From an uncultured bacterium (GTDB lineage Bacteria > Chloroflexota > Anaerolineae > J036 > Brachytrichaceae), in assembly GCA_903921365.1 (NCBI GenBank), contig CAIXPS010000320.1, positions 1 through 45,807 of the forward strand: DNA of 45,807 nucleotides, given 5' to 3'. Position numbers and translations under genes: made by a program. Of the stretch, positions 1-45,807 are shown one piece after another. Each line of letters begins with the position of its first letter. The stretch's first letter is position 1. The notes below the pieces were generated by a model. The model made no database searches. It saw nothing but the letters and a program-made list of their open reading frames with translations, and was not told the origin of the DNA.

Positions 1-86
1 TCATTCGAGGCGTCGCTATGACCGGGATGAAAGCCTGATCCGGTCCCATAAAAGTTAAATAATGTCTGTTCAGAACGGGGTATTGC
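1..86. other. left edge, no complete gene
   Basis: The first 86 bases hold no complete gene. Plus-strand frames close at 19-21, 34-36 and 56-58, so the last few codons of an upstream gene may be present, but they are too short to identify. A weak purine-rich stretch (cagaacgggg, about 70-79) lies before the ATG at 87 and is the only candidate ribosome-binding site for the alpha-galactosidase. Confidence 0.4.
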
Positions 87-2273
87 ATGCAAAACAGCGC
101 CGTCACGTCAGAACGCCCATCAAACGTCGAGATCAGCTTCGCTAAGCTCGGAGCCTTGCAGGTAGCCAGATACGTGTCGGGCACGACTGTGCGCGAGGAG
201 GCGCTTGAGCATGGTCGCCTGATCGGTCTGTACTGGTCTGCGACTGGTCAGGTGCAACGCGAGGACGTCACCGCCAGCTTGACCCGCCAGGATAATTTCG
301 GAATACCCAAGCTCGACCCACTTGCACAAACGTTGCAGGCGTTCGAACTGGAAATCGACGGGCAGTCCTTGCACACCGGCTGGGAATGGGTCAGCGCTGT
401 GGAACGGGCCGGCGCGCGGCCGGGCACAGTCGAGGCCGTGATCACACTGCGCCATAAGCTGCGCCCCATTTCAATCAATGTTGTCACCCGACTGGACGGC
501 ACGCCGATTATGGCGCGCTGGCTTGAGATCAGCAACACGGGGAGTGTGCCAGCGGCGCTTGCACACGTTTCACCGTGGTCAGGCATGTTGTGGAATTCCG
601 ATCCGGCCTGGACGCTCGGCACGGGCGCGCCAACCAGTTCGCTGTATAGCCTTGGTTACATGCCGCCTGAAAACTGGGGCGAAGAAGGCGATTTCACGTG
701 GCAGCCATTGCCCCAGGAACGCTTTCGGATCGAGCGCACCAACAACCGTTTCCATGGCTCACCCTACTGGATCATCCGCAACGAGGTCACGGGTGAATCG
801 TGCTTTATCGCGCTGGCGTGGTCGGGCAACCACTTCGCCGAGTTTGCCTATCGCTCGCGGACAATGCTTTCGTTCAAGACTGGCCCGGTCGGCCCGGCGC
901 CGTTGCGGGTGATAGCCCCCGGTGAGACCGTGACATCGCCCGAAGTCCACCTTGGCATGCTGCACGCCGGCTTTGACCACGCGGTGCAGTCATGGCATCG
1001 TCACGTCCGCACCTCGGTGCTGCCGCCGCGCCCGGCCGGCAAAGACATGTATACGATTGCGGCGCGGGTAGTGGAGCAGCCCGGCGACTGGATACTGAAG
1101 GAAATCGACATCGCCGCTGAAATGGGCTGCGAAGCGTTCATGGTGGATGCCGGCTGGTATGGCGAGGCATTCACGGAGTGGTTCGAGCATCGCGGCGACT
1201 GGTTTGAGGGCAGTTGGCTGCCGGGCGGGATGGCCGGTATCCGCGAGCACATCCACAGCAAGGGCATGCTATTCGGACTGTGGCTGGAACCTGAAGCCAT
1301 CACTGCGAAGAGCAAGCTGTATCGCGAGCACCCGGATTGGGTGCTCAAGACTGATCAGCCAGAGGATCGCATTGTGGGGGCCTTCGGCTATGGGTTGAAC
1401 CTGGCGATTCCGGAAGCCGCCCGCTATTTCGAAGACTCCGTGATCGGCGTCATTCGTGATTTCAAACTCGATTTCTACAAGACCGATTACAACATCACCA
1501 CCTACGAAGGCGGGCAGAATGTGCGCGCGGGCTTCGCCGAGAATGAGTCGTGGCGTCACTTTGAGACGCTTTACCGGGTATACGACCGCGTCCACGCCGA
1601 ATATCCGAATGTGGCGCTGGAGGACTGCGCCGGGGGCGGCGGTCGCAACGATCTGGGGATGATGAGCCGCTTCCACTACTGCGCGGAGTCGGATTACAGC
1701 TCATTCCCGCGCAGCATTCGAGCCATCAACGGGATGACGCTGTTCCTGCCGCCCGAGGCGATCTGTTATTACCACAACCACATCCCGATGGCGCATCAGA
1801 CGGCCGACTTGGACACGCACTTGCGAGTCACCTTGTTTGGCGTGCCAATCTATGTCGGTTTTGGGGCGCAGGGCGCCAACCGTTCCAACGACTATTTCGC
1901 CACCACGCGCCGATATATCGAGCTGGCGAAAACTTTCTGCCGGCCCATTATGGCAAACCGCCCGGTCGTATTCCACCATACTCCGGATATTGGCCTATTC
2001 AAACCTGCCGACTGGTGCGTGCTGGAGTACGCATCGCCGGATCGCCAGCGCGCCTACGCCGGCGTGTTCAAGATAAACGGCGCAGGGCCGACCGATTACA
2101 TCTTTCGACCGCGCGGGTTGAGTTTGTCACAAGACTATCGGGTGACGCTCGATAATTCACAGCAAACCTTTGTCGCCACCGGGCGCGAACTGGCCAATGC
2201 CGGGTTACGCCTGTCGTTCGACACGCTGCTGACCTCAGAGCTGTTGCTGTTTGAGGCGGTGGCGCATGGCTGA
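87..2273 (+). CDS. GH36-family alpha-galactosidase
   Basis: This 728-aa protein probably hydrolyses terminal alpha-1,6-galactosides such as melibiose or raffinose-type sugars. It has an N-terminal beta-sandwich (about 1-320), a central TIM barrel and a short C-terminal beta domain, the usual GH36 layout and size. Barrel motifs seen are FMVDAGWYGE (about 351-360) and LWLEPEA (about 398). FYKTDYN carries the expected nucleophile Asp467, and ESDYSS carries the expected acid/base Asp536. No signal peptide is visible, so it should be cytoplasmic and a transporter must supply substrate, but none lies in the window. The stop codon overlaps the start of the next gene, which suggests co-transcription. 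GH36 membership is secure; the exact substrate is inferred, and a related exo-alpha-galactosyl activity such as alpha-N-acetylgalactosaminidase is possible. Confidence 0.92.
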   Translation: MQNSAVTSERPSNVEISFAKLGALQVARYVSGTTVREEALEHGRLIGLYWSATGQVQREDVTASLTRQDNFGIPKLDPLAQTLQAFELEIDGQSLHTGWEWVSAVERAGARPGTVEAVITLRHKLRPISINVVTRLDGTPIMARWLEISNTGSVPAALAHVSPWSGMLWNSDPAWTLGTGAPTSSLYSLGYMPPENWGEEGDFTWQPLPQERFRIERTNNRFHGSPYWIIRNEVTGESCFIALAWSGNHFAEFAYRSRTMLSFKTGPVGPAPLRVIAPGETVTSPEVHLGMLHAGFDHAVQSWHRHVRTSVLPPRPAGKDMYTIAARVVEQPGDWILKEIDIAAEMGCEAFMVDAGWYGEAFTEWFEHRGDWFEGSWLPGGMAGIREHIHSKGMLFGLWLEPEAITAKSKLYREHPDWVLKTDQPEDRIVGAFGYGLNLAIPEAARYFEDSVIGVIRDFKLDFYKTDYNITTYEGGQNVRAGFAENESWRHFETLYRVYDRVHAEYPNVALEDCAGGGGRNDLGMMSRFHYCAESDYSSFPRSIRAINGMTLFLPPEAICYYHNHIPMAHQTADLDTHLRVTLFGVPIYVGFGAQGANRSNDYFATTRRYIELAKTFCRPIMANRPVVFHHTPDIGLFKPADWCVLEYASPDRQRAYAGVFKINGAGPTDYIFRPRGLSLSQDYRVTLDNSQQTFVATGRELANAGLRLSFDTLLTSELLLFEAVAHG

Positions 2274-3480
2274 GGCATTCAACCCTCTGCTGGCAGAGAC
2301 ACCGAGTCGGAAACCGGGCGAGGCGCCATGCATGGGCGATCGGGAGAGGTTCCTGGCGACCGCCCGTTATCAGCCGGTGGACAGGACGTATCTCCTGGCG
2401 CCGTGGACGTGGGAGGCTACGCTAACGCGCTGGCACAATGAAGGGTTGCCCGCCAATGTAAACCTCGCCGGGCACTTCGAGACGGATGACGAATTTGGCG
2501 TCCCACTGGCGATGCAAGGGCGCTACGGCCCGCATCTCCACCCGCCGCTGGAACGGACGATTCTCAGCACCACGCCCGAATTCACCACCGTGCGCGATGA
2601 GGAAGGCAATATCGTCAAGCTGTTTCAGGATGATCCGATGCAATCCATGCCGCAATGGATTGAATACCCGATGAAGGACAGGCAGGATTGGGAGCGTATC
2701 ATCAAGCCACGGCTCGACGCCCGAATACCGGGCCGGCGCCCGGTGGGAGTTGACTGGAAGCAGTACGTCGAGCGCATGAAGAGCCGGCAGAATGCCCTTG
2801 GCGTGTGGTGCGGGTCGTTTTACGGGTGGCCGCGCAGTTTCATGGGCGTTGAACGCATCTCGACGATGTTCTATGACGACCCCGGGCTGATTCACGAGAT
2901 GTGCGAGCATATCGCCGACTTTGCCATCGCCGCCATCACACCCATCCTCGAACAGGTCACGATTGACTTTGCCTTCATTTGGGAGGATATGGCTGGCAAA
3001 AGCGGTCCGCTTTGTTCACCGGCCATGTATCGCGCCTTCATGCTGCAACCCCTCAAGCGTGTAACCGATGTCCTGCATCGTTATGGCGTCGACATCATCA
3101 TCGTCGATAGCGACGGCAACAACGATGTGCTCACGCCCTTGTGGCTTGAGGCCGGCGTCACCGGGTTGCGGCCATTTGAAATCGCCGCTGGATGCGACCC
3201 TGTCGCGATGCGCAAGCGCTACGGGCGCAACCTGATCATCCAGGGCGGTGTGGACAAAAGAGCGCTGGCGCTTTCACGCGAGGACATTGATCGTGAAGTG
3301 CTCTCGAAAGTGCCGTGGCTGTGCCTGCAAGGAGGCTACTTTCCACAGGTGGATCATCTCGTCCCGCCTGATGTGCCGCTTGCGAACTATGTGTACTATG
3401 CGCAACTGATGCGGCATGTCGTGGAGGAGCCGGAGCGATATCTTTACGAGGCGCGCAGGCGAGGTTATTGGAACGGGTGA
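2266..3480 (+). CDS. uroporphyrinogen decarboxylase (URO-D) family protein
   Basis: This 404-aa protein is of the URO-D/corrinoid-methyltransferase superfamily. The N-terminus contains the family-like opening RERFLATARYQPVDR. Further in are IWEDMAGKSGPLCSP (about 240-255), DIIIVDSDGNNDVLTPL and IIQGGVDKRAL, the conserved barrel strands. True HemE is about 350 aa and sits with heme genes. The context here is sugar catabolism, so a role in heme synthesis is unlikely, and a methyltransferase-like or unknown role is more probable. The ATG at 2266 overlaps the alpha-galactosidase stop by 8 bases and has GAGG nine bases upstream. An ATG at 2332, also with GAGG eight bases upstream, starts right at the conserved region and is a good alternative. 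The gene converges with the cyclase gene 12 bases downstream. Confidence 0.82.
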   Translation: MAEAFNPLLAETPSRKPGEAPCMGDRERFLATARYQPVDRTYLLAPWTWEATLTRWHNEGLPANVNLAGHFETDDEFGVPLAMQGRYGPHLHPPLERTILSTTPEFTTVRDEEGNIVKLFQDDPMQSMPQWIEYPMKDRQDWERIIKPRLDARIPGRRPVGVDWKQYVERMKSRQNALGVWCGSFYGWPRSFMGVERISTMFYDDPGLIHEMCEHIADFAIAAITPILEQVTIDFAFIWEDMAGKSGPLCSPAMYRAFMLQPLKRVTDVLHRYGVDIIIVDSDGNNDVLTPLWLEAGVTGLRPFEIAAGCDPVAMRKRYGRNLIIQGGVDKRALALSREDIDREVLSKVPWLCLQGGYFPQVDHLVPPDVPLANYVYYAQLMRHVVEEPERYLYEARRRGYWNG

Positions 3481-3492
3481 TCCCTGGTTTAC

Positions 3493-4398
3493 TCACTCCC
3501 CGCAAGTCACGCGGTTGCGGCCGGCGGTCTTGCTTTCGTACATCAAGGTGTCGGCGCGCTTGATAACGGTTGCGACCGAGTCGTCGTCTCTCAGCAGCGT
3601 CGCGCCGATCGAGATGGTGACGCAGATGCTTTGGCCATTGTGGTCCATGACGCCGCGTTCGGTCAGCGCGCGCAGTTTTTGCGCTACCCCGGCCAGCCCG
3701 GGGGCGGTCACGCCCTGCACCAGCACGACAAACTCCTCGCCGCCCCAGCGCCCGACGATATCTGAGCCGCGCAGGTTAAGCCGCAACGTGTCAGCCACCA
3801 TCTGCAACACTTTGTCGCCCATGTCATGGCCAAAAGTGTCGTTCACCTGTTTGAAATGGTCGATATCGATAAACAGCAACCCCGTAGAAATGTGCGATAG
3901 GCGGCTTTCCTGCAAGAGCAAGGCGATCTTCATCTCCATGTGCCGGCGATTCCACAGCCCGGTCAGCGCATCCTGCATGGCGGCGTTGCCCAGTTCCTGT
4001 GCCTGCTTCAACGCTGCAATCGTCACGGAGTTGTCACTGAAGGTTTCGACGGCGCCGATCACGGCGCCGTCCTTGTCACGCATCGGCGCTACGCGCGTGA
4101 GCACGGGCAGCCGGTAACCATTGGCGTGATGAAGGTACAGCATAGCCTCATGGACAGCGCCATCGGACATGCTTTGGGTGAGTGGGCACATCGTCTCGCA
4201 AAGGGAATTCCCATTCTCATCGACGTGCATCAGCAAGTTATCCGCGCAGCGTTTGCCAAGGACCTGCAAGTCCTTAAAGCCCGTAATGCGCTCGGCGCCG
4301 CGATTCCAGTAGGTGATGCGGCGCTCTATATCGACGAAGTAGACCCCGTCGTATAAATCATCCAGTATGCTTTTGTAAAAGTCGCGCTCGGTTGACAT
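3493..4398 (-). CDS. PAS-GGDEF diguanylate cyclase
   Basis: This 301-aa, probably soluble signalling protein is predicted to make cyclic di-GMP from two GTP. An N-terminal PAS sensor domain (about 6-125) contains DGVYFVDIERRITYWN and ITGFK. It is followed by a GGDEF domain opening with DALTGLWNRR (about 143). The domain carries the metal-binding Asp pair in FIDIDHF, the active-site loop GGEEF (219-223) and an RxxD allosteric inhibitory site (RGSD, 210-213) five residues before it, so product inhibition is expected. All catalytic positions look intact and no EAL domain is attached. The PAS ligand is unknown. The ATG at 4398 is preferred over a GTG two codons upstream because GGCGG precedes it at a sensible distance. 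The gene stands alone and converges with the URO-D gene. Confidence 0.93.
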   Translation of the reverse strand: MSTERDFYKSILDDLYDGVYFVDIERRITYWNRGAERITGFKDLQVLGKRCADNLLMHVDENGNSLCETMCPLTQSMSDGAVHEAMLYLHHANGYRLPVLTRVAPMRDKDGAVIGAVETFSDNSVTIAALKQAQELGNAAMQDALTGLWNRRHMEMKIALLLQESRLSHISTGLLFIDIDHFKQVNDTFGHDMGDKVLQMVADTLRLNLRGSDIVGRWGGEEFVVLVQGVTAPGLAGVAQKLRALTERGVMDHNGQSICVTISIGATLLRDDDSVATVIKRADTLMYESKTAGRNRVTCGE

Positions 4399-4576
4399 AG
4401 GCACACCGCCGTAGGCTGTGATAATAAGTCACTGTCATCCAACGATCAATAATATCGTAATCGGATAGCGCCAAATATGCAATCCAATATCACTCTATAA
4501 CGCAATCATTCGCATCATGCAGTCGCATGCTTCGGTCGCCGATATGTCGCGCACTTGTGTGGCGCGCACGAAAGGC

Positions 4577-5089
4577 TCAACGCCGCGGATTGATCCCCGT
4601 GGTGAACGGCCAGCTTACGTCGCGACCACCAAAAGCCATGTCCTTGCCCTGTTTGATCAGGATCAGCGCATACGTCTTGAGCGATGCAAATTCAGCAGTC
4701 AAGCCAAATAACAGCATCGACCGGCCAGCCTTCGACAATCGCACCGGCCAGTTGTGCCAGCTTTGACCGGGCGCAGGATTCGCGATAGTTTGCCCGGCAG
4801 GCAAGTCCCAGCCCCATGAAGCCGCGACCAGTTCCGCGCCGCGCGCCAGATCGCGCATAAACGCTGCATCCTGCTTCAGCGCCGCGACCTCGGCCTCGTA
4901 TAGGGTGTATCCATAGCCATAACCCCTGCTGGGTTCATCGATCGGGAACATCCACCAGTCGTAATGAGCGTCATGCAGCATCACCCATTTCTTGCGTTTG
5001 GCCCACAGTTCAAACTCGTCCAGTTGCTGCCTGTGCCGCGCTTTCAGCGCCTCAAGTCCGACAAAGTCCACGTGTGTGTTGCTTTTCAC
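4577..5089 (-). CDS. hypothetical protein, 170 aa
   Basis: I do not recognise this protein. It is soluble, rich in aromatic residues, and has no signal peptide or membrane segment. A charged helical N-terminus (LEALKARHRQQLDEFELWAKRKK) is followed by an unusual Tyr/Trp/Gly stretch (HYDWWMFPIDEPSRGYGYGY, about 43-62), a second helical block and a WGWDLP motif near 110. The GTG start at 5089 is supported by a strong GGAGG four bases upstream; no better ATG is near. Upstream lies a hairpin that closes the TPR gene, so it probably has its own promoter. Downstream, the cyclase gene follows on the same strand after about 180 bases in which I see no gene. Confidence 0.6.
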   Translation of the reverse strand: MKSNTHVDFVGLEALKARHRQQLDEFELWAKRKKWVMLHDAHYDWWMFPIDEPSRGYGYGYTLYEAEVAALKQDAAFMRDLARGAELVAASWGWDLPAGQTIANPAPGQSWHNWPVRLSKAGRSMLLFGLTAEFASLKTYALILIKQGKDMAFGGRDVSWPFTTGINPRR

Positions 5090-5161
5090 GTTGCCTCCAG
5101 CCAGTTATTCAATCCCCACCATCATACACACCGCGCGACAATGTGATCTTTCTGACGCAAG

Positions 5162-5207
5162 AAGGGGTTTCGCAGCCAGAGTTAAACCGCAAAACCCCCT
5201 TTTTTTA
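5162..5207 (-). terminator. probable intrinsic terminator of the TPR gene
   Basis: AAGGGGTTT (5162-5170) pairs with AAACCCCCTT (5192-5201) and is flanked by a run of T on the plus strand and a weaker T-rich run on the minus strand. It lies about 25-70 bases past the stop of the minus-strand TPR gene, so it should end that transcript; the shape is bidirectional. Confidence 0.6.
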
Positions 5208-5232
5208 TCTATGTGTGGTGAAGTAAATGTGG

Positions 5233-6192
5233 CTAACGGAGTAGTGCCTGAAAGCGCGGCTCATTCTGGATGAAAGCGAACTCAGGGTCGATGCGAATCC
5301 AGCTCGGGTGAACCTGTCCCTTTGCAACGGCCGTTTCCAGCAGCGCCAATGCCTGGTCGATGTTTCCGTAGACGGCGAAGAAGCAGGCCTGTCCTGCTTC
5401 TTCATCATCCTGCACGGCCATTTCCAGCCCAGTGTTGTACTGATATTCCGCAGCAGACGGGTTCCCGCTAGCTCTGTAGACTTTTGCCAGCGCTCCGCGC
5501 GCTTCGTAATCGCGTGGTTCGAGTTCAATGGCCCGCTCCAGTTCAACGATTGCATCTCCATTTCGACCCAACGCGGTATAGATATAGCCCAGCACGCGGT
5601 GAGGACTATGGGCATCTTCCTTGAGCTCAATCTCACGCCGGCAGGAGGCCGCCGCTTCATCCAACCTCTGCTGGTGGAGATAGAGAAAGCTCAACCAACT
5701 GGGTGCAAACAACTGGTCGGGGTGTTCCTTTGCAGACTGTTCGAGGATTTCAAGCGCCTTTTCCATCTGTCCCATTCGCATGTAGGTGCTTCCCAAGCCG
5801 GCTGTCAGGAATGGGTTTGCGGGGTTGGCAGCGAGGCCGCGCTCGTAGGTATTGATTGCGTGGTCATATTCGAACAGTTTCGTAGCGTAGAGATATCCCA
5901 GAGCATCGTAGGAAAAGAGAAACTGCGGGTCGTTGGTGATGGCCTGTTCGTAGGCAACGATGGCTTGCTGGGGCGTTCCAATGCGGTAATGTATCCATCC
6001 GATTTTGCAATAGGCAGGCGCAGCGCCTGGATTCAACGCGATGGCACGCTGAAAAGCCTTCATTGCTTCATCCAGGCGGTCTGTCTCAAAATACGCTGAC
6101 CCCAAATCCATGAAAGTGGTGAAGTTGTTTGGCCGGTTTCGCACAGCGCTCTCTGCATCAGCAATGGCTGATTCATGTTCAGTTGTTTTCAT
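5233..6192 (-). CDS. tetratricopeptide repeat protein
   Basis: This 319-aa protein is made almost wholly of 34-residue TPR units. Clear copies are DEAMKAFQRAIALNPG (about 41-56), QAIVAYEQAITNDPQ, HAINTYERGLAANPANP, KALEILEQSAKEHPDQ and DAIVELERAIELEPRD. It ends in a non-TPR tail (HPSWIRIDPEFAFIQNEPRFQALLR), a form seen at the end of many bacterial TPR proteins that follow a kinase or cyclase domain. No catalytic domain, signal peptide or membrane helix is present, so it is likely a cytoplasmic scaffold. The start at 6192 has no good ribosome-binding site. A 15-bp inverted repeat separates it from the ABC exporter operon upstream. The binding partner is unknown. Confidence 0.85.
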   Translation of the reverse strand: MKTTEHESAIADAESAVRNRPNNFTTFMDLGSAYFETDRLDEAMKAFQRAIALNPGAAPAYCKIGWIHYRIGTPQQAIVAYEQAITNDPQFLFSYDALGYLYATKLFEYDHAINTYERGLAANPANPFLTAGLGSTYMRMGQMEKALEILEQSAKEHPDQLFAPSWLSFLYLHQQRLDEAAASCRREIELKEDAHSPHRVLGYIYTALGRNGDAIVELERAIELEPRDYEARGALAKVYRASGNPSAAEYQYNTGLEMAVQDDEEAGQACFFAVYGNIDQALALLETAVAKGQVHPSWIRIDPEFAFIQNEPRFQALLR

Positions 6193-6234
6193 AAAAATAC
6201 GTATCTTCTTATAAAAACCGGGGTTGGCCCGGCA

Positions 6235-6293
6235 GGGCGAAGCATTTCCAGCAACTATCCAATCGCAGCGATTCGTCGGGAAATGCTTCGCCC
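6235..6293. repeat. REP/MITE-like palindromic element
   Basis: GGGCGAAGCATTTCC (6235-6249) and its perfect reverse complement (6279-6293) enclose 29 bases that contain a smaller hairpin (AATCG-cag-CGATT). The right arm touches the stop codon of the ABC gene. The form, two perfect arms around a variable core next to a stop codon, is typical of dispersed REP or MITE-like elements. It could also end the ABC transcript. Confidence 0.6.
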
Positions 6294-8048
6294 CTACTTC
6301 TCCTCACTCGCCCACACATACCTCATTTCGGCGCTTGCGCGCAGCAGGTCGTCCAGCCGTCCCTCCGCCTCCACACGCCCGTCCTTGAGCACGATGATGT
6401 GGTCGGCGCACTGTAGCGCGGTGCGCCGGTGCGACACGACCAGGCACGCGCGCCCAGCAGCGATCTGACCTTGAAACAGCCGCTCCCAAAGCAATTGTTC
6501 GGTTTCCACATCCAGCGCACTCGACACGTCGTCGAAGACCAGCAACGCCGCATCGCGCGCGAACATGCGCGCCGCCGCAACGCGTTGGATCTGCCCACCC
6601 GACAGCCGCATCCCGCGCGGGCCGATTACGGTCGCCAACCCATCCGGCATAGCAGCGAGATCAGCCTCGAACACGGCCTGGCGCACAGCATCCGCCACAA
6701 CATCATCGGCGCGATCCAGCCCAAGCAGGATGTTGTCGCGCAGGGTGTCGCTGAACAAGCGCGGCGTTTGCGGCGTATACGCGGCAACCGGAGCGCGGAA
6801 GAACGCCGCAGCGTCCGCAGCAGCGACTGTGCGGCCATTCCAGCGGATATCGCCGCTGTCGCGCGGGAGCAACCCGAGCATGGCGCGCACCAGTGTGGAC
6901 TTACCGCTGCCCACGCGTCCGGTGATCACGGTGAACGAGCCGGGTGTGATGCGCAGTGCCACATCCGTAATGCCATTGGTCGTGTCCGGGTAGTGATACG
7001 TCAGCCCGCTCACTGTCAGTTCGCGCAGCGGGTCGCGCGCGGGGCTGAGCGGTGGGGCGACGACCGCCTGCGGCGCCACCAGCGCTTCCGCTGGTTCAGG
7101 CTGGATCAGTTCGTGCATGCGGTTGATCGACACTTCCTGCTGTTTGTAGTCGCCGAAGAATGTGCCCAGTGTCGAAGGCATCTGCGTGGTAAACCACAGG
7201 TAATACACGAACAGCGCAAAGTCGCCAACCGTAAACTGACCGGCAGCCATGGACTGCCCGGCGAGCAACAGCATGATGCCCACCCCCAGGCTGACTGTTA
7301 CGGAATTGATCGAGTCGATCCCTCGCCGCAGGACGGTCTGTTTCAGCGCCGCCGCCTGGCGTTTATCAGCCAGTTCGATCAAGTGCGCCGCAGTATCTTT
7401 CTCCGCATTCGCCACCTTGATCGCCTGCACGGCGCCGAATATCTCGCCCAGGAAGCCGGTGACCTGACCGGTGCTGTCGCGCACCTCCAGCCAGTACTTC
7501 ATGATGCGCCCCCACACCATACGGGTGAGAATCGCGATGCCCATCAAGGGCAATAGCACAAGCACCGTTATGGGCAGGTTGATGCGTGCCATGATAATCG
7601 CCGCCGCAAGCGCAAACAGCACCTGCCCCGCCACTCCGGGCAGCCACATCGGAAAGTCAGATGTTTCACCGACGTCGTCGTCGAAGCGGTTGATTGCCTC
7701 GCCTGACGACAACGCGACGCTGCGCGCCAGCGCTCCCGGCCGCCGCAACACGCCCGCCATGATGTTGGCGCGCAGCAATCCACCCACCAGATAGCGGAAG
7801 GTCGGATCGCCCCATGCATCGCCGAACGACAGCATGAGGCGCGCCAGTTCCACCGAGACAAACAACCCCAGCAACGACCACACGCTCAGCCCGATCGGCG
7901 CAGCGCCGGTCAGTGTATCGAAGATCGACTTCTCAATTAACCCGGGCGCCAGCGGCGCTAGAATGCTCAGCACGATACACAGCACATAGACGAGATACGG
8001 CCATGGCTGGTAGCGAATGATGCGCCAGTTAAATGCCCACGTATTCAT
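6294..8048 (-). CDS. ABC exporter subunit with degenerate Walker B (Asp for Glu)
   Basis: This 584-aa half-transporter has an N-terminal six-helix exporter domain (about 15-310) fused to an ATPase domain (about 355-584). The ATPase shows Walker [10 protein letters not shown] (Lys383), a consensus signature LSGGQ and Walker [10 protein letters not shown]. In the last motif Asp507 replaces the catalytic glutamate, so its own ATP site should hydrolyse poorly. The H-loop is SHRRT. The start at 8048 follows a strong AGGAGGTG and lies only four bases after the partner's stop, so the two are co-translated and very likely form a heterodimer. An upstream extension of the reading frame overlaps the partner and is rejected. 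The substrate is unknown: lipid, peptide or drug export are all possible. Confidence 0.9.
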
Positions 8049-8052
8049 CGCG

Positions 8053-9888
8053 TTACACCTCCTCCGCAACAGCCACGGGCTCATTGCCGAGCGGCTCATT
8101 GCCGAGCGGCGCAGTGACTGGTTGCTCGTCATCGAGTAAATCATCAAGTCCCGTTTGCAACAGCTTGTAGAAACGCGTGTTCGGGTCGCGCGCCAGCGCC
8201 TCGCGCCGGCCATATTCGACGACGCGACCGTGTTCGAAGATGACGATGCTGTCGGCCTTCTGCACGGTGCGCAACCGGTGCGCGATGATGATGCCAGTGC
8301 GCCCGGTCATCAGCCGGCTCACGGCCTGGTCGAGCAGTTGCTCTGTGCCGGGGTCGAGCCGCGACGACGCCTCGTCCAGCACCACGAGCCCGGGATCCTT
8401 GAGAAACGCGCGGGCAAATGCCAGCAGCTGGCCCTCACCAGCCGACAGCCCGCCCAGCTTTTGAGCTAACGCAGCGCCGCCTTGCCCTTCACTCACGCGC
8501 GCTTGCACCCACTCCCACAACCCAAGCACATGCAATGCGGCTTCAATCTGCGCATCGGTGATTGCGCGGTTGAACAACGCCAGGTTGTCACGGACGCTCG
8601 CGTCGAAAAGCTGCACCTCCTGCGTAACCAGCGCAATGCGAGTGCGCAGATCGGCCAGCCCAACCAAGCGGGTGTCGATACCGCCCAGCCGGATCCCCCC
8701 GGCCTGCGGGTCGAACAGCCGGAACAGGACGCGCGTCAGCGTGCTCTTGCCGCTGCCTGTGCGCCCCAGCACGCCGACGATCTCGCCCGGCACAATCTGG
8801 AGCGACACGCCGTCGAGCGCCAGGGTCGCCTCGTCATAGCGGAAGGTCAAATCGTCTATCTCGACCGACAGCGCGCCCGTGGGAAGCTGCCGGCGAGACT
8901 CATCGGGGGCGTCGCGCACAACAGGCTGTTCAGCAAACAACGCGCTCACACGCCCGATGGCGGCGCCAGCCTGTTGCAGGTTCTGCACCTGCCGGCGCAG
9001 GCTGTCGAGAGGACCCGCCAGCAACGCGATGTAGGCGACGATGAGATACGTCGTCCCGATGCTGATCTGGCCGCTCTGATACAGCCAGATGCCGATGCCC
9101 AGCCCAACCGCATACCCGATGGCATGCAACCCGCCAGTGGCGATGGTGGTGATATTGCTGACCACGCGCGCCGTGCGATGGCTGCCGAGCATGGCCAGTG
9201 TCAGGCGATGCAGTCGCGCCAGGATGTAGCTCTCGGCGCCCGCGGAGCGGATATCCTCCGTGCCCAGCAGTCGCTCTTCGAGAAAGCTGTAGTGTGCTGC
9301 CTCGGCCTGTTGCGAGACCGCCCATTGCCGCACGCCCAGACGTTGTAGACGCGACAGCAAGGCCAGAGCGGTGATGACGTAAACAGTTATGCCGGCGCCG
9401 ATGCGCCAGTCCTCGGCAAAGAGCGCGACCAACACACCGACCAGCAGCAGCCCGTTACCGATGAGCTGCGCGATAAAGGCAGACAGCAGATGACCGAGCG
9501 CCGCGACATCGCCATCGATGCGCTCGATCAATTCGCCTGGCGCGTGCAACCGGTGAAACGGCAGGTCCAGCCGCAGGCAGTGCAATACCAGATCGGCGCG
9601 CAACGCGTTAGTGGACTTCCACGATATAAACTCACTAAGATAGTCGGCAGCGAGCCCGACACCCTGACGCGCGAAGGCAGTCAGCAGGAACACGATTGCG
9701 CCGGCAATCAGCGCGGTGGCAACCGCACTACTCGCGGCTGCGGCGCCTCGCGCAGTATCGATGAAAAAACGCACGACTTGCGGGTTGACGAGCGCCAGCC
9801 CGATGCCGCACAACAATAAGACCGCCAGCAACGCCACGCGCTGCCACTGCGGTTTGAGATAGGTTGAGAGTAACTCGCGATCACTCAT
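8053..9888 (-). CDS. ABC exporter subunit with altered signature motif
   Basis: This 611-aa half-transporter is the first gene of the exporter pair. The transmembrane domain (about 20-310, with the exporter-type stretch [21 protein letters not shown]) precedes an ATPase domain with Walker [10 protein letters not shown] (Lys381) and Walker B VVLDEASS with catalytic Glu506. Its signature reads LSAGEGQ rather than LSGGQ. Together with the partner's consensus signature and missing glutamate, this predicts one working and one degenerate ATP site, as in heterodimeric exporters such as TM287/288. The C-terminus holds a 15-bp tandem duplication that encodes [11 protein letters not shown] chose the ATG at 9888 (MSDRELL); a GTG at 9912 is possible, and neither has a clear ribosome-binding site. 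Confidence 0.9.
8078..8107. repeat. 15-bp tandem duplication inside the ABC gene
   Basis: Two identical 15-base units (ggctcattgccgagc) stand head to tail and encode the repeated pentapeptide in the acidic C-terminal tail of the exporter subunit. The duplication keeps the frame and lies outside the conserved ATPase fold. Confidence 0.85.
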
Positions 9889-10505
9889 CTGTTCACAATC
9901 CAGGAAATACACATGCGTGGAGAAGCGAACGCTTCACCACATAAAACATGACGACAGGCGCAGACGAGACAAGAGATGTCTCCGCGACCAGAACTTCGTG
10001 GGGCACGAAAAAGAGGGACGCCACGCGCTCGTGGGAGCGTGGCCAAGTCAACCTATAACGTCAGACCGGCTATCCGGTCCGCGATGCAGAGAGGGTAGCG
10101 GTCTAGCGTGAGTGAGTTGATAGGGCGCACAAACCATACTGTGCTTGTGACGTAGTGGTAAAAGTTGTCATATCGCGCCTCCTGAAATCTATAAACAAAC
10201 GAGTTGGGTAACGCGGGAAGTTTACCATAAACCGAACGGTTTTTATCTGCTGGCACGATAAAGACTTCTCCCCATCCATATCCCGACCATGCAGTATTGG
10301 AGCAGTTGTATTCCATCTTCTACTCATCCTTACCGGGACGACGGTCACCGGGTAGACCCGATGTGGCTGCAAACATGAAGTGGATGAAGCTGCTTTAGCT
10401 GGGAGCCGCGACCAACCGTGACGGTAATCGCTGCTCAAGGGCGGCGCCTATTGATGACACGCCCCGGCTAAAGCCATCGGCCTCCTCCTCTCCTCCGCTC
10501 GATTG
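9889..10505. other. 600-base stretch without a convincing gene
   Basis: The base composition is more AT-rich than the neighbours. Visible are GAAGCG-aa-CGCTTC (about 9923-9936) just upstream of the ABC operon, a possible operator, and a GCCACGC/GCGTGGC hairpin (10020-10043). One small minus-strand reading frame (10053-10316) is listed separately. Nothing else recognisable was seen. Confidence 0.4.
10053..10316 (-). CDS. doubtful small protein, 87 aa
   Basis: An ATG-initiated frame with many aromatic residues (GYGWGEVFIVPADKN, RYDNFYHYVTS) and no recognised domain, signal peptide or membrane helix. AAGGA lies about 11 bases before the ATG, which is a weak site. It fills the middle of an otherwise empty 600-base gap, and its composition is more protein-like than the overlapping frames. 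It could be a lineage-specific gene, the remnant of a larger one, or chance. Confidence 0.25.
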   Translation of the reverse strand: MEYNCSNTAWSGYGWGEVFIVPADKNRSVYGKLPALPNSFVYRFQEARYDNFYHYVTSTVWFVRPINSLTLDRYPLCIADRIAGLTL

Positions 10506-11933
10506 CTACTGCGTGCTGCGTTTGACCTCGGGGAACTGCGGCAGTGGCGCAGCAGTCCCTCTCAGCGTGTTGTCAAAAAACGCGACTGTCATCGCGCGCA
10601 CGATGTCAAATGCGCGCTGGGCTGCGATGGGGCCTTTGCTGTAGCCGAAGAGTAGGGCGATCGGCGTAAACGTCGCCGTGTCATCGAAGTCGTGGTGGCC
10701 GGCGCCGGCGATGTAGAAGTCATTTTCGGGCGTGGCCAGGTGCGGGACGAGATGCAGGAACCGTGCGCGGTTGGCCGGCGCAAAGAAGGCGAGCGCGGGG
10801 TCGCTGAACAGGAACAGCGCCGGTTGCGTCAACCCTTTCGCAATCACCTCGTCGCTGACCGGCCCTGCCCACGGGTCCAGCCCAATCGCCGCCTTGCAGC
10901 GCGCGTCCTCGGCGCAGAACTGGATCGTCGATCCGCCGCCGGTCGAATGCCCGAATGCCCCGATGCGCGTGAAGTCCATATGCCCGGCGAGGATATTCGC
11001 GGCGCTCGCGCCGGGCTGCGTCGCGGTCAGGTGTTCGAGTGCGTTCTGCACGAAGATTGTGTCGTCAGTCCATTGCCGCCCCAGCCGCAGCGCCGCGCGC
11101 GTGTACTCCTCACTTTTTGTGTCTTTCGGGAGCACGGCCGGGTTATACGGCACGATGTGACCGTCGGGGAAGACCGCATCGAGGGCGGCATAGGGATGCA
11201 ACGTAGAGACGACGATATAGCCACGGCTGGCGAGTTCTTCGACGAGGAAGGTGTCCTGGCTGGTGATCCCGCCGAGTCCGTGCGAGAAGTGCAGCACTGG
11301 ATACTGTGGTTCCACAGCAGCAAGCGGCGCATCCTGAACCGAGTGCGCGCGCGCATAGACCAGGTGGGAGAAGAAGAACGACGGCAGCCCGCCGCTGCGC
11401 GCGAATGCGCCCGTGATGCGCTCGATGCCGCTTACCCATGGGGCGTTGGGTGCAGCCGTCGTCTGCGCCGGGTACCACACCCGCGCGAGCAACTCGCGCG
11501 GCGTGCCTGGGTTGGGCGCATACGGGTCGATGCGCGACGCGTCGGTCAAGGCAAACGAGAGCGTCCCGACCGGGTAGGGACCGGTGGGCGCGGGCAAGAC
11601 CGGCACGGGAAAGAGCATTGCCGGCGCGGCGACTAAAACAGCCAGCAACAGCCCCAGCGCCGTCTGGCCGATGCGGAAGGCGAAACGGCGGGGGGATGGC
11701 GAGGTAGTGCGTTTCAGCAGGCTGAGTAGCGACAGGATTGCCGTGATGGCGATCACGACATCGAGCGGCAGCATCTGCCAGCGATATCCTTCGATTGCCG
11801 CCTGGGCAACCGCCACGATACCGGCAGCGATGCCGATCCAGGCGTGTAACCGCCCGCGCCGTTGGGATGGCGCGAGCAGGATCAGAACGTAGATGACATA
11901 GATCAGGACGGCGGCGGTTTCAAGGGTTCGCAT
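10506..11933 (-). CDS. membrane-anchored alpha/beta hydrolase, PAF-acetylhydrolase-like
   Basis: This 475-aa protein has three or four N-terminal membrane helices (about 5-22, 30-48, 53-72, 89-108) followed by an alpha/beta-hydrolase domain, probably outside the membrane. The oxyanion region FSHGLGG comes first. The nucleophile elbow GHSTGG has Ser330. The likely acid lies in IGLDPWAG and the likely base in AGHHDFDD. The order and spacing resemble bacterial relatives of platelet-activating-factor acetylhydrolase, which cleave short acyl esters; the substrate cannot be read from the sequence. Four cysteines are absent from the active site. The start at 11933 has only a weak upstream purine run. 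The gene is isolated between the gap at 10 kb and the toxin-antitoxin pair. Confidence 0.82.
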   Translation of the reverse strand: MRTLETAAVLIYVIYVLILLAPSQRRGRLHAWIGIAAGIVAVAQAAIEGYRWQMLPLDVVIAITAILSLLSLLKRTTSPSPRRFAFRIGQTALGLLLAVLVAAPAMLFPVPVLPAPTGPYPVGTLSFALTDASRIDPYAPNPGTPRELLARVWYPAQTTAAPNAPWVSGIERITGAFARSGGLPSFFFSHLVYARAHSVQDAPLAAVEPQYPVLHFSHGLGGITSQDTFLVEELASRGYIVVSTLHPYAALDAVFPDGHIVPYNPAVLPKDTKSEEYTRAALRLGRQWTDDTIFVQNALEHLTATQPGASAANILAGHMDFTRIGAFGHSTGGGSTIQFCAEDARCKAAIGLDPWAGPVSDEVIAKGLTQPALFLFSDPALAFFAPANRARFLHLVPHLATPENDFYIAGAGHHDFDDTATFTPIALLFGYSKGPIAAQRAFDIVRAMTVAFFDNTLRGTAAPLPQFPEVKRSTQ

Positions 11934-11980
11934 GTGGCGTCACTTTACCCCATGTTCGAAACCGATTTCAGTCGACAGTG

Positions 11981-12223
11981 TTACTCGATCTCTTCAATCG
12001 GTATGCGGCGACCAGCCTGTGCGCTCTCGCGCGCCTGAGCGATGCGCTTGAGAAAACGTTCATCATTTTCGAGTCGAAACTCGAACCAGTCGTCTTCATC
12101 CTTGAAGCCGATGAGCACGCCTGCCGGCTTGCCGTGTCGCGTGATCACGATCTGTTCGTCTTCGGCCAGGCGCAGATAGCGCGACAGATCATCCTTGACT
12201 TCACTCAGTGCTACCTCTTTCAT
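11981..12223 (-). CDS. Phd/YefM-family antitoxin
   Basis: This 80-aa protein is likely the DNA-binding antitoxin of the pair with the RelE-like gene just upstream. The N-terminal Phd/YefM fold is seen in VALSEVKDDLSRYLRLAEDEQIVITRHGKPAGVLIG (in pieces, residues 4-39), with the typical ITRHGKPAGVL motif. The acidic C-terminal tail would wrap the toxin. The ATG at 12223 starts three bases after the toxin stop, with GGGGTAAAAG before it, so the two are translated together. Antitoxin-second is the reverse of the common order. Repression of its own promoter by the complex is expected from the family but was not tested here. Confidence 0.88.
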   Translation of the reverse strand: MKEVALSEVKDDLSRYLRLAEDEQIVITRHGKPAGVLIGFKDEDDWFEFRLENDERFLKRIAQARESAQAGRRIPIEEIE

Positions 12224-12226
12224 CTT

Positions 12227-12508
12227 TTACCCCTTCGGCTGCAAGCCATCAGCAACATCTTTTTTGATGATTGCCAGTATTTCCACTTCGTTGTTTTTTA
12301 CATCGTAATAGACGCGTATATCGTCAACACGCAGCTGATATTGTGGTTTGGATAGGCCTTTCAGCCTTTTGATACGGCTCTTACTCGCTTTGGTTGGTTC
12401 AAAACCCAGGTGCGCAGCAATATGCTCACGAATGGCTGCGCGGTCAGTCGCGATTAATTGATTGAGGTCATCTACTGCCTCTTGGACGAGATAAATATTA
12501 TATCTCAT
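12227..12508 (-). CDS. RelE/ParE-family toxin
   Basis: This 93-aa protein is of the RelE/ParE superfamily. It has an N-terminal helical pair (VQEAVDDLNQL, AAIREHIAAHL), then the core strands with KRLKGLSKPQYQLRVDD, IRVYYDV and EVEILAIIKK. The Arg and Tyr positions match those used by RelE-type ribosome-dependent RNases, so mRNA cleavage is more likely than gyrase inhibition, but the two cannot be told apart by eye. The toxin is the first gene of the operon, as in HigBA. The ATG at 12508 has no clear ribosome-binding site; a TATAAT lies about 20 bases upstream. It is divergent from the beta-helix gene. Confidence 0.85.
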   Translation of the reverse strand: MRYNIYLVQEAVDDLNQLIATDRAAIREHIAAHLGFEPTKASKSRIKRLKGLSKPQYQLRVDDIRVYYDVKNNEVEILAIIKKDVADGLQPKG

Positions 12509-12528
12509 TCTGGCTATACTCTAGCTAG

Positions 12529-12557
12529 ATTATATGCGATATCACTTTATCAAAACG
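12529..12557 (-). promoter_or_regulatory. possible promoter of the toxin-antitoxin operon
   Basis: On the minus strand a perfect TATAAT (12534-12529) lies about 20 bases before the toxin ATG. A TTGATA upstream is spaced only 13 bases, so no good -35 box is seen. The box overlaps the start of the divergent beta-helix gene, so a repressor bound here could affect both. Confidence 0.3.
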
Positions 12558-13712
12558 ATCGTAGGATTGCTTGCATTAGGGTTGTTAGCGCTTGTGGCGA
12601 TATTTTCTACCCAGCCGGCGCAGGCAGAGACGCGCACGGTGACCAGCACTCTTGATAGCGGACCGGGCACGTTACGCCAGGCCGTGTTCGACGCGAATAC
12701 GGGTGACACAGTGATATTCGCCCCCGCGGTGTTCAGCGCGCCCATGACTATCACATTGGCTACACAAATCAAGATTACCGCATCGCTGACCATCGACGGC
12801 GCAGCGGGCGACGTATCCATGCCCACCATCAGCGGTGGGAAGGCGACGTCAATTATCGCAGTGGATTTCGATGCCGCTATAGTTCTGAACAGGTTGCGCA
12901 TCCTGGATGGATACTGCGATAGATGCTATGGAGCAGGCATTGGCAACAGCGGTGTGTTGACTGTCACCAATTGTCAAATCATCGGCAACACCGGCGATTT
13001 AGGCGGAGGTGTGACGAACTATCTGGGAATTGTTACGATCTCCAACACGGTATTCATCGGCAACCTCAGTCCGTATGGCGGCGGTATTCTGAATATTGGC
13101 TCGATGGAGGTGAGTAACAGTTCATTCATCAGCAACGCTGGGTACCCACCAGAGACTGGAATCGGCGGAGCGATCCGCAACTACCAGAATGCGAGTCTCA
13201 CTATCAGGAATAGCACCTTTGCCGGCAATCGCGCTTATTATGGCGGCGCGATTGCCAACGAGTCAAGGCTCAATTTGGTAAACACGACGATTGTGGCAAA
13301 TGAAGCCCGCTTCGGGGGTGGGATATTTGCCTTCAGTGATGCATCCACGGGAGTGACGAATACGATCCTCGCGAATAATACATCTGGTAGGAACTGCGAT
13401 TTCAATGAGGCGTATTCCCCTGACGTTAACGTAATTCGCAGTCACAACCTGGAAGATCAAAACACGTGTGGGTTTACCGACGCTCACTCGCTGACCAACA
13501 CCGATCCACTACTGGGCGTCCTTGGCTATCATGGCGGCCAAACGCTGGTATTTCCGCTGCTGGCTGGCAGCCCGGCACTCGGCGTGGGCGATGTCGTGTC
13601 ATGTCCTACAATAGACCAGCGGGGCTTCCCACGACATGTGCCGGTGCGATGCGATATGGGCGCGACCGAGGCTTATCTGTACTGGCGGTTTGCGCCTATC
13701 ATGCGCCGGTGA
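12534..13712 (+). CDS. secreted right-handed beta-helix protein with C-terminal choice-of-anchor-Q-like motif
   Basis: This 392-aa protein has a signal peptide (hydrophobic core about 8-25, likely cut after AQA at 31). A polymorphic-outer-membrane-protein-like body follows, in which short units of the type SNTVFIGN, SNSSFISN, RNSTFAGN and VNTTIVAN recur with Gly-rich turns (YGGGI, GIGGAI, YYGGAI, RFGGGI). These are rungs of a parallel beta-helix. The end (DPLLGVLGYHGGQTLVFP, SPALGVGD, DQRGFPR, DMGATE) matches the choice-of-anchor-Q pattern of surface proteins. The role may be adhesion or carbohydrate binding; no catalytic site is evident. Several cysteines near 127-130 and 290 may pair. No ribosome-binding site is seen at the ATG, but the signal peptide starts there. 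Confidence 0.8.
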   Translation: MRYHFIKTIVGLLALGLLALVAIFSTQPAQAETRTVTSTLDSGPGTLRQAVFDANTGDTVIFAPAVFSAPMTITLATQIKITASLTIDGAAGDVSMPTISGGKATSIIAVDFDAAIVLNRLRILDGYCDRCYGAGIGNSGVLTVTNCQIIGNTGDLGGGVTNYLGIVTISNTVFIGNLSPYGGGILNIGSMEVSNSSFISNAGYPPETGIGGAIRNYQNASLTIRNSTFAGNRAYYGGAIANESRLNLVNTTIVANEARFGGGIFAFSDASTGVTNTILANNTSGRNCDFNEAYSPDVNVIRSHNLEDQNTCGFTDAHSLTNTDPLLGVLGYHGGQTLVFPLLAGSPALGVGDVVSCPTIDQRGFPRHVPVRCDMGATEAYLYWRFAPIMRR

Positions 13713-13794
13713 GTGCAGCATCTACAGGCCGGACTATATTACAGCCTGCGAACCTGGATTTGTGATACATTAACACCATCAAAGGAGCACATGC

Positions 13795-14682
13795 ATGTCA
13801 GATAGACAACAACGATACGTCATTGTCACAGGCGGCAGCCAGGGTATTGGTTTGGCCGCAGTACAAAAGCTGGCCGCGCAAGGAAGCCACATTGTCATCG
13901 CTTCCCGCAATCAGCAGGTGAGCGCGCAGGCTATCGCGAAAGTCAAGGCCACAACGCCAGGCGCGCAAATCGAAGCATTACCACTTGACCTGGCCTCGTT
14001 CACGTCCGTGCGCGAGTTCGCCGCCGTCTACAAGTCAAAAGGGTATCCGCTGCACGTGTTGATCAACAACGCCGGCGGGATGATCTATGGCAAACAGGCG
14101 CGTTTCTCGCCCGATGGTTTTGAGCTGACGCTACAGACCAACCACCTCGGACACTTCCTGCTCACCGACTTGTTTCTCGACCTGCTCACAGCGTCCGCGC
14201 CGGCGCGCGTGGTGAACGTCTCGTCACAAACGCACATCCCTGGTTTCGGCGGCGGACCTCCGCCCGACCTTGATCTGGACAATCTGAAGGCCGAGAAGTA
14301 CTACAACGCGGCGGTGTTCTACAAAAACGTGAAGCTCATCACGATGTGGTTCACCTATGAGATGCAGCGGCGCGTGGCCGGGAGCGGCGTCACGTCAAAT
14401 GCCATGTGCCCTGGATTTGTGCCGCAGTCGATCGGCGAGCGACGCACCAATCCGTTGTCGCGCTTCATGTATCTGCAGGTGCTCGCGCGCATGCCGTTTG
14501 CGCGCTCGCTCGAACAGGCATCCACGTCGCTCGCATACACGGCTACCGATCCGGCTATGGAAGGCGTGGGAGGCAAGTTCATCGTCGACTGCAAGGAGAA
14601 ACGCTCCAGCGACGAATCATATGACGAGCAGAAGGCGCGCAAGATGTGGGATATGAGCCGGCAATGGTGCGGGCTGCATTAG
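13795..14682 (+). CDS. short-chain dehydrogenase/reductase
   Basis: This 295-aa NAD(P)-dependent oxidoreductase resembles the retinol-dehydrogenase/WWOX-type SDRs. It shows the cofactor motif TGGSQGIG (12-19), the NNAG motif (about 90), catalytic Ser in VNVSS and the YxxxK pair in YKNVK (about 175-180). The long loop after the serine (GGGPPPDLDLDNL) is typical of that subgroup, which reduces hydrophobic carbonyls. The start at 13795 is set by AAAGGAG seven bases upstream; an ATG four bases earlier is out of frame. It lies 23 bases before the Gfo/Idh/MocA gene, and the two are probably one operon. The substrate is unknown. Confidence 0.9.
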   Translation: MSDRQQRYVIVTGGSQGIGLAAVQKLAAQGSHIVIASRNQQVSAQAIAKVKATTPGAQIEALPLDLASFTSVREFAAVYKSKGYPLHVLINNAGGMIYGKQARFSPDGFELTLQTNHLGHFLLTDLFLDLLTASAPARVVNVSSQTHIPGFGGGPPPDLDLDNLKAEKYYNAAVFYKNVKLITMWFTYEMQRRVAGSGVTSNAMCPGFVPQSIGERRTNPLSRFMYLQVLARMPFARSLEQASTSLAYTATDPAMEGVGGKFIVDCKEKRSSDESYDEQKARKMWDMSRQWCGLH

Positions 14683-14705
14683 AAGAAAGACAGGAGTGTA
14701 AACAA

Positions 14706-15767
14706 ATGACCATCAAGGTAGGCGTGCTCGGGTTTGCACATGGGCACGTGAATATGTATTGCAATCAGTGGCGCGATAACCCCGCGCTCGATATCTCGGT
14801 CGTAGCCGGCTGGGATCACGACGCTGCGCGGCTGGCACAAAACGCGCGCAACTATGGCTTTCAACCCTATGCGGATGTCAGCGCCCTGCTGGCCGGTTCA
14901 GCCGTCGATGCGGTGATCGTCTCTGCCGAGACATCCCGCCATGCGGACCTGGTCGAACAGGCCGCCGCCGCGGGCAAGGCCATTGTGCTGCAGAAGCCAA
15001 TAGCGCTCACGCTTGACCAGGCCGACCGCATCGTTGCTGCGGTGAACGCGCGCGGCGTGCCGTTCACGATGGCGTGGCAGATGCGCGTTGATCCGCAAAA
15101 CGTCGAGATCAAGCAACTGCTCCAGAGCGGCAAGCTGGGCAAGTTGTTCATGGTGCGGCGCCGTCATGCGCTCAACACACACGAGTGGGGCAACTTCAAC
15201 ACGCTGTGGCATGCGAAGCCCGAATTGAATCGTGACATCTGGGCTGACGACGCCTCACACGCGATTGATTTCATCCACTGGTTGCTGGGGGCGCCCGAAA
15301 CCGTGACTGCCGAGATTGACTCGCTGCTCGACCCCTTGGTGCCCAACGACAACGGCATCGCGATTTACCGCTATCCCGGCGGGCCGCTGGCCGAGGTAGT
15401 CTGCTCGTTTACCTGTCCCGCCGCGGAAAACACCGTGGAGGTGATCGGGGAGAAGGGCAGCATCATCCAAAACTACGGCGACGTGCCCAGCGCCAATGTG
15501 CCGCGACCCGAAGGCGCGCGCGGCCAGAAGTGGTACATCTCAGCGGAGAAGCAGTGGACCTACAGCGAGATTGCATCGCCGCCCAACCATGGTCATCGCA
15601 TCGCCGGGCTGGCCGCCCCGATCTCGGAGTTCCTGCATGGCAAGCGCCCGCCCATTGCGACCGTCGAAGAGGGGCGCACTACGCTGCGCATGACGCTGGC
15701 GTGCTATATCTCCACGCGTGAAGGCCGCCGCGTGCGCATCGACGATCCTGCAGTTCAGAAAGTCTGA
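14706..15767 (+). CDS. Gfo/Idh/MocA-family oxidoreductase
   Basis: This 353-aa protein has an N-terminal Rossmann domain (about 1-120) and a C-terminal alpha/beta domain typical of sugar or inositol dehydrogenases. The usual GxGxxG is altered to GVLGFAHGH, and the EKP motif that places the nicotinamide reads QKP (about 97), so cofactor handling may differ from the norm. DDASHAIDFIHWLLG supplies the conserved catalytic Asp/His region. AGGAG lies about ten bases before the ATG at 14706; the longer frame overlapping the SDR gene is rejected. The gene ends at a strong terminator. A carbohydrate substrate fits the sugar genes nearby, but it is not defined. Confidence 0.9.
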   Translation: MTIKVGVLGFAHGHVNMYCNQWRDNPALDISVVAGWDHDAARLAQNARNYGFQPYADVSALLAGSAVDAVIVSAETSRHADLVEQAAAAGKAIVLQKPIALTLDQADRIVAAVNARGVPFTMAWQMRVDPQNVEIKQLLQSGKLGKLFMVRRRHALNTHEWGNFNTLWHAKPELNRDIWADDASHAIDFIHWLLGAPETVTAEIDSLLDPLVPNDNGIAIYRYPGGPLAEVVCSFTCPAAENTVEVIGEKGSIIQNYGDVPSANVPRPEGARGQKWYISAEKQWTYSEIASPPNHGHRIAGLAAPISEFLHGKRPPIATVEEGRTTLRMTLACYISTREGRRVRIDDPAVQKV

Positions 15768-15799
15768 TCGCCTAAAAACTTCACGGCGCGCTTAACAGA

Positions 15800-15836
15800 A
15801 AACGAGAGAGGGTGAAAAACCGCCTCTCTCGTTTTT
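15800..15836 (+). terminator. strong rho-independent terminator
   Basis: A perfect 12-bp stem (AAACGAGAGAGG with its complement at 15823-15834), an 11-base loop and a T-run. It ends the SDR-Gfo operon 32 bases after its stop. Confidence 0.9.
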
Positions 15837-15853
15837 GGTTCCTTTTTGATTTC

Positions 15854-15877
15854 ATTGGGCAATTGGGCAATTGGGCA
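15854..15877. repeat. 8-bp tandem repeat, three copies
   Basis: ATTGGGCA stands three times head to tail just past the terminator and five bases before the end of the minus-strand 74-aa gene. No function is apparent; slippage-prone copies may vary in number between strains. Confidence 0.85.
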
Positions 15878-15881
15878 ACCG

Positions 15882-16106
15882 TCAGGCAGCCTTTGTGGGA
15901 AACATGCGCGCCGACGTGCCGGCGACGATGCCGATGTTTTTACCATCGACTTTTAACTGATACTCACGCACCGACCACTTATACTCATATCGAGCAACGT
16001 GCCAGCGCCCGTCGACGAGAACTTCAATCAAGTCTCCGTCCTGCAAGTCACGATCACTTATGCGCCAGCGGCCAGGCCGGTGCTCATTTGGCTGTAACCC
16101 ATCCAT
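15882..16106 (-). CDS. small hypothetical protein, 74 aa
   Basis: I do not recognise this protein with confidence. It looks like a compact all-beta domain with alternating strands (GDLIEVLVDGRWHVARYEYKWSV in pieces, then YQLKVDGKNIGIVAG). This form recalls small DUF5348-like or SH3-like proteins. There is no signal peptide or membrane helix. GGAAGGGA lies before the ATG at 16106, a good ribosome-binding site, which supports a real gene. It is isolated between two terminators, with no partner gene. Confidence 0.6.
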   Translation of the reverse strand: MDGLQPNEHRPGRWRISDRDLQDGDLIEVLVDGRWHVARYEYKWSVREYQLKVDGKNIGIVAGTSARMFPTKAA

Positions 16107-16234
16107 ATAACGTCCCTTCCTGTTTTAAATAGTATGCAATACGTTGAATCGGCCCTGTGCGTGTCAGGGTTGACCATCTGCAGAATGAATGCGAAGAACG
16201 CCTGTTCATCTTAGCAGAGAAAAGGCGAAAAACG

Positions 16235-16261
16235 CAGACTCCGGGCATTCCCCGGAGTCTG
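16235..16261 (-). terminator. intrinsic terminator of the secreted-protein gene
   Basis: CAGACTCCGGG and its perfect complement form an 11-bp stem with a 5-base loop, followed on the minus strand by CGTTTTTC and more T-rich sequence. It lies about 33 bases past the stop of the 242-aa gene. Confidence 0.85.
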
Positions 16262-16293
16262 TTCGTAACAAATCTGTGCTGAGCGGTGGGAAA

Positions 16294-17022
16294 CTATGGG
16301 CAGTAGAAGGTGCGCGCGCCGCCAGTAACTGAGTGTCCAGCGTTATCCGTCGCAGTCACCTTGGTCTTGTGCCAGCCCTTCGCCAGCGACATCAGCTTGC
16401 ATGCATCCGTGTAGGACTGCCAGGTCTTTACATCACCATCGACGCTGAAGGCTTTGGTTGCAATGCCCGATCCATAGTCTACGGCGGATGGGGTAATGTT
16501 CACTTTCCAACTGCGCCCGTACCACAAATACGTTGCGACAGTGGGCGCATAGCGATCGCAGTGGATGACCTTGTACGGGCCGACGCTCGCCGAGTTCCAC
16601 TTTGCATCCACCGCATACACACGGGCAGTGTGCACGCCGTCGCGCAGATAGTACAACGCACAGACGTTGGTGTAAGTCTTGTTGGCCGTGCCGCGGTAAC
16701 GGCCGTCAATGTAGAAGTAGGAGTACAGTCTCGCGCCGCTGGTCGTCGATGCCGTTGCGGTGCATGAAGGATTCCACGTTTCCTGACAGTCCAGCACCAC
16801 TGAGACGGGTTGTGGAATTGGCGACTTCACCGCGCTGACCGGGGTGAGAGGCTTGCCTGCATTCGCCACACCAAAAACGACGAACAGTGCGGCGATCATA
16901 ATGGCCGCGCTGACCACCACGTTGCGCACCAGAGAGGCGCGCAAGACTGCGCCTATTGCCGTCCAGATTTTATCAATCTGCACTTTATCGATCCTGTCTA
17001 AACTGGATACTTTCTGTTTCAT
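16294..17022 (-). CDS. membrane-anchored extracellular protein with two Ig-like repeats
   Basis: This 242-aa protein of unknown function has a basic N-terminus, a hydrophobic segment (about 34-56) and an extracellular remainder. Two repeats of about 90 residues can be aligned by their endings: YLRDGVHTARVYAVDA and SLAKGWHKTKVTATDNAGH. Each is preceded by a YIDG or SVDG turn and a Cys. Six cysteines in all (DCQ, SCT, VCAL, HCD, ACKL, FYCP) suggest disulfides. The shape fits bacterial Ig-like or OmpL47-like domains often found in surface or cell-wall binding proteins. GGGGAG lies before the ATG at 17022. It stands alone between a terminator and a divergent membrane-protein gene. Confidence 0.7.
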   Translation of the reverse strand: MKQKVSSLDRIDKVQIDKIWTAIGAVLRASLVRNVVVSAAIMIAALFVVFGVANAGKPLTPVSAVKSPIPQPVSVVLDCQETWNPSCTATASTTSGARLYSYFYIDGRYRGTANKTYTNVCALYYLRDGVHTARVYAVDAKWNSASVGPYKVIHCDRYAPTVATYLWYGRSWKVNITPSAVDYGSGIATKAFSVDGDVKTWQSYTDACKLMSLAKGWHKTKVTATDNAGHSVTGGARTFYCP

Positions 17023-17120
17023 ATGGCTCCCCTTTCCGGATTATTCTACTCCCTTGCTGAATAAATGCACAATAAGTGCAATTGCGTACCTGTTGGCTGA
17101 CAGCACACTAGAATAGGCGG

Positions 17121-17666
17121 GTGACACTCGAAAAACACGCAACAATACCTTCATATGGACAGCAGGCGCGCCGGGCGCGCAATGTGGCTGTTATGAAAGC
17201 GATATTAGCAGGCTTTTTCCTGCTCATCGTCGTTTTCACACTGCCCAGCCCTGTCAGCCTGATCGTCAGTCTGGTTGATCTCGCATTTGTGCCCGTTTTC
17301 GTGCTGCTGGCGCGTCGCTCGCCGCGGGTCGCGGCGTATGCGCTGGTGCTGGAAACCGCGCTTGCGCTCACGCCGCGCCAATTCGTGCAAGGGTACGCCA
17401 ATGCGGTGAACTGGCCTATCTATATCGTCATCCCGCTCATCGCTATCTATATGTTGCGGACGCCGCGCGCAGGGATGTGGGGCGCAATCCTCACCGGTAT
17501 CGTCGCGTTGCCGGTGATGGCCCTCGCGGCGTTTACTCTACCGCCCGGGATGCGCCCAGGCGATGTGTTCACTGCGCTCGCCTTCGTGACCAGTCTGATG
17601 GTCGGCGCCGCCATCATCGTGAGCGACATGGTTCGTGATGAGCCATCCGTGAAATCTGACAAGTGA
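17121..17666 (+). CDS. hypothetical integral membrane protein
   Basis: This 181-aa protein has about five or six membrane helices (about 26-44, 46-66, 72-90, 97-115, 117-140, 149-170) and short polar loops, including an Arg-rich cytoplasmic turn (ARRSPR). I see no motif that names a family. It could be the sensor part of a lost kinase or a small transporter-like protein. The GTG at 17121 gives a 24-residue polar leader; an ATG at 17193 starts just before the first helix. Neither has a good ribosome-binding site, so the start is uncertain. Confidence 0.6.
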   Translation: MTLEKHATIPSYGQQARRARNVAVMKAILAGFFLLIVVFTLPSPVSLIVSLVDLAFVPVFVLLARRSPRVAAYALVLETALALTPRQFVQGYANAVNWPIYIVIPLIAIYMLRTPRAGMWGAILTGIVALPVMALAAFTLPPGMRPGDVFTALAFVTSLMVGAAIIVSDMVRDEPSVKSDK

Positions 17667-17845
17667 CGCGCGATGGATGAAATGCCAATAGCTTTCGCTC
17701 GGTCACTGGCTGAAATCCCGAACTTGGTTTGTCTTGGTTCTGCACGACTGAGAAATCTGGGTTAAAATGTATTGCTTTACGCACTTAATCATATAAATAC
17801 ACGTGCGCCGATTGGGCGCGCGTTTTTCTTAAGGAGAAACACAAA

Positions 17846-18058
17846 ATGGGTCCACTACCAAAGCGCAAGTTTTCATGGGGTCGCACACATCGCCGCCGCG
17901 CGCACGATGCTCTGGAGCCCGTGCAACTCGTCGCCTGTGACAACTGCGGCGAGAAGAAGCTGCCGCACACCGTCTGCTCAAACTGCGGCTACTACGCCGG
18001 CCGTGAGGTCGTCTCCGTGGGTTCTGCAGATGATAAGAAGAAGAAGGCCAGCAAGTAA
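17846..18058 (+). CDS. rpmF: 50S ribosomal protein L32
   Basis: This 70-aa protein of the large ribosomal subunit has a basic N-terminus (PLPKRKFSWGRTHRRRAH) followed by a zinc ribbon with Cys31, Cys34, Cys44 and Cys47. This is the zinc-binding form of L32. The tail is Lys-rich. AAGGAG lies about nine bases before the ATG. It heads the fatty-acid gene run, an arrangement known in many bacteria where rpmF precedes fab genes. An AT-rich stretch upstream (TTAAAAT near 17761-17767) may hold the promoter, but no clear -35 box is seen. Confidence 0.97.
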   Translation: MGPLPKRKFSWGRTHRRRAHDALEPVQLVACDNCGEKKLPHTVCSNCGYYAGREVVSVGSADDKKKKASK

Positions 18059-18102
18059 GAGCCTGTCCGAATAGGGCGATATCACCGGGCACATCTCTAT
18101 AT

Positions 18103-19017
18103 ATGTCCACTGCATACGTCTTTCCCGGCCAGGGCTCACAGTTTGTGGGCATGGGCGCAGAGTTGTCGCGCCTGCGTCCCGTCGCCAGAGGCATCTTCAG
18201 TCGCGCCGACACTGCGTTGGGTTTTGACCTGACGCAACTGTGCTTCGAAGGGCCTGAGGCCGAACTGGGCGCGACCTATAACACCCAACCCGCCATCTTC
18301 ACCCACAGCATCGCTGCGTGGGAGACGATTCAATTGTCGGGCGAGATCGAAGCGCCCGCGTTTGTGGCCGGGCACAGCCTGGGTGAATTGAGCGCCCTGT
18401 GCGCAGCCGGCGCGCTGAGTTTCGAAGACGGCGTCAGGCTCGTGCGCGAGCGCGGCCGGCTGATGAAGCTGGCCGGCGAACGCGCCCCCGGCAGCATGGC
18501 CGCCGTGCTCGGAATGGACGCCGCCGCCTTGCGCGAAGTGTGCGAACAGGCTAGCGCCCAGGTTGCCGCACTAGGCGCTCCGCCAGTGGTGCTTGCCAAT
18601 GACAACTGCCCCGGCCAGATCGTGATCTCGGGCGGGAAGGAAGCGGTGGCTGCCGCCGGTGTGCTCGCCAAACAGCGCGGCGCCAAGCGCGTCGCTCCGC
18701 TCCCCGTGAGCATCGCGGCGCATTCACCGCTGATGAGCAGCATCGCGGACGAATTCGCCGCAGCCGTAAACGCCACGGCTTTCAGCATCGCGCGCGTGCC
18801 GGTGATCGCCAACACGACCGCGCTTCCAATAACGCACCCTGACGATCTGCGCGCCGAACTGTGTGCGCAACTGACTTCGCCAGTGCGTTGGACCGACAGC
18901 GTCAAGCTCATGGCCGCACAGGGCGTCGTCAGCTATGTGGAAGTCGGTCCGAAGGATGTGCTGTGCAGCCTCATCAAGCGCATCGCGCCGGGCGCAGAAA
19001 CCCGCGCCATCGGTTAG
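18103..19017 (+). CDS. fabD: malonyl-CoA:ACP transacylase
   Basis: This 304-aa enzyme moves malonyl from CoA to acyl carrier protein in type II fatty-acid synthesis. Seen are the N-terminal FPGQGSQ, the nucleophile motif GHSLGE with Ser92, the Arg-bearing block VRERGRLM, and the catalytic His207 in AAHSPLM. Length and motif spacing match FabD. The ATG at 18103 lies 44 bases after rpmF with only a weak ribosome-binding site. fabG follows by 49 bases. The carrier protein and ketosynthase genes are not in the window. Confidence 0.96.
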   Translation: MSTAYVFPGQGSQFVGMGAELSRLRPVARGIFSRADTALGFDLTQLCFEGPEAELGATYNTQPAIFTHSIAAWETIQLSGEIEAPAFVAGHSLGELSALCAAGALSFEDGVRLVRERGRLMKLAGERAPGSMAAVLGMDAAALREVCEQASAQVAALGAPPVVLANDNCPGQIVISGGKEAVAAAGVLAKQRGAKRVAPLPVSIAAHSPLMSSIADEFAAAVNATAFSIARVPVIANTTALPITHPDDLRAELCAQLTSPVRWTDSVKLMAAQGVVSYVEVGPKDVLCSLIKRIAPGAETRAIG

Positions 19018-19066
19018 TCTTTATCCTCTCCGTTGGTCCCGTTAATCAGGAAATAACAGGAATTAC

Positions 19067-19813
19067 ATGCAACTGACAGGCAAATCCGCAATCGTTACCG
19101 GCGCATCTCGTGGTATCGGCAGCGCCATCGCCATTGACCTGGCGGCGCGCGGCGCTTTGGTGGTGGTCAACTACAACAGCAGCGCAGCCTCGGCGCAGGA
19201 AGTCGTCGCAACGATCACCAGTGCAGGCGGCAAGGCCATCGCAATCAAGGGCGATGTCAGCAAGCTGGATGAAGCCAATGCGTTGGTCAAGGCGGCTATC
19301 GATGCGTATGGCAGGCTGGATATCCTGGTGAATAACGCCGGGACGACGCGCGATACGCTGCTCATGACCATGAAGGAAGACGACTGGAACACGGTGATGG
19401 ACACCGATCTGAAGAGCGTCTTTAACTGCAGCAAGGCCGCGATTCGCCCGATGATCCGCCAGCGCAGCGGGCGCATCATCAATATTTCGTCGGTAGTCGG
19501 GCTGTCAGGTCAAGCCGGGCAGTCGAACTACGCGGCTGCGAAGGCCGGCGTGATCGGCTTTACCAAGTCACTGGCGCGCGAAGTGGGCTCTCGCAGCATC
19601 ACTGTGAACGCGGTGGCGCCGGGCTTCATCCCCACAGCGTTGACCAACGTGCTGACCAATGAACAGAAAGAAGCAACCATGAAGATGACGCCGCTCGGGC
19701 GCTTTGGCAAACCCGAAGAAGTCGCTTATGCAGTATCATTCCTTGCAAGCGATGAAGCGGCCTTCATCACCGGAGTGGTGCTCACGGTGGATGGCGGCCT
19801 GGTGATGCAATAA
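19067..19813 (+). CDS. fabG: 3-oxoacyl-ACP reductase
   Basis: This 248-aa SDR performs the NADPH-dependent first reduction of fatty-acid elongation. It has TGASRGIG (11-18), NNAG (89-92) and the catalytic set Ser142, Tyr155 and Lys159 (NISSVVG, NYAAAKAG), spaced exactly as in FabG. The C-terminus VDGGLVM closes the family pattern. AGGAAT lies before the ATG. Its stop shares one base with the next gene's start (TAATG). Context next to fabD makes FabG the best call over other SDRs. Confidence 0.95.
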   Translation: MQLTGKSAIVTGASRGIGSAIAIDLAARGALVVVNYNSSAASAQEVVATITSAGGKAIAIKGDVSKLDEANALVKAAIDAYGRLDILVNNAGTTRDTLLMTMKEDDWNTVMDTDLKSVFNCSKAAIRPMIRQRSGRIINISSVVGLSGQAGQSNYAAAKAGVIGFTKSLAREVGSRSITVNAVAPGFIPTALTNVLTNEQKEATMKMTPLGRFGKPEEVAYAVSFLASDEAAFITGVVLTVDGGLVMQ

Positions 19814-20130
19814 TGAATGGCAAAGTAACGATCTCACCCGAAGTCATACGTGATATCGCCCGCGTGACCACACTGGCGACGCCCGGAGTGCTGGCCCTGG
19901 TCGAGCGCCAGCCCAGGCACAAGCACAGTCCCGTCGACACCGGCGTGGATGTGGAGATGGACGAGGACAAGGTGTCCATCCGCCTCCGCATCATCGCGGC
20001 AGTCAATCAGCCGTTGCTCAAGCTGGGTGAGCACATCCAGACGACAGTGGCAGCGGCCGTTGCAGAGATCGCGGGTATCGCGGTCGCCTCTGTGGATGTC
20101 TCCTTTGAAGACGTAAGAAGCAAATCGTGA
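19813..20130 (+). CDS. Asp23/Gls24-family protein
   Basis: This 105-aa protein is of the Asp23/Gls24 family, which in Gram-positive bacteria links to envelope stress and often sits before nusB. Seen are GKVTISPEVIRDIARVTT, the ATPGVLALVE segment and the closing VDVSFEDV. It starts on the last base of the fabG stop and overlaps nusB by four bases, so it is translationally coupled to both. It has no membrane helix. Its job here is not known. Confidence 0.88.
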   Translation: MNGKVTISPEVIRDIARVTTLATPGVLALVERQPRHKHSPVDTGVDVEMDEDKVSIRLRIIAAVNQPLLKLGEHIQTTVAAAVAEIAGIAVASVDVSFEDVRSKS

Positions 20131-20549
20131 AAGAAAGACATGACGCGCGGGTGATGGCGCTGCTGGTGCTATATGAAGCCGATACCGCCCAGCATCCCGC
20201 CGGGCTGGTTTTGACGCGACACTTGCGCGAAGACGAGAACGTCACCGGCGAGTCGCGCGAATACGTCTCCATACTTGTCAGCGGTGTGATCAATGATCTG
20301 GCTGCGCTGGATGCCGTATTGGGAGAGTGCGCGCCCGACTTCCCCCTCGACAATATCGCGCCGATAGATCGCAACATCCTGCGCATCGCATTGTTTGAGA
20401 TGAAGGCGGCGCTGGCGCCCCCCAAAGTGGTGATCAACGAGGCGATCGAGATATCAAAGGAATTCGGCAGCGAATCGACGCCGCGCTTTGTCAACGGCGT
20501 GCTGGGCGCTGCGGGGCCGAAAGTGTCCAGTGTTCACATGAGCAACTAA
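20127..20549 (+). CDS. nusB: transcription antitermination factor NusB
   Basis: This 140-aa RNA-binding protein binds the boxA element of rRNA transcripts with S10 (NusE) and suppresses early termination. The all-helical NusB fold is marked by ARVMALLVLYEAD near the start and the C-terminal APIDRNILRIALFEM, VVINEAIEISKEFG and RFVNGVLG. Length is normal. The GTG at 20127 overlaps the Asp23-family stop (GTGA). The last residues differ from typical NusB but the core is complete. Confidence 0.95.
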   Translation: MKERHDARVMALLVLYEADTAQHPAGLVLTRHLREDENVTGESREYVSILVSGVINDLAALDAVLGECAPDFPLDNIAPIDRNILRIALFEMKAALAPPKVVINEAIEISKEFGSESTPRFVNGVLGAAGPKVSSVHMSN

Positions 20550-20588
20550 ACCACCCCGGGCGAAGGGGCGCCGTTTAAAGGAGTGATG

Positions 20589-21278
20589 ATGATTCTGCAC
20601 CTTGTCGCTAAAAAAGCGTGGGAATCCAGGCCGGTCGATCAACCCTATCTCCCCGATGCATTTAGTAAAGACGGCTTTATGCACTGCACGCAGGGCGATG
20701 CCCTGATGCTGCAGGTGGCCAACCACTTTTACAAAGATGTGCCGGGCGATTTTCTGGCGCTCGATATCGATGAGCACAAGGTGACCGCCGAGATCAAATG
20801 GGAAGTAGCGTCGCATCCCGCTTCAAACGCACCCAGTGCGCCAAGTGCGCCCGTCGTCCCCGATGCGCCTGCGTCGCATGACGCGCCTTCTGCGCAACCT
20901 CCCGCTGACGCTATACAGACTGAGGTGATGCCGCCCGAAGCCAAAGCAGAGTTTGGTTCCACACCACCGGCGTCTGCCGTGGTTGCCCCAGTTGCCGCGC
21001 CCACTGATCCACTGTTCCCGCACATTTACGGCCCGCTCAATCTCGACGCCATCGTCTCCATCCGTCGCGCCGTTCGCGCGAGCGATGGGACATTTATCCG
21101 TTTCGTGCTGCTCGATCCATCAACCCCGCAAGGCATGAACCTTAAAAAGCCGTCCGAACTGGCGCGCGAACTGGTGGATGCCACCGGCGAGTTCTCTGAT
21201 GCGCTGGCGCGGTATAAGGACAAGATCGAAGCGCACATCGACGAACTTGACAAGAACATCAAAGGCAAACTCGGTTGA
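20589..21278 (+). CDS. DUF952-family protein split by a Pro/Ala-rich insertion
   Basis: This 229-aa protein contains a DUF952 domain in two parts. The first half (about 1-75) has HLVAKKAWE, YLPDAF, GFMHCTQGDAL and ALDIDE. The second half (about 140-165) has FPHIYGPLNLDAIVSI. Between them (about 76-139) lies a low-complexity Ala/Pro/Ser block that is absent from the usual compact domain of about 110 residues. After it comes a charged helical tail (about 186-229) that may form a coiled coil. The function of DUF952 is unknown. The ATG at 20589 is favoured by AAAGGAG five bases upstream over two start codons immediately before it. It sits two bases before the M14 peptidase gene. Confidence 0.82.
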   Translation: MILHLVAKKAWESRPVDQPYLPDAFSKDGFMHCTQGDALMLQVANHFYKDVPGDFLALDIDEHKVTAEIKWEVASHPASNAPSAPSAPVVPDAPASHDAPSAQPPADAIQTEVMPPEAKAEFGSTPPASAVVAPVAAPTDPLFPHIYGPLNLDAIVSIRRAVRASDGTFIRFVLLDPSTPQGMNLKKPSELARELVDATGEFSDALARYKDKIEAHIDELDKNIKGKLG

Positions 21279-21280
21279 CC

Positions 21281-22983
21281 ATGACAACACCCACCTTCGA
21301 CCACTATTTTCGCTACGCTGAACTGACCGATATCCTGAACGACTTCGCCGTCCGCTTCCCTGCGCTGTGCAAAGTAACCTCGCTGGGCAAGAGTTACGAG
21401 GGCCGCGACATCTGGTGCGTGACGCTGACGAGCAGCACAGGCGGCTCGGATACCGTCAAGCCCGCGTTCTGGGTGGACGCCAACATCCACGCCACCGAAA
21501 TCTCGCCGACGTCCTGCGCCGTCTATACCATCAACAAGATACTGAATGGTTACGGCGCGGATGCGAAGATCACGCGTCTGCTCGACACGCGCGCACTGTA
21601 CATTGTGCCGCGCGTGAACCCCGACGGGGCCGAGTTGTACCTCGACGAGCGTCATCGCAGCATCCGGTCGAGCACGCGCCCGTATCCGCGACTCGATAAG
21701 TTAGACGGCCTATACGATCACGACGTGGATGGCGATGGGCGCATCCTGACCATGCGCATCAAGGATCCCAATGGCCCGTGGAAAGCGCACCCGACGGATG
21801 CGCGCCTGATGATCGCGCGCGACCCTGACGACGCCAACGAGGATGGTGTGACCCACTATCGGTTGTTGCCCGAAGGGCTGATCCGCAACTATGACGGCGT
21901 GAACATCAAGATCGCCCCGCCGCTCGAAGGCCTCGACTTGAATCGCAACTTCCCGATGGAATGGACGGTGGAGGGTGAACAGCGCGGCGCCGGGCCATAC
22001 CCGGCCAGCGAACCGGAAGTGCGCGCGATCGTTCAATTCGTCGTCGATCACCCCAACATCACCGGCGGCATCACCTATCACACCTTTGCCGGCGCATATC
22101 TGCGGCCCTATAGCGCGCATCCCGACGACTATTTCAAGACCGAAGATTTATGGACGTACCAGGAGATCGGCAAAGCCGCTACGCGCATTACGGGCTATCC
22201 CGCGATATCGGTTTTCCATGACTTCAAGTACCACCCGAAGGACACGACCAAAGGCGCATTCGACGACTGGATGTACGACCACCTGGGCGTGTACGCGTGG
22301 ACGTGCGAAATCTGGGGGCCCATGCAGCAGGCCGGCATCGAGATGAAGAAACCAGGCGGTGGGTATCAGTTCATCGATTGGTATCGCGATCATCCGATCG
22401 AGGATGACTTGAAGCTGTTGAAGTGGAGCGATGAGAAACTCGACGGCAAGGGATTCATCGCATGGTATCCGGTGCAGCATCCCCAGTTGGGCGAGGTCGA
22501 GCTGGGCGGGTGGAACGACGAGTATTGCTTCCGCAACCCGCCGCCGCACCTGCTGGAGAAAGAGATCGCGCCCCACGCGGACTTTATCGTCTGGCACGCG
22601 CTGATCTCGCCGCGCATCGAGTTCAACGCGCTCACCGTGAACGCGATTGGCGATGGCGCCTATGCCATCCGCGCGGTCGTGCAGAACACCGGTTGGCTAC
22701 CCACATCCGTCAGCGGGCGCGCGCAAGAGAAGTCACTGGCGCGACCCATCGAAGTGGATTCGCCCTGCCGCCAGGCGCGACGCTGCTCAACGGCAAACTG
22801 CGGGTGGAGGCCGGGCAACTGGCTGGCCGCGCGCTCAAGTCGCATGCTTACGACATCAACGATGCCACAAATGACCGCGTAAGCGTCGAATGGGTAGTGC
22901 GCGCGCCGGCAGGTAGCGCCGTCACCGTGAAGGCAACCAGCCAGCGCGCTGGGACGATCACACGCGAAGTAGTACTGCCGTAG
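21281..22983 (+). CDS. M14-family zinc carboxypeptidase, frameshifted near its 3' end
   Basis: This protein (about 567 aa if the shift is repaired) is probably a zinc carboxypeptidase. The zinc ligands are His70 and Glu73 (NIHATE) and His267 (TYHTFAG); the catalytic glutamate is Glu343 in TCEIWGP. RDIWCVTL and NRNFPMEW are also typical. A C-terminal beta domain follows. The frame breaks between about 22745 and 22775. The first frame then gives Arg-rich nonsense to a stop at 22882, while the neighbouring frame carries the natural continuation (LPPGATLLNGKLRVEAGQL) to the stop at 22983. One missing base explains it. The catalytic domain is intact, so the shift may be a sequencing error or a recent mutation. 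No signal peptide is seen. A TTG at 21275 is an alternative start. Confidence 0.85.
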
Positions 22984-23003
22984 GAGCGGTAAGCGCCGCA
23001 GGC

Positions 23004-23834
23004 ATGCTTCGGTTCGACATCCGGCGCTATGCGACGGTGTCCTCGACAATGGATATCGCGCGCGAACTGGCCGAGGGCGGCGCGCCCGAAGGCCTGGTCG
23101 TGGTTGCGGATGAGCAAACGGCCGGGCGCGGGCGTTCGGCGCACGCGTGGTACTCACCCCCCGGCCAGTCGCTGTGCGCCTCTATCCTGTTGCGCCCTCA
23201 GCTCACCCCCGCGCAGATCGGCTGGGTGACGATGATCGCGGCGCTTGCGGTGGCAGAGGAGATAAGAGAGATTCGAGATTCGAGATTGGAGATTAACGAC
23301 GACATGCGCCCGGTTTCGGCGCAAAGCGCCCAATCCCTTATCTCCAATCTCCCATCTCCCATCCCTAATCTCTCCTCTCCCCTCTCCATCAAGTGGTTCA
23401 ACGATATTCACGTTGATGGGCGCAAGGTGTGCGGGATACTGGTTGAGTCGTCGATCACCGGCGACCGGCTCGATTACGCCGTGCTGGGCATCGGGCTGAA
23501 CGTGAACACGCGGTTTGACGACGCCCCGGCTGACGTGCGCGCGCGCGCGACGAGCCTGCGCGAGGCGTGGAATCTGCGCGCGCCGCTGGATCGCTCGGAA
23601 ATCCTGCAACAGATTTTGATACGCTTCGAGGCGCGCTATGCGCATTTGGTGATGACGCGCATCAGCCCGGCGCGCGAATACGCGGCTGCCCTGGAGACGT
23701 TGGGTCGTGAGGTGCGCATTCAATCAGGCGGTGAGATCATCAGCGGACTGGCCGCGCGGATCGAGGAGGACGGCGCGCTGATTGTAAAGACAGCCGGCGG
23801 CGACAGACGAGTAGGATTTGGGGATGTCATCTGA
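23004..23834 (+). CDS. birA: biotin--[acetyl-CoA-carboxylase] ligase with in-frame repeat insertion
   Basis: This 276-aa protein activates biotin with ATP and loads it onto the biotin carrier of acetyl-CoA carboxylase. It is the short form without an N-terminal DNA-binding domain, so it is not a repressor. Seen are SSTMDIA, the biotin/AMP loop AGRGRSAHAW (about 40-49), GILVES and GIGLNVN. The usual KWPND appears as KWFND (130-134). Between the helix ending AVAEEI and the strand LSIKW, about 39 residues (88-126) are encoded by a palindromic GA-rich repeat that other BirA proteins lack. The insertion keeps the frame. The gene follows the M14 gene by 20 bases, and supply of biotinylated carrier fits the fab genes upstream. 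Confidence 0.93.
   Translation: MLRFDIRRYATVSSTMDIARELAEGGAPEGLVVVADEQTAGRGRSAHAWYSPPGQSLCASILLRPQLTPAQIGWVTMIAALAVAEEIREIRDSRLEINDDMRPVSAQSAQSLISNLPSPIPNLSSPLSIKWFNDIHVDGRKVCGILVESSITGDRLDYAVLGIGLNVNTRFDDAPADVRARATSLREAWNLRAPLDRSEILQQILIRFEARYAHLVMTRISPAREYAAALETLGREVRIQSGGEIISGLAARIEEDGALIVKTAGGDRRVGFGDVI
23256..23390. repeat. GA-rich imperfect palindrome inside birA
   Basis: The left arm (about 23256-23297) is built of units like gagattcgagattgg. The right arm (about 23336-23390) is the reverse complement in kind (tctccaatctcccatctccc). The centre is a GC-rich loop. The same GA-rich units recur at 27085-27136. It resembles a mobile palindromic repeat that landed in frame, as Rickettsia palindromic elements do. 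Confidence 0.75.
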
Positions 23835-24012
23835 AATCGGAAGGCGAAAACGTAAATAAGCGGTCCGCACATCCTGCTCTTTAATCATTTCTTGTGTGGC
23901 TACGCACTGGAGCATGTCTCAGCATCGATAAGCCAGAAACAAATCATAAGGTTTTGTCAGGTTGCGCTAATCCGCTTATTGCTTTCAATTATAAGTCTGC
24001 GCAGGCGGTTTG

Positions 24013-25413
24013 TCATCCGCCGAAATGCGTATTTGTCACAGCAGACAATGCGAGGGTCACAGCCTCTTCGATGCTGAGGCGCCTGCCGACTTCGAACGCG
24101 GCGTTGAACTCACCTGGCCCAAGCGCCAGCCGCATCATTGCGATAGCGCCCTCATGCGGCACCCGGTACTGGCGGTCTAGTTGAGCCTTTAACACTTCTG
24201 TGGCCGCCATGACTGCGCCGGACAGTTGGGCGGAACGCGCGGCGAAGCGCGCCTGCCGTCCGCCTTCCGCGCGATCGGCCATCAATGCCGCGAGCGCTGC
24301 CAGCCCCTGCGCCGTCTGTCGCCGGTCGCCGATGGCGTTCGACTGCGCCAGACCGGCCTTAAGCAGAATCTGCGACTGATCGAGCCTGCCCTCGGTGCGC
24401 GCCAGCATGCCCAGGCTGATGGTGCATTCGGCGCTGCCGCGTTTATCGCCGATGGCGCGCCGCAGCGACAGGCTCTGGTCGAACAACTGCCGCGCGGTCG
24501 TGTGATCGGCGCGCAAGACAGCCAGCGAGCCGAAGCTGTGCAATGCCCACGCGAGGACCCGCCGGTTGCCCATGTCGCGCGCCAGGATCAGGCTCTCCTC
24601 CAGCAACGTTCGCGCCGTCTCGTCGTCGCCCTCCTGGCACGCGGTATCGCCCGCGTTGTTCAACACCCATGCGACGCCCAGCTTGTTGGCGCGTTCGCGA
24701 AAAATGGCGAGGCTCTCGTCATAGCGCGCCTGAGCGGCTGTGTAATAGCCCTGATGGTGCAGCACCTCGCCGATATTGCTCAACGCCCACGCAACGCCAT
24801 CGCGATCTTCGGCAGCCCGAAAGAGCGCGAGGCTATCGTCGTAGTACGACCGCGCCAGGCCATAGTCGCTTTGCACGAGCCCGAGGTTGCCGAGGCTGAG
24901 CAATGCCCACGCGATTCCTGGCTGATCCTCGAGTGCGCGCCGCAGCGCCAGGCTCTCCTCAAATAAGGCGTGGGCGGCCCCATAGTCGGCGAGGTTGGCG
25001 GCTACGTTGGCGAGGTTGAATAACGCATATGCAATGCCGCGCTGATCTCCCATGGCGCGGCGCAATCCCAGGGATTCCTCAAACAACTTGCGCGCCATGA
25101 GGATGTCGCCTTGCTCACCGGCGACGGCGCCGAGGTTGTTGAGCGTCAACGCAATCTGCGCCGCGTCGCCAATGGCGCGACGCAACTCAAGCGCCTGCTC
25201 GAACAATGGGCGCGCCTGCGTATGATCGCCGCGCGTCGCCGCGATCTCGCCGAGGTTGTTTAGCGTCCACGCGATGCCGACGTTGTCGCCCACTTGCCGG
25301 AACAACGCGTGGCTTTCCTCGAACAGCGTTTGCGCTGTCGTATAGTCGCCCTCGTTGACTGCCGCAATGCCCGCGCGCAGGCGCGCGATGGCCGCGCTTC
25401 GTATATCGTCCAT
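24013..25413 (-). CDS. TPR protein like the C-terminal half of LuxR/AfsR regulators
   Basis: This 466-aa protein holds about nine 40-residue TPR units from the start to about residue 370. Each is of the form DYTTAQTLFEESHALFRQVGD followed by GIAWTLNNLGEIAA, and the repeats are visible as a 120-bp period in the DNA. The C-terminal block (ARSAQLSGAVMAATE, then GEFNAAFEVGRRLSIEEAV) is the closing domain usually found at the end of large ATPase-TPR regulators of the LuxR/AfsR type. The ATPase and DNA-binding parts are missing, and no neighbour supplies them, so it is either a stand-alone scaffold or a cut-down regulator. It is divergent from the HerA-like gene, with 58 bases between the starts. 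Confidence 0.85.
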   Translation of the reverse strand: MDDIRSAAIARLRAGIAAVNEGDYTTAQTLFEESHALFRQVGDNVGIAWTLNNLGEIAATRGDHTQARPLFEQALELRRAIGDAAQIALTLNNLGAVAGEQGDILMARKLFEESLGLRRAMGDQRGIAYALFNLANVAANLADYGAAHALFEESLALRRALEDQPGIAWALLSLGNLGLVQSDYGLARSYYDDSLALFRAAEDRDGVAWALSNIGEVLHHQGYYTAAQARYDESLAIFRERANKLGVAWVLNNAGDTACQEGDDETARTLLEESLILARDMGNRRVLAWALHSFGSLAVLRADHTTARQLFDQSLSLRRAIGDKRGSAECTISLGMLARTEGRLDQSQILLKAGLAQSNAIGDRRQTAQGLAALAALMADRAEGGRQARFAARSAQLSGAVMAATEVLKAQLDRQYRVPHEGAIAMMRLALGPGEFNAAFEVGRRLSIEEAVTLALSAVTNTHFGG

Positions 25414-25471
25414 GTCTAGATGTGCATGATACTTGATGTGCGGCGTGGTGGCTTATGATTAGCATGTGCCA

Positions 25472-25507
25472 ATGATTGACCCGATGATTGACCCGGTGAT
25501 TGACCAA
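25472..25507. repeat. 12-bp tandem repeat, three units, at the ATPase start
   Basis: Three near-identical 12-base units (atgattgacccg) open the gene. The first two each start with ATG and the third with GTG, so initiation could occur at any of them without losing frame. Confidence 0.85.
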
Positions 25508-26869
25508 CCTGGAAAGCTGTTCCTGGGACGTGACTATGATCTCGCCCAAGGCAAGGCGCTCGATGCGCCCTTTATGCTCCCCATGCGCGACCTGACGACA
25601 CATGCGGTGTGCCTGGGCATGACCGGCGCCGGTAAGACCGGGCTGGGCATCTGCCTGCTGGAGGAGACGTTGTTGCAGGGCGTCCCGGTCATCATCATCG
25701 ACCCCAAAGGCGACATCACCCATCTGGCGCAGTCGTTCCCCGACCTTGCGCCAGTGCAGTTCAAGCCATTACTGGACGACGACGAGGTCGCGCGTTGGAA
25801 GAACGGGCTGGCCGACTGGGGCATTGGCGAGGATCGCGGCGAGGATCGCGGCGAGGATCGCATACAGAAGATGCGCGACCGTGTGGCGGTTGATGTCTAC
25901 ACCCCCGGCAGCGACGCCGGCATCAGGGTGAACCTGCTGCAGGGGCTGAACCCGCCCGACCCATCCAACGGGTTGACGTGGGAGCACAACGCCGCGGCGC
26001 TGCGCGAACGCATCGCCCAGATCGTCTCTGCGTTGCTTGATCTGGCGGGCATCGCTTCGGACCCGCTCAAAGGGCGCGAGCACATCCTGTTGTCTACGAT
26101 CTTCGAGACGACCTGGCGCGTCGGGAACCCGATCGACATCAACCTGCTCATCCGCATGATCCAGGAACCGCCGGTGTCGCGCATCGGCGTCTTCGATATG
26201 AATGTGTTCTATCCAAAGGCCGAGCGCTTCGATCTGGCGATGGCATTGAATAACCTGCTCGCCGCGCCGTCGTTCGGCGCATGGCAGACCGGTCAGCCGC
26301 TCGATATTCCCAGCTTGCTCAAGCCATTGCGCGACGGCGGCGCCAGCCCGGCCGGCAGGACGCGCGCGAGCATCTTCTCCCTGGCGCATCTGAGCGACGC
26401 TGAACGGCAGTTTTTCATTGCGTTGCTGCTGTCGCAACTTGTGCTGTGGATGCGGGCGCAGACCGGCACATCGGTGTTGCGCTGCCTGGTGTATTTCGAC
26501 GAGGTCTTTGGCTATTGCCCGCCTTTTCCGCGCAACCCGCCCTCCAAGACGCCGCTGCTGACCCTCATCAAACAGGGGCGCACCGCCGGCATTGGCATGA
26601 TGCTGGGGACGCAGAACCCGGCGGATCTCGATTACAAAGGGCTGTCGAACATCGGCACGTGGTTCATCGGGCGGCTGCGCACCGCGCGGGATCGTTCGGG
26701 CGCGCTCGAAGGACTTGAGAGCGCGGGCGTCGCCTTCGACCGCGCGGAATACGAAGACCCGCTCAGCACACTGCCGCCGCGCGTGTTTCTGGCGCAAAGC
26801 ATTAGAGGGACGCCACGCTTCTTCCAGGCGCGTTGGACGATGAGCTTTTTACGGGGCACACGAACATGA
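25472..26869 (+). CDS. HerA/VirB4-like ATP-binding protein, possibly C-terminally short
   Basis: This 465-aa P-loop ATPase has Walker A GMTGAGKTGLG (Lys55), IIIDPKGDITHL soon after, and Walker B LVYFDEVFG (Asp343, Glu344). The sensor-like stretch GMMLGTQNPADLDYK is typical of HerA/VirB4-type translocases that move DNA or protein through hexamer pores. It stops at ARWTMSFLRG, a point where longer relatives, as I recall them, continue with a further domain. The stop overlaps the next gene by ATGA. Two perfect 12-bp triplications encode MIDPMIDPVIDQ at the N-terminus and GEDRGEDRGEDR at 119-130. A GTG two codons upstream is an alternative start; no ribosome-binding site is visible. No nuclease or NurA partner is nearby. 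Confidence 0.82.
   Translation: MIDPMIDPVIDQPGKLFLGRDYDLAQGKALDAPFMLPMRDLTTHAVCLGMTGAGKTGLGICLLEETLLQGVPVIIIDPKGDITHLAQSFPDLAPVQFKPLLDDDEVARWKNGLADWGIGEDRGEDRGEDRIQKMRDRVAVDVYTPGSDAGIRVNLLQGLNPPDPSNGLTWEHNAAALRERIAQIVSALLDLAGIASDPLKGREHILLSTIFETTWRVGNPIDINLLIRMIQEPPVSRIGVFDMNVFYPKAERFDLAMALNNLLAAPSFGAWQTGQPLDIPSLLKPLRDGGASPAGRTRASIFSLAHLSDAERQFFIALLLSQLVLWMRAQTGTSVLRCLVYFDEVFGYCPPFPRNPPSKTPLLTLIKQGRTAGIGMMLGTQNPADLDYKGLSNIGTWFIGRLRTARDRSGALEGLESAGVAFDRAEYEDPLSTLPPRVFLAQSIRGTPRFFQARWTMSFLRGTRT
25826..25861. repeat. 12-bp tandem repeat, three perfect units
   Basis: GGCGAGGATCGC stands three times in frame and encodes three Gly-Glu-Asp-Arg units in a surface loop between the Walker motifs. Copy number can change without a frameshift. 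Confidence 0.9.
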
Positions 26870-27105
26870 TCACGTTTTACTATCGTCCACGGTGCGGCCT
26901 GTGCCGCGAAGTTGAAGTCCCGCTGATGCAATACGCGAAACAGTATCGCGTGCCCGTGAAGCACGTCAACATCGACGAGGACAAAGCCGCCTTCGCGTTG
27001 TACTGGGACAAAATCCCCGTGATCGAGATCGCCGGCGGCCCGACGTTTTTTGAGCCGATCTCGCGTGAGATATTGAGAAGAGCGATCAGAGAGATTGGAG
27101 ATTAG
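26866..27105 (+). CDS. glutaredoxin/thioredoxin-fold protein (DUF836-like)
   Basis: This 79-aa small thiol-redox protein has an N-terminal FYYRPRCGLCREVEVPL with a CxxC active site (Cys10 and Cys13) and the cis-Pro loop KIPVIEI at about 55. This is the pattern of glutaredoxin-like DUF836 proteins. The ATG at 26866 overlaps the stop of the ATPase gene (ATGA), so translation is coupled. The last dozen residues (REILRRAIREIGD) are encoded by the start of a GA-rich repeat, so the natural C-terminus may have been replaced. The physiological partner is unknown. Confidence 0.85.
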   Translation: MITFYYRPRCGLCREVEVPLMQYAKQYRVPVKHVNIDEDKAAFALYWDKIPVIEIAGGPTFFEPISREILRRAIREIGD

Positions 27106-27136
27106 AGTTCGGAGATTGGAGCTTGGAGCTTGGAGA
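27085..27136. repeat. GA-rich heptamer-like repeat
   Basis: Units such as ggagatt and ggagctt repeat from the end of the glutaredoxin-like gene into the gap before the ChbG gene. It is close in sequence to the left arm of the birA palindrome but has no matching right arm here. Confidence 0.7.
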
Positions 27137-27157
27137 ACGCGGCTTATACTGAAACAC

Positions 27158-28063
27158 ATGATGAATCTTCCCTCCAATCCCGTTTTGCGCAGGCTTGGTT
27201 ACAGTGACCATGACCGGCTGGTGATTATCCATACCGATGACATCGGCATGTGTGAAGCAAGTGTGTCGGCGTTTGACGCGTTGTGGGCGGCCGGCACGAT
27301 ATCCTCCGGCAGCGTGATGACGCCGTGTCCGTGGTTTGCGCATGCGGCCGCATGGTGTCGCATCCATCCCGATGTGGACATGGGCGTTCACATCACGTTA
27401 ACCAGCGAGTGGACTGCCTATCGCTGGGGCCCGATATCGTCGCGCGACCCGGCCACCGGCATGCTCGACGACGAAGGCGAGTTTCCGCGCGCCAGCCAGC
27501 CGGTGCAGGAGAAGGGCGATCCCACCGCCGTTGCGCGTGAGATGGCGGCGCAGGTGCAACGCGCTATCGCCGCGGGCATGCGCCCGACGCACATCGACAC
27601 GCATATGGGCACAGTCATGCATCCTCGATTTCTGGGCGACTATCTGCAACTTGGCCAGCGCTTTGGCGTCCCGGTGATGATGCCGCGATTGAGCGAGGAC
27701 GAGATGCGCCACCACGGGCTCAGCGCCGAGGATGCCGCGATACAGGCGCGCACCCTGGCGTCGCTGGAAGCCGCCGGTATACCGCTCGTGGATCAGGTCG
27801 TGGGCATGCCGCTGGACATGAACAGCGACCACTTCGAATATGCGAAGCGCGCGTTCGATCAATTGCCCGCCGGCGTCACGCACTTCCTGCTGCACCCCTC
27901 GACCGACACGCCGGAATTGCGCGCCCTCGCGCCGGACTGGCGTGGGCGCGTCGAGAACCTGCATACCTTCCTGCGCGACGACTTGCGCGACACCATCCGC
28001 TCGATCGGCGTCCATGTGATCGGCTACCGCGCCCTGCAGGAACTGATGCCGCAGAACGCATGA
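27158..28063 (+). CDS. ChbG/HpnK-family (YdjC) carbohydrate deacetylase
   Basis: This 301-aa protein likely removes acetyl groups from N-acetylated sugars. The metal site is marked by IIHTDDIGM (Asp27, Asp28), GVHITLT (His78) and THIDTHMG (His145, His149), in the order typical of YdjC-type enzymes. LLHPS near 250 belongs to the same set. The ATG pair at 27158/27161 starts just before the conserved barrel. A longer frame that runs into the repeat upstream is rejected. TATACT at about 27145 may be a -10 box, and the leader would be very short. A clear terminator follows. The substrate could be chitobiose-like or a glycolipid sugar. Confidence 0.88.
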   Translation: MMNLPSNPVLRRLGYSDHDRLVIIHTDDIGMCEASVSAFDALWAAGTISSGSVMTPCPWFAHAAAWCRIHPDVDMGVHITLTSEWTAYRWGPISSRDPATGMLDDEGEFPRASQPVQEKGDPTAVAREMAAQVQRAIAAGMRPTHIDTHMGTVMHPRFLGDYLQLGQRFGVPVMMPRLSEDEMRHHGLSAEDAAIQARTLASLEAAGIPLVDQVVGMPLDMNSDHFEYAKRAFDQLPAGVTHFLLHPSTDTPELRALAPDWRGRVENLHTFLRDDLRDTIRSIGVHVIGYRALQELMPQNA

Positions 28064-28092
28064 CCGTCCTCCCCATTCATTCCCTCCCCGTT

Positions 28093-28123
28093 CACACCGC
28101 AGTTGCACTGCGGTGTGCGTTTT
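28093..28123 (+). terminator. rho-independent terminator of the deacetylase gene
   Basis: A perfect 10-bp stem (CACACCGCAG and its complement) with a five-base loop, followed by CGTTTTATC, 29 bases after the stop codon. Confidence 0.85.
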
Positions 28124-28199
28124 ATCGACAATGGATGTACAACTACATTAGTCTAACTTGCTGAGCGCCCGGCGTCTCAGCCACTCAGGAGAATATGTA

Positions 28200-29216
28200 A
28201 TGACCACACAACAATCGAAAGTCAGGATCGTGCTGCTGGGCTGCGGCGGGATGATGGGCGCGCACGCGCAACGGCTGCGCAATCACCCCGATGTGGATAT
28301 CGTCGGGCTGTGCGATGTGTCGGAGGAACTGGCGAAGAACTTCGCCGCCAAACATCTCACCGGCACACCGCATCAGCCTCAGATATTCACCGACGCCGCC
28401 GTGATGTACGCGGCGCTCAAGCCCGCTGCGGTGCTGATCAGCACGCCGCATACCCAGCACTATGAACAGGGCAAGCAGGCGCTGGCTGCTGGCTTGCACG
28501 TCTTCATGGAGAAGCCGATGGTCACGAGCCTCGATCACGCCTACGCATTGGCCGAGGACGTGAAGAAGAGCGGGAAGATCTTCGTCGTGGGTTACAACAC
28601 GCCATGCTCAGGCGAGTTCATCTACCTGCGCGAACTGATCCGCAACAAGACACTCGGCAAGCTCGAAATGGTGACCGGCTTTATCTCGCAGGATTGGCTG
28701 CGCGCCACCGCCGGGATGTGGCGGCAGGACCCCGCGCTTTCGGGCGGTGGGCAGGCCTACGACTCCGGCGCGCACCTGTTCAACAGCCTGTGCTGGTCGG
28801 TGGAGTCGGATGTCGACGAGGTCTTTTCGTTCGTTGACAAGCACGGCTCGCGCGTGGACATCAACTCGGTCAGCACGATCAAGTTCGCCAACGGCGTGAT
28901 GGCGAATATCACCATCAGCGGCAACTGCCCCGGCGGCGGCAGCCACATGGCGTTCATCTTCGACGGCGGGCGCGTCGAGATCGACGGCTGGGGCGCTGGC
29001 TGGATCAACGTCTGGAAGGGCAGTGAGAAAGTGAAATATCCCTTGATCACCGCCGAAATGGGCGCGCCGTCGCCGGATCACAACTTCATCGACGCCATCC
29101 TTGGGCGCGCCGAACCGCGCACCAGCGTGACCAACGGCATCATCCAGAGCCAACTCATGGACGCCATCTACGAGTCCGAGCGCACCGGGTTGCCGGCGCG
29201 GCCGCAGCGGCGCTGA
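28200..29216 (+). CDS. Gfo/Idh/MocA-family oxidoreductase
   Basis: This 338-aa protein shows the canonical features lacking in its relative at 14.7 kb: the NAD(P) loop GCGGMMGAH (15-23), the EKP motif in FMEKPMVTS (about 103), and a C-terminal domain with YDSGAHLFNSL containing the catalytic His. AGGAG lies eight bases before the ATG at 28200; a TTG-started longer frame is not needed. It is monocistronic, between two hairpins. A sugar or inositol derivative is the likely substrate, undefined by sequence alone. Confidence 0.92.
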   Translation: MTTQQSKVRIVLLGCGGMMGAHAQRLRNHPDVDIVGLCDVSEELAKNFAAKHLTGTPHQPQIFTDAAVMYAALKPAAVLISTPHTQHYEQGKQALAAGLHVFMEKPMVTSLDHAYALAEDVKKSGKIFVVGYNTPCSGEFIYLRELIRNKTLGKLEMVTGFISQDWLRATAGMWRQDPALSGGGQAYDSGAHLFNSLCWSVESDVDEVFSFVDKHGSRVDINSVSTIKFANGVMANITISGNCPGGGSHMAFIFDGGRVEIDGWGAGWINVWKGSEKVKYPLITAEMGAPSPDHNFIDAILGRAEPRTSVTNGIIQSQLMDAIYESERTGLPARPQRR

Positions 29217-29236
29217 GTCTGGACATTGTGAGACGG

Positions 29237-29270
29237 GGAGACGCTGACATGCATATGTGCCGGCGTCTCC
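29237..29270 (+). terminator. hairpin after the oxidoreductase gene
   Basis: GGAGACGC (29237-29244) pairs perfectly with GCGTCTCC (29263-29270), and the loop holds a second small palindrome. The following T-run is weak (TTCTG), so termination may be partial. It ends ten bases before the tRNA-like remnant. Confidence 0.5.
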
Positions 29271-29279
29271 TTCTGCGCT

Positions 29280-29344
29280 GTTCAAATGGATAGAACACCG
29301 CCGTCCTAAGGCGGGTGGTGCGATTTAAGTCCTGCCAGGGGGAC
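29280..29344 (+). pseudogene. degraded tRNA-Arg(CCT) copy
   Basis: Bases 29287-29317 are identical to 31 bases of the intact tRNA-Arg at 40259-40289, covering most of the D-arm and all of the anticodon arm with anticodon CCT. The T-arm has a one-base deletion and substitutions. The 5' acceptor strand is not recognisable and the 3' strand (agggggac) is altered, so no cloverleaf can close. It is a duplicated or left-behind tRNA fragment, and could be the left end of an integrated element. Confidence 0.8.
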
Positions 29345-29433
29345 TTTCGTTCACATACGTAAAGCGCTGATGAGATCACTTGGATGTACTTGGCGCTTAT
29401 GTGTTTATGCCGCCGCTGATAGGGGTGAAATTG

Positions 29434-30762
29434 ATGCTGGATATGCCTTTCTTCACACAAATCGATCCACGCGCCAAGATCAAGGGTTCGCGAGACCCTC
29501 TGGGAGTACAACCGGTCTGGAGCCGGATGGGGCGCCAGGTTGTGCGTAACCTCACCACTGTGACTACGTCACTACGGGGTTTCACTACGCTCTTACTCGG
29601 TTTGTACGTCGCTGAACGTGTGACGGATGACGCCACTGCGGAGGAGGGCGAGTTTCTGGCGGCGTTCTTGAAGTTCGAGCAGCTTGCTGCTTACAGCCGT
29701 GTTGCGATATCACAACAAACGGGCGGCGCCATTGGCGCCAACGGAGAGGACAGGGAAAACACCATCCGGGGGATTCGGCGTGTGGAGCGCAAATTGATTG
29801 AGGGAAAGGGCAAAGTTCAGATATCCGCCAACTCCGAGGATCAAATCCTTTCCAACCAGAAAACCTACGGGCTGTGGGGGTTGTATAGCGTTGCGGCGCG
29901 GAACAGCGGTTTGCTGGAACAGGGGAGTTCGCGCTTGACTGCAAAGGCACGCGAGTTCATCGAGTTGAATTATCGCTCGCGCCTGCAGAGCGCCGACCAC
30001 AACGCAGACGTTCTCAAGCTGTTCCGGAGTAAGTTCGTCTTTGAACCGAAGAGCAAACATGCAAAACTCGCGCGCAACCTTGCAGAGATGCTCGGCCCCA
30101 CTGTGACCAAACTGGAACAGGAGTTTTACAACAAGCACCTCATCACCTGCCTATCCGACCATCCCAATGAGATTCAGGAACGGCTGTGGAAGCAGATGCG
30201 AAGGACAAGTTCAGAAGATGGATTTTCATGCGACGAATTGCTGCAGATCATTGGCCGATGCCAGGCAGAGGGTGATGATGAACTGGCTCGGCGACTCGAC
30301 CATATCCGGGTGACAGAATCCGTCATCGCGCCGGCCAGCCGGCTGTTTAGCTTCGTCCTTGGTCAGGATGGACAAGCGCTTGACGCGATTGCACTAAACG
30401 TGCAGGACACCTGGGGCGCCCGCCTGTCGCACATCGCCCCCGACAGTTTTATAAGCGCTCTCAGCGGCATCGGCGAAGAGCTTGGCGTTGAGAAATGCAA
30501 CCGGCTCGGGCATTTGGCAAAAGCCCTGGCGGCTGGTGACTATGGCGCTGCAATCGAGCTCTTGCTCGCACAAAATCGTGAGGTCATGCGCGAGCGTGGA
30601 GGCGACGCCTGGGTAAAAATGAAAGGAAGCCGCATCGATGTGCGGCTCCGGGCGGAAGCAGGAAGCCTCCCTCCCGGTGAGGTGCTTCCCACACTGTGGA
30701 TGTATAACTATTTTCTGAACTCACTAAACCAGATTGGGTTTGAGATCGAGCGAGGTGCATGA
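29434..30762 (+). CDS. unknown protein, first gene of the PLD-helicase operon
   Basis: I cannot place this 442-aa protein in a family. It looks mostly helical and soluble. The N-terminal block (PFFTQIDPRAKIKGSRDPLG, then QPVWSRMGRQVVRNLTTV and RGFTTLLLGLYVAER) has the dense invariant-looking residues of a conserved domain. The middle contains a helical stretch with LWGLYSVAARNSGLL and the C-terminus WMYNYFLNSLNQIGFEIE. No catalytic motif is evident, so a recognition or structural role is plausible. The ATG at 29434 is chosen because AGGGGTG stands six bases before it; the frame is open back to 29380. The PLD gene begins one base after its stop. Confidence 0.82.
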   Translation: MLDMPFFTQIDPRAKIKGSRDPLGVQPVWSRMGRQVVRNLTTVTTSLRGFTTLLLGLYVAERVTDDATAEEGEFLAAFLKFEQLAAYSRVAISQQTGGAIGANGEDRENTIRGIRRVERKLIEGKGKVQISANSEDQILSNQKTYGLWGLYSVAARNSGLLEQGSSRLTAKAREFIELNYRSRLQSADHNADVLKLFRSKFVFEPKSKHAKLARNLAEMLGPTVTKLEQEFYNKHLITCLSDHPNEIQERLWKQMRRTSSEDGFSCDELLQIIGRCQAEGDDELARRLDHIRVTESVIAPASRLFSFVLGQDGQALDAIALNVQDTWGARLSHIAPDSFISALSGIGEELGVEKCNRLGHLAKALAAGDYGAAIELLLAQNREVMRERGGDAWVKMKGSRIDVRLRAEAGSLPPGEVLPTLWMYNYFLNSLNQIGFEIERGA

Positions 30763-30763
30763 G

Positions 30764-32794
30764 ATGAGTGCCAACATACCTGAATCCGTGCTCTCGGATG
30801 CCTTGCAGGAGGCCATCAAAGACCGGCGGGTCAAAACGGCCGTATTCCTGACCTTTCAATTTGACCCTGCTTTCTTCGAGGCGGATATCCTGCCGGTGCT
30901 GTTTACACAGTCGTTCAGTCATGTGGCGAAACTGCGCCTGCTGCAGTTAGAGGAGGTACTCCACACGGTCAATCATATTGCCGTGTATTACGACCGCCAG
31001 GGACTCACCAGCGATGCTGAGCCCGCGCAGCTTGATTACCGCCGCATCGGACTTGCGCGCTCGATCGGTATTTTCCACCCGAAGAATATCCTGCTGTTGC
31101 TGGAGAACACGGATAAGGATCAGACTTGGGAAAGCCTGCTCTTTGGGACGCTTTCGGCTAACCTAACGCGTTCTGGCTGGTGGGAGAACGTCGAGACAGC
31201 GCATTTCATGGAAGTCCATGAGGGTGAAGCCTGTTCGTATCGCGATGAATTGCTCCGACTTATATCGCGCATTAAACAGGAGGACCGCATTGAAGAGGAG
31301 CACTTGGCACTCGAAGCGATACGCACCTTTCTCTTGCGCCAAATTATCACACCGAGAAATAACAGAAAAAACGGTCGCTTGCTGCCGCAAGTCTATGTCG
31401 GGCAGAATACTGTCCCGGAATACCTGGTCGATTTCACTTCGCGAGACAGCTTCAACCTGGAAATCATCTCCCCTTACTTCGACGCCACAGCGACGGCTTT
31501 ACTCATCTTGCTGGATACCGTTCAGCCCAAAGCAGTGCGTATCTTCCTGCCAAAGGATACGAGTGGCGCGGCACAATGCACCCCAGAGTTCAACGAAGCG
31601 ATACAACAGCGCGCACGTGTGGAATGGGGGCTGTTGCCGGATGCGATGTTGAGCATGGGGACTGGCAGTGAGACCAACGCCGCCAACAGGTTCGTTCATG
31701 CCAAGGTGTATCGCTTCTGGAACCAGCAACGCGAAATTCTATTCATCGGCTCGGTCAATCTGACCAGCCCGGCGCATTCCGCAGGCAACGCGGGCAACTT
31801 CGAGACAGGTGTGCTCGTGGAGCCTGATTCGAGCGGCCAACGCACCTGGTGGCTGAAATCACTTGAAGAGGACGTGCCTGTCCAGTTCCATCCCGAGAAT
31901 GTGGAAGACGTAGAGCCTGACGCTGCTGTTGGCGATGTGTCATTCCAGTTTGACTGGAAAAGCGGTGTTTTCCAGTATTTCTGGGAACGACGACCACAAA
32001 TTACCCCTGACAGGGCGACCCTTCGCATGCAAGGCGTTTGCGTCGAAGAGAATATCCGCATACGCTTCGACAAGTGGGTTCCTCTCTCTAATGAATGTGC
32101 GGAAAAGGTAAAGCAACAACTTGCTTCCACCTCGTTCGTCGAGGTGAGTGCAGACGGTCAGGAGCAATTCAGAGTATTGGTGCGCGAGGAGCAGATGGCA
32201 TACAAGCCATCGATTCTGCTTACACTGACGCCTGAGGATATCCTGCAGTACTGGTCGTTGCTCTCGCCCGAACAGCGCGAATTACTCTTGATCACTAAAA
32301 TCCTCACTGCTCCTGGTGGCGCGGACGTGATCAGTCAGATGGGCATTCCGTTACCATATACGACACAAACCACTATGTTTGACCGGTTTGCGGGTATTTT
32401 CCATGCGTTCGCGCGGCTGGAAGTCCACCTGAACGACGCACTGAATCGAGGTCTTGAATCAGAGGCGGTCTATCGCCTGTTTGGACATAAATTTGATTCA
32501 TTGCCATCGCTCATCAACAAGGTTATCCAGGATGAGAACGACGACCGGGTGAATCGCTATGTGTCGTTGCTGTGTGCAGGACAGACGGTCGAGCATGTTC
32601 GCAAAGGATATTCCGAGTTTACGCAGCGACACCGCAGCGACTTTGCGGAATTAAAGCGCCAGCTTGAGGCAATAGCGCAGATCAGATCAGGATTTACATT
32701 CGACACACCCGAACAACGCCAGATGTTTTTCGATTGGTTCGAGGAGATGTTCTCTGCCAAACTGGATAGCGCGAAAGCCGAGGTGACAGAATGA
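30764..32794 (+). CDS. phospholipase-D-family protein (two HxK motifs)
   Basis: This 676-aa protein has two PLD half-sites. The first is FHPKN (His105, Lys107) followed by FGTLSANLTRS. The second is FVHAKVY (His312, Lys314) followed by FIGSVNLTSP. Both use the HxK...GS/N form of the PLDc_2 group, without the Asp of the classic HKD motif, which is common in nucleases of this superfamily. A further 350 residues with no recognised domain follow, ending in a charged helical region. In operons like this the PLD protein is usually taken as a nuclease working with the helicase, but phosphodiesterase activity on lipid or cofactor cannot be excluded. It starts one base after the first gene and overlaps the helicase by ATGA. 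Confidence 0.88.
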   Translation: MSANIPESVLSDALQEAIKDRRVKTAVFLTFQFDPAFFEADILPVLFTQSFSHVAKLRLLQLEEVLHTVNHIAVYYDRQGLTSDAEPAQLDYRRIGLARSIGIFHPKNILLLLENTDKDQTWESLLFGTLSANLTRSGWWENVETAHFMEVHEGEACSYRDELLRLISRIKQEDRIEEEHLALEAIRTFLLRQIITPRNNRKNGRLLPQVYVGQNTVPEYLVDFTSRDSFNLEIISPYFDATATALLILLDTVQPKAVRIFLPKDTSGAAQCTPEFNEAIQQRARVEWGLLPDAMLSMGTGSETNAANRFVHAKVYRFWNQQREILFIGSVNLTSPAHSAGNAGNFETGVLVEPDSSGQRTWWLKSLEEDVPVQFHPENVEDVEPDAAVGDVSFQFDWKSGVFQYFWERRPQITPDRATLRMQGVCVEENIRIRFDKWVPLSNECAEKVKQQLASTSFVEVSADGQEQFRVLVREEQMAYKPSILLTLTPEDILQYWSLLSPEQRELLLITKILTAPGGADVISQMGIPLPYTTQTTMFDRFAGIFHAFARLEVHLNDALNRGLESEAVYRLFGHKFDSLPSLINKVIQDENDDRVNRYVSLLCAGQTVEHVRKGYSEFTQRHRSDFAELKRQLEAIAQIRSGFTFDTPEQRQMFFDWFEEMFSAKLDSAKAEVTE

Positions 32795-35700
32795 TCCATG
32801 AAATCAACATCGATACGGCGCGTGAGCTACTCGACTACTCGGGCGGGCAAGCCAGCCGCGACGTCACATGGGAAGGTCAACTGGAAGGTGCGGTTGCCCT
32901 GCACAATATCCTGGTGCGCGAGAAGTTCGCCTATCTGGCCGACGAAGTGGGCATGGGCAAGACCTACGTGGCGCTCGGTGTGGTTGCATTATTCCGCCAC
33001 TTTAACCCGGGTTTCCGCGTGCTCTACATTGCCCCGCGCGAGAATATCCAGGAGAAGTGGAAGAAGGAACTGCTGAACTTCACGGCGAATAACTGGCGCG
33101 TCACCGACAACCACGTGCGCTCCTACCAGGGCACGCCTGCTTATGGCGTCACGCTGTGCAGCAACCTGTTGGATTTTGCGCGCCAAGCGATACTAAACCC
33201 AAAGCGGGATTTCATCTTGCGGATGACGAGCTTCAGTTTCGGGCTTTCGAAAGAACCTAACCAATGGAACAGCAAGCGTGATGATTTGCTGCGTGAAATC
33301 CCATTCCTGAAAGATCGGAATGTGTCAAGGGATTCTATTTTCGATCTGCGTGATAAGAAAGAATTCAAGGAACACTATGCCCGTGCTGTTAACGCTGTGT
33401 TGCCCCATTTCGACTTGGTGGTGGTGGATGAAGGGCATAACCTGAAGTATGGCTTGAGCGACAGCAATGCTTCGCGCAATTGGTTGATCGCTCACGTGCT
33501 TGGGAACCCTGTGGGGCGTCATCCAGATTTCCCAAACTACGGACTTCGCTATGACCGGGTGCTGGTATTATCGGCGACACCGCTTGAGAACGACTATCGC
33601 CATCTGTGGAATCAACTCGACCTGTTTGGTTTTGGCAAAAACTTGTCCGTACTTCAGGACTCCCAGGCCAGTGAGTTAGAGAAAGAGCAGACGGTCGGCC
33701 GTTTCCTCATCCGCCGGTTGACAGGGTTGACGATCGGCGGGCAGGTACACACCAAGAACATGTATCGTCGTGAATGGCGCAGCGGGGGAGTGGATACACA
33801 CGACCAACCCTTACATGTCCCTGGTGACAAACAGCGCCTGATTGTGGCGCTTGTGCAGAAGAAAGTAGCCGAGGTGATCGGCAGCGAAGCATTCAACAAC
33901 AGCTTCCAGATCGGCATGCTGGCGTCGTTTGAAAGCTTTATGGAAACGGCCAAGGCAAGGCAACCGGACGCCGATGAGCCGACGACATTTGATGATTCCG
34001 ACCAGACTGACATTGACCGTGAAAAAGATGGTATTGACGTCAAGTCGATCAATTTCCTGTCAAGCTCATATCGCATGAAGTTTGATTCCAGCCTGCCTCA
34101 CCCTAAGATGGACGCCGTAGCTGCCAGCGTGCGTGAAAGTTTCGCGACCGGCGAGAAGTCGCTCATCTTCGTGCGCCGCGTAATGAGTGTGAAGGATTTG
34201 TGCGAAAAGATCAACCACTATTACGACGAATGGTTGAAACGCTATTTACTAAAAAACCTTCCCAAATTGACTGTGGAATTCGAGCAGGTGTTCGACAAAT
34301 ATGAAAAGGAGCGCAAGCACCTTACAGATCAACCGCGACCGCAACCCGCACAAAACCTGTTAGCTGATGAGAACGTCCTGCTAGATCCTGTGAAGGAAGA
34401 TGCAGGGGGTAATGACAACTTTTTCGCTTGGTTTTTCCGTGGCGAAGGCCCGAAAGGGATTTTCTCCGGCGCGGCATTTAACCGCAACCGGTTAACCAGC
34501 GAAGGGTCTGCCTACTCCACATTGTTTGAAGATAATTACATTACTGGACTCATTGGAGAATTCAATGACCCGCTCAATGAGATCGCTGCGCAAGTGGGGT
34601 TATTGCGCGGCGAATGTGCGCAGCAGTTGTGCGAAATGGCATATAGATTGTTTCGCCAGGAATCCCGACAGAGAGTATTCAGACAGAAGCGCGTCTTTGA
34701 GGCTTATCAAAAGGCTGCACTGATGTTAGTGGCGGATCGAGCTACCAGTGATGACCTGAGACAACGAGCGCAGATCGTATTGGACGTGCGTTTTAACATG
34801 CCAAAGATATCTCGCATGGATGCCCTGCCAGCAGAGGGCTTTCCTAAACCAGAAGAACATTTGACCACGCGCACCGTGTTTACAGAACTGGTGAAACGCC
34901 CGGGATTGTGCAATATCCTGTGGCCGGAGGAAAAAGCCCTCGACTTCGCAGCGCAATTCCGCCGGCGGGATCAACGCCGCGAGTTGCTTTCCGCCGCCGC
35001 GCGTCTGGGTCACCCGCTGATCGATCTGTGGCTGCTCGCAGTCGAGCATCTGGGCTCACTCCGTGCCGGGGCGCAGAGTCGCACCGAGGATCGCGCCGGT
35101 GATCTAATCAGGGATTATTTGGATAAGCTCGAACAGCAACAAGCTGAAGGAGCAGGACATTACACGGCATATCGCGAACTTGCAGATATCGCCAGCCATT
35201 TTGACTTGATCATGGCCGTAAACTTCCCGGACGTACGAAACGGTCGGACGCTGGATGAATTGCGTAAATACTTTGGATCGAGTCTTGCGCGCCAGACCCC
35301 CGTAGGCCGGATGTCTGGTCGCGTCAACACAAGTCTGGTAGGTCAGTTCCGCATGCCCGGTTACCCGCTTGTTCTAGTCACCACCGAAGTACTGCAGGAA
35401 GGTGAAGATTTGCACACATTCTGCTCACGGGTTGTGCATTACGGCATCTCGTGGACGCCGTCCTCCATGGAGCAACGCACCGGGCGGATAGACCGGATCA
35501 ACTCGCAGACCCAGCGACGGCTTGACAACCGTAGCATAGTGGGCGCAGACGAACTGCTGCAGGTGTATTACCCGCACCTCGGCGACACAGTGGAACGGCT
35601 GCAGGTGGAGCGCGTATATGAACGGATGAACCGCTTCATCCGTATGATGCACCGATCGCTCGCGGGTGAACAGGTAAAAGATAGTCGTGTGAATACCCTG

Positions 35701-36360
35701 CACGATTTCGTGTTGCCGCCACGAGACATAGAGCCCATCACGGAGCCGTTAGAAACGGCCTACCCGGTGAAGGAAGACTGGCTGCGCCATGATCTGCCGG
35801 TGGAGCGCACTGACGAAAAAGCTAAAGCGGATGCAGCGCTGGCGCATTTCATAGCAATGGTGACTGCGCTCGAAAACACCGTCTATGTAGAACGCCAACG
35901 AATTAGTGAGCAATGGGCCTGTGTTGGAACCGTCTATCCTTTAGCACAGGGACGCGACCGGTTGACAGCGCCAGGCGGAGACAAAAGTGCATCGCGGCGC
36001 CAGCCATTCCGGCTGGAAATACGCTCGATGGGGGGTAACGGACACCTGCTGTTGCGCTGCTTCAGCCCAATTGGTCCCAAGGTAGTGAATGGCTGGCAAG
36101 AAGCAAATGAAATACAACTTTTACATACGAAGGCAGGGTTTGGAAAGTTGTGTGCGACACAAGGCAGCTTGGCGAAATCTTTCCACCTGAGTATCCAGGC
36201 CGATATACTCTTTCACCCCGCGACGACGCAGCCACAAGAGGTTATTGATCTGGTGGAGCGGACGACTTGCACAGCCGACAGGCTGGAACGAGAGCTTCTG
36301 GACAGCGATCAACCTATTGAAGCTCTGATCGATCAACTCACGGAGGGTTCAGATGAATGA
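32791..36360 (+). CDS. SNF2-type superfamily 2 helicase/ATPase
   Basis: This 1189-aa protein is the largest of the operon. Helicase motif I is ADEVGMGKTYVA (Lys57), motif II VVVDEGHN (Asp213, Glu214), motif III LSATP (261-265). Motif V is TEVLQEGEDLH and motif VI EQRTGRIDR (Gln895 to Arg902). About 600 residues lie between motif III and motif V, a large insertion compared with compact helicases, including a Lys/Glu-rich segment near 500. The C-terminal 240 residues have no recognised domain. All ATPase residues are present. It is expected to translocate on DNA or move bound protein. It overlaps the PLD gene by four bases and the next gene by eight. Confidence 0.93.
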   Translation: MIHEINIDTARELLDYSGGQASRDVTWEGQLEGAVALHNILVREKFAYLADEVGMGKTYVALGVVALFRHFNPGFRVLYIAPRENIQEKWKKELLNFTANNWRVTDNHVRSYQGTPAYGVTLCSNLLDFARQAILNPKRDFILRMTSFSFGLSKEPNQWNSKRDDLLREIPFLKDRNVSRDSIFDLRDKKEFKEHYARAVNAVLPHFDLVVVDEGHNLKYGLSDSNASRNWLIAHVLGNPVGRHPDFPNYGLRYDRVLVLSATPLENDYRHLWNQLDLFGFGKNLSVLQDSQASELEKEQTVGRFLIRRLTGLTIGGQVHTKNMYRREWRSGGVDTHDQPLHVPGDKQRLIVALVQKKVAEVIGSEAFNNSFQIGMLASFESFMETAKARQPDADEPTTFDDSDQTDIDREKDGIDVKSINFLSSSYRMKFDSSLPHPKMDAVAASVRESFATGEKSLIFVRRVMSVKDLCEKINHYYDEWLKRYLLKNLPKLTVEFEQVFDKYEKERKHLTDQPRPQPAQNLLADENVLLDPVKEDAGGNDNFFAWFFRGEGPKGIFSGAAFNRNRLTSEGSAYSTLFEDNYITGLIGEFNDPLNEIAAQVGLLRGECAQQLCEMAYRLFRQESRQRVFRQKRVFEAYQKAALMLVADRATSDDLRQRAQIVLDVRFNMPKISRMDALPAEGFPKPEEHLTTRTVFTELVKRPGLCNILWPEEKALDFAAQFRRRDQRRELLSAAARLGHPLIDLWLLAVEHLGSLRAGAQSRTEDRAGDLIRDYLDKLEQQQAEGAGHYTAYRELADIASHFDLIMAVNFPDVRNGRTLDELRKYFGSSLARQTPVGRMSGRVNTSLVGQFRMPGYPLVLVTTEVLQEGEDLHTFCSRVVHYGISWTPSSMEQRTGRIDRINSQTQRRLDNRSIVGADELLQVYYPHLGDTVERLQVERVYERMNRFIRMMHRSLAGEQVKDSRVNTLHDFVLPPRDIEPITEPLETAYPVKEDWLRHDLPVERTDEKAKADAALAHFIAMVTALENTVYVERQRISEQWACVGTVYPLAQGRDRLTAPGGDKSASRRQPFRLEIRSMGGNGHLLLRCFSPIGPKVVNGWQEANEIQLLHTKAGFGKLCATQGSLAKSFHLSIQADILFHPATTQPQEVIDLVERTTCTADRLERELLDSDQPIEALIDQLTEGSDE

Positions 36361-36781
36361 GTTGAGAGTAATGCTCAAAGAAATCGCCAAAATGACCAGA
36401 CGAGGGCAACTTGACGGACACATGCCCTATCTTCTGGAAATAAAGCCTCTCAGTAATACAGTGAGTGTGGTGTTTGCCAGCGGGAGGCGCCAGGATGTCG
36501 TGATTGAGGAGGATGGCGAATACTATGTGATGGCCTCGACAGTGATGGGAACGCAGCGTGTTCAGGGGATCACCGACGATGATTTTTTTACTCGGCTGTG
36601 GCAGCGCAATGCACATACTGATGTCGTTGCATTTGGGCTGGACAAGAAAGGGCGCCTGATTGGCCGCACTACCCACCTGAAGCAGACGCTGGACCAGGAT
36701 GAGTTACGCTTTTACATCGAGATACTGGCGCGCGAGTGCGACCAGCTTGAATACCTGCTTACCGGCGTCGATACGCAATGA
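36353..36781 (+). CDS. small protein resembling the YbjN/type-III-chaperone fold
   Basis: This 142-aa acidic, soluble protein has the sequence pattern of the YbjN/CesT-like fold: VSVVFASGRRQDVVIEED, YYVMASTVMG, VVAFGLDKKGRLIGRTT, then the helix LDQDELRFYIEILARECDQLEYLLTG. Such proteins act as chaperones or dimer adaptors rather than enzymes. The ATG at 36353 overlaps the helicase stop by eight bases and is preceded by GGAGGG within the helicase reading frame, which shows tight coupling. I infer a partner-binding role for the helicase or nuclease. The fold call is by eye only. Confidence 0.72.
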   Translation: MNELRVMLKEIAKMTRRGQLDGHMPYLLEIKPLSNTVSVVFASGRRQDVVIEEDGEYYVMASTVMGTQRVQGITDDDFFTRLWQRNAHTDVVAFGLDKKGRLIGRTTHLKQTLDQDELRFYIEILARECDQLEYLLTGVDTQ

Positions 36782-36814
36782 GCCATTGAAGAGTTAAACG
36801 GAGGCCAGAAAACA

Positions 36815-37972
36815 ATGCCCGATTACATACTTTCTAAAGATGATGCTACTCACGCATGGCAGCGTGTGCCGGAACAGCAATTGCCTGACGAGGATATGTT
36901 GCAGCGACTGGTAAACGATAACCCGGAAGTGCTACCGTTAGGAGATCTGTCTGATGATGTGCCCCCTCTCTTCATTGTGGCGCGTGAGGCGACACTGGAT
37001 AACGGAAACGTTGACGTTATTGGAGTGGACTGGAATGGGCTCATCACGGTCATCGAGTGCAAACTGGACCGCAACCCCGAAGTGAAACGCAAGGTCATCG
37101 GGCAGATCCTTGGTTACGCGGCGTATCTTTGGGGTATGACGTATGAGGCGTTTGAACAAAAAATCGCGCGCGTCTACTTCGACTCAAACCGGTGCCCTCG
37201 CAGTGACCTCAAAGGCGTCGCGCTGGATGAGGCGATGGAGCGCTTTGTACAAGGGCAGAAAAAGCAATCACCAGATGTCGAGTGGAGCAGAGAGGCATTT
37301 CGCCAGGCAGTAACAACGAATCTCACGGAAGGGCGTTTCCGTCTTCTCATCGTCGTCGATAAAGTAAACGACGAGCTTCGCCGCACCGTGGAGTATCTGA
37401 ATGCGTGCACCGATCCTACCTTTGAGGTTCTCTGTGCTGAACTGCGCTATTTTTCAACCGAACATACTCAATTGCTGGTCCCGGCAGTGATGGGCAAACC
37501 GGCAGTCACAAAATCCACTGCACAACAAGGTGCTAAGTCGACATGGACATTAGAACGTTTCCTGTCGGTTTTACTGGAGCAAGTCGGAGAAGAGGCCGTA
37601 CGGGTAGCGACACAACTGTATGACTGGTGCGGACAAAACTGTGCCGTGACCAAATGGGGATCGGGCACTGAAATTGGCCTGTTTTATAGTGTTATCAACA
37701 AGGATACCTCTGCCGTGCCATTTCTGGTCCGTTCAGATGGCAAGATAGAGATCGCTTTCCAGTACATGAAACGGTATCCGCCATTCGATCAAGAGACGAC
37801 GCGACACGCCTGGTGGGGTATGTTCAGCGAGAAAGTCGGTCAGAGCCTGCCAAACAAGGAGGGCAGACCGACAATGCCACTGACAGCATTGTCAGGCGAA
37901 CACGAGTATCAGGAATTCATCAATGTAGTGCAATGGGCTATTGACCAGGTTCGCGCCTCATGGAATAAGTAG
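36815..37972 (+). CDS. PD-(D/E)XK nuclease-domain protein
   Basis: This 385-aa protein carries a PD-(D/E)XK core. Asp67 is in GNVDVIGVD, and Glu81 and Lys83 are in VIECKLDRN, followed by the helix VIGQILGYAAYL, which is the usual fourth element. This form is like DUF91/NucS or restriction-type nucleases. A long C-terminal part (about 240-385) with GTEIGLFYSV and EIAFQYM has no domain I know and may bind DNA or a partner. GGAGG stands about ten bases before the ATG. It lies 33 bases after the small gene and ends the operon. Confidence 0.88.
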   Translation: MPDYILSKDDATHAWQRVPEQQLPDEDMLQRLVNDNPEVLPLGDLSDDVPPLFIVAREATLDNGNVDVIGVDWNGLITVIECKLDRNPEVKRKVIGQILGYAAYLWGMTYEAFEQKIARVYFDSNRCPRSDLKGVALDEAMERFVQGQKKQSPDVEWSREAFRQAVTTNLTEGRFRLLIVVDKVNDELRRTVEYLNACTDPTFEVLCAELRYFSTEHTQLLVPAVMGKPAVTKSTAQQGAKSTWTLERFLSVLLEQVGEEAVRVATQLYDWCGQNCAVTKWGSGTEIGLFYSVINKDTSAVPFLVRSDGKIEIAFQYMKRYPPFDQETTRHAWWGMFSEKVGQSLPNKEGRPTMPLTALSGEHEYQEFINVVQWAIDQVRASWNK

Positions 37973-38192
37973 TAACACTCACCGTGCCCTTCTGATTCAT
38001 CTACACCGAGGACGGGGTGATCCCCTTGGCCGGCATCGTAAACATGCTCGCGCCATAACGTGTTCGTGGGATTCCCTCAACTCGTGCCGGGGTATAGCTG
38101 CCACCATTGAGTCCGTCGCGTAAAGCGGTATCATCCTCTTTCCTGGTTTGACAGTACAACGTTCAGCCAGAAATCCAAGAAAGGACTCAGAA

Positions 38193-38672
38193 ATGACCAC
38201 CCACACCCCCCAACCCAACTCCAAAATGTGTTTCATCTGCGGATTGGAGAATCCGGTCGGGCTGAAACTGCGTATTTACGAGACCGGCCCCGGCGTGATC
38301 GAGAGCACGTACACCGCCCCCGAACACTTTCAGGGTTACCCCGGCGTGTTGCATGGCGGGATCGTCGCCACCATCCTCGACGAAATCAGCGGGCGCTCGC
38401 ACATGGGGCCGGCGGACAATCCGCGCTTCATGTTCACCGCCAAGCTGGAGGTGAAGTACCGGAGAAACGTGCCCACTGGCAAACGGCTCAAGATCGTGGG
38501 CAAGGCCGGGCGCGATAGAGGCCGCACCGCGGAAGCGTGGGCCGGGATTTACGACGCCGAAAGCGGCGAATTGCTGGCCGAGGCCAACACACTGCTGGCG
38601 GCGGTACCGCAGGATATGCTGGATACCGCCAACCTGGAGGACCTGGGCTGGAAGGTGTACCCGGAGGCATAA
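38193..38672 (+). CDS. PaaI-family hotdog thioesterase
   Basis: This 159-aa protein is likely an acyl-CoA thioesterase. The hotdog signature VLHGGIVATILDEISG (about 54-69) is clear, followed by the FTAKLEVKYRRNVPTG strand. The N-terminus has MCFICGLENPVGLKL, an extension typical of one subgroup of these enzymes, with two cysteines that may bind metal. AAAGGA stands before the ATG at 38193, so a longer frame from 38148 is rejected. The 220 bases upstream, between the nuclease and this gene, hold no gene that I can support. It converges with the isomerase-like gene 23 bases downstream. Confidence 0.88.
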   Translation: MTTHTPQPNSKMCFICGLENPVGLKLRIYETGPGVIESTYTAPEHFQGYPGVLHGGIVATILDEISGRSHMGPADNPRFMFTAKLEVKYRRNVPTGKRLKIVGKAGRDRGRTAEAWAGIYDAESGELLAEANTLLAAVPQDMLDTANLEDLGWKVYPEA

Positions 38673-38695
38673 GGTGCATTCTCCGGGTCATTTCC

Positions 38696-40198
38696 CTACA
38701 GCGTCACGTGCGGAATGTGCAGCAACTCGCCCACCTTCGCAAACAGCGCGGCGTTGTGACCCACCGCCATGGCGCAATGGTGCGTCGGCGCCTCGGCAAA
38801 CCAGCGCGTCATGTAGTCATCCGGGTTCTGGCGAAACTTCACCGGCGTCTGCGTGTTGCCGATCTGCATGATCGGCCCGTTGGTCGATTCACCCTCGCTG
38901 CTGATCAACTTCAACCTGCCGTCGCCGGTCTGCGTGACGTTCAGCGTGGTGATCGGCCCCTGCCGCACCTTCGCCTCCACTGATACGCCGGTGCCCTGCT
39001 TGCCGTGATACAGCCCCATCCCGCGCAGGACGGGCTTTCCCTCGGCAATCGCCATGTGGAACGGGCCGTCGTGACCGAGCAGGATCGTCTGATCCTCATA
39101 GTCCACCACCACAAGCTCTGAGAAGCTGCCGCCCACGCCCAGGATGTCGCAGATCTTCATTCCCACCGCAGTCTTGAGGTCGCCCTCGCCTGCGCATGGG
39201 ATGCCGCGCGCGGTGAGAAGTGAGTGGCCGACGATGAAGCCCGCTTGGATCTGCTCGTCCATCTCGCCGGGCGCGCCGTGGTAGTAGTAACACAACGCGT
39301 CGAGGTCGAACGCCCGCACCATCCGTTCCTGCGCCGCCGCCACCCGGCATGACCAGTCGATCTGCTCCTCGCTCGGCTTGCGCGCGATCGGGTCAGACGG
39401 CGAGTCGCCGCTGATTTGGAACATCGCCTCCATTTCCTCGCGTTTCGCGTGCGCCTCGCGCTCGGTCACGCCCTTCAACAGCCGCGCCAAATCGCCCATC
39501 TCCAGCACCTCAACATGCAGCCCGGTCTGGGCCTGCATCATTGTGAAGTCGCTGTACATGTCGAGCATGCCGCTGTAGGTGTTGCCGAGGAAGCCGAAGC
39601 GGGCGTGCTGGAGCGCGCGCTTGACCGACGCGGCGCGCACCCAGTCCTCGATCTCGCGCCAGGCGCGCACCGCCTCCGGTCGCTTGTGCGTCACCTCATC
39701 GGTCAGCGAAATCGCGGGCGTCTCGTCCAGACCCAGCAGTCCATTGACCACGCGGAACGGGATACCGGCGCGGTTGAGTGTGTTGGCGAACTCGGGCACC
39801 GGGCAGGCGCCGCAGTGCGCCAGCCACTCGCCCGTAGTGGAGCGCGCGTAGTTGATGCGCGCGGTGGGCTGCAAGTTGAGGAATACCACGGGCGCGGCGC
39901 AGATCTGATGGACTGGCAGCACCGTAGAACTGGTGGTGTAAGTCGCGGCGTGGCAGAAGACCAGGTCGACATTCTGGGACTGCAGCCATTCGCCGGCGCG
40001 ACGCCCCTCGCCCTCGGTGTCCACCAGGCCGAAGTTGACCACCTCAGCCCATGCGGACAGGCGGCGCTCGATGAATTGGCCGTAGGCGATCAGCCGTTCG
40101 CGCAGACCGGGGAACTGATCCCAATACGCGCGCAGCCCGACCGAGTACAGCCCGACGCGCGGTTTCCTGGCCGGCTTGATAGGGGTAAATAATGACAT
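38696..40198 (-). CDS. L-fucose/L-arabinose isomerase-family protein
   Basis: This 500-aa protein has the layout of the FucI/AraA fold: an N-terminal Rossmann part (VGLYSVGLRAYWDQFPGL), a middle domain (ARFGFLGNTYSGMLDMYSD in pieces) and a C-terminal domain. CAGEGDLKTAVG is the likely acidic metal-site motif, and HHCAMAVGH lies close to the end. Ketol isomerisation of a sugar is therefore likely, but such proteins have varied and often unknown substrates. AGGAG stands six bases before the ATG at 40198; an upstream frame would run over the tRNA gene and is rejected. It may share sugar catabolism with the alpha-galactosidase and MocA-type genes. Confidence 0.85.
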   Translation of the reverse strand: MSLFTPIKPARKPRVGLYSVGLRAYWDQFPGLRERLIAYGQFIERRLSAWAEVVNFGLVDTEGEGRRAGEWLQSQNVDLVFCHAATYTTSSTVLPVHQICAAPVVFLNLQPTARINYARSTTGEWLAHCGACPVPEFANTLNRAGIPFRVVNGLLGLDETPAISLTDEVTHKRPEAVRAWREIEDWVRAASVKRALQHARFGFLGNTYSGMLDMYSDFTMMQAQTGLHVEVLEMGDLARLLKGVTEREAHAKREEMEAMFQISGDSPSDPIARKPSEEQIDWSCRVAAAQERMVRAFDLDALCYYYHGAPGEMDEQIQAGFIVGHSLLTARGIPCAGEGDLKTAVGMKICDILGVGGSFSELVVVDYEDQTILLGHDGPFHMAIAEGKPVLRGMGLYHGKQGTGVSVEAKVRQGPITTLNVTQTGDGRLKLISSEGESTNGPIMQIGNTQTPVKFRQNPDDYMTRWFAEAPTHHCAMAVGHNAALFAKVGELLHIPHVTL

Positions 40199-40242
40199 CG
40201 TCATCTCCTGGTAGAAGAATGGGTTAGAATAGAACTGTCTAC

Positions 40243-40316
40243 GCCCTCGTAGTTCAATTGGATAGAACACCGCCGTCCTAAGGCGGGTGTTGTGGGTTCA
40301 AGTCCTGCCGGGGGCA
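40243..40316 (+). tRNA. tRNA-Arg, anticodon CCT
   Basis: The 74-base gene folds to a full cloverleaf: acceptor gccctcg with cgggggc (one T-G pair), D-stem GTTC/GAAC, anticodon stem CCGCC/GGCGG around loop gtcctaa with anticodon CCT, and T-loop ttcaagt on a five-pair stem. CCA is not encoded. It is the intact partner of the degraded copy at 29280. tRNA-Arg genes are common integration sites. Confidence 0.95.
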
Positions 40317-40367
40317 TGGGGTTATTGTACGTGTTTGGATTAAGATAGACGCTGGATACTCAAGCAC

Positions 40368-41358
40368 ATGTCAACCTTACTCCAGCAACTCGCGCAACCC
40401 GATGATCGCTGGGATGTGACCGACGCTGTTCGGCGCATGGTCACGTCTGGCGACCGCGCAAAGCGTGTTTTGCAACTCGACCCGTCGTGGGATCTCTTCT
40501 TTGACGCCGAAGCGCCGGTCGCGCTTGTCGCGCCGGATGGGCGAGTTCTGGCGCTTAAGTATGACCAGGATCGCCATGCCTTGCATGGCCCCGGCATGGC
40601 CGGTCTCGTCACTGCGAAGGATATGCCGCAAAGCGCCTGGCGCCTGGTGTTGGAATCCGCCGCGCCGCCTCGCTTCAGCCTGCGCGCGGAAACGCAACAA
40701 CAACCCGCCCTCGTTGCAAGCCTGACCACCGAGCGCGGTGTGCGGCTGTCCTTTACGTCTGACGAAGACCTGGCGCTGCTTGCCCGCCTCTCAAGCGGCT
40801 TTCGCACTCAGCCAGCAGGCTGCCATCTTCGCCGCCTCGCCCGGCTTTGACGAACTGCTCAGCCTGCCGTTGCTGCACGACGTGGAGCTGTTCCCGCACC
40901 AATTAAAGACGGCCAAGACCGTCCTGCGGCGTTTTCGTGGCCGCGCCTTATTATGCGACGAGGTCGGCCTGGGCAAAACAATCGAAGCCGGCATGATCCT
41001 GCTTGAACTGCTCATGCGCAAGCTGGTGCGCCGCGTCTTGATCCTCACGCCCTCCTCACTGGTCGAGCAATGGCGAGGCGAGATGAGCCGCAAGTTCGGG
41101 CTGGACTTCATCGCGCAGGTGAGATTGCTCAACGTGTTCAACGTGATCCAGCCCAAGTTAAGCCTGCGAATCCGTCTCTTGCCACAAAAGGGCGCGCCGG
41201 GCGAAACCGGTATCGTGTTTGACCCTGTGACGCAGAAACCAGAGCCGTGGCCTTGCCCGACTTGCGGCTGGCCCACTATGTCGTTATCAGTCACACCCGC
41301 TGGTGATGTGTTGTGCACTGACTGCGCGTGCGCTGTCGTGCCTGGAAGGAAACGATGA
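40368..41358 (+). pseudogene. remnant of a SNF2/RapA-like helicase gene
   Basis: Two frames together give parts of one large helicase. The first (from 40368) encodes an N-terminal region (RWDVTDAVRRMV, DPSWDLFFDAEAPVALV). Near 40800 one extra base shifts the frame, and the second carries DVELFPHQLKTAKTVLRRF, motif I LLCDEVGLGKTIEAG and LILTPSSLVEQWRGEM. It then jumps at about 41120 to a segment unlike the expected middle, which ends in a zinc ribbon (CPTCGW, CTDCAC) that may be the old C-terminus. Motifs II to VI are missing, so a large internal deletion is likely and the product cannot work as a helicase. It lies just beyond the tRNA, 2.4 kb past the PLD-helicase operon. Confidence 0.8.
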
Positions 41359-41382
41359 CCCCACTTTCGCACAGTAATGGCA

Positions 41383-41410
41383 TTTTCTCTGTCGATTCGA
41401 ATGGTATGAT
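41383..41410 (+). promoter_or_regulatory. possible promoter of the PIN toxin-antitoxin pair
   Basis: TTTTCT and TATGAT stand 16 bases apart, and the latter is 25 bases before the antitoxin ATG. The -35 match is weak. Confidence 0.3.
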
Positions 41411-41434
41411 AACCAGCGAAGGAATTAAGTGATT

Positions 41435-41713
41435 ATGAGCGCGACGACAATTCCGGTTCAACTACCCGCCGAGGTGTATACCAAGCTGACTCAATTGGCT
41501 GCTGAAGAGCAGGTCGATCCAGCGGAGGTGGTGTCGCGTCTAATCGACGCCGCAACGCAGCACCGCGTATGGTTGCGCAACCTGTCTGCGTTGCGCGAGC
41601 AGATCCAGCGCGATGGGGGAATACACGTAGGGGATAGCCGCGAGGAAGTTGTGGAGCGCATGCGGCAGACGCGTCAGGAAATCTTCGATGCGGAATATGC
41701 GCATTTGTATTGA
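41435..41713 (+). CDS. probable antitoxin of a PIN-domain pair
   Basis: This 92-aa protein has a short N-terminal strand (IPVQLPAEVYTKLTQLA) that looks like the beta-strand and first helix of a ribbon-helix-helix or CopG-like DNA-binding domain. A highly charged, helical C-terminus (SREEVVERMRQTRQEIFDAEY) is typical of antitoxins. The stop lies inside the toxin gene, overlapping it by up to 26 bases. AAGGA is about 11 bases before the ATG; a GTG two codons upstream has better spacing. Assignment rests on context rather than a known family. Confidence 0.7.
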   Translation: MSATTIPVQLPAEVYTKLTQLAAEEQVDPAEVVSRLIDAATQHRVWLRNLSALREQIQRDGGIHVGDSREEVVERMRQTRQEIFDAEYAHLY

Positions 41714-42119
41714 TAGCTGTGTCTTTATTCAAGGCTTGGGTCAAGGCGACCCGAACGCCCTTCGCCTGCTGACACTGTTCGGCTCAGATTTGGCGCTGGT
41801 CATTCCCCGCCTGGTCGCTCAGGAAGTGACGCGCAACCTCGTTACAGCCGAGCAGGTTCACCTCTTTTATCGCTTGTTCCACGAAAGCACTTACGCTTTC
41901 ATCATCGACGAGCCTGTCCCGGTCAAACTGGTAGCCAAGTATGTTGATCTGGGCTTACGACAGAAGGCAGATGCCTTCATCGGCGCTTTTACCGAGTGGG
42001 TGGAGTTGCGCTATCTCATCTCGGATAACCGCCACTTCTTGCGCGAGTTGAATACTAACGCGTTCACAGTGCTTGATGCCGATTTATTCCTTGAGCGTTG
42101 GGATAAAGACTCATTGTGA
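41688..42119 (+). CDS. PIN-domain toxin, probable RNase
   Basis: This 143-aa PIN-fold protein has its acidic metal-binding set visible: Asp in RICIDSCVF, Glu in VAQEVTRNL, Asp in KADAFIGAFTEW, and Asp in ISDNRHF. It most likely cleaves RNA and is held in check by the preceding antitoxin. The ATG at 41688 overlaps that gene; an ATG at 41697 starts directly at the first strand and is equally possible. The pair lies beside the helicase remnant in a region rich in defence-like genes. About 150 bases follow before the hairpin. Confidence 0.85.
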   Translation: MRNMRICIDSCVFIQGLGQGDPNALRLLTLFGSDLALVIPRLVAQEVTRNLVTAEQVHLFYRLFHESTYAFIIDEPVPVKLVAKYVDLGLRQKADAFIGAFTEWVELRYLISDNRHFLRELNTNAFTVLDADLFLERWDKDSL

Positions 42120-42268
42120 GGCATTGACGCGCTGCGGCTCTGATTCACCGTCCACCTCGCTCCCCTCCTCTTCGCTGAAGTCGATTTGTTGTGTGCAAGC
42201 GCAGCAAGCGGCTTTGTGAACTGCGGTGGTAAATCATCGCGGTGCACAAACAAGATGAAAAATAGCGC

Positions 42269-42299
42269 GGGCGCAAAGACCTCCAAGGTCTTTGCGCCC
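42269..42299. terminator. bidirectional hairpin terminator
   Basis: A 14-bp perfect stem (GGGCGCAAAGACCT) around a three-base loop. The minus strand then reads GCGCTATTTTTC, and the plus strand reads a weaker TCTTTCTT. It lies between two convergent genes and can serve both, more strongly the minus-strand one. Confidence 0.8.
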
Positions 42300-42377
42300 T
42301 GATCTTTCTTGCGTTGGATGTCGTGCAGATGATAGTTTCAGCAATCCCACCCTTCGCAAGTGCGCAGCCTGTTGTCG

Positions 42378-43061
42378 TTAGTTCGGCTGCCAGAAATTAG
42401 GCGACACTGGCACGGGCTGGCTGCCACTGGCAATCGGGCCAGAGATGCCGTCCGGGTTCTGCCACAGGGGCTGGTTGCCGGAGTTGAACACGAACACGTC
42501 CACCAGCGCGGTCCACTGGCCGTTGCTGTTAACGCGGAACAGCCATGCGTTGTTGGGGATTCGCAATACGGTTGGGTCATTGCCATCTGGGACCAAAGTG
42601 CTTTGCGCGATGTAGTTTTCATTAAACGCGCCAAATTTGTCCTGATGCTGAGCGATATAGCTGGCATCGTACGTGCCTGGCATCGTAATGCTATCGACTG
42701 GGGGCGGCGTGGGAGTTAGAGCGACCAACCCATCCTTCCAGCGCGCATACAGTGCGCCAGGCGTAAAGACGCTGCCAGCGGGATGATAGGTATACGAACC
42801 GCCCCACTTCGCGTTAGTAACGCTGCCGTCATCGCTGATGATGACCTGGGCGCCATCCTTCAACCCGGACAATTGCGGCAACTGGGCAACGCGCTCGTCA
42901 AGCTGCTGCATGTCAACTGCAGCCGGACTGGACATCACGGGCGCCGCCGCTTCCTGAGTTGTAGTTGCTGCAAAGACTGTCCCGGACATTCCCATTCCCA
43001 GCAGAGTGCTGGTTACAATTGCGGTCATCGATACAAGTCTACGAGAATTCTTGCCAAACAT
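42378..43061 (-). CDS. secreted hypothetical protein
   Basis: This 227-aa protein starts with a signal peptide (basic FGKNSRR, hydrophobic core about 10-25, likely cleavage after VFA at 31). The mature part has a Pro-rich link (TPTPPPVDS) between two regions. The first contains DGSVTNAKWGGSYTYHPAG. The second is unrecognised beta-rich sequence ending PIASGSQPVPVSPNF. No lipobox or anchor is seen, so it is probably released or bound by another protein. I cannot assign a family. A strong hairpin ends the gene. No obvious ribosome-binding site precedes the ATG. Confidence 0.62.
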   Translation of the reverse strand: MFGKNSRRLVSMTAIVTSTLLGMGMSGTVFAATTTQEAAAPVMSSPAAVDMQQLDERVAQLPQLSGLKDGAQVIISDDGSVTNAKWGGSYTYHPAGSVFTPGALYARWKDGLVALTPTPPPVDSITMPGTYDASYIAQHQDKFGAFNENYIAQSTLVPDGNDPTVLRIPNNAWLFRVNSNGQWTALVDVFVFNSGNQPLWQNPDGISGPIASGSQPVPVSPNFWQPN

Positions 43062-43297
43062 TTCACATTCCTATCGGATCAGTTGCTTAAATTTCCGCTG
43101 ACATTGCGACTGTCCGACGCGAGTAAGTTTAAGGTTTGAGCTGACGCCTGGGTATTGTCTGCGGTCATATCACGGCGATGATTCTTGTCACCATTATGCC
43201 GCGCGGGGCTGTTCATCAGGCGCCTATCATGGGGCGCTTAGCGATCTATAAGCTGTGTGTGCTACCTTAAAAAACCGTCCCGCAAAATCCCAGGCGC

Positions 43298-43969
43298 TCA
43301 GAGTTTAACGAGGCCCTGCCGGGCGGCTTTGAGGACAGCTTGCGTGCGGTCGTAAGCATGCAGTTTCGACAAGATACGGCTGCTGCGGTTGCGGATGGTG
43401 CCTTCCGTCAGGTAAAGCCGCGCAGCGATTTCCTTGTTACTCAATCCATGAGCGATCAGGGTCAGTATCTCGGCCTCACGCTCGGTCAGGGGTTCTTCAA
43501 GCGCCTCGGCCTCAATGGGGGGATTGGCCTGTGGCGATGGCGTAAGCCGGAGGGCGTCCAGCACCTTGCGAGCGATGGGCGGATCAAGTTGCGATTCGCC
43601 CTGATGCACTGCGCGAATTGAAGCAATCACCGCTTCAGAGCCGGACTCTTTAAGCAGATAGCCTTGTGCGCCTGCGCGCAGTCCCTCGAACACCCAGTCA
43701 TCTGTGTCATAGGTTGTCAGGATGATGACCTGCGTGCCGGAGAGTGTCTGTGTGATCTGGCGAGTGGCTTCAACCCCGTTCATATGCGGCATCTTGAGAT
43801 CCATCATCACGATGTCAGGATGCAACGACTGCGCCAGGCGCACAGCTTCAGCGCCGTCGCATGCCACGCCCAGCACCACCATGTCGGGTTGGTGATTCAA
43901 CACCATCCGCAACCCTTCGCGGATCACTTCCTGATCGTCGACAATCAATACGCTTATTTTGTCTGTCAT
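43298..43969 (-). CDS. NarL/LuxR-type response regulator
   Basis: This 223-aa protein has a receiver domain (1-120) with the phospho-acceptor Asp57 in IVMMDLKMP, the acidic pair in LIVDDQE, Thr near ILTTY and the Lys in LLKES. A LuxR-type helix-turn-helix domain follows (about 155-223: LTEREAEILTLIAHGLSNKEIA and IRNRSSRILSKL). Its ATG at 43969 overlaps the kinase stop by ATGA, so the two form a coupled two-component system. It likely activates genes at inverted-repeat sites, targets unknown. About 235 bases without a gene separate it from the secreted-protein gene. Confidence 0.95.
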   Translation of the reverse strand: MTDKISVLIVDDQEVIREGLRMVLNHQPDMVVLGVACDGAEAVRLAQSLHPDIVMMDLKMPHMNGVEATRQITQTLSGTQVIILTTYDTDDWVFEGLRAGAQGYLLKESGSEAVIASIRAVHQGESQLDPPIARKVLDALRLTPSPQANPPIEAEALEEPLTEREAEILTLIAHGLSNKEIAARLYLTEGTIRNRSSRILSKLHAYDRTQAVLKAARQGLVKL

Positions 43970-45324
43970 GATTTGAGCGGCAACACCACAGAAATAATAG
44001 TCCCCTTGCCGGCGCTGCTTTCCATTTGCAACTGCGCCCCAACCAACTCAGCGCGCTCGCGCATCCCGCGCACGCCGTAATGGCCCGCCTGTAAAGCCGT
44101 GTTATCAAAGCCTACGCCGTCGTCTTCGACGCTGATCATCAGTTGAGCCTGCGCAGAGACATATGCCTGGACGAGTTTGACGGTGATCTGTTGAGCGCGC
44201 GCATGTTGCGAGGCGTTATAGATCGCTTCCTGAACGATGCGAAAGAGCGCATCGGAGACAGCCTTGTCCAGGTCATCCAGCCGCGCCGGCGCACAGTTGA
44301 TTGGCTCGAAAGTGATTGGGATGTCGCACTGCGCGGCGACTGTTTTGATGTGTTGTTGCAGCGCATTGAACAGGCCTTGATCTTCCACGGTTCCCATGCG
44401 CAGATCGGTCACGGCCAGGCGCGCGTCGACCAGCCCCTGGCGCGCCACAGCCTTCGCGAGCGCCAGTGTTTGCTGCGCGCTCTCCGGCGCGTCGCCGATA
44501 AGCGTGCCGAGTGCGTCGAGTTGAAAAACCAGCCCGGCCAGCGAGTGCGCCACGGTATCGTGCAATTCGCGCGCCATGTGCAGACGCTCGCGCGAAGCGG
44601 CCAATTGTTCGCGCACACGGCCCTGCTCGGCCAGCAACCGATTGGCTTGTTGCAAGCGCGACTGTTTGGCGCGTTCCTGATCGGCCAGCCTGCCAACGAA
44701 CAGCGTTAACAGCACCAGCGCCACATCCTCGGCTATGAATGGGATAAGTTCGGGGATTGCCATATCCCTGTGGTTCAATACCAGAATGGCGCAGGCGCTC
44801 AACAGCGCGCCGAATGTGGCCCATCGCCAGGCGTGATGCCACCCACTGATCCACGCGCCCAGCACCGCGGGAATCATCATGAACACGACGCCGGTTTGCA
44901 GGTGCGCGCGTGAGCGCGTAAACCCGCCCAGACTTCCGCTAAGAAAGGCGCTGAGCAGGCTCATATCGGGCGACGGCATACCGATATACAGGATGACGGG
45001 GCGCGCGATGATCTGGATCGTGGCGATAACCATGATGATCATCAACGTGGATTTCATGGCGCGTGACGACGGCACACTGCCGCGTCTGAGCAGCAATAAC
45101 CCGATGAGTCCCAGTAGGGCAAGCGTCGGCAGTGTAGGCAACAACGGCAGCCATGGCCGGTCAATATAGAGGGCCCAATCCACGATAATGGCGTCGGCCA
45201 CATCGGCGGTAAGCTTGGCCAGCAGCATCGAGCCAACCAGCCACAGCACCCAACTGGTCGCGCGAAGCGCATCCTGGTTAGGCAAATCATCACTGCCATC
45301 GGCGCGTTGCTGCTCTATTTCCAT
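43966..45324 (-). CDS. NarL-family sensor histidine kinase
   Basis: This 452-aa membrane kinase has six predicted N-terminal helices (about 24-42, 58-80, 92-112, 146-162, 168-184, 193-212) with short loops, so it probably senses a signal in or near the membrane. A coiled linker (RLADQERAKQSRLQQANRL) leads to the HisKA_3 dimer domain with phospho-acceptor His255 in ARELHDTVAHS. The ATPase domain shows the N-box RIVQEAIYNASQHA, DDGVGFD and GVRGMRERAE. It is the cognate partner of the regulator that follows. AAGGGCGAG precedes the ATG at 45324. Confidence 0.94.
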   Translation of the reverse strand: MEIEQQRADGSDDLPNQDALRATSWVLWLVGSMLLAKLTADVADAIIVDWALYIDRPWLPLLPTLPTLALLGLIGLLLLRRGSVPSSRAMKSTLMIIMVIATIQIIARPVILYIGMPSPDMSLLSAFLSGSLGGFTRSRAHLQTGVVFMMIPAVLGAWISGWHHAWRWATFGALLSACAILVLNHRDMAIPELIPFIAEDVALVLLTLFVGRLADQERAKQSRLQQANRLLAEQGRVREQLAASRERLHMARELHDTVAHSLAGLVFQLDALGTLIGDAPESAQQTLALAKAVARQGLVDARLAVTDLRMGTVEDQGLFNALQQHIKTVAAQCDIPITFEPINCAPARLDDLDKAVSDALFRIVQEAIYNASQHARAQQITVKLVQAYVSAQAQLMISVEDDGVGFDNTALQAGHYGVRGMRERAELVGAQLQMESSAGKGTIISVVLPLKS

Positions 45325-45429
45325 TACTCGCCCTTCTCATGGGACTGCTCCCATTCTATGTCATGCGTGATGCGTCTTCGCGTGATCGAAGGCCGATGAT
45401 GCTTGTTGAGCCGTTTATGTGTGCGCCAC

Positions 45430-45807
45430 TCATCTTCCCTGCGCAAAACTCACCAGGTTCAGCAGCATCCGATCCGCCGCAGGATGGCGATCCAGATTCT
45501 CCAGCAGGTAAGGCGCACTCAGGATAAAGCGCCCCTGCCCCGACCGATAGGCCGCAATCAGCAGACTTGATCCATAGGCGCGCGGGTAGGCGTAGTACCC
45601 GCTGGCGAATGCGGCCGCAATCGTCTCATTTGGCGTGGCAAGCCCCTCAAATACCTCATGCGGGATGACCGGGCCGTAGTAGTGCCAGTCCATGATCCCT
45701 GGCCCTTGCAGCCCAGCGAAGACCGGGTGACGCTTCGCTACGCATTCCTTGTGATACAGCCAGTCGTTGAATCGATAGCAACGCCCCTTGTTCTGGAGCG
45801 GCAGCCA
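45430..45807 (-). CDS. C-terminal part of a gene running off the window, sugar-enzyme-like
   Basis: The frame is open from 45693 to the right edge with no stop, so the gene begins beyond the window and only the last 125 residues are seen. The segment (WLPLQNKGR, FNDWLYHKECVAKRHPVF, DWHYYGPVIPHEVFEG, then LIAAYRSGQGRFILSAPYLLENL) resembles C-terminal regions attached to glycoside hydrolases of the GH2 or beta-galactosidase type, with a ThuA-like alpha/beta character. An ATG at 45693 would give an 87-aa protein but is probably internal. The family call is tentative. Confidence 0.6.
   Translation of the reverse strand, partial: WLPLQNKGRCYRFNDWLYHKECVAKRHPVFAGLQGPGIMDWHYYGPVIPHEVFEGLATPNETIAAAFASGYYAYPRAYGSSLLIAAYRSGQGRFILSAPYLLENLDRHPAADRMLLNLVSFAQGR

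What the first reader, a model, noticed from the sequence alone, without database searches (positions are those of the whole stretch)
29434..37972. Five-gene PLD-helicase-nuclease operon, candidate new anti-phage system
Five genes on one strand are joined by 1-base, 4-base overlap, 8-base overlap and 33-base junctions: unknown 442-aa protein, double-HxK PLD-family protein, SNF2-type helicase, YbjN-like small protein and PD-(D/E)XK nuclease. PLD plus helicase plus an unknown protein is the core content I recall for the Azaca defence system; the two added genes are not part of that description as I know it. By eye the operon is less GC-rich than its flanks. The system may be a distinct variant or a new one.
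Basis: partly seen in the sequence, partly recalled or inferred. Interest (0 to 1): 0.82.

Follow-up and report, generated by a model that had tools for sequence, protein, structure and literature searches.

The report
Four-gene helicase-nuclease operon, likely anti-phage
Bacteria from many phyla carry this compact gene set (a DNA-cutting enzyme, a DNA motor, a helper of unknown fold and a small chaperone-like protein that is sometimes fused to the motor), which looks like an untested relative of the Azaca anti-phage system with one extra part missing from the defence catalogues consulted here.

Summary
The operon is real and as described: five co-directional genes at 29434-37972, GC3 0.57-0.64 against 0.77-0.85 in the flanks. 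Genes 1-3 match a catalogued, untested candidate defence system, PDC-M27A/B/C in PADLOC, as distant members. They are co-linear with Azaca: PLD and helicase are homologous to ZacB/ZacC, and gene 1 shows weak but above-control profile similarity to ZacA (DUF6361). A scan of one genome per species gave 80 related loci; 67 carry A, B and C, always in that order. A sister clade mostly has it fused. Its predicted structure is a type III secretion chaperone/YbjN fold. Azaca helicases lack it. Gene 5, a PD-(D/E)XK nuclease like PADLOC's PDC-S11, is next to none of the 80 relatives and is probably independent island cargo. The operon is absent from the syntenic tRNA-Arg site of a congener. Verdict: a four-gene, chaperone-bearing variant of the Azaca/PDC-M27 kind, probably anti-phage; defence activity untested.

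The parts
29434..30762 (+). Gene A, 442 aa, PDC-M27A-like; mostly helical, no Pfam domain; distant profile similarity to ZacA/DUF6361
   Evidence: PADLOC PDC-M27A 2.8e-19; found as first gene in 67 of 80 loci that carry all of A, B, C; AlphaFold2 pLDDT 92; hhalign to ZacA score 44.9 against controls of at most 22
30764..32794 (+). Gene B, double-HxK PLD-family protein, PDC-M27B-like, homologous to ZacB (alternative TTG start at 30734)
   Evidence: Pfam PLDc_2 2.2e-6; PADLOC PDC-M27B 1.2e-19 and ZacB 7.1e-13; both HxK motifs at least 95% conserved in 39 sequences
32791..36360 (+). Gene C, 1189-aa SNF2-type helicase, PDC-M27C-like, homologous to ZacC
   Evidence: PADLOC PDC-M27C 2.1e-75 and ZacC 7.2e-25; helicase motifs intact; tree
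36353..36781 (+). Gene D, 142-aa class I T3SS-chaperone/YbjN-fold protein; core component, fused to the helicase in relatives
   Evidence: Next gene in 34 of 38 close relatives and fused in 4; model pLDDT 91; 8q8o Z 14.0, ExsC Z 13.0, YbjN Z 9.9
36815..37972 (+). Gene E, 385-aa PD-(D/E)XK nuclease (PDC-S11-like, NucS-like); probably independent island cargo
   Evidence: PADLOC PDC-S11 2.5e-19, NucS model 2e-4, ECK motif; absent from all 80 related loci
29265..29351 (+). Decayed copy of tRNA-Arg(CCT) at the left edge of the island
   Evidence: 84-89% identical to the intact tRNA at 40243-40316; not recognised as a tRNA by ARAGORN or Rfam; a congener has an intact tRNA-Arg here

Best explanation
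A horizontally acquired four-gene DNA-targeting system, A-B-C-D, of the Azaca/PDC-M27 kind, most likely an anti-phage defence. Proposed working: C, an ATP-driven SNF2-type motor, moves along incoming DNA; B, a PLD-family nuclease, is the effector that cuts it; A, a mostly helical protein, binds DNA or links motor and nuclease; D, with the fold of peptide-binding secretion chaperones, sits on the helicase C-terminus as an assembly, inhibitory or sensing subunit that keeps the complex off, or switches it on when it binds a phage protein. Shown: operon, intact catalytic motifs, co-conservation, C-D fusion, predicted fold of D, absence from the syntenic site of a congener. Inferred: defence role, cutting of phage DNA, the jobs of A and D. 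Gene E is a separate nuclease that sits in the same island.
For: PADLOC hits of A, B, C to PDC-M27A/B/C. Same order A-B-C in 67 of 67 loci where all three are found. D present in 39 of 39 window-clade members, fused to C in 4 of them and in most of the sister clade. D model with T3SS-chaperone/YbjN fold. Co-linear homology to Azaca. Low GC3 and patchy presence: C absent from 400 genomes of the phylum and from the 19 nearest relatives. Syntenic site of a congener lacks the operon. Neighbours of relatives rich in defence-type families: 175 PADLOC models for 108 genes against 51 for 74 control genes.
Against: No phage assay exists for this branch. PDC-M27 is itself unvalidated. In the window the immediate flanks are metabolic. 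A has no known fold match, so its role is a guess. The neighbour enrichment is modest, model counts are redundant and the control is small and from another genome. Peptide binding by D is inferred from fold only.
Confidence: 0.68

Rival explanations
1. An ordinary Azaca or PDC-M27 system in which D is a dispensable passenger or folding helper with no role of its own in defence.
For: A, B and C match PDC-M27 and Azaca; canonical PDC-M27 and Azaca loci have no detectable D.
Against: D is present in all 39 members of the window clade and repeatedly fused to the helicase, which is unlikely for a passenger.
Confidence: 0.12
2. The five genes form one system in which the nuclease E is the effector or an essential part.
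For: E is on the same strand 33 bases after D, with the same low GC3; E matches PDC-S11.
Against: No E homologue in any of 80 related loci; the gene after D varies: DprA, PLD-EVE, pentapeptide protein; E relatives stand alone on plasmids.
Confidence: 0.07
3. The operon serves DNA repair, replication or maintenance of mobile DNA and not defence.
For: The YbjN-fold protein DR1245 partners the single-strand DNA-binding repair protein DdrB (PMC3575483); helicases plus PLD nucleases could act in repair; some PDC-M27 loci lie on plasmids.
Against: Patchy distribution, island setting and variable defence-type neighbours; homology to Azaca, a system described as anti-phage (my knowledge: Millman et al. 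2022).
Confidence: 0.1

Closest known systems
PDC-M27 (PADLOC candidate system, PDC-M27A/B/C)
   Same: A, B and C all match and have the same gene order
   Different: Window proteins are distant (A 67 bits against 247 for a canonical member), lie in a separate helicase clade, and carry D, which PADLOC does not list
Azaca (ZacA = DUF6361, ZacB PLD, ZacC helicase)
   Same: Same three-gene plan and order; B and C homologous (hhalign 2.6e-16 and 3.3e-19); A distantly similar to ZacA
   Different: A does not match DUF6361 or the ZacA model; ZacC forms its own clade (support 100) and has no D
T3SS class I chaperone / YbjN superfamily (TY-chaperones)
   Same: Predicted fold of D: 8q8o Z 14.0, ExsC Z 13.0, YbjN Z 9.9
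   Different: Sequence identity only 10-17%; D is tied to a helicase and not to a secreted effector
PDC-S11 (PADLOC single-gene candidate)
   Same: Gene E matches at 2.5e-19 and has PD-(D/E)XK motifs
   Different: Here directly downstream of A-D; the relatives inspected stand alone
DISARM, Dpd, BREX and Mokosh helicase systems
   Same: Shared SNF2-type helicase domain, and PLD domain with DrmC
   Different: Scores far below the curated cut-offs of the DrmC, DrmD and DpdE equivalog models; no methyltransferase in the operon

Membership tests
PDC-M27 | Proteins matching the PDC-M27A, B and C models in one operon | tested here: met
   E 2.8e-19, 1.2e-19 and 2.1e-75, though A covers the profile mainly in its C-terminal part; PADLOC's own system-level cut-offs were not applied
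PDC-M27 | Helicase inside the canonical PDC-M27 clade | tested here: not met
   Window lies in a separate D-bearing clade, support 100, sister to the group that holds the canonical Chitinophaga member
Azaca | ZacA, a DUF6361 protein | tested here: not met
   No ZacA or PF19888 hit to A; only distant profile similarity
Azaca | PLD protein and helicase homologous to ZacB and ZacC, same order | tested here: met
   ZacB 7.1e-13, ZacC 7.2e-25; order in L141-L152
Azaca | Helicase inside the ZacC clade | tested here: not met
   12 ZacC form one clade, support 100, without the window (quick method, long branches)
T3SS chaperone / YbjN fold (gene D) | alpha-beta-beta-beta-alpha-beta-beta-alpha chaperone fold | tested here: met
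   Predicted model pLDDT 91, Z up to 14.0 with a gap to Z 4.2 for the next class
T3SS chaperone / YbjN fold (gene D) | Binds a partner protein or peptide | not testable with these tools
   Inferred from fold and from fusion to C only
DISARM | DrmC/DrmD above curated cut-off and a methyltransferase | tested here: not met
   DrmC 19.7 of 133 bits, DrmD 65 of 610 bits; no methyltransferase among the five genes
Anti-phage defence system | Reduces phage infection when present | not testable with these tools
   Needs a plaque assay

The most novel reading that the evidence does not exclude
D is a peptide-binding sensor built into a helicase-nuclease defence complex: the system is switched on when the chaperone-like domain captures a phage protein, so that protein sensing directly licenses a DNA motor and a PLD nuclease.
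Probability: 0.25. Interest if true: 0.75.

Novelty: new variant of a known kind. Interest (0 to 1): 0.52.

Why it matters
It places Azaca, PDC-M27 and this clade in one superfamily with a shared A-B-C plan, and identifies a fourth, co-conserved part that the catalogues consulted do not list. A secretion-chaperone fold fused to a SNF2 helicase gives a concrete, testable handle on how such helicase-PLD systems, whose mechanism I found no account of, are assembled or switched on. The system occurs in cultured bacteria (Dyella, Pseudomonas, Marinobacter, Micromonospora), so it can be tested.

Tried and rejected
Searches of the window's phylum with A, with C and with the PDC-M27C model gave no homologues outside the window's own genome (the L007 hit to A is spurious, from a frame broken by stops). 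Viral contigs gave none, nor did plasmids at strict thresholds. Fold search for A: no PDB or viral match stood out (best VIA-align Z 4.0, 91 aligned; Foldseek E at least 0.6), which does not show a new fold; weak rows to winged-helix proteins were not pursued. A first ZacA alignment included wrong-strand sequences and was discarded; with 8 narrow ZacA sequences the signal was not significant, and it rose only with diverse ones. The window clade alone gives a weak score (28.9), so A-ZacA homology rests on the whole M27A family. Canonical PDC-M27 helicase tails show at most a hint of D (hhalign pairwise E 2.9e-4, prob 40%). No convincing promoter: fewer sites than in shuffles. tRNA-targeted integration was considered, but no integrase was seen in the island and the intact tRNA keeps its own flanks at the right end, so the insertion route is unresolved.

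Full report
Observation. The five ORFs exist at the stated places, with junctions of 1 base (from the ATG of B), a 4-base overlap, an 8-base overlap and 33 bases. GC and GC3 fall sharply inside the operon. Catalytic motifs of the PLD protein, the helicase and the PD-(D/E)XK nuclease are intact.

Families. Pfam sees only PLDc_2 in B, helicase domains in C and sub-threshold CesT/YbjN hints in D. PADLOC matches A, B and C to PDC-M27A, B and C and E to PDC-S11; B and C also match ZacB and ZacC of Azaca. PDC entries come from a guilt-by-embedding screen and most are unvalidated (PMC12988326); no paper in the library names PDC-M27.

Relatives. Plasmid searches gave two A-B-C loci, in Rhodoferax and Vibrio, without D or E. 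In 67 of them A, B and C are all found, always in this order and on one strand. The loci span more than ten phyla, among them Acidobacteriota, Planctomycetota, Myxococcota, Pseudomonadota, Actinomycetota, Chlorobiota, Gemmatimonadota, Bacteroidota, Spirochaetota and Bacillota.

Gene D. The small gene follows the helicase in 34 of the 38 closest relatives and is the C-terminal domain of the helicase in the other 4. In a helicase tree the window's clade has 39 rows including the window (support 100), 35 with separate D and 4 with fused D. Its sister clade of 20 rows has 14 fused, 3 separate and 3 with no D detected. A more distant group of 17 rows, which holds canonical PDC-M27 (Chitinophaga), mostly has no detectable D. 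The 12 Azaca helicases form one clade (support 100) without D. So D is a core part of this branch and probably bound to the helicase. Its AlphaFold2 model (pLDDT 91) has the fold of class I type III secretion chaperones and YbjN proteins: 8q8o Z 14.0 (rmsd 2.6, 125 aligned), ExsC Z 13.0 (rmsd 3.0, 119 aligned), YbjN Z 9.9 (rmsd 2.7, 114 aligned), with a gap to the next class at Z 4.2. TY-chaperones of this superfamily were predicted as peptide binders in other conflict systems (PMC9503650), and DR1245, of the same fold, binds the DNA-repair protein DdrB (PMC3575483).

Gene A. A confident, mostly helical model (pLDDT 92) has no outstanding match in the PDB or viral library. Azaca loci fetched from the window's phylum and from plasmids show the same gene order with a DUF6361 protein in place of A. 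Profile comparison of A with a diverse ZacA set gives score 44.9 (prob 68%, P 5e-5), against at most 22 to 23 for 60 block-permuted profiles, a reversed profile and unrelated families. The shared region is an N-terminal SRDxLG segment and what follows. I read this as remote homology, supported by the shared gene position, but not proven.

Gene E. No homologue of E lies in any of the 80 loci. What follows D elsewhere varies: DprA, a PLD-EVE protein, a pentapeptide protein. E relatives stand alone on plasmids, in one case next to an integrase and on the same plasmid as an RloB-type pair. E is most likely a separate nuclease in the same island.

Context. 108 nearest neighbours of the relatives match 175 PADLOC models at 1e-15, among them GajB-type, DrmD-type and IetA; Pfam shows HsdM, type III restriction subunits, PD-(D/E)XK nucleases and integrases. 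74 genes from the window's own genome match 51. Per protein this is about 2.4-fold more, but model counts are redundant and the control is small. In the window the flanks are metabolic (YdjC and Gfo/Idh upstream, thioesterase and fucose-isomerase-like downstream). In a congener the Gfo/Idh gene is followed by an intact tRNA-Arg(CCT) and, 3.3 kb on, the thioesterase, with no operon. The window has a decayed tRNA-Arg copy at that place, then the operon, and the intact tRNA 11 kb further. Neither C nor E is found in the four congeners searched.

Mechanism. C is the motor and B the probable nuclease; A is an adaptor or DNA-recognition part; D is a subunit on the helicase C-terminus for assembly, restraint or sensing. 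Only architecture and motifs are shown; the actions are inferred. No methyltransferase was found among the five genes, so self/non-self discrimination does not appear to come from a modification encoded here.

Verdict. A real, widespread, four-gene branch of the Azaca/PDC-M27 kind with a chaperone-fold component that PADLOC does not list: a new variant of a known kind, probably defence, unproven.

Noticed in passing
window 29265-29351 and 40243-40316: Decayed tRNA-Arg(CCT) copy at the left edge of the island and an intact tRNA-Arg(CCT) 11 kb to the right; a congener has an intact tRNA-Arg at the left position. The site looks like a hot spot for insertions.
   Followed up: partly
window 40738-41358: Short ORF with an SNF2-related domain fragment just right of the intact tRNA-Arg, possibly the remnant of another helicase system.
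   Followed up: no
window 24013-25413 and 25466-26869: A TPR-repeat protein with a 120-bp repeat period next to a HerA-like ATPase, divergently oriented, upstream of the island.
   Followed up: no
window 27095-27140: Purine-rich short repeat (units like GATTGGA/GCTTGGA) that matches many dispersed sites in the window's genome and in one congener.
   Followed up: no
L018:5041-6105: Directly after a D-fused helicase in a Planctomycetaceae MAG lies a protein with a PLD domain fused to an EVE domain, a possible modified-base-directed nuclease.
   Followed up: no
L076, L089-L091, L093 helicase C-termini: Long tails of canonical PDC-M27 helicases show a weak profile similarity to D, so a diverged D domain may be more widespread.
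   Followed up: partly
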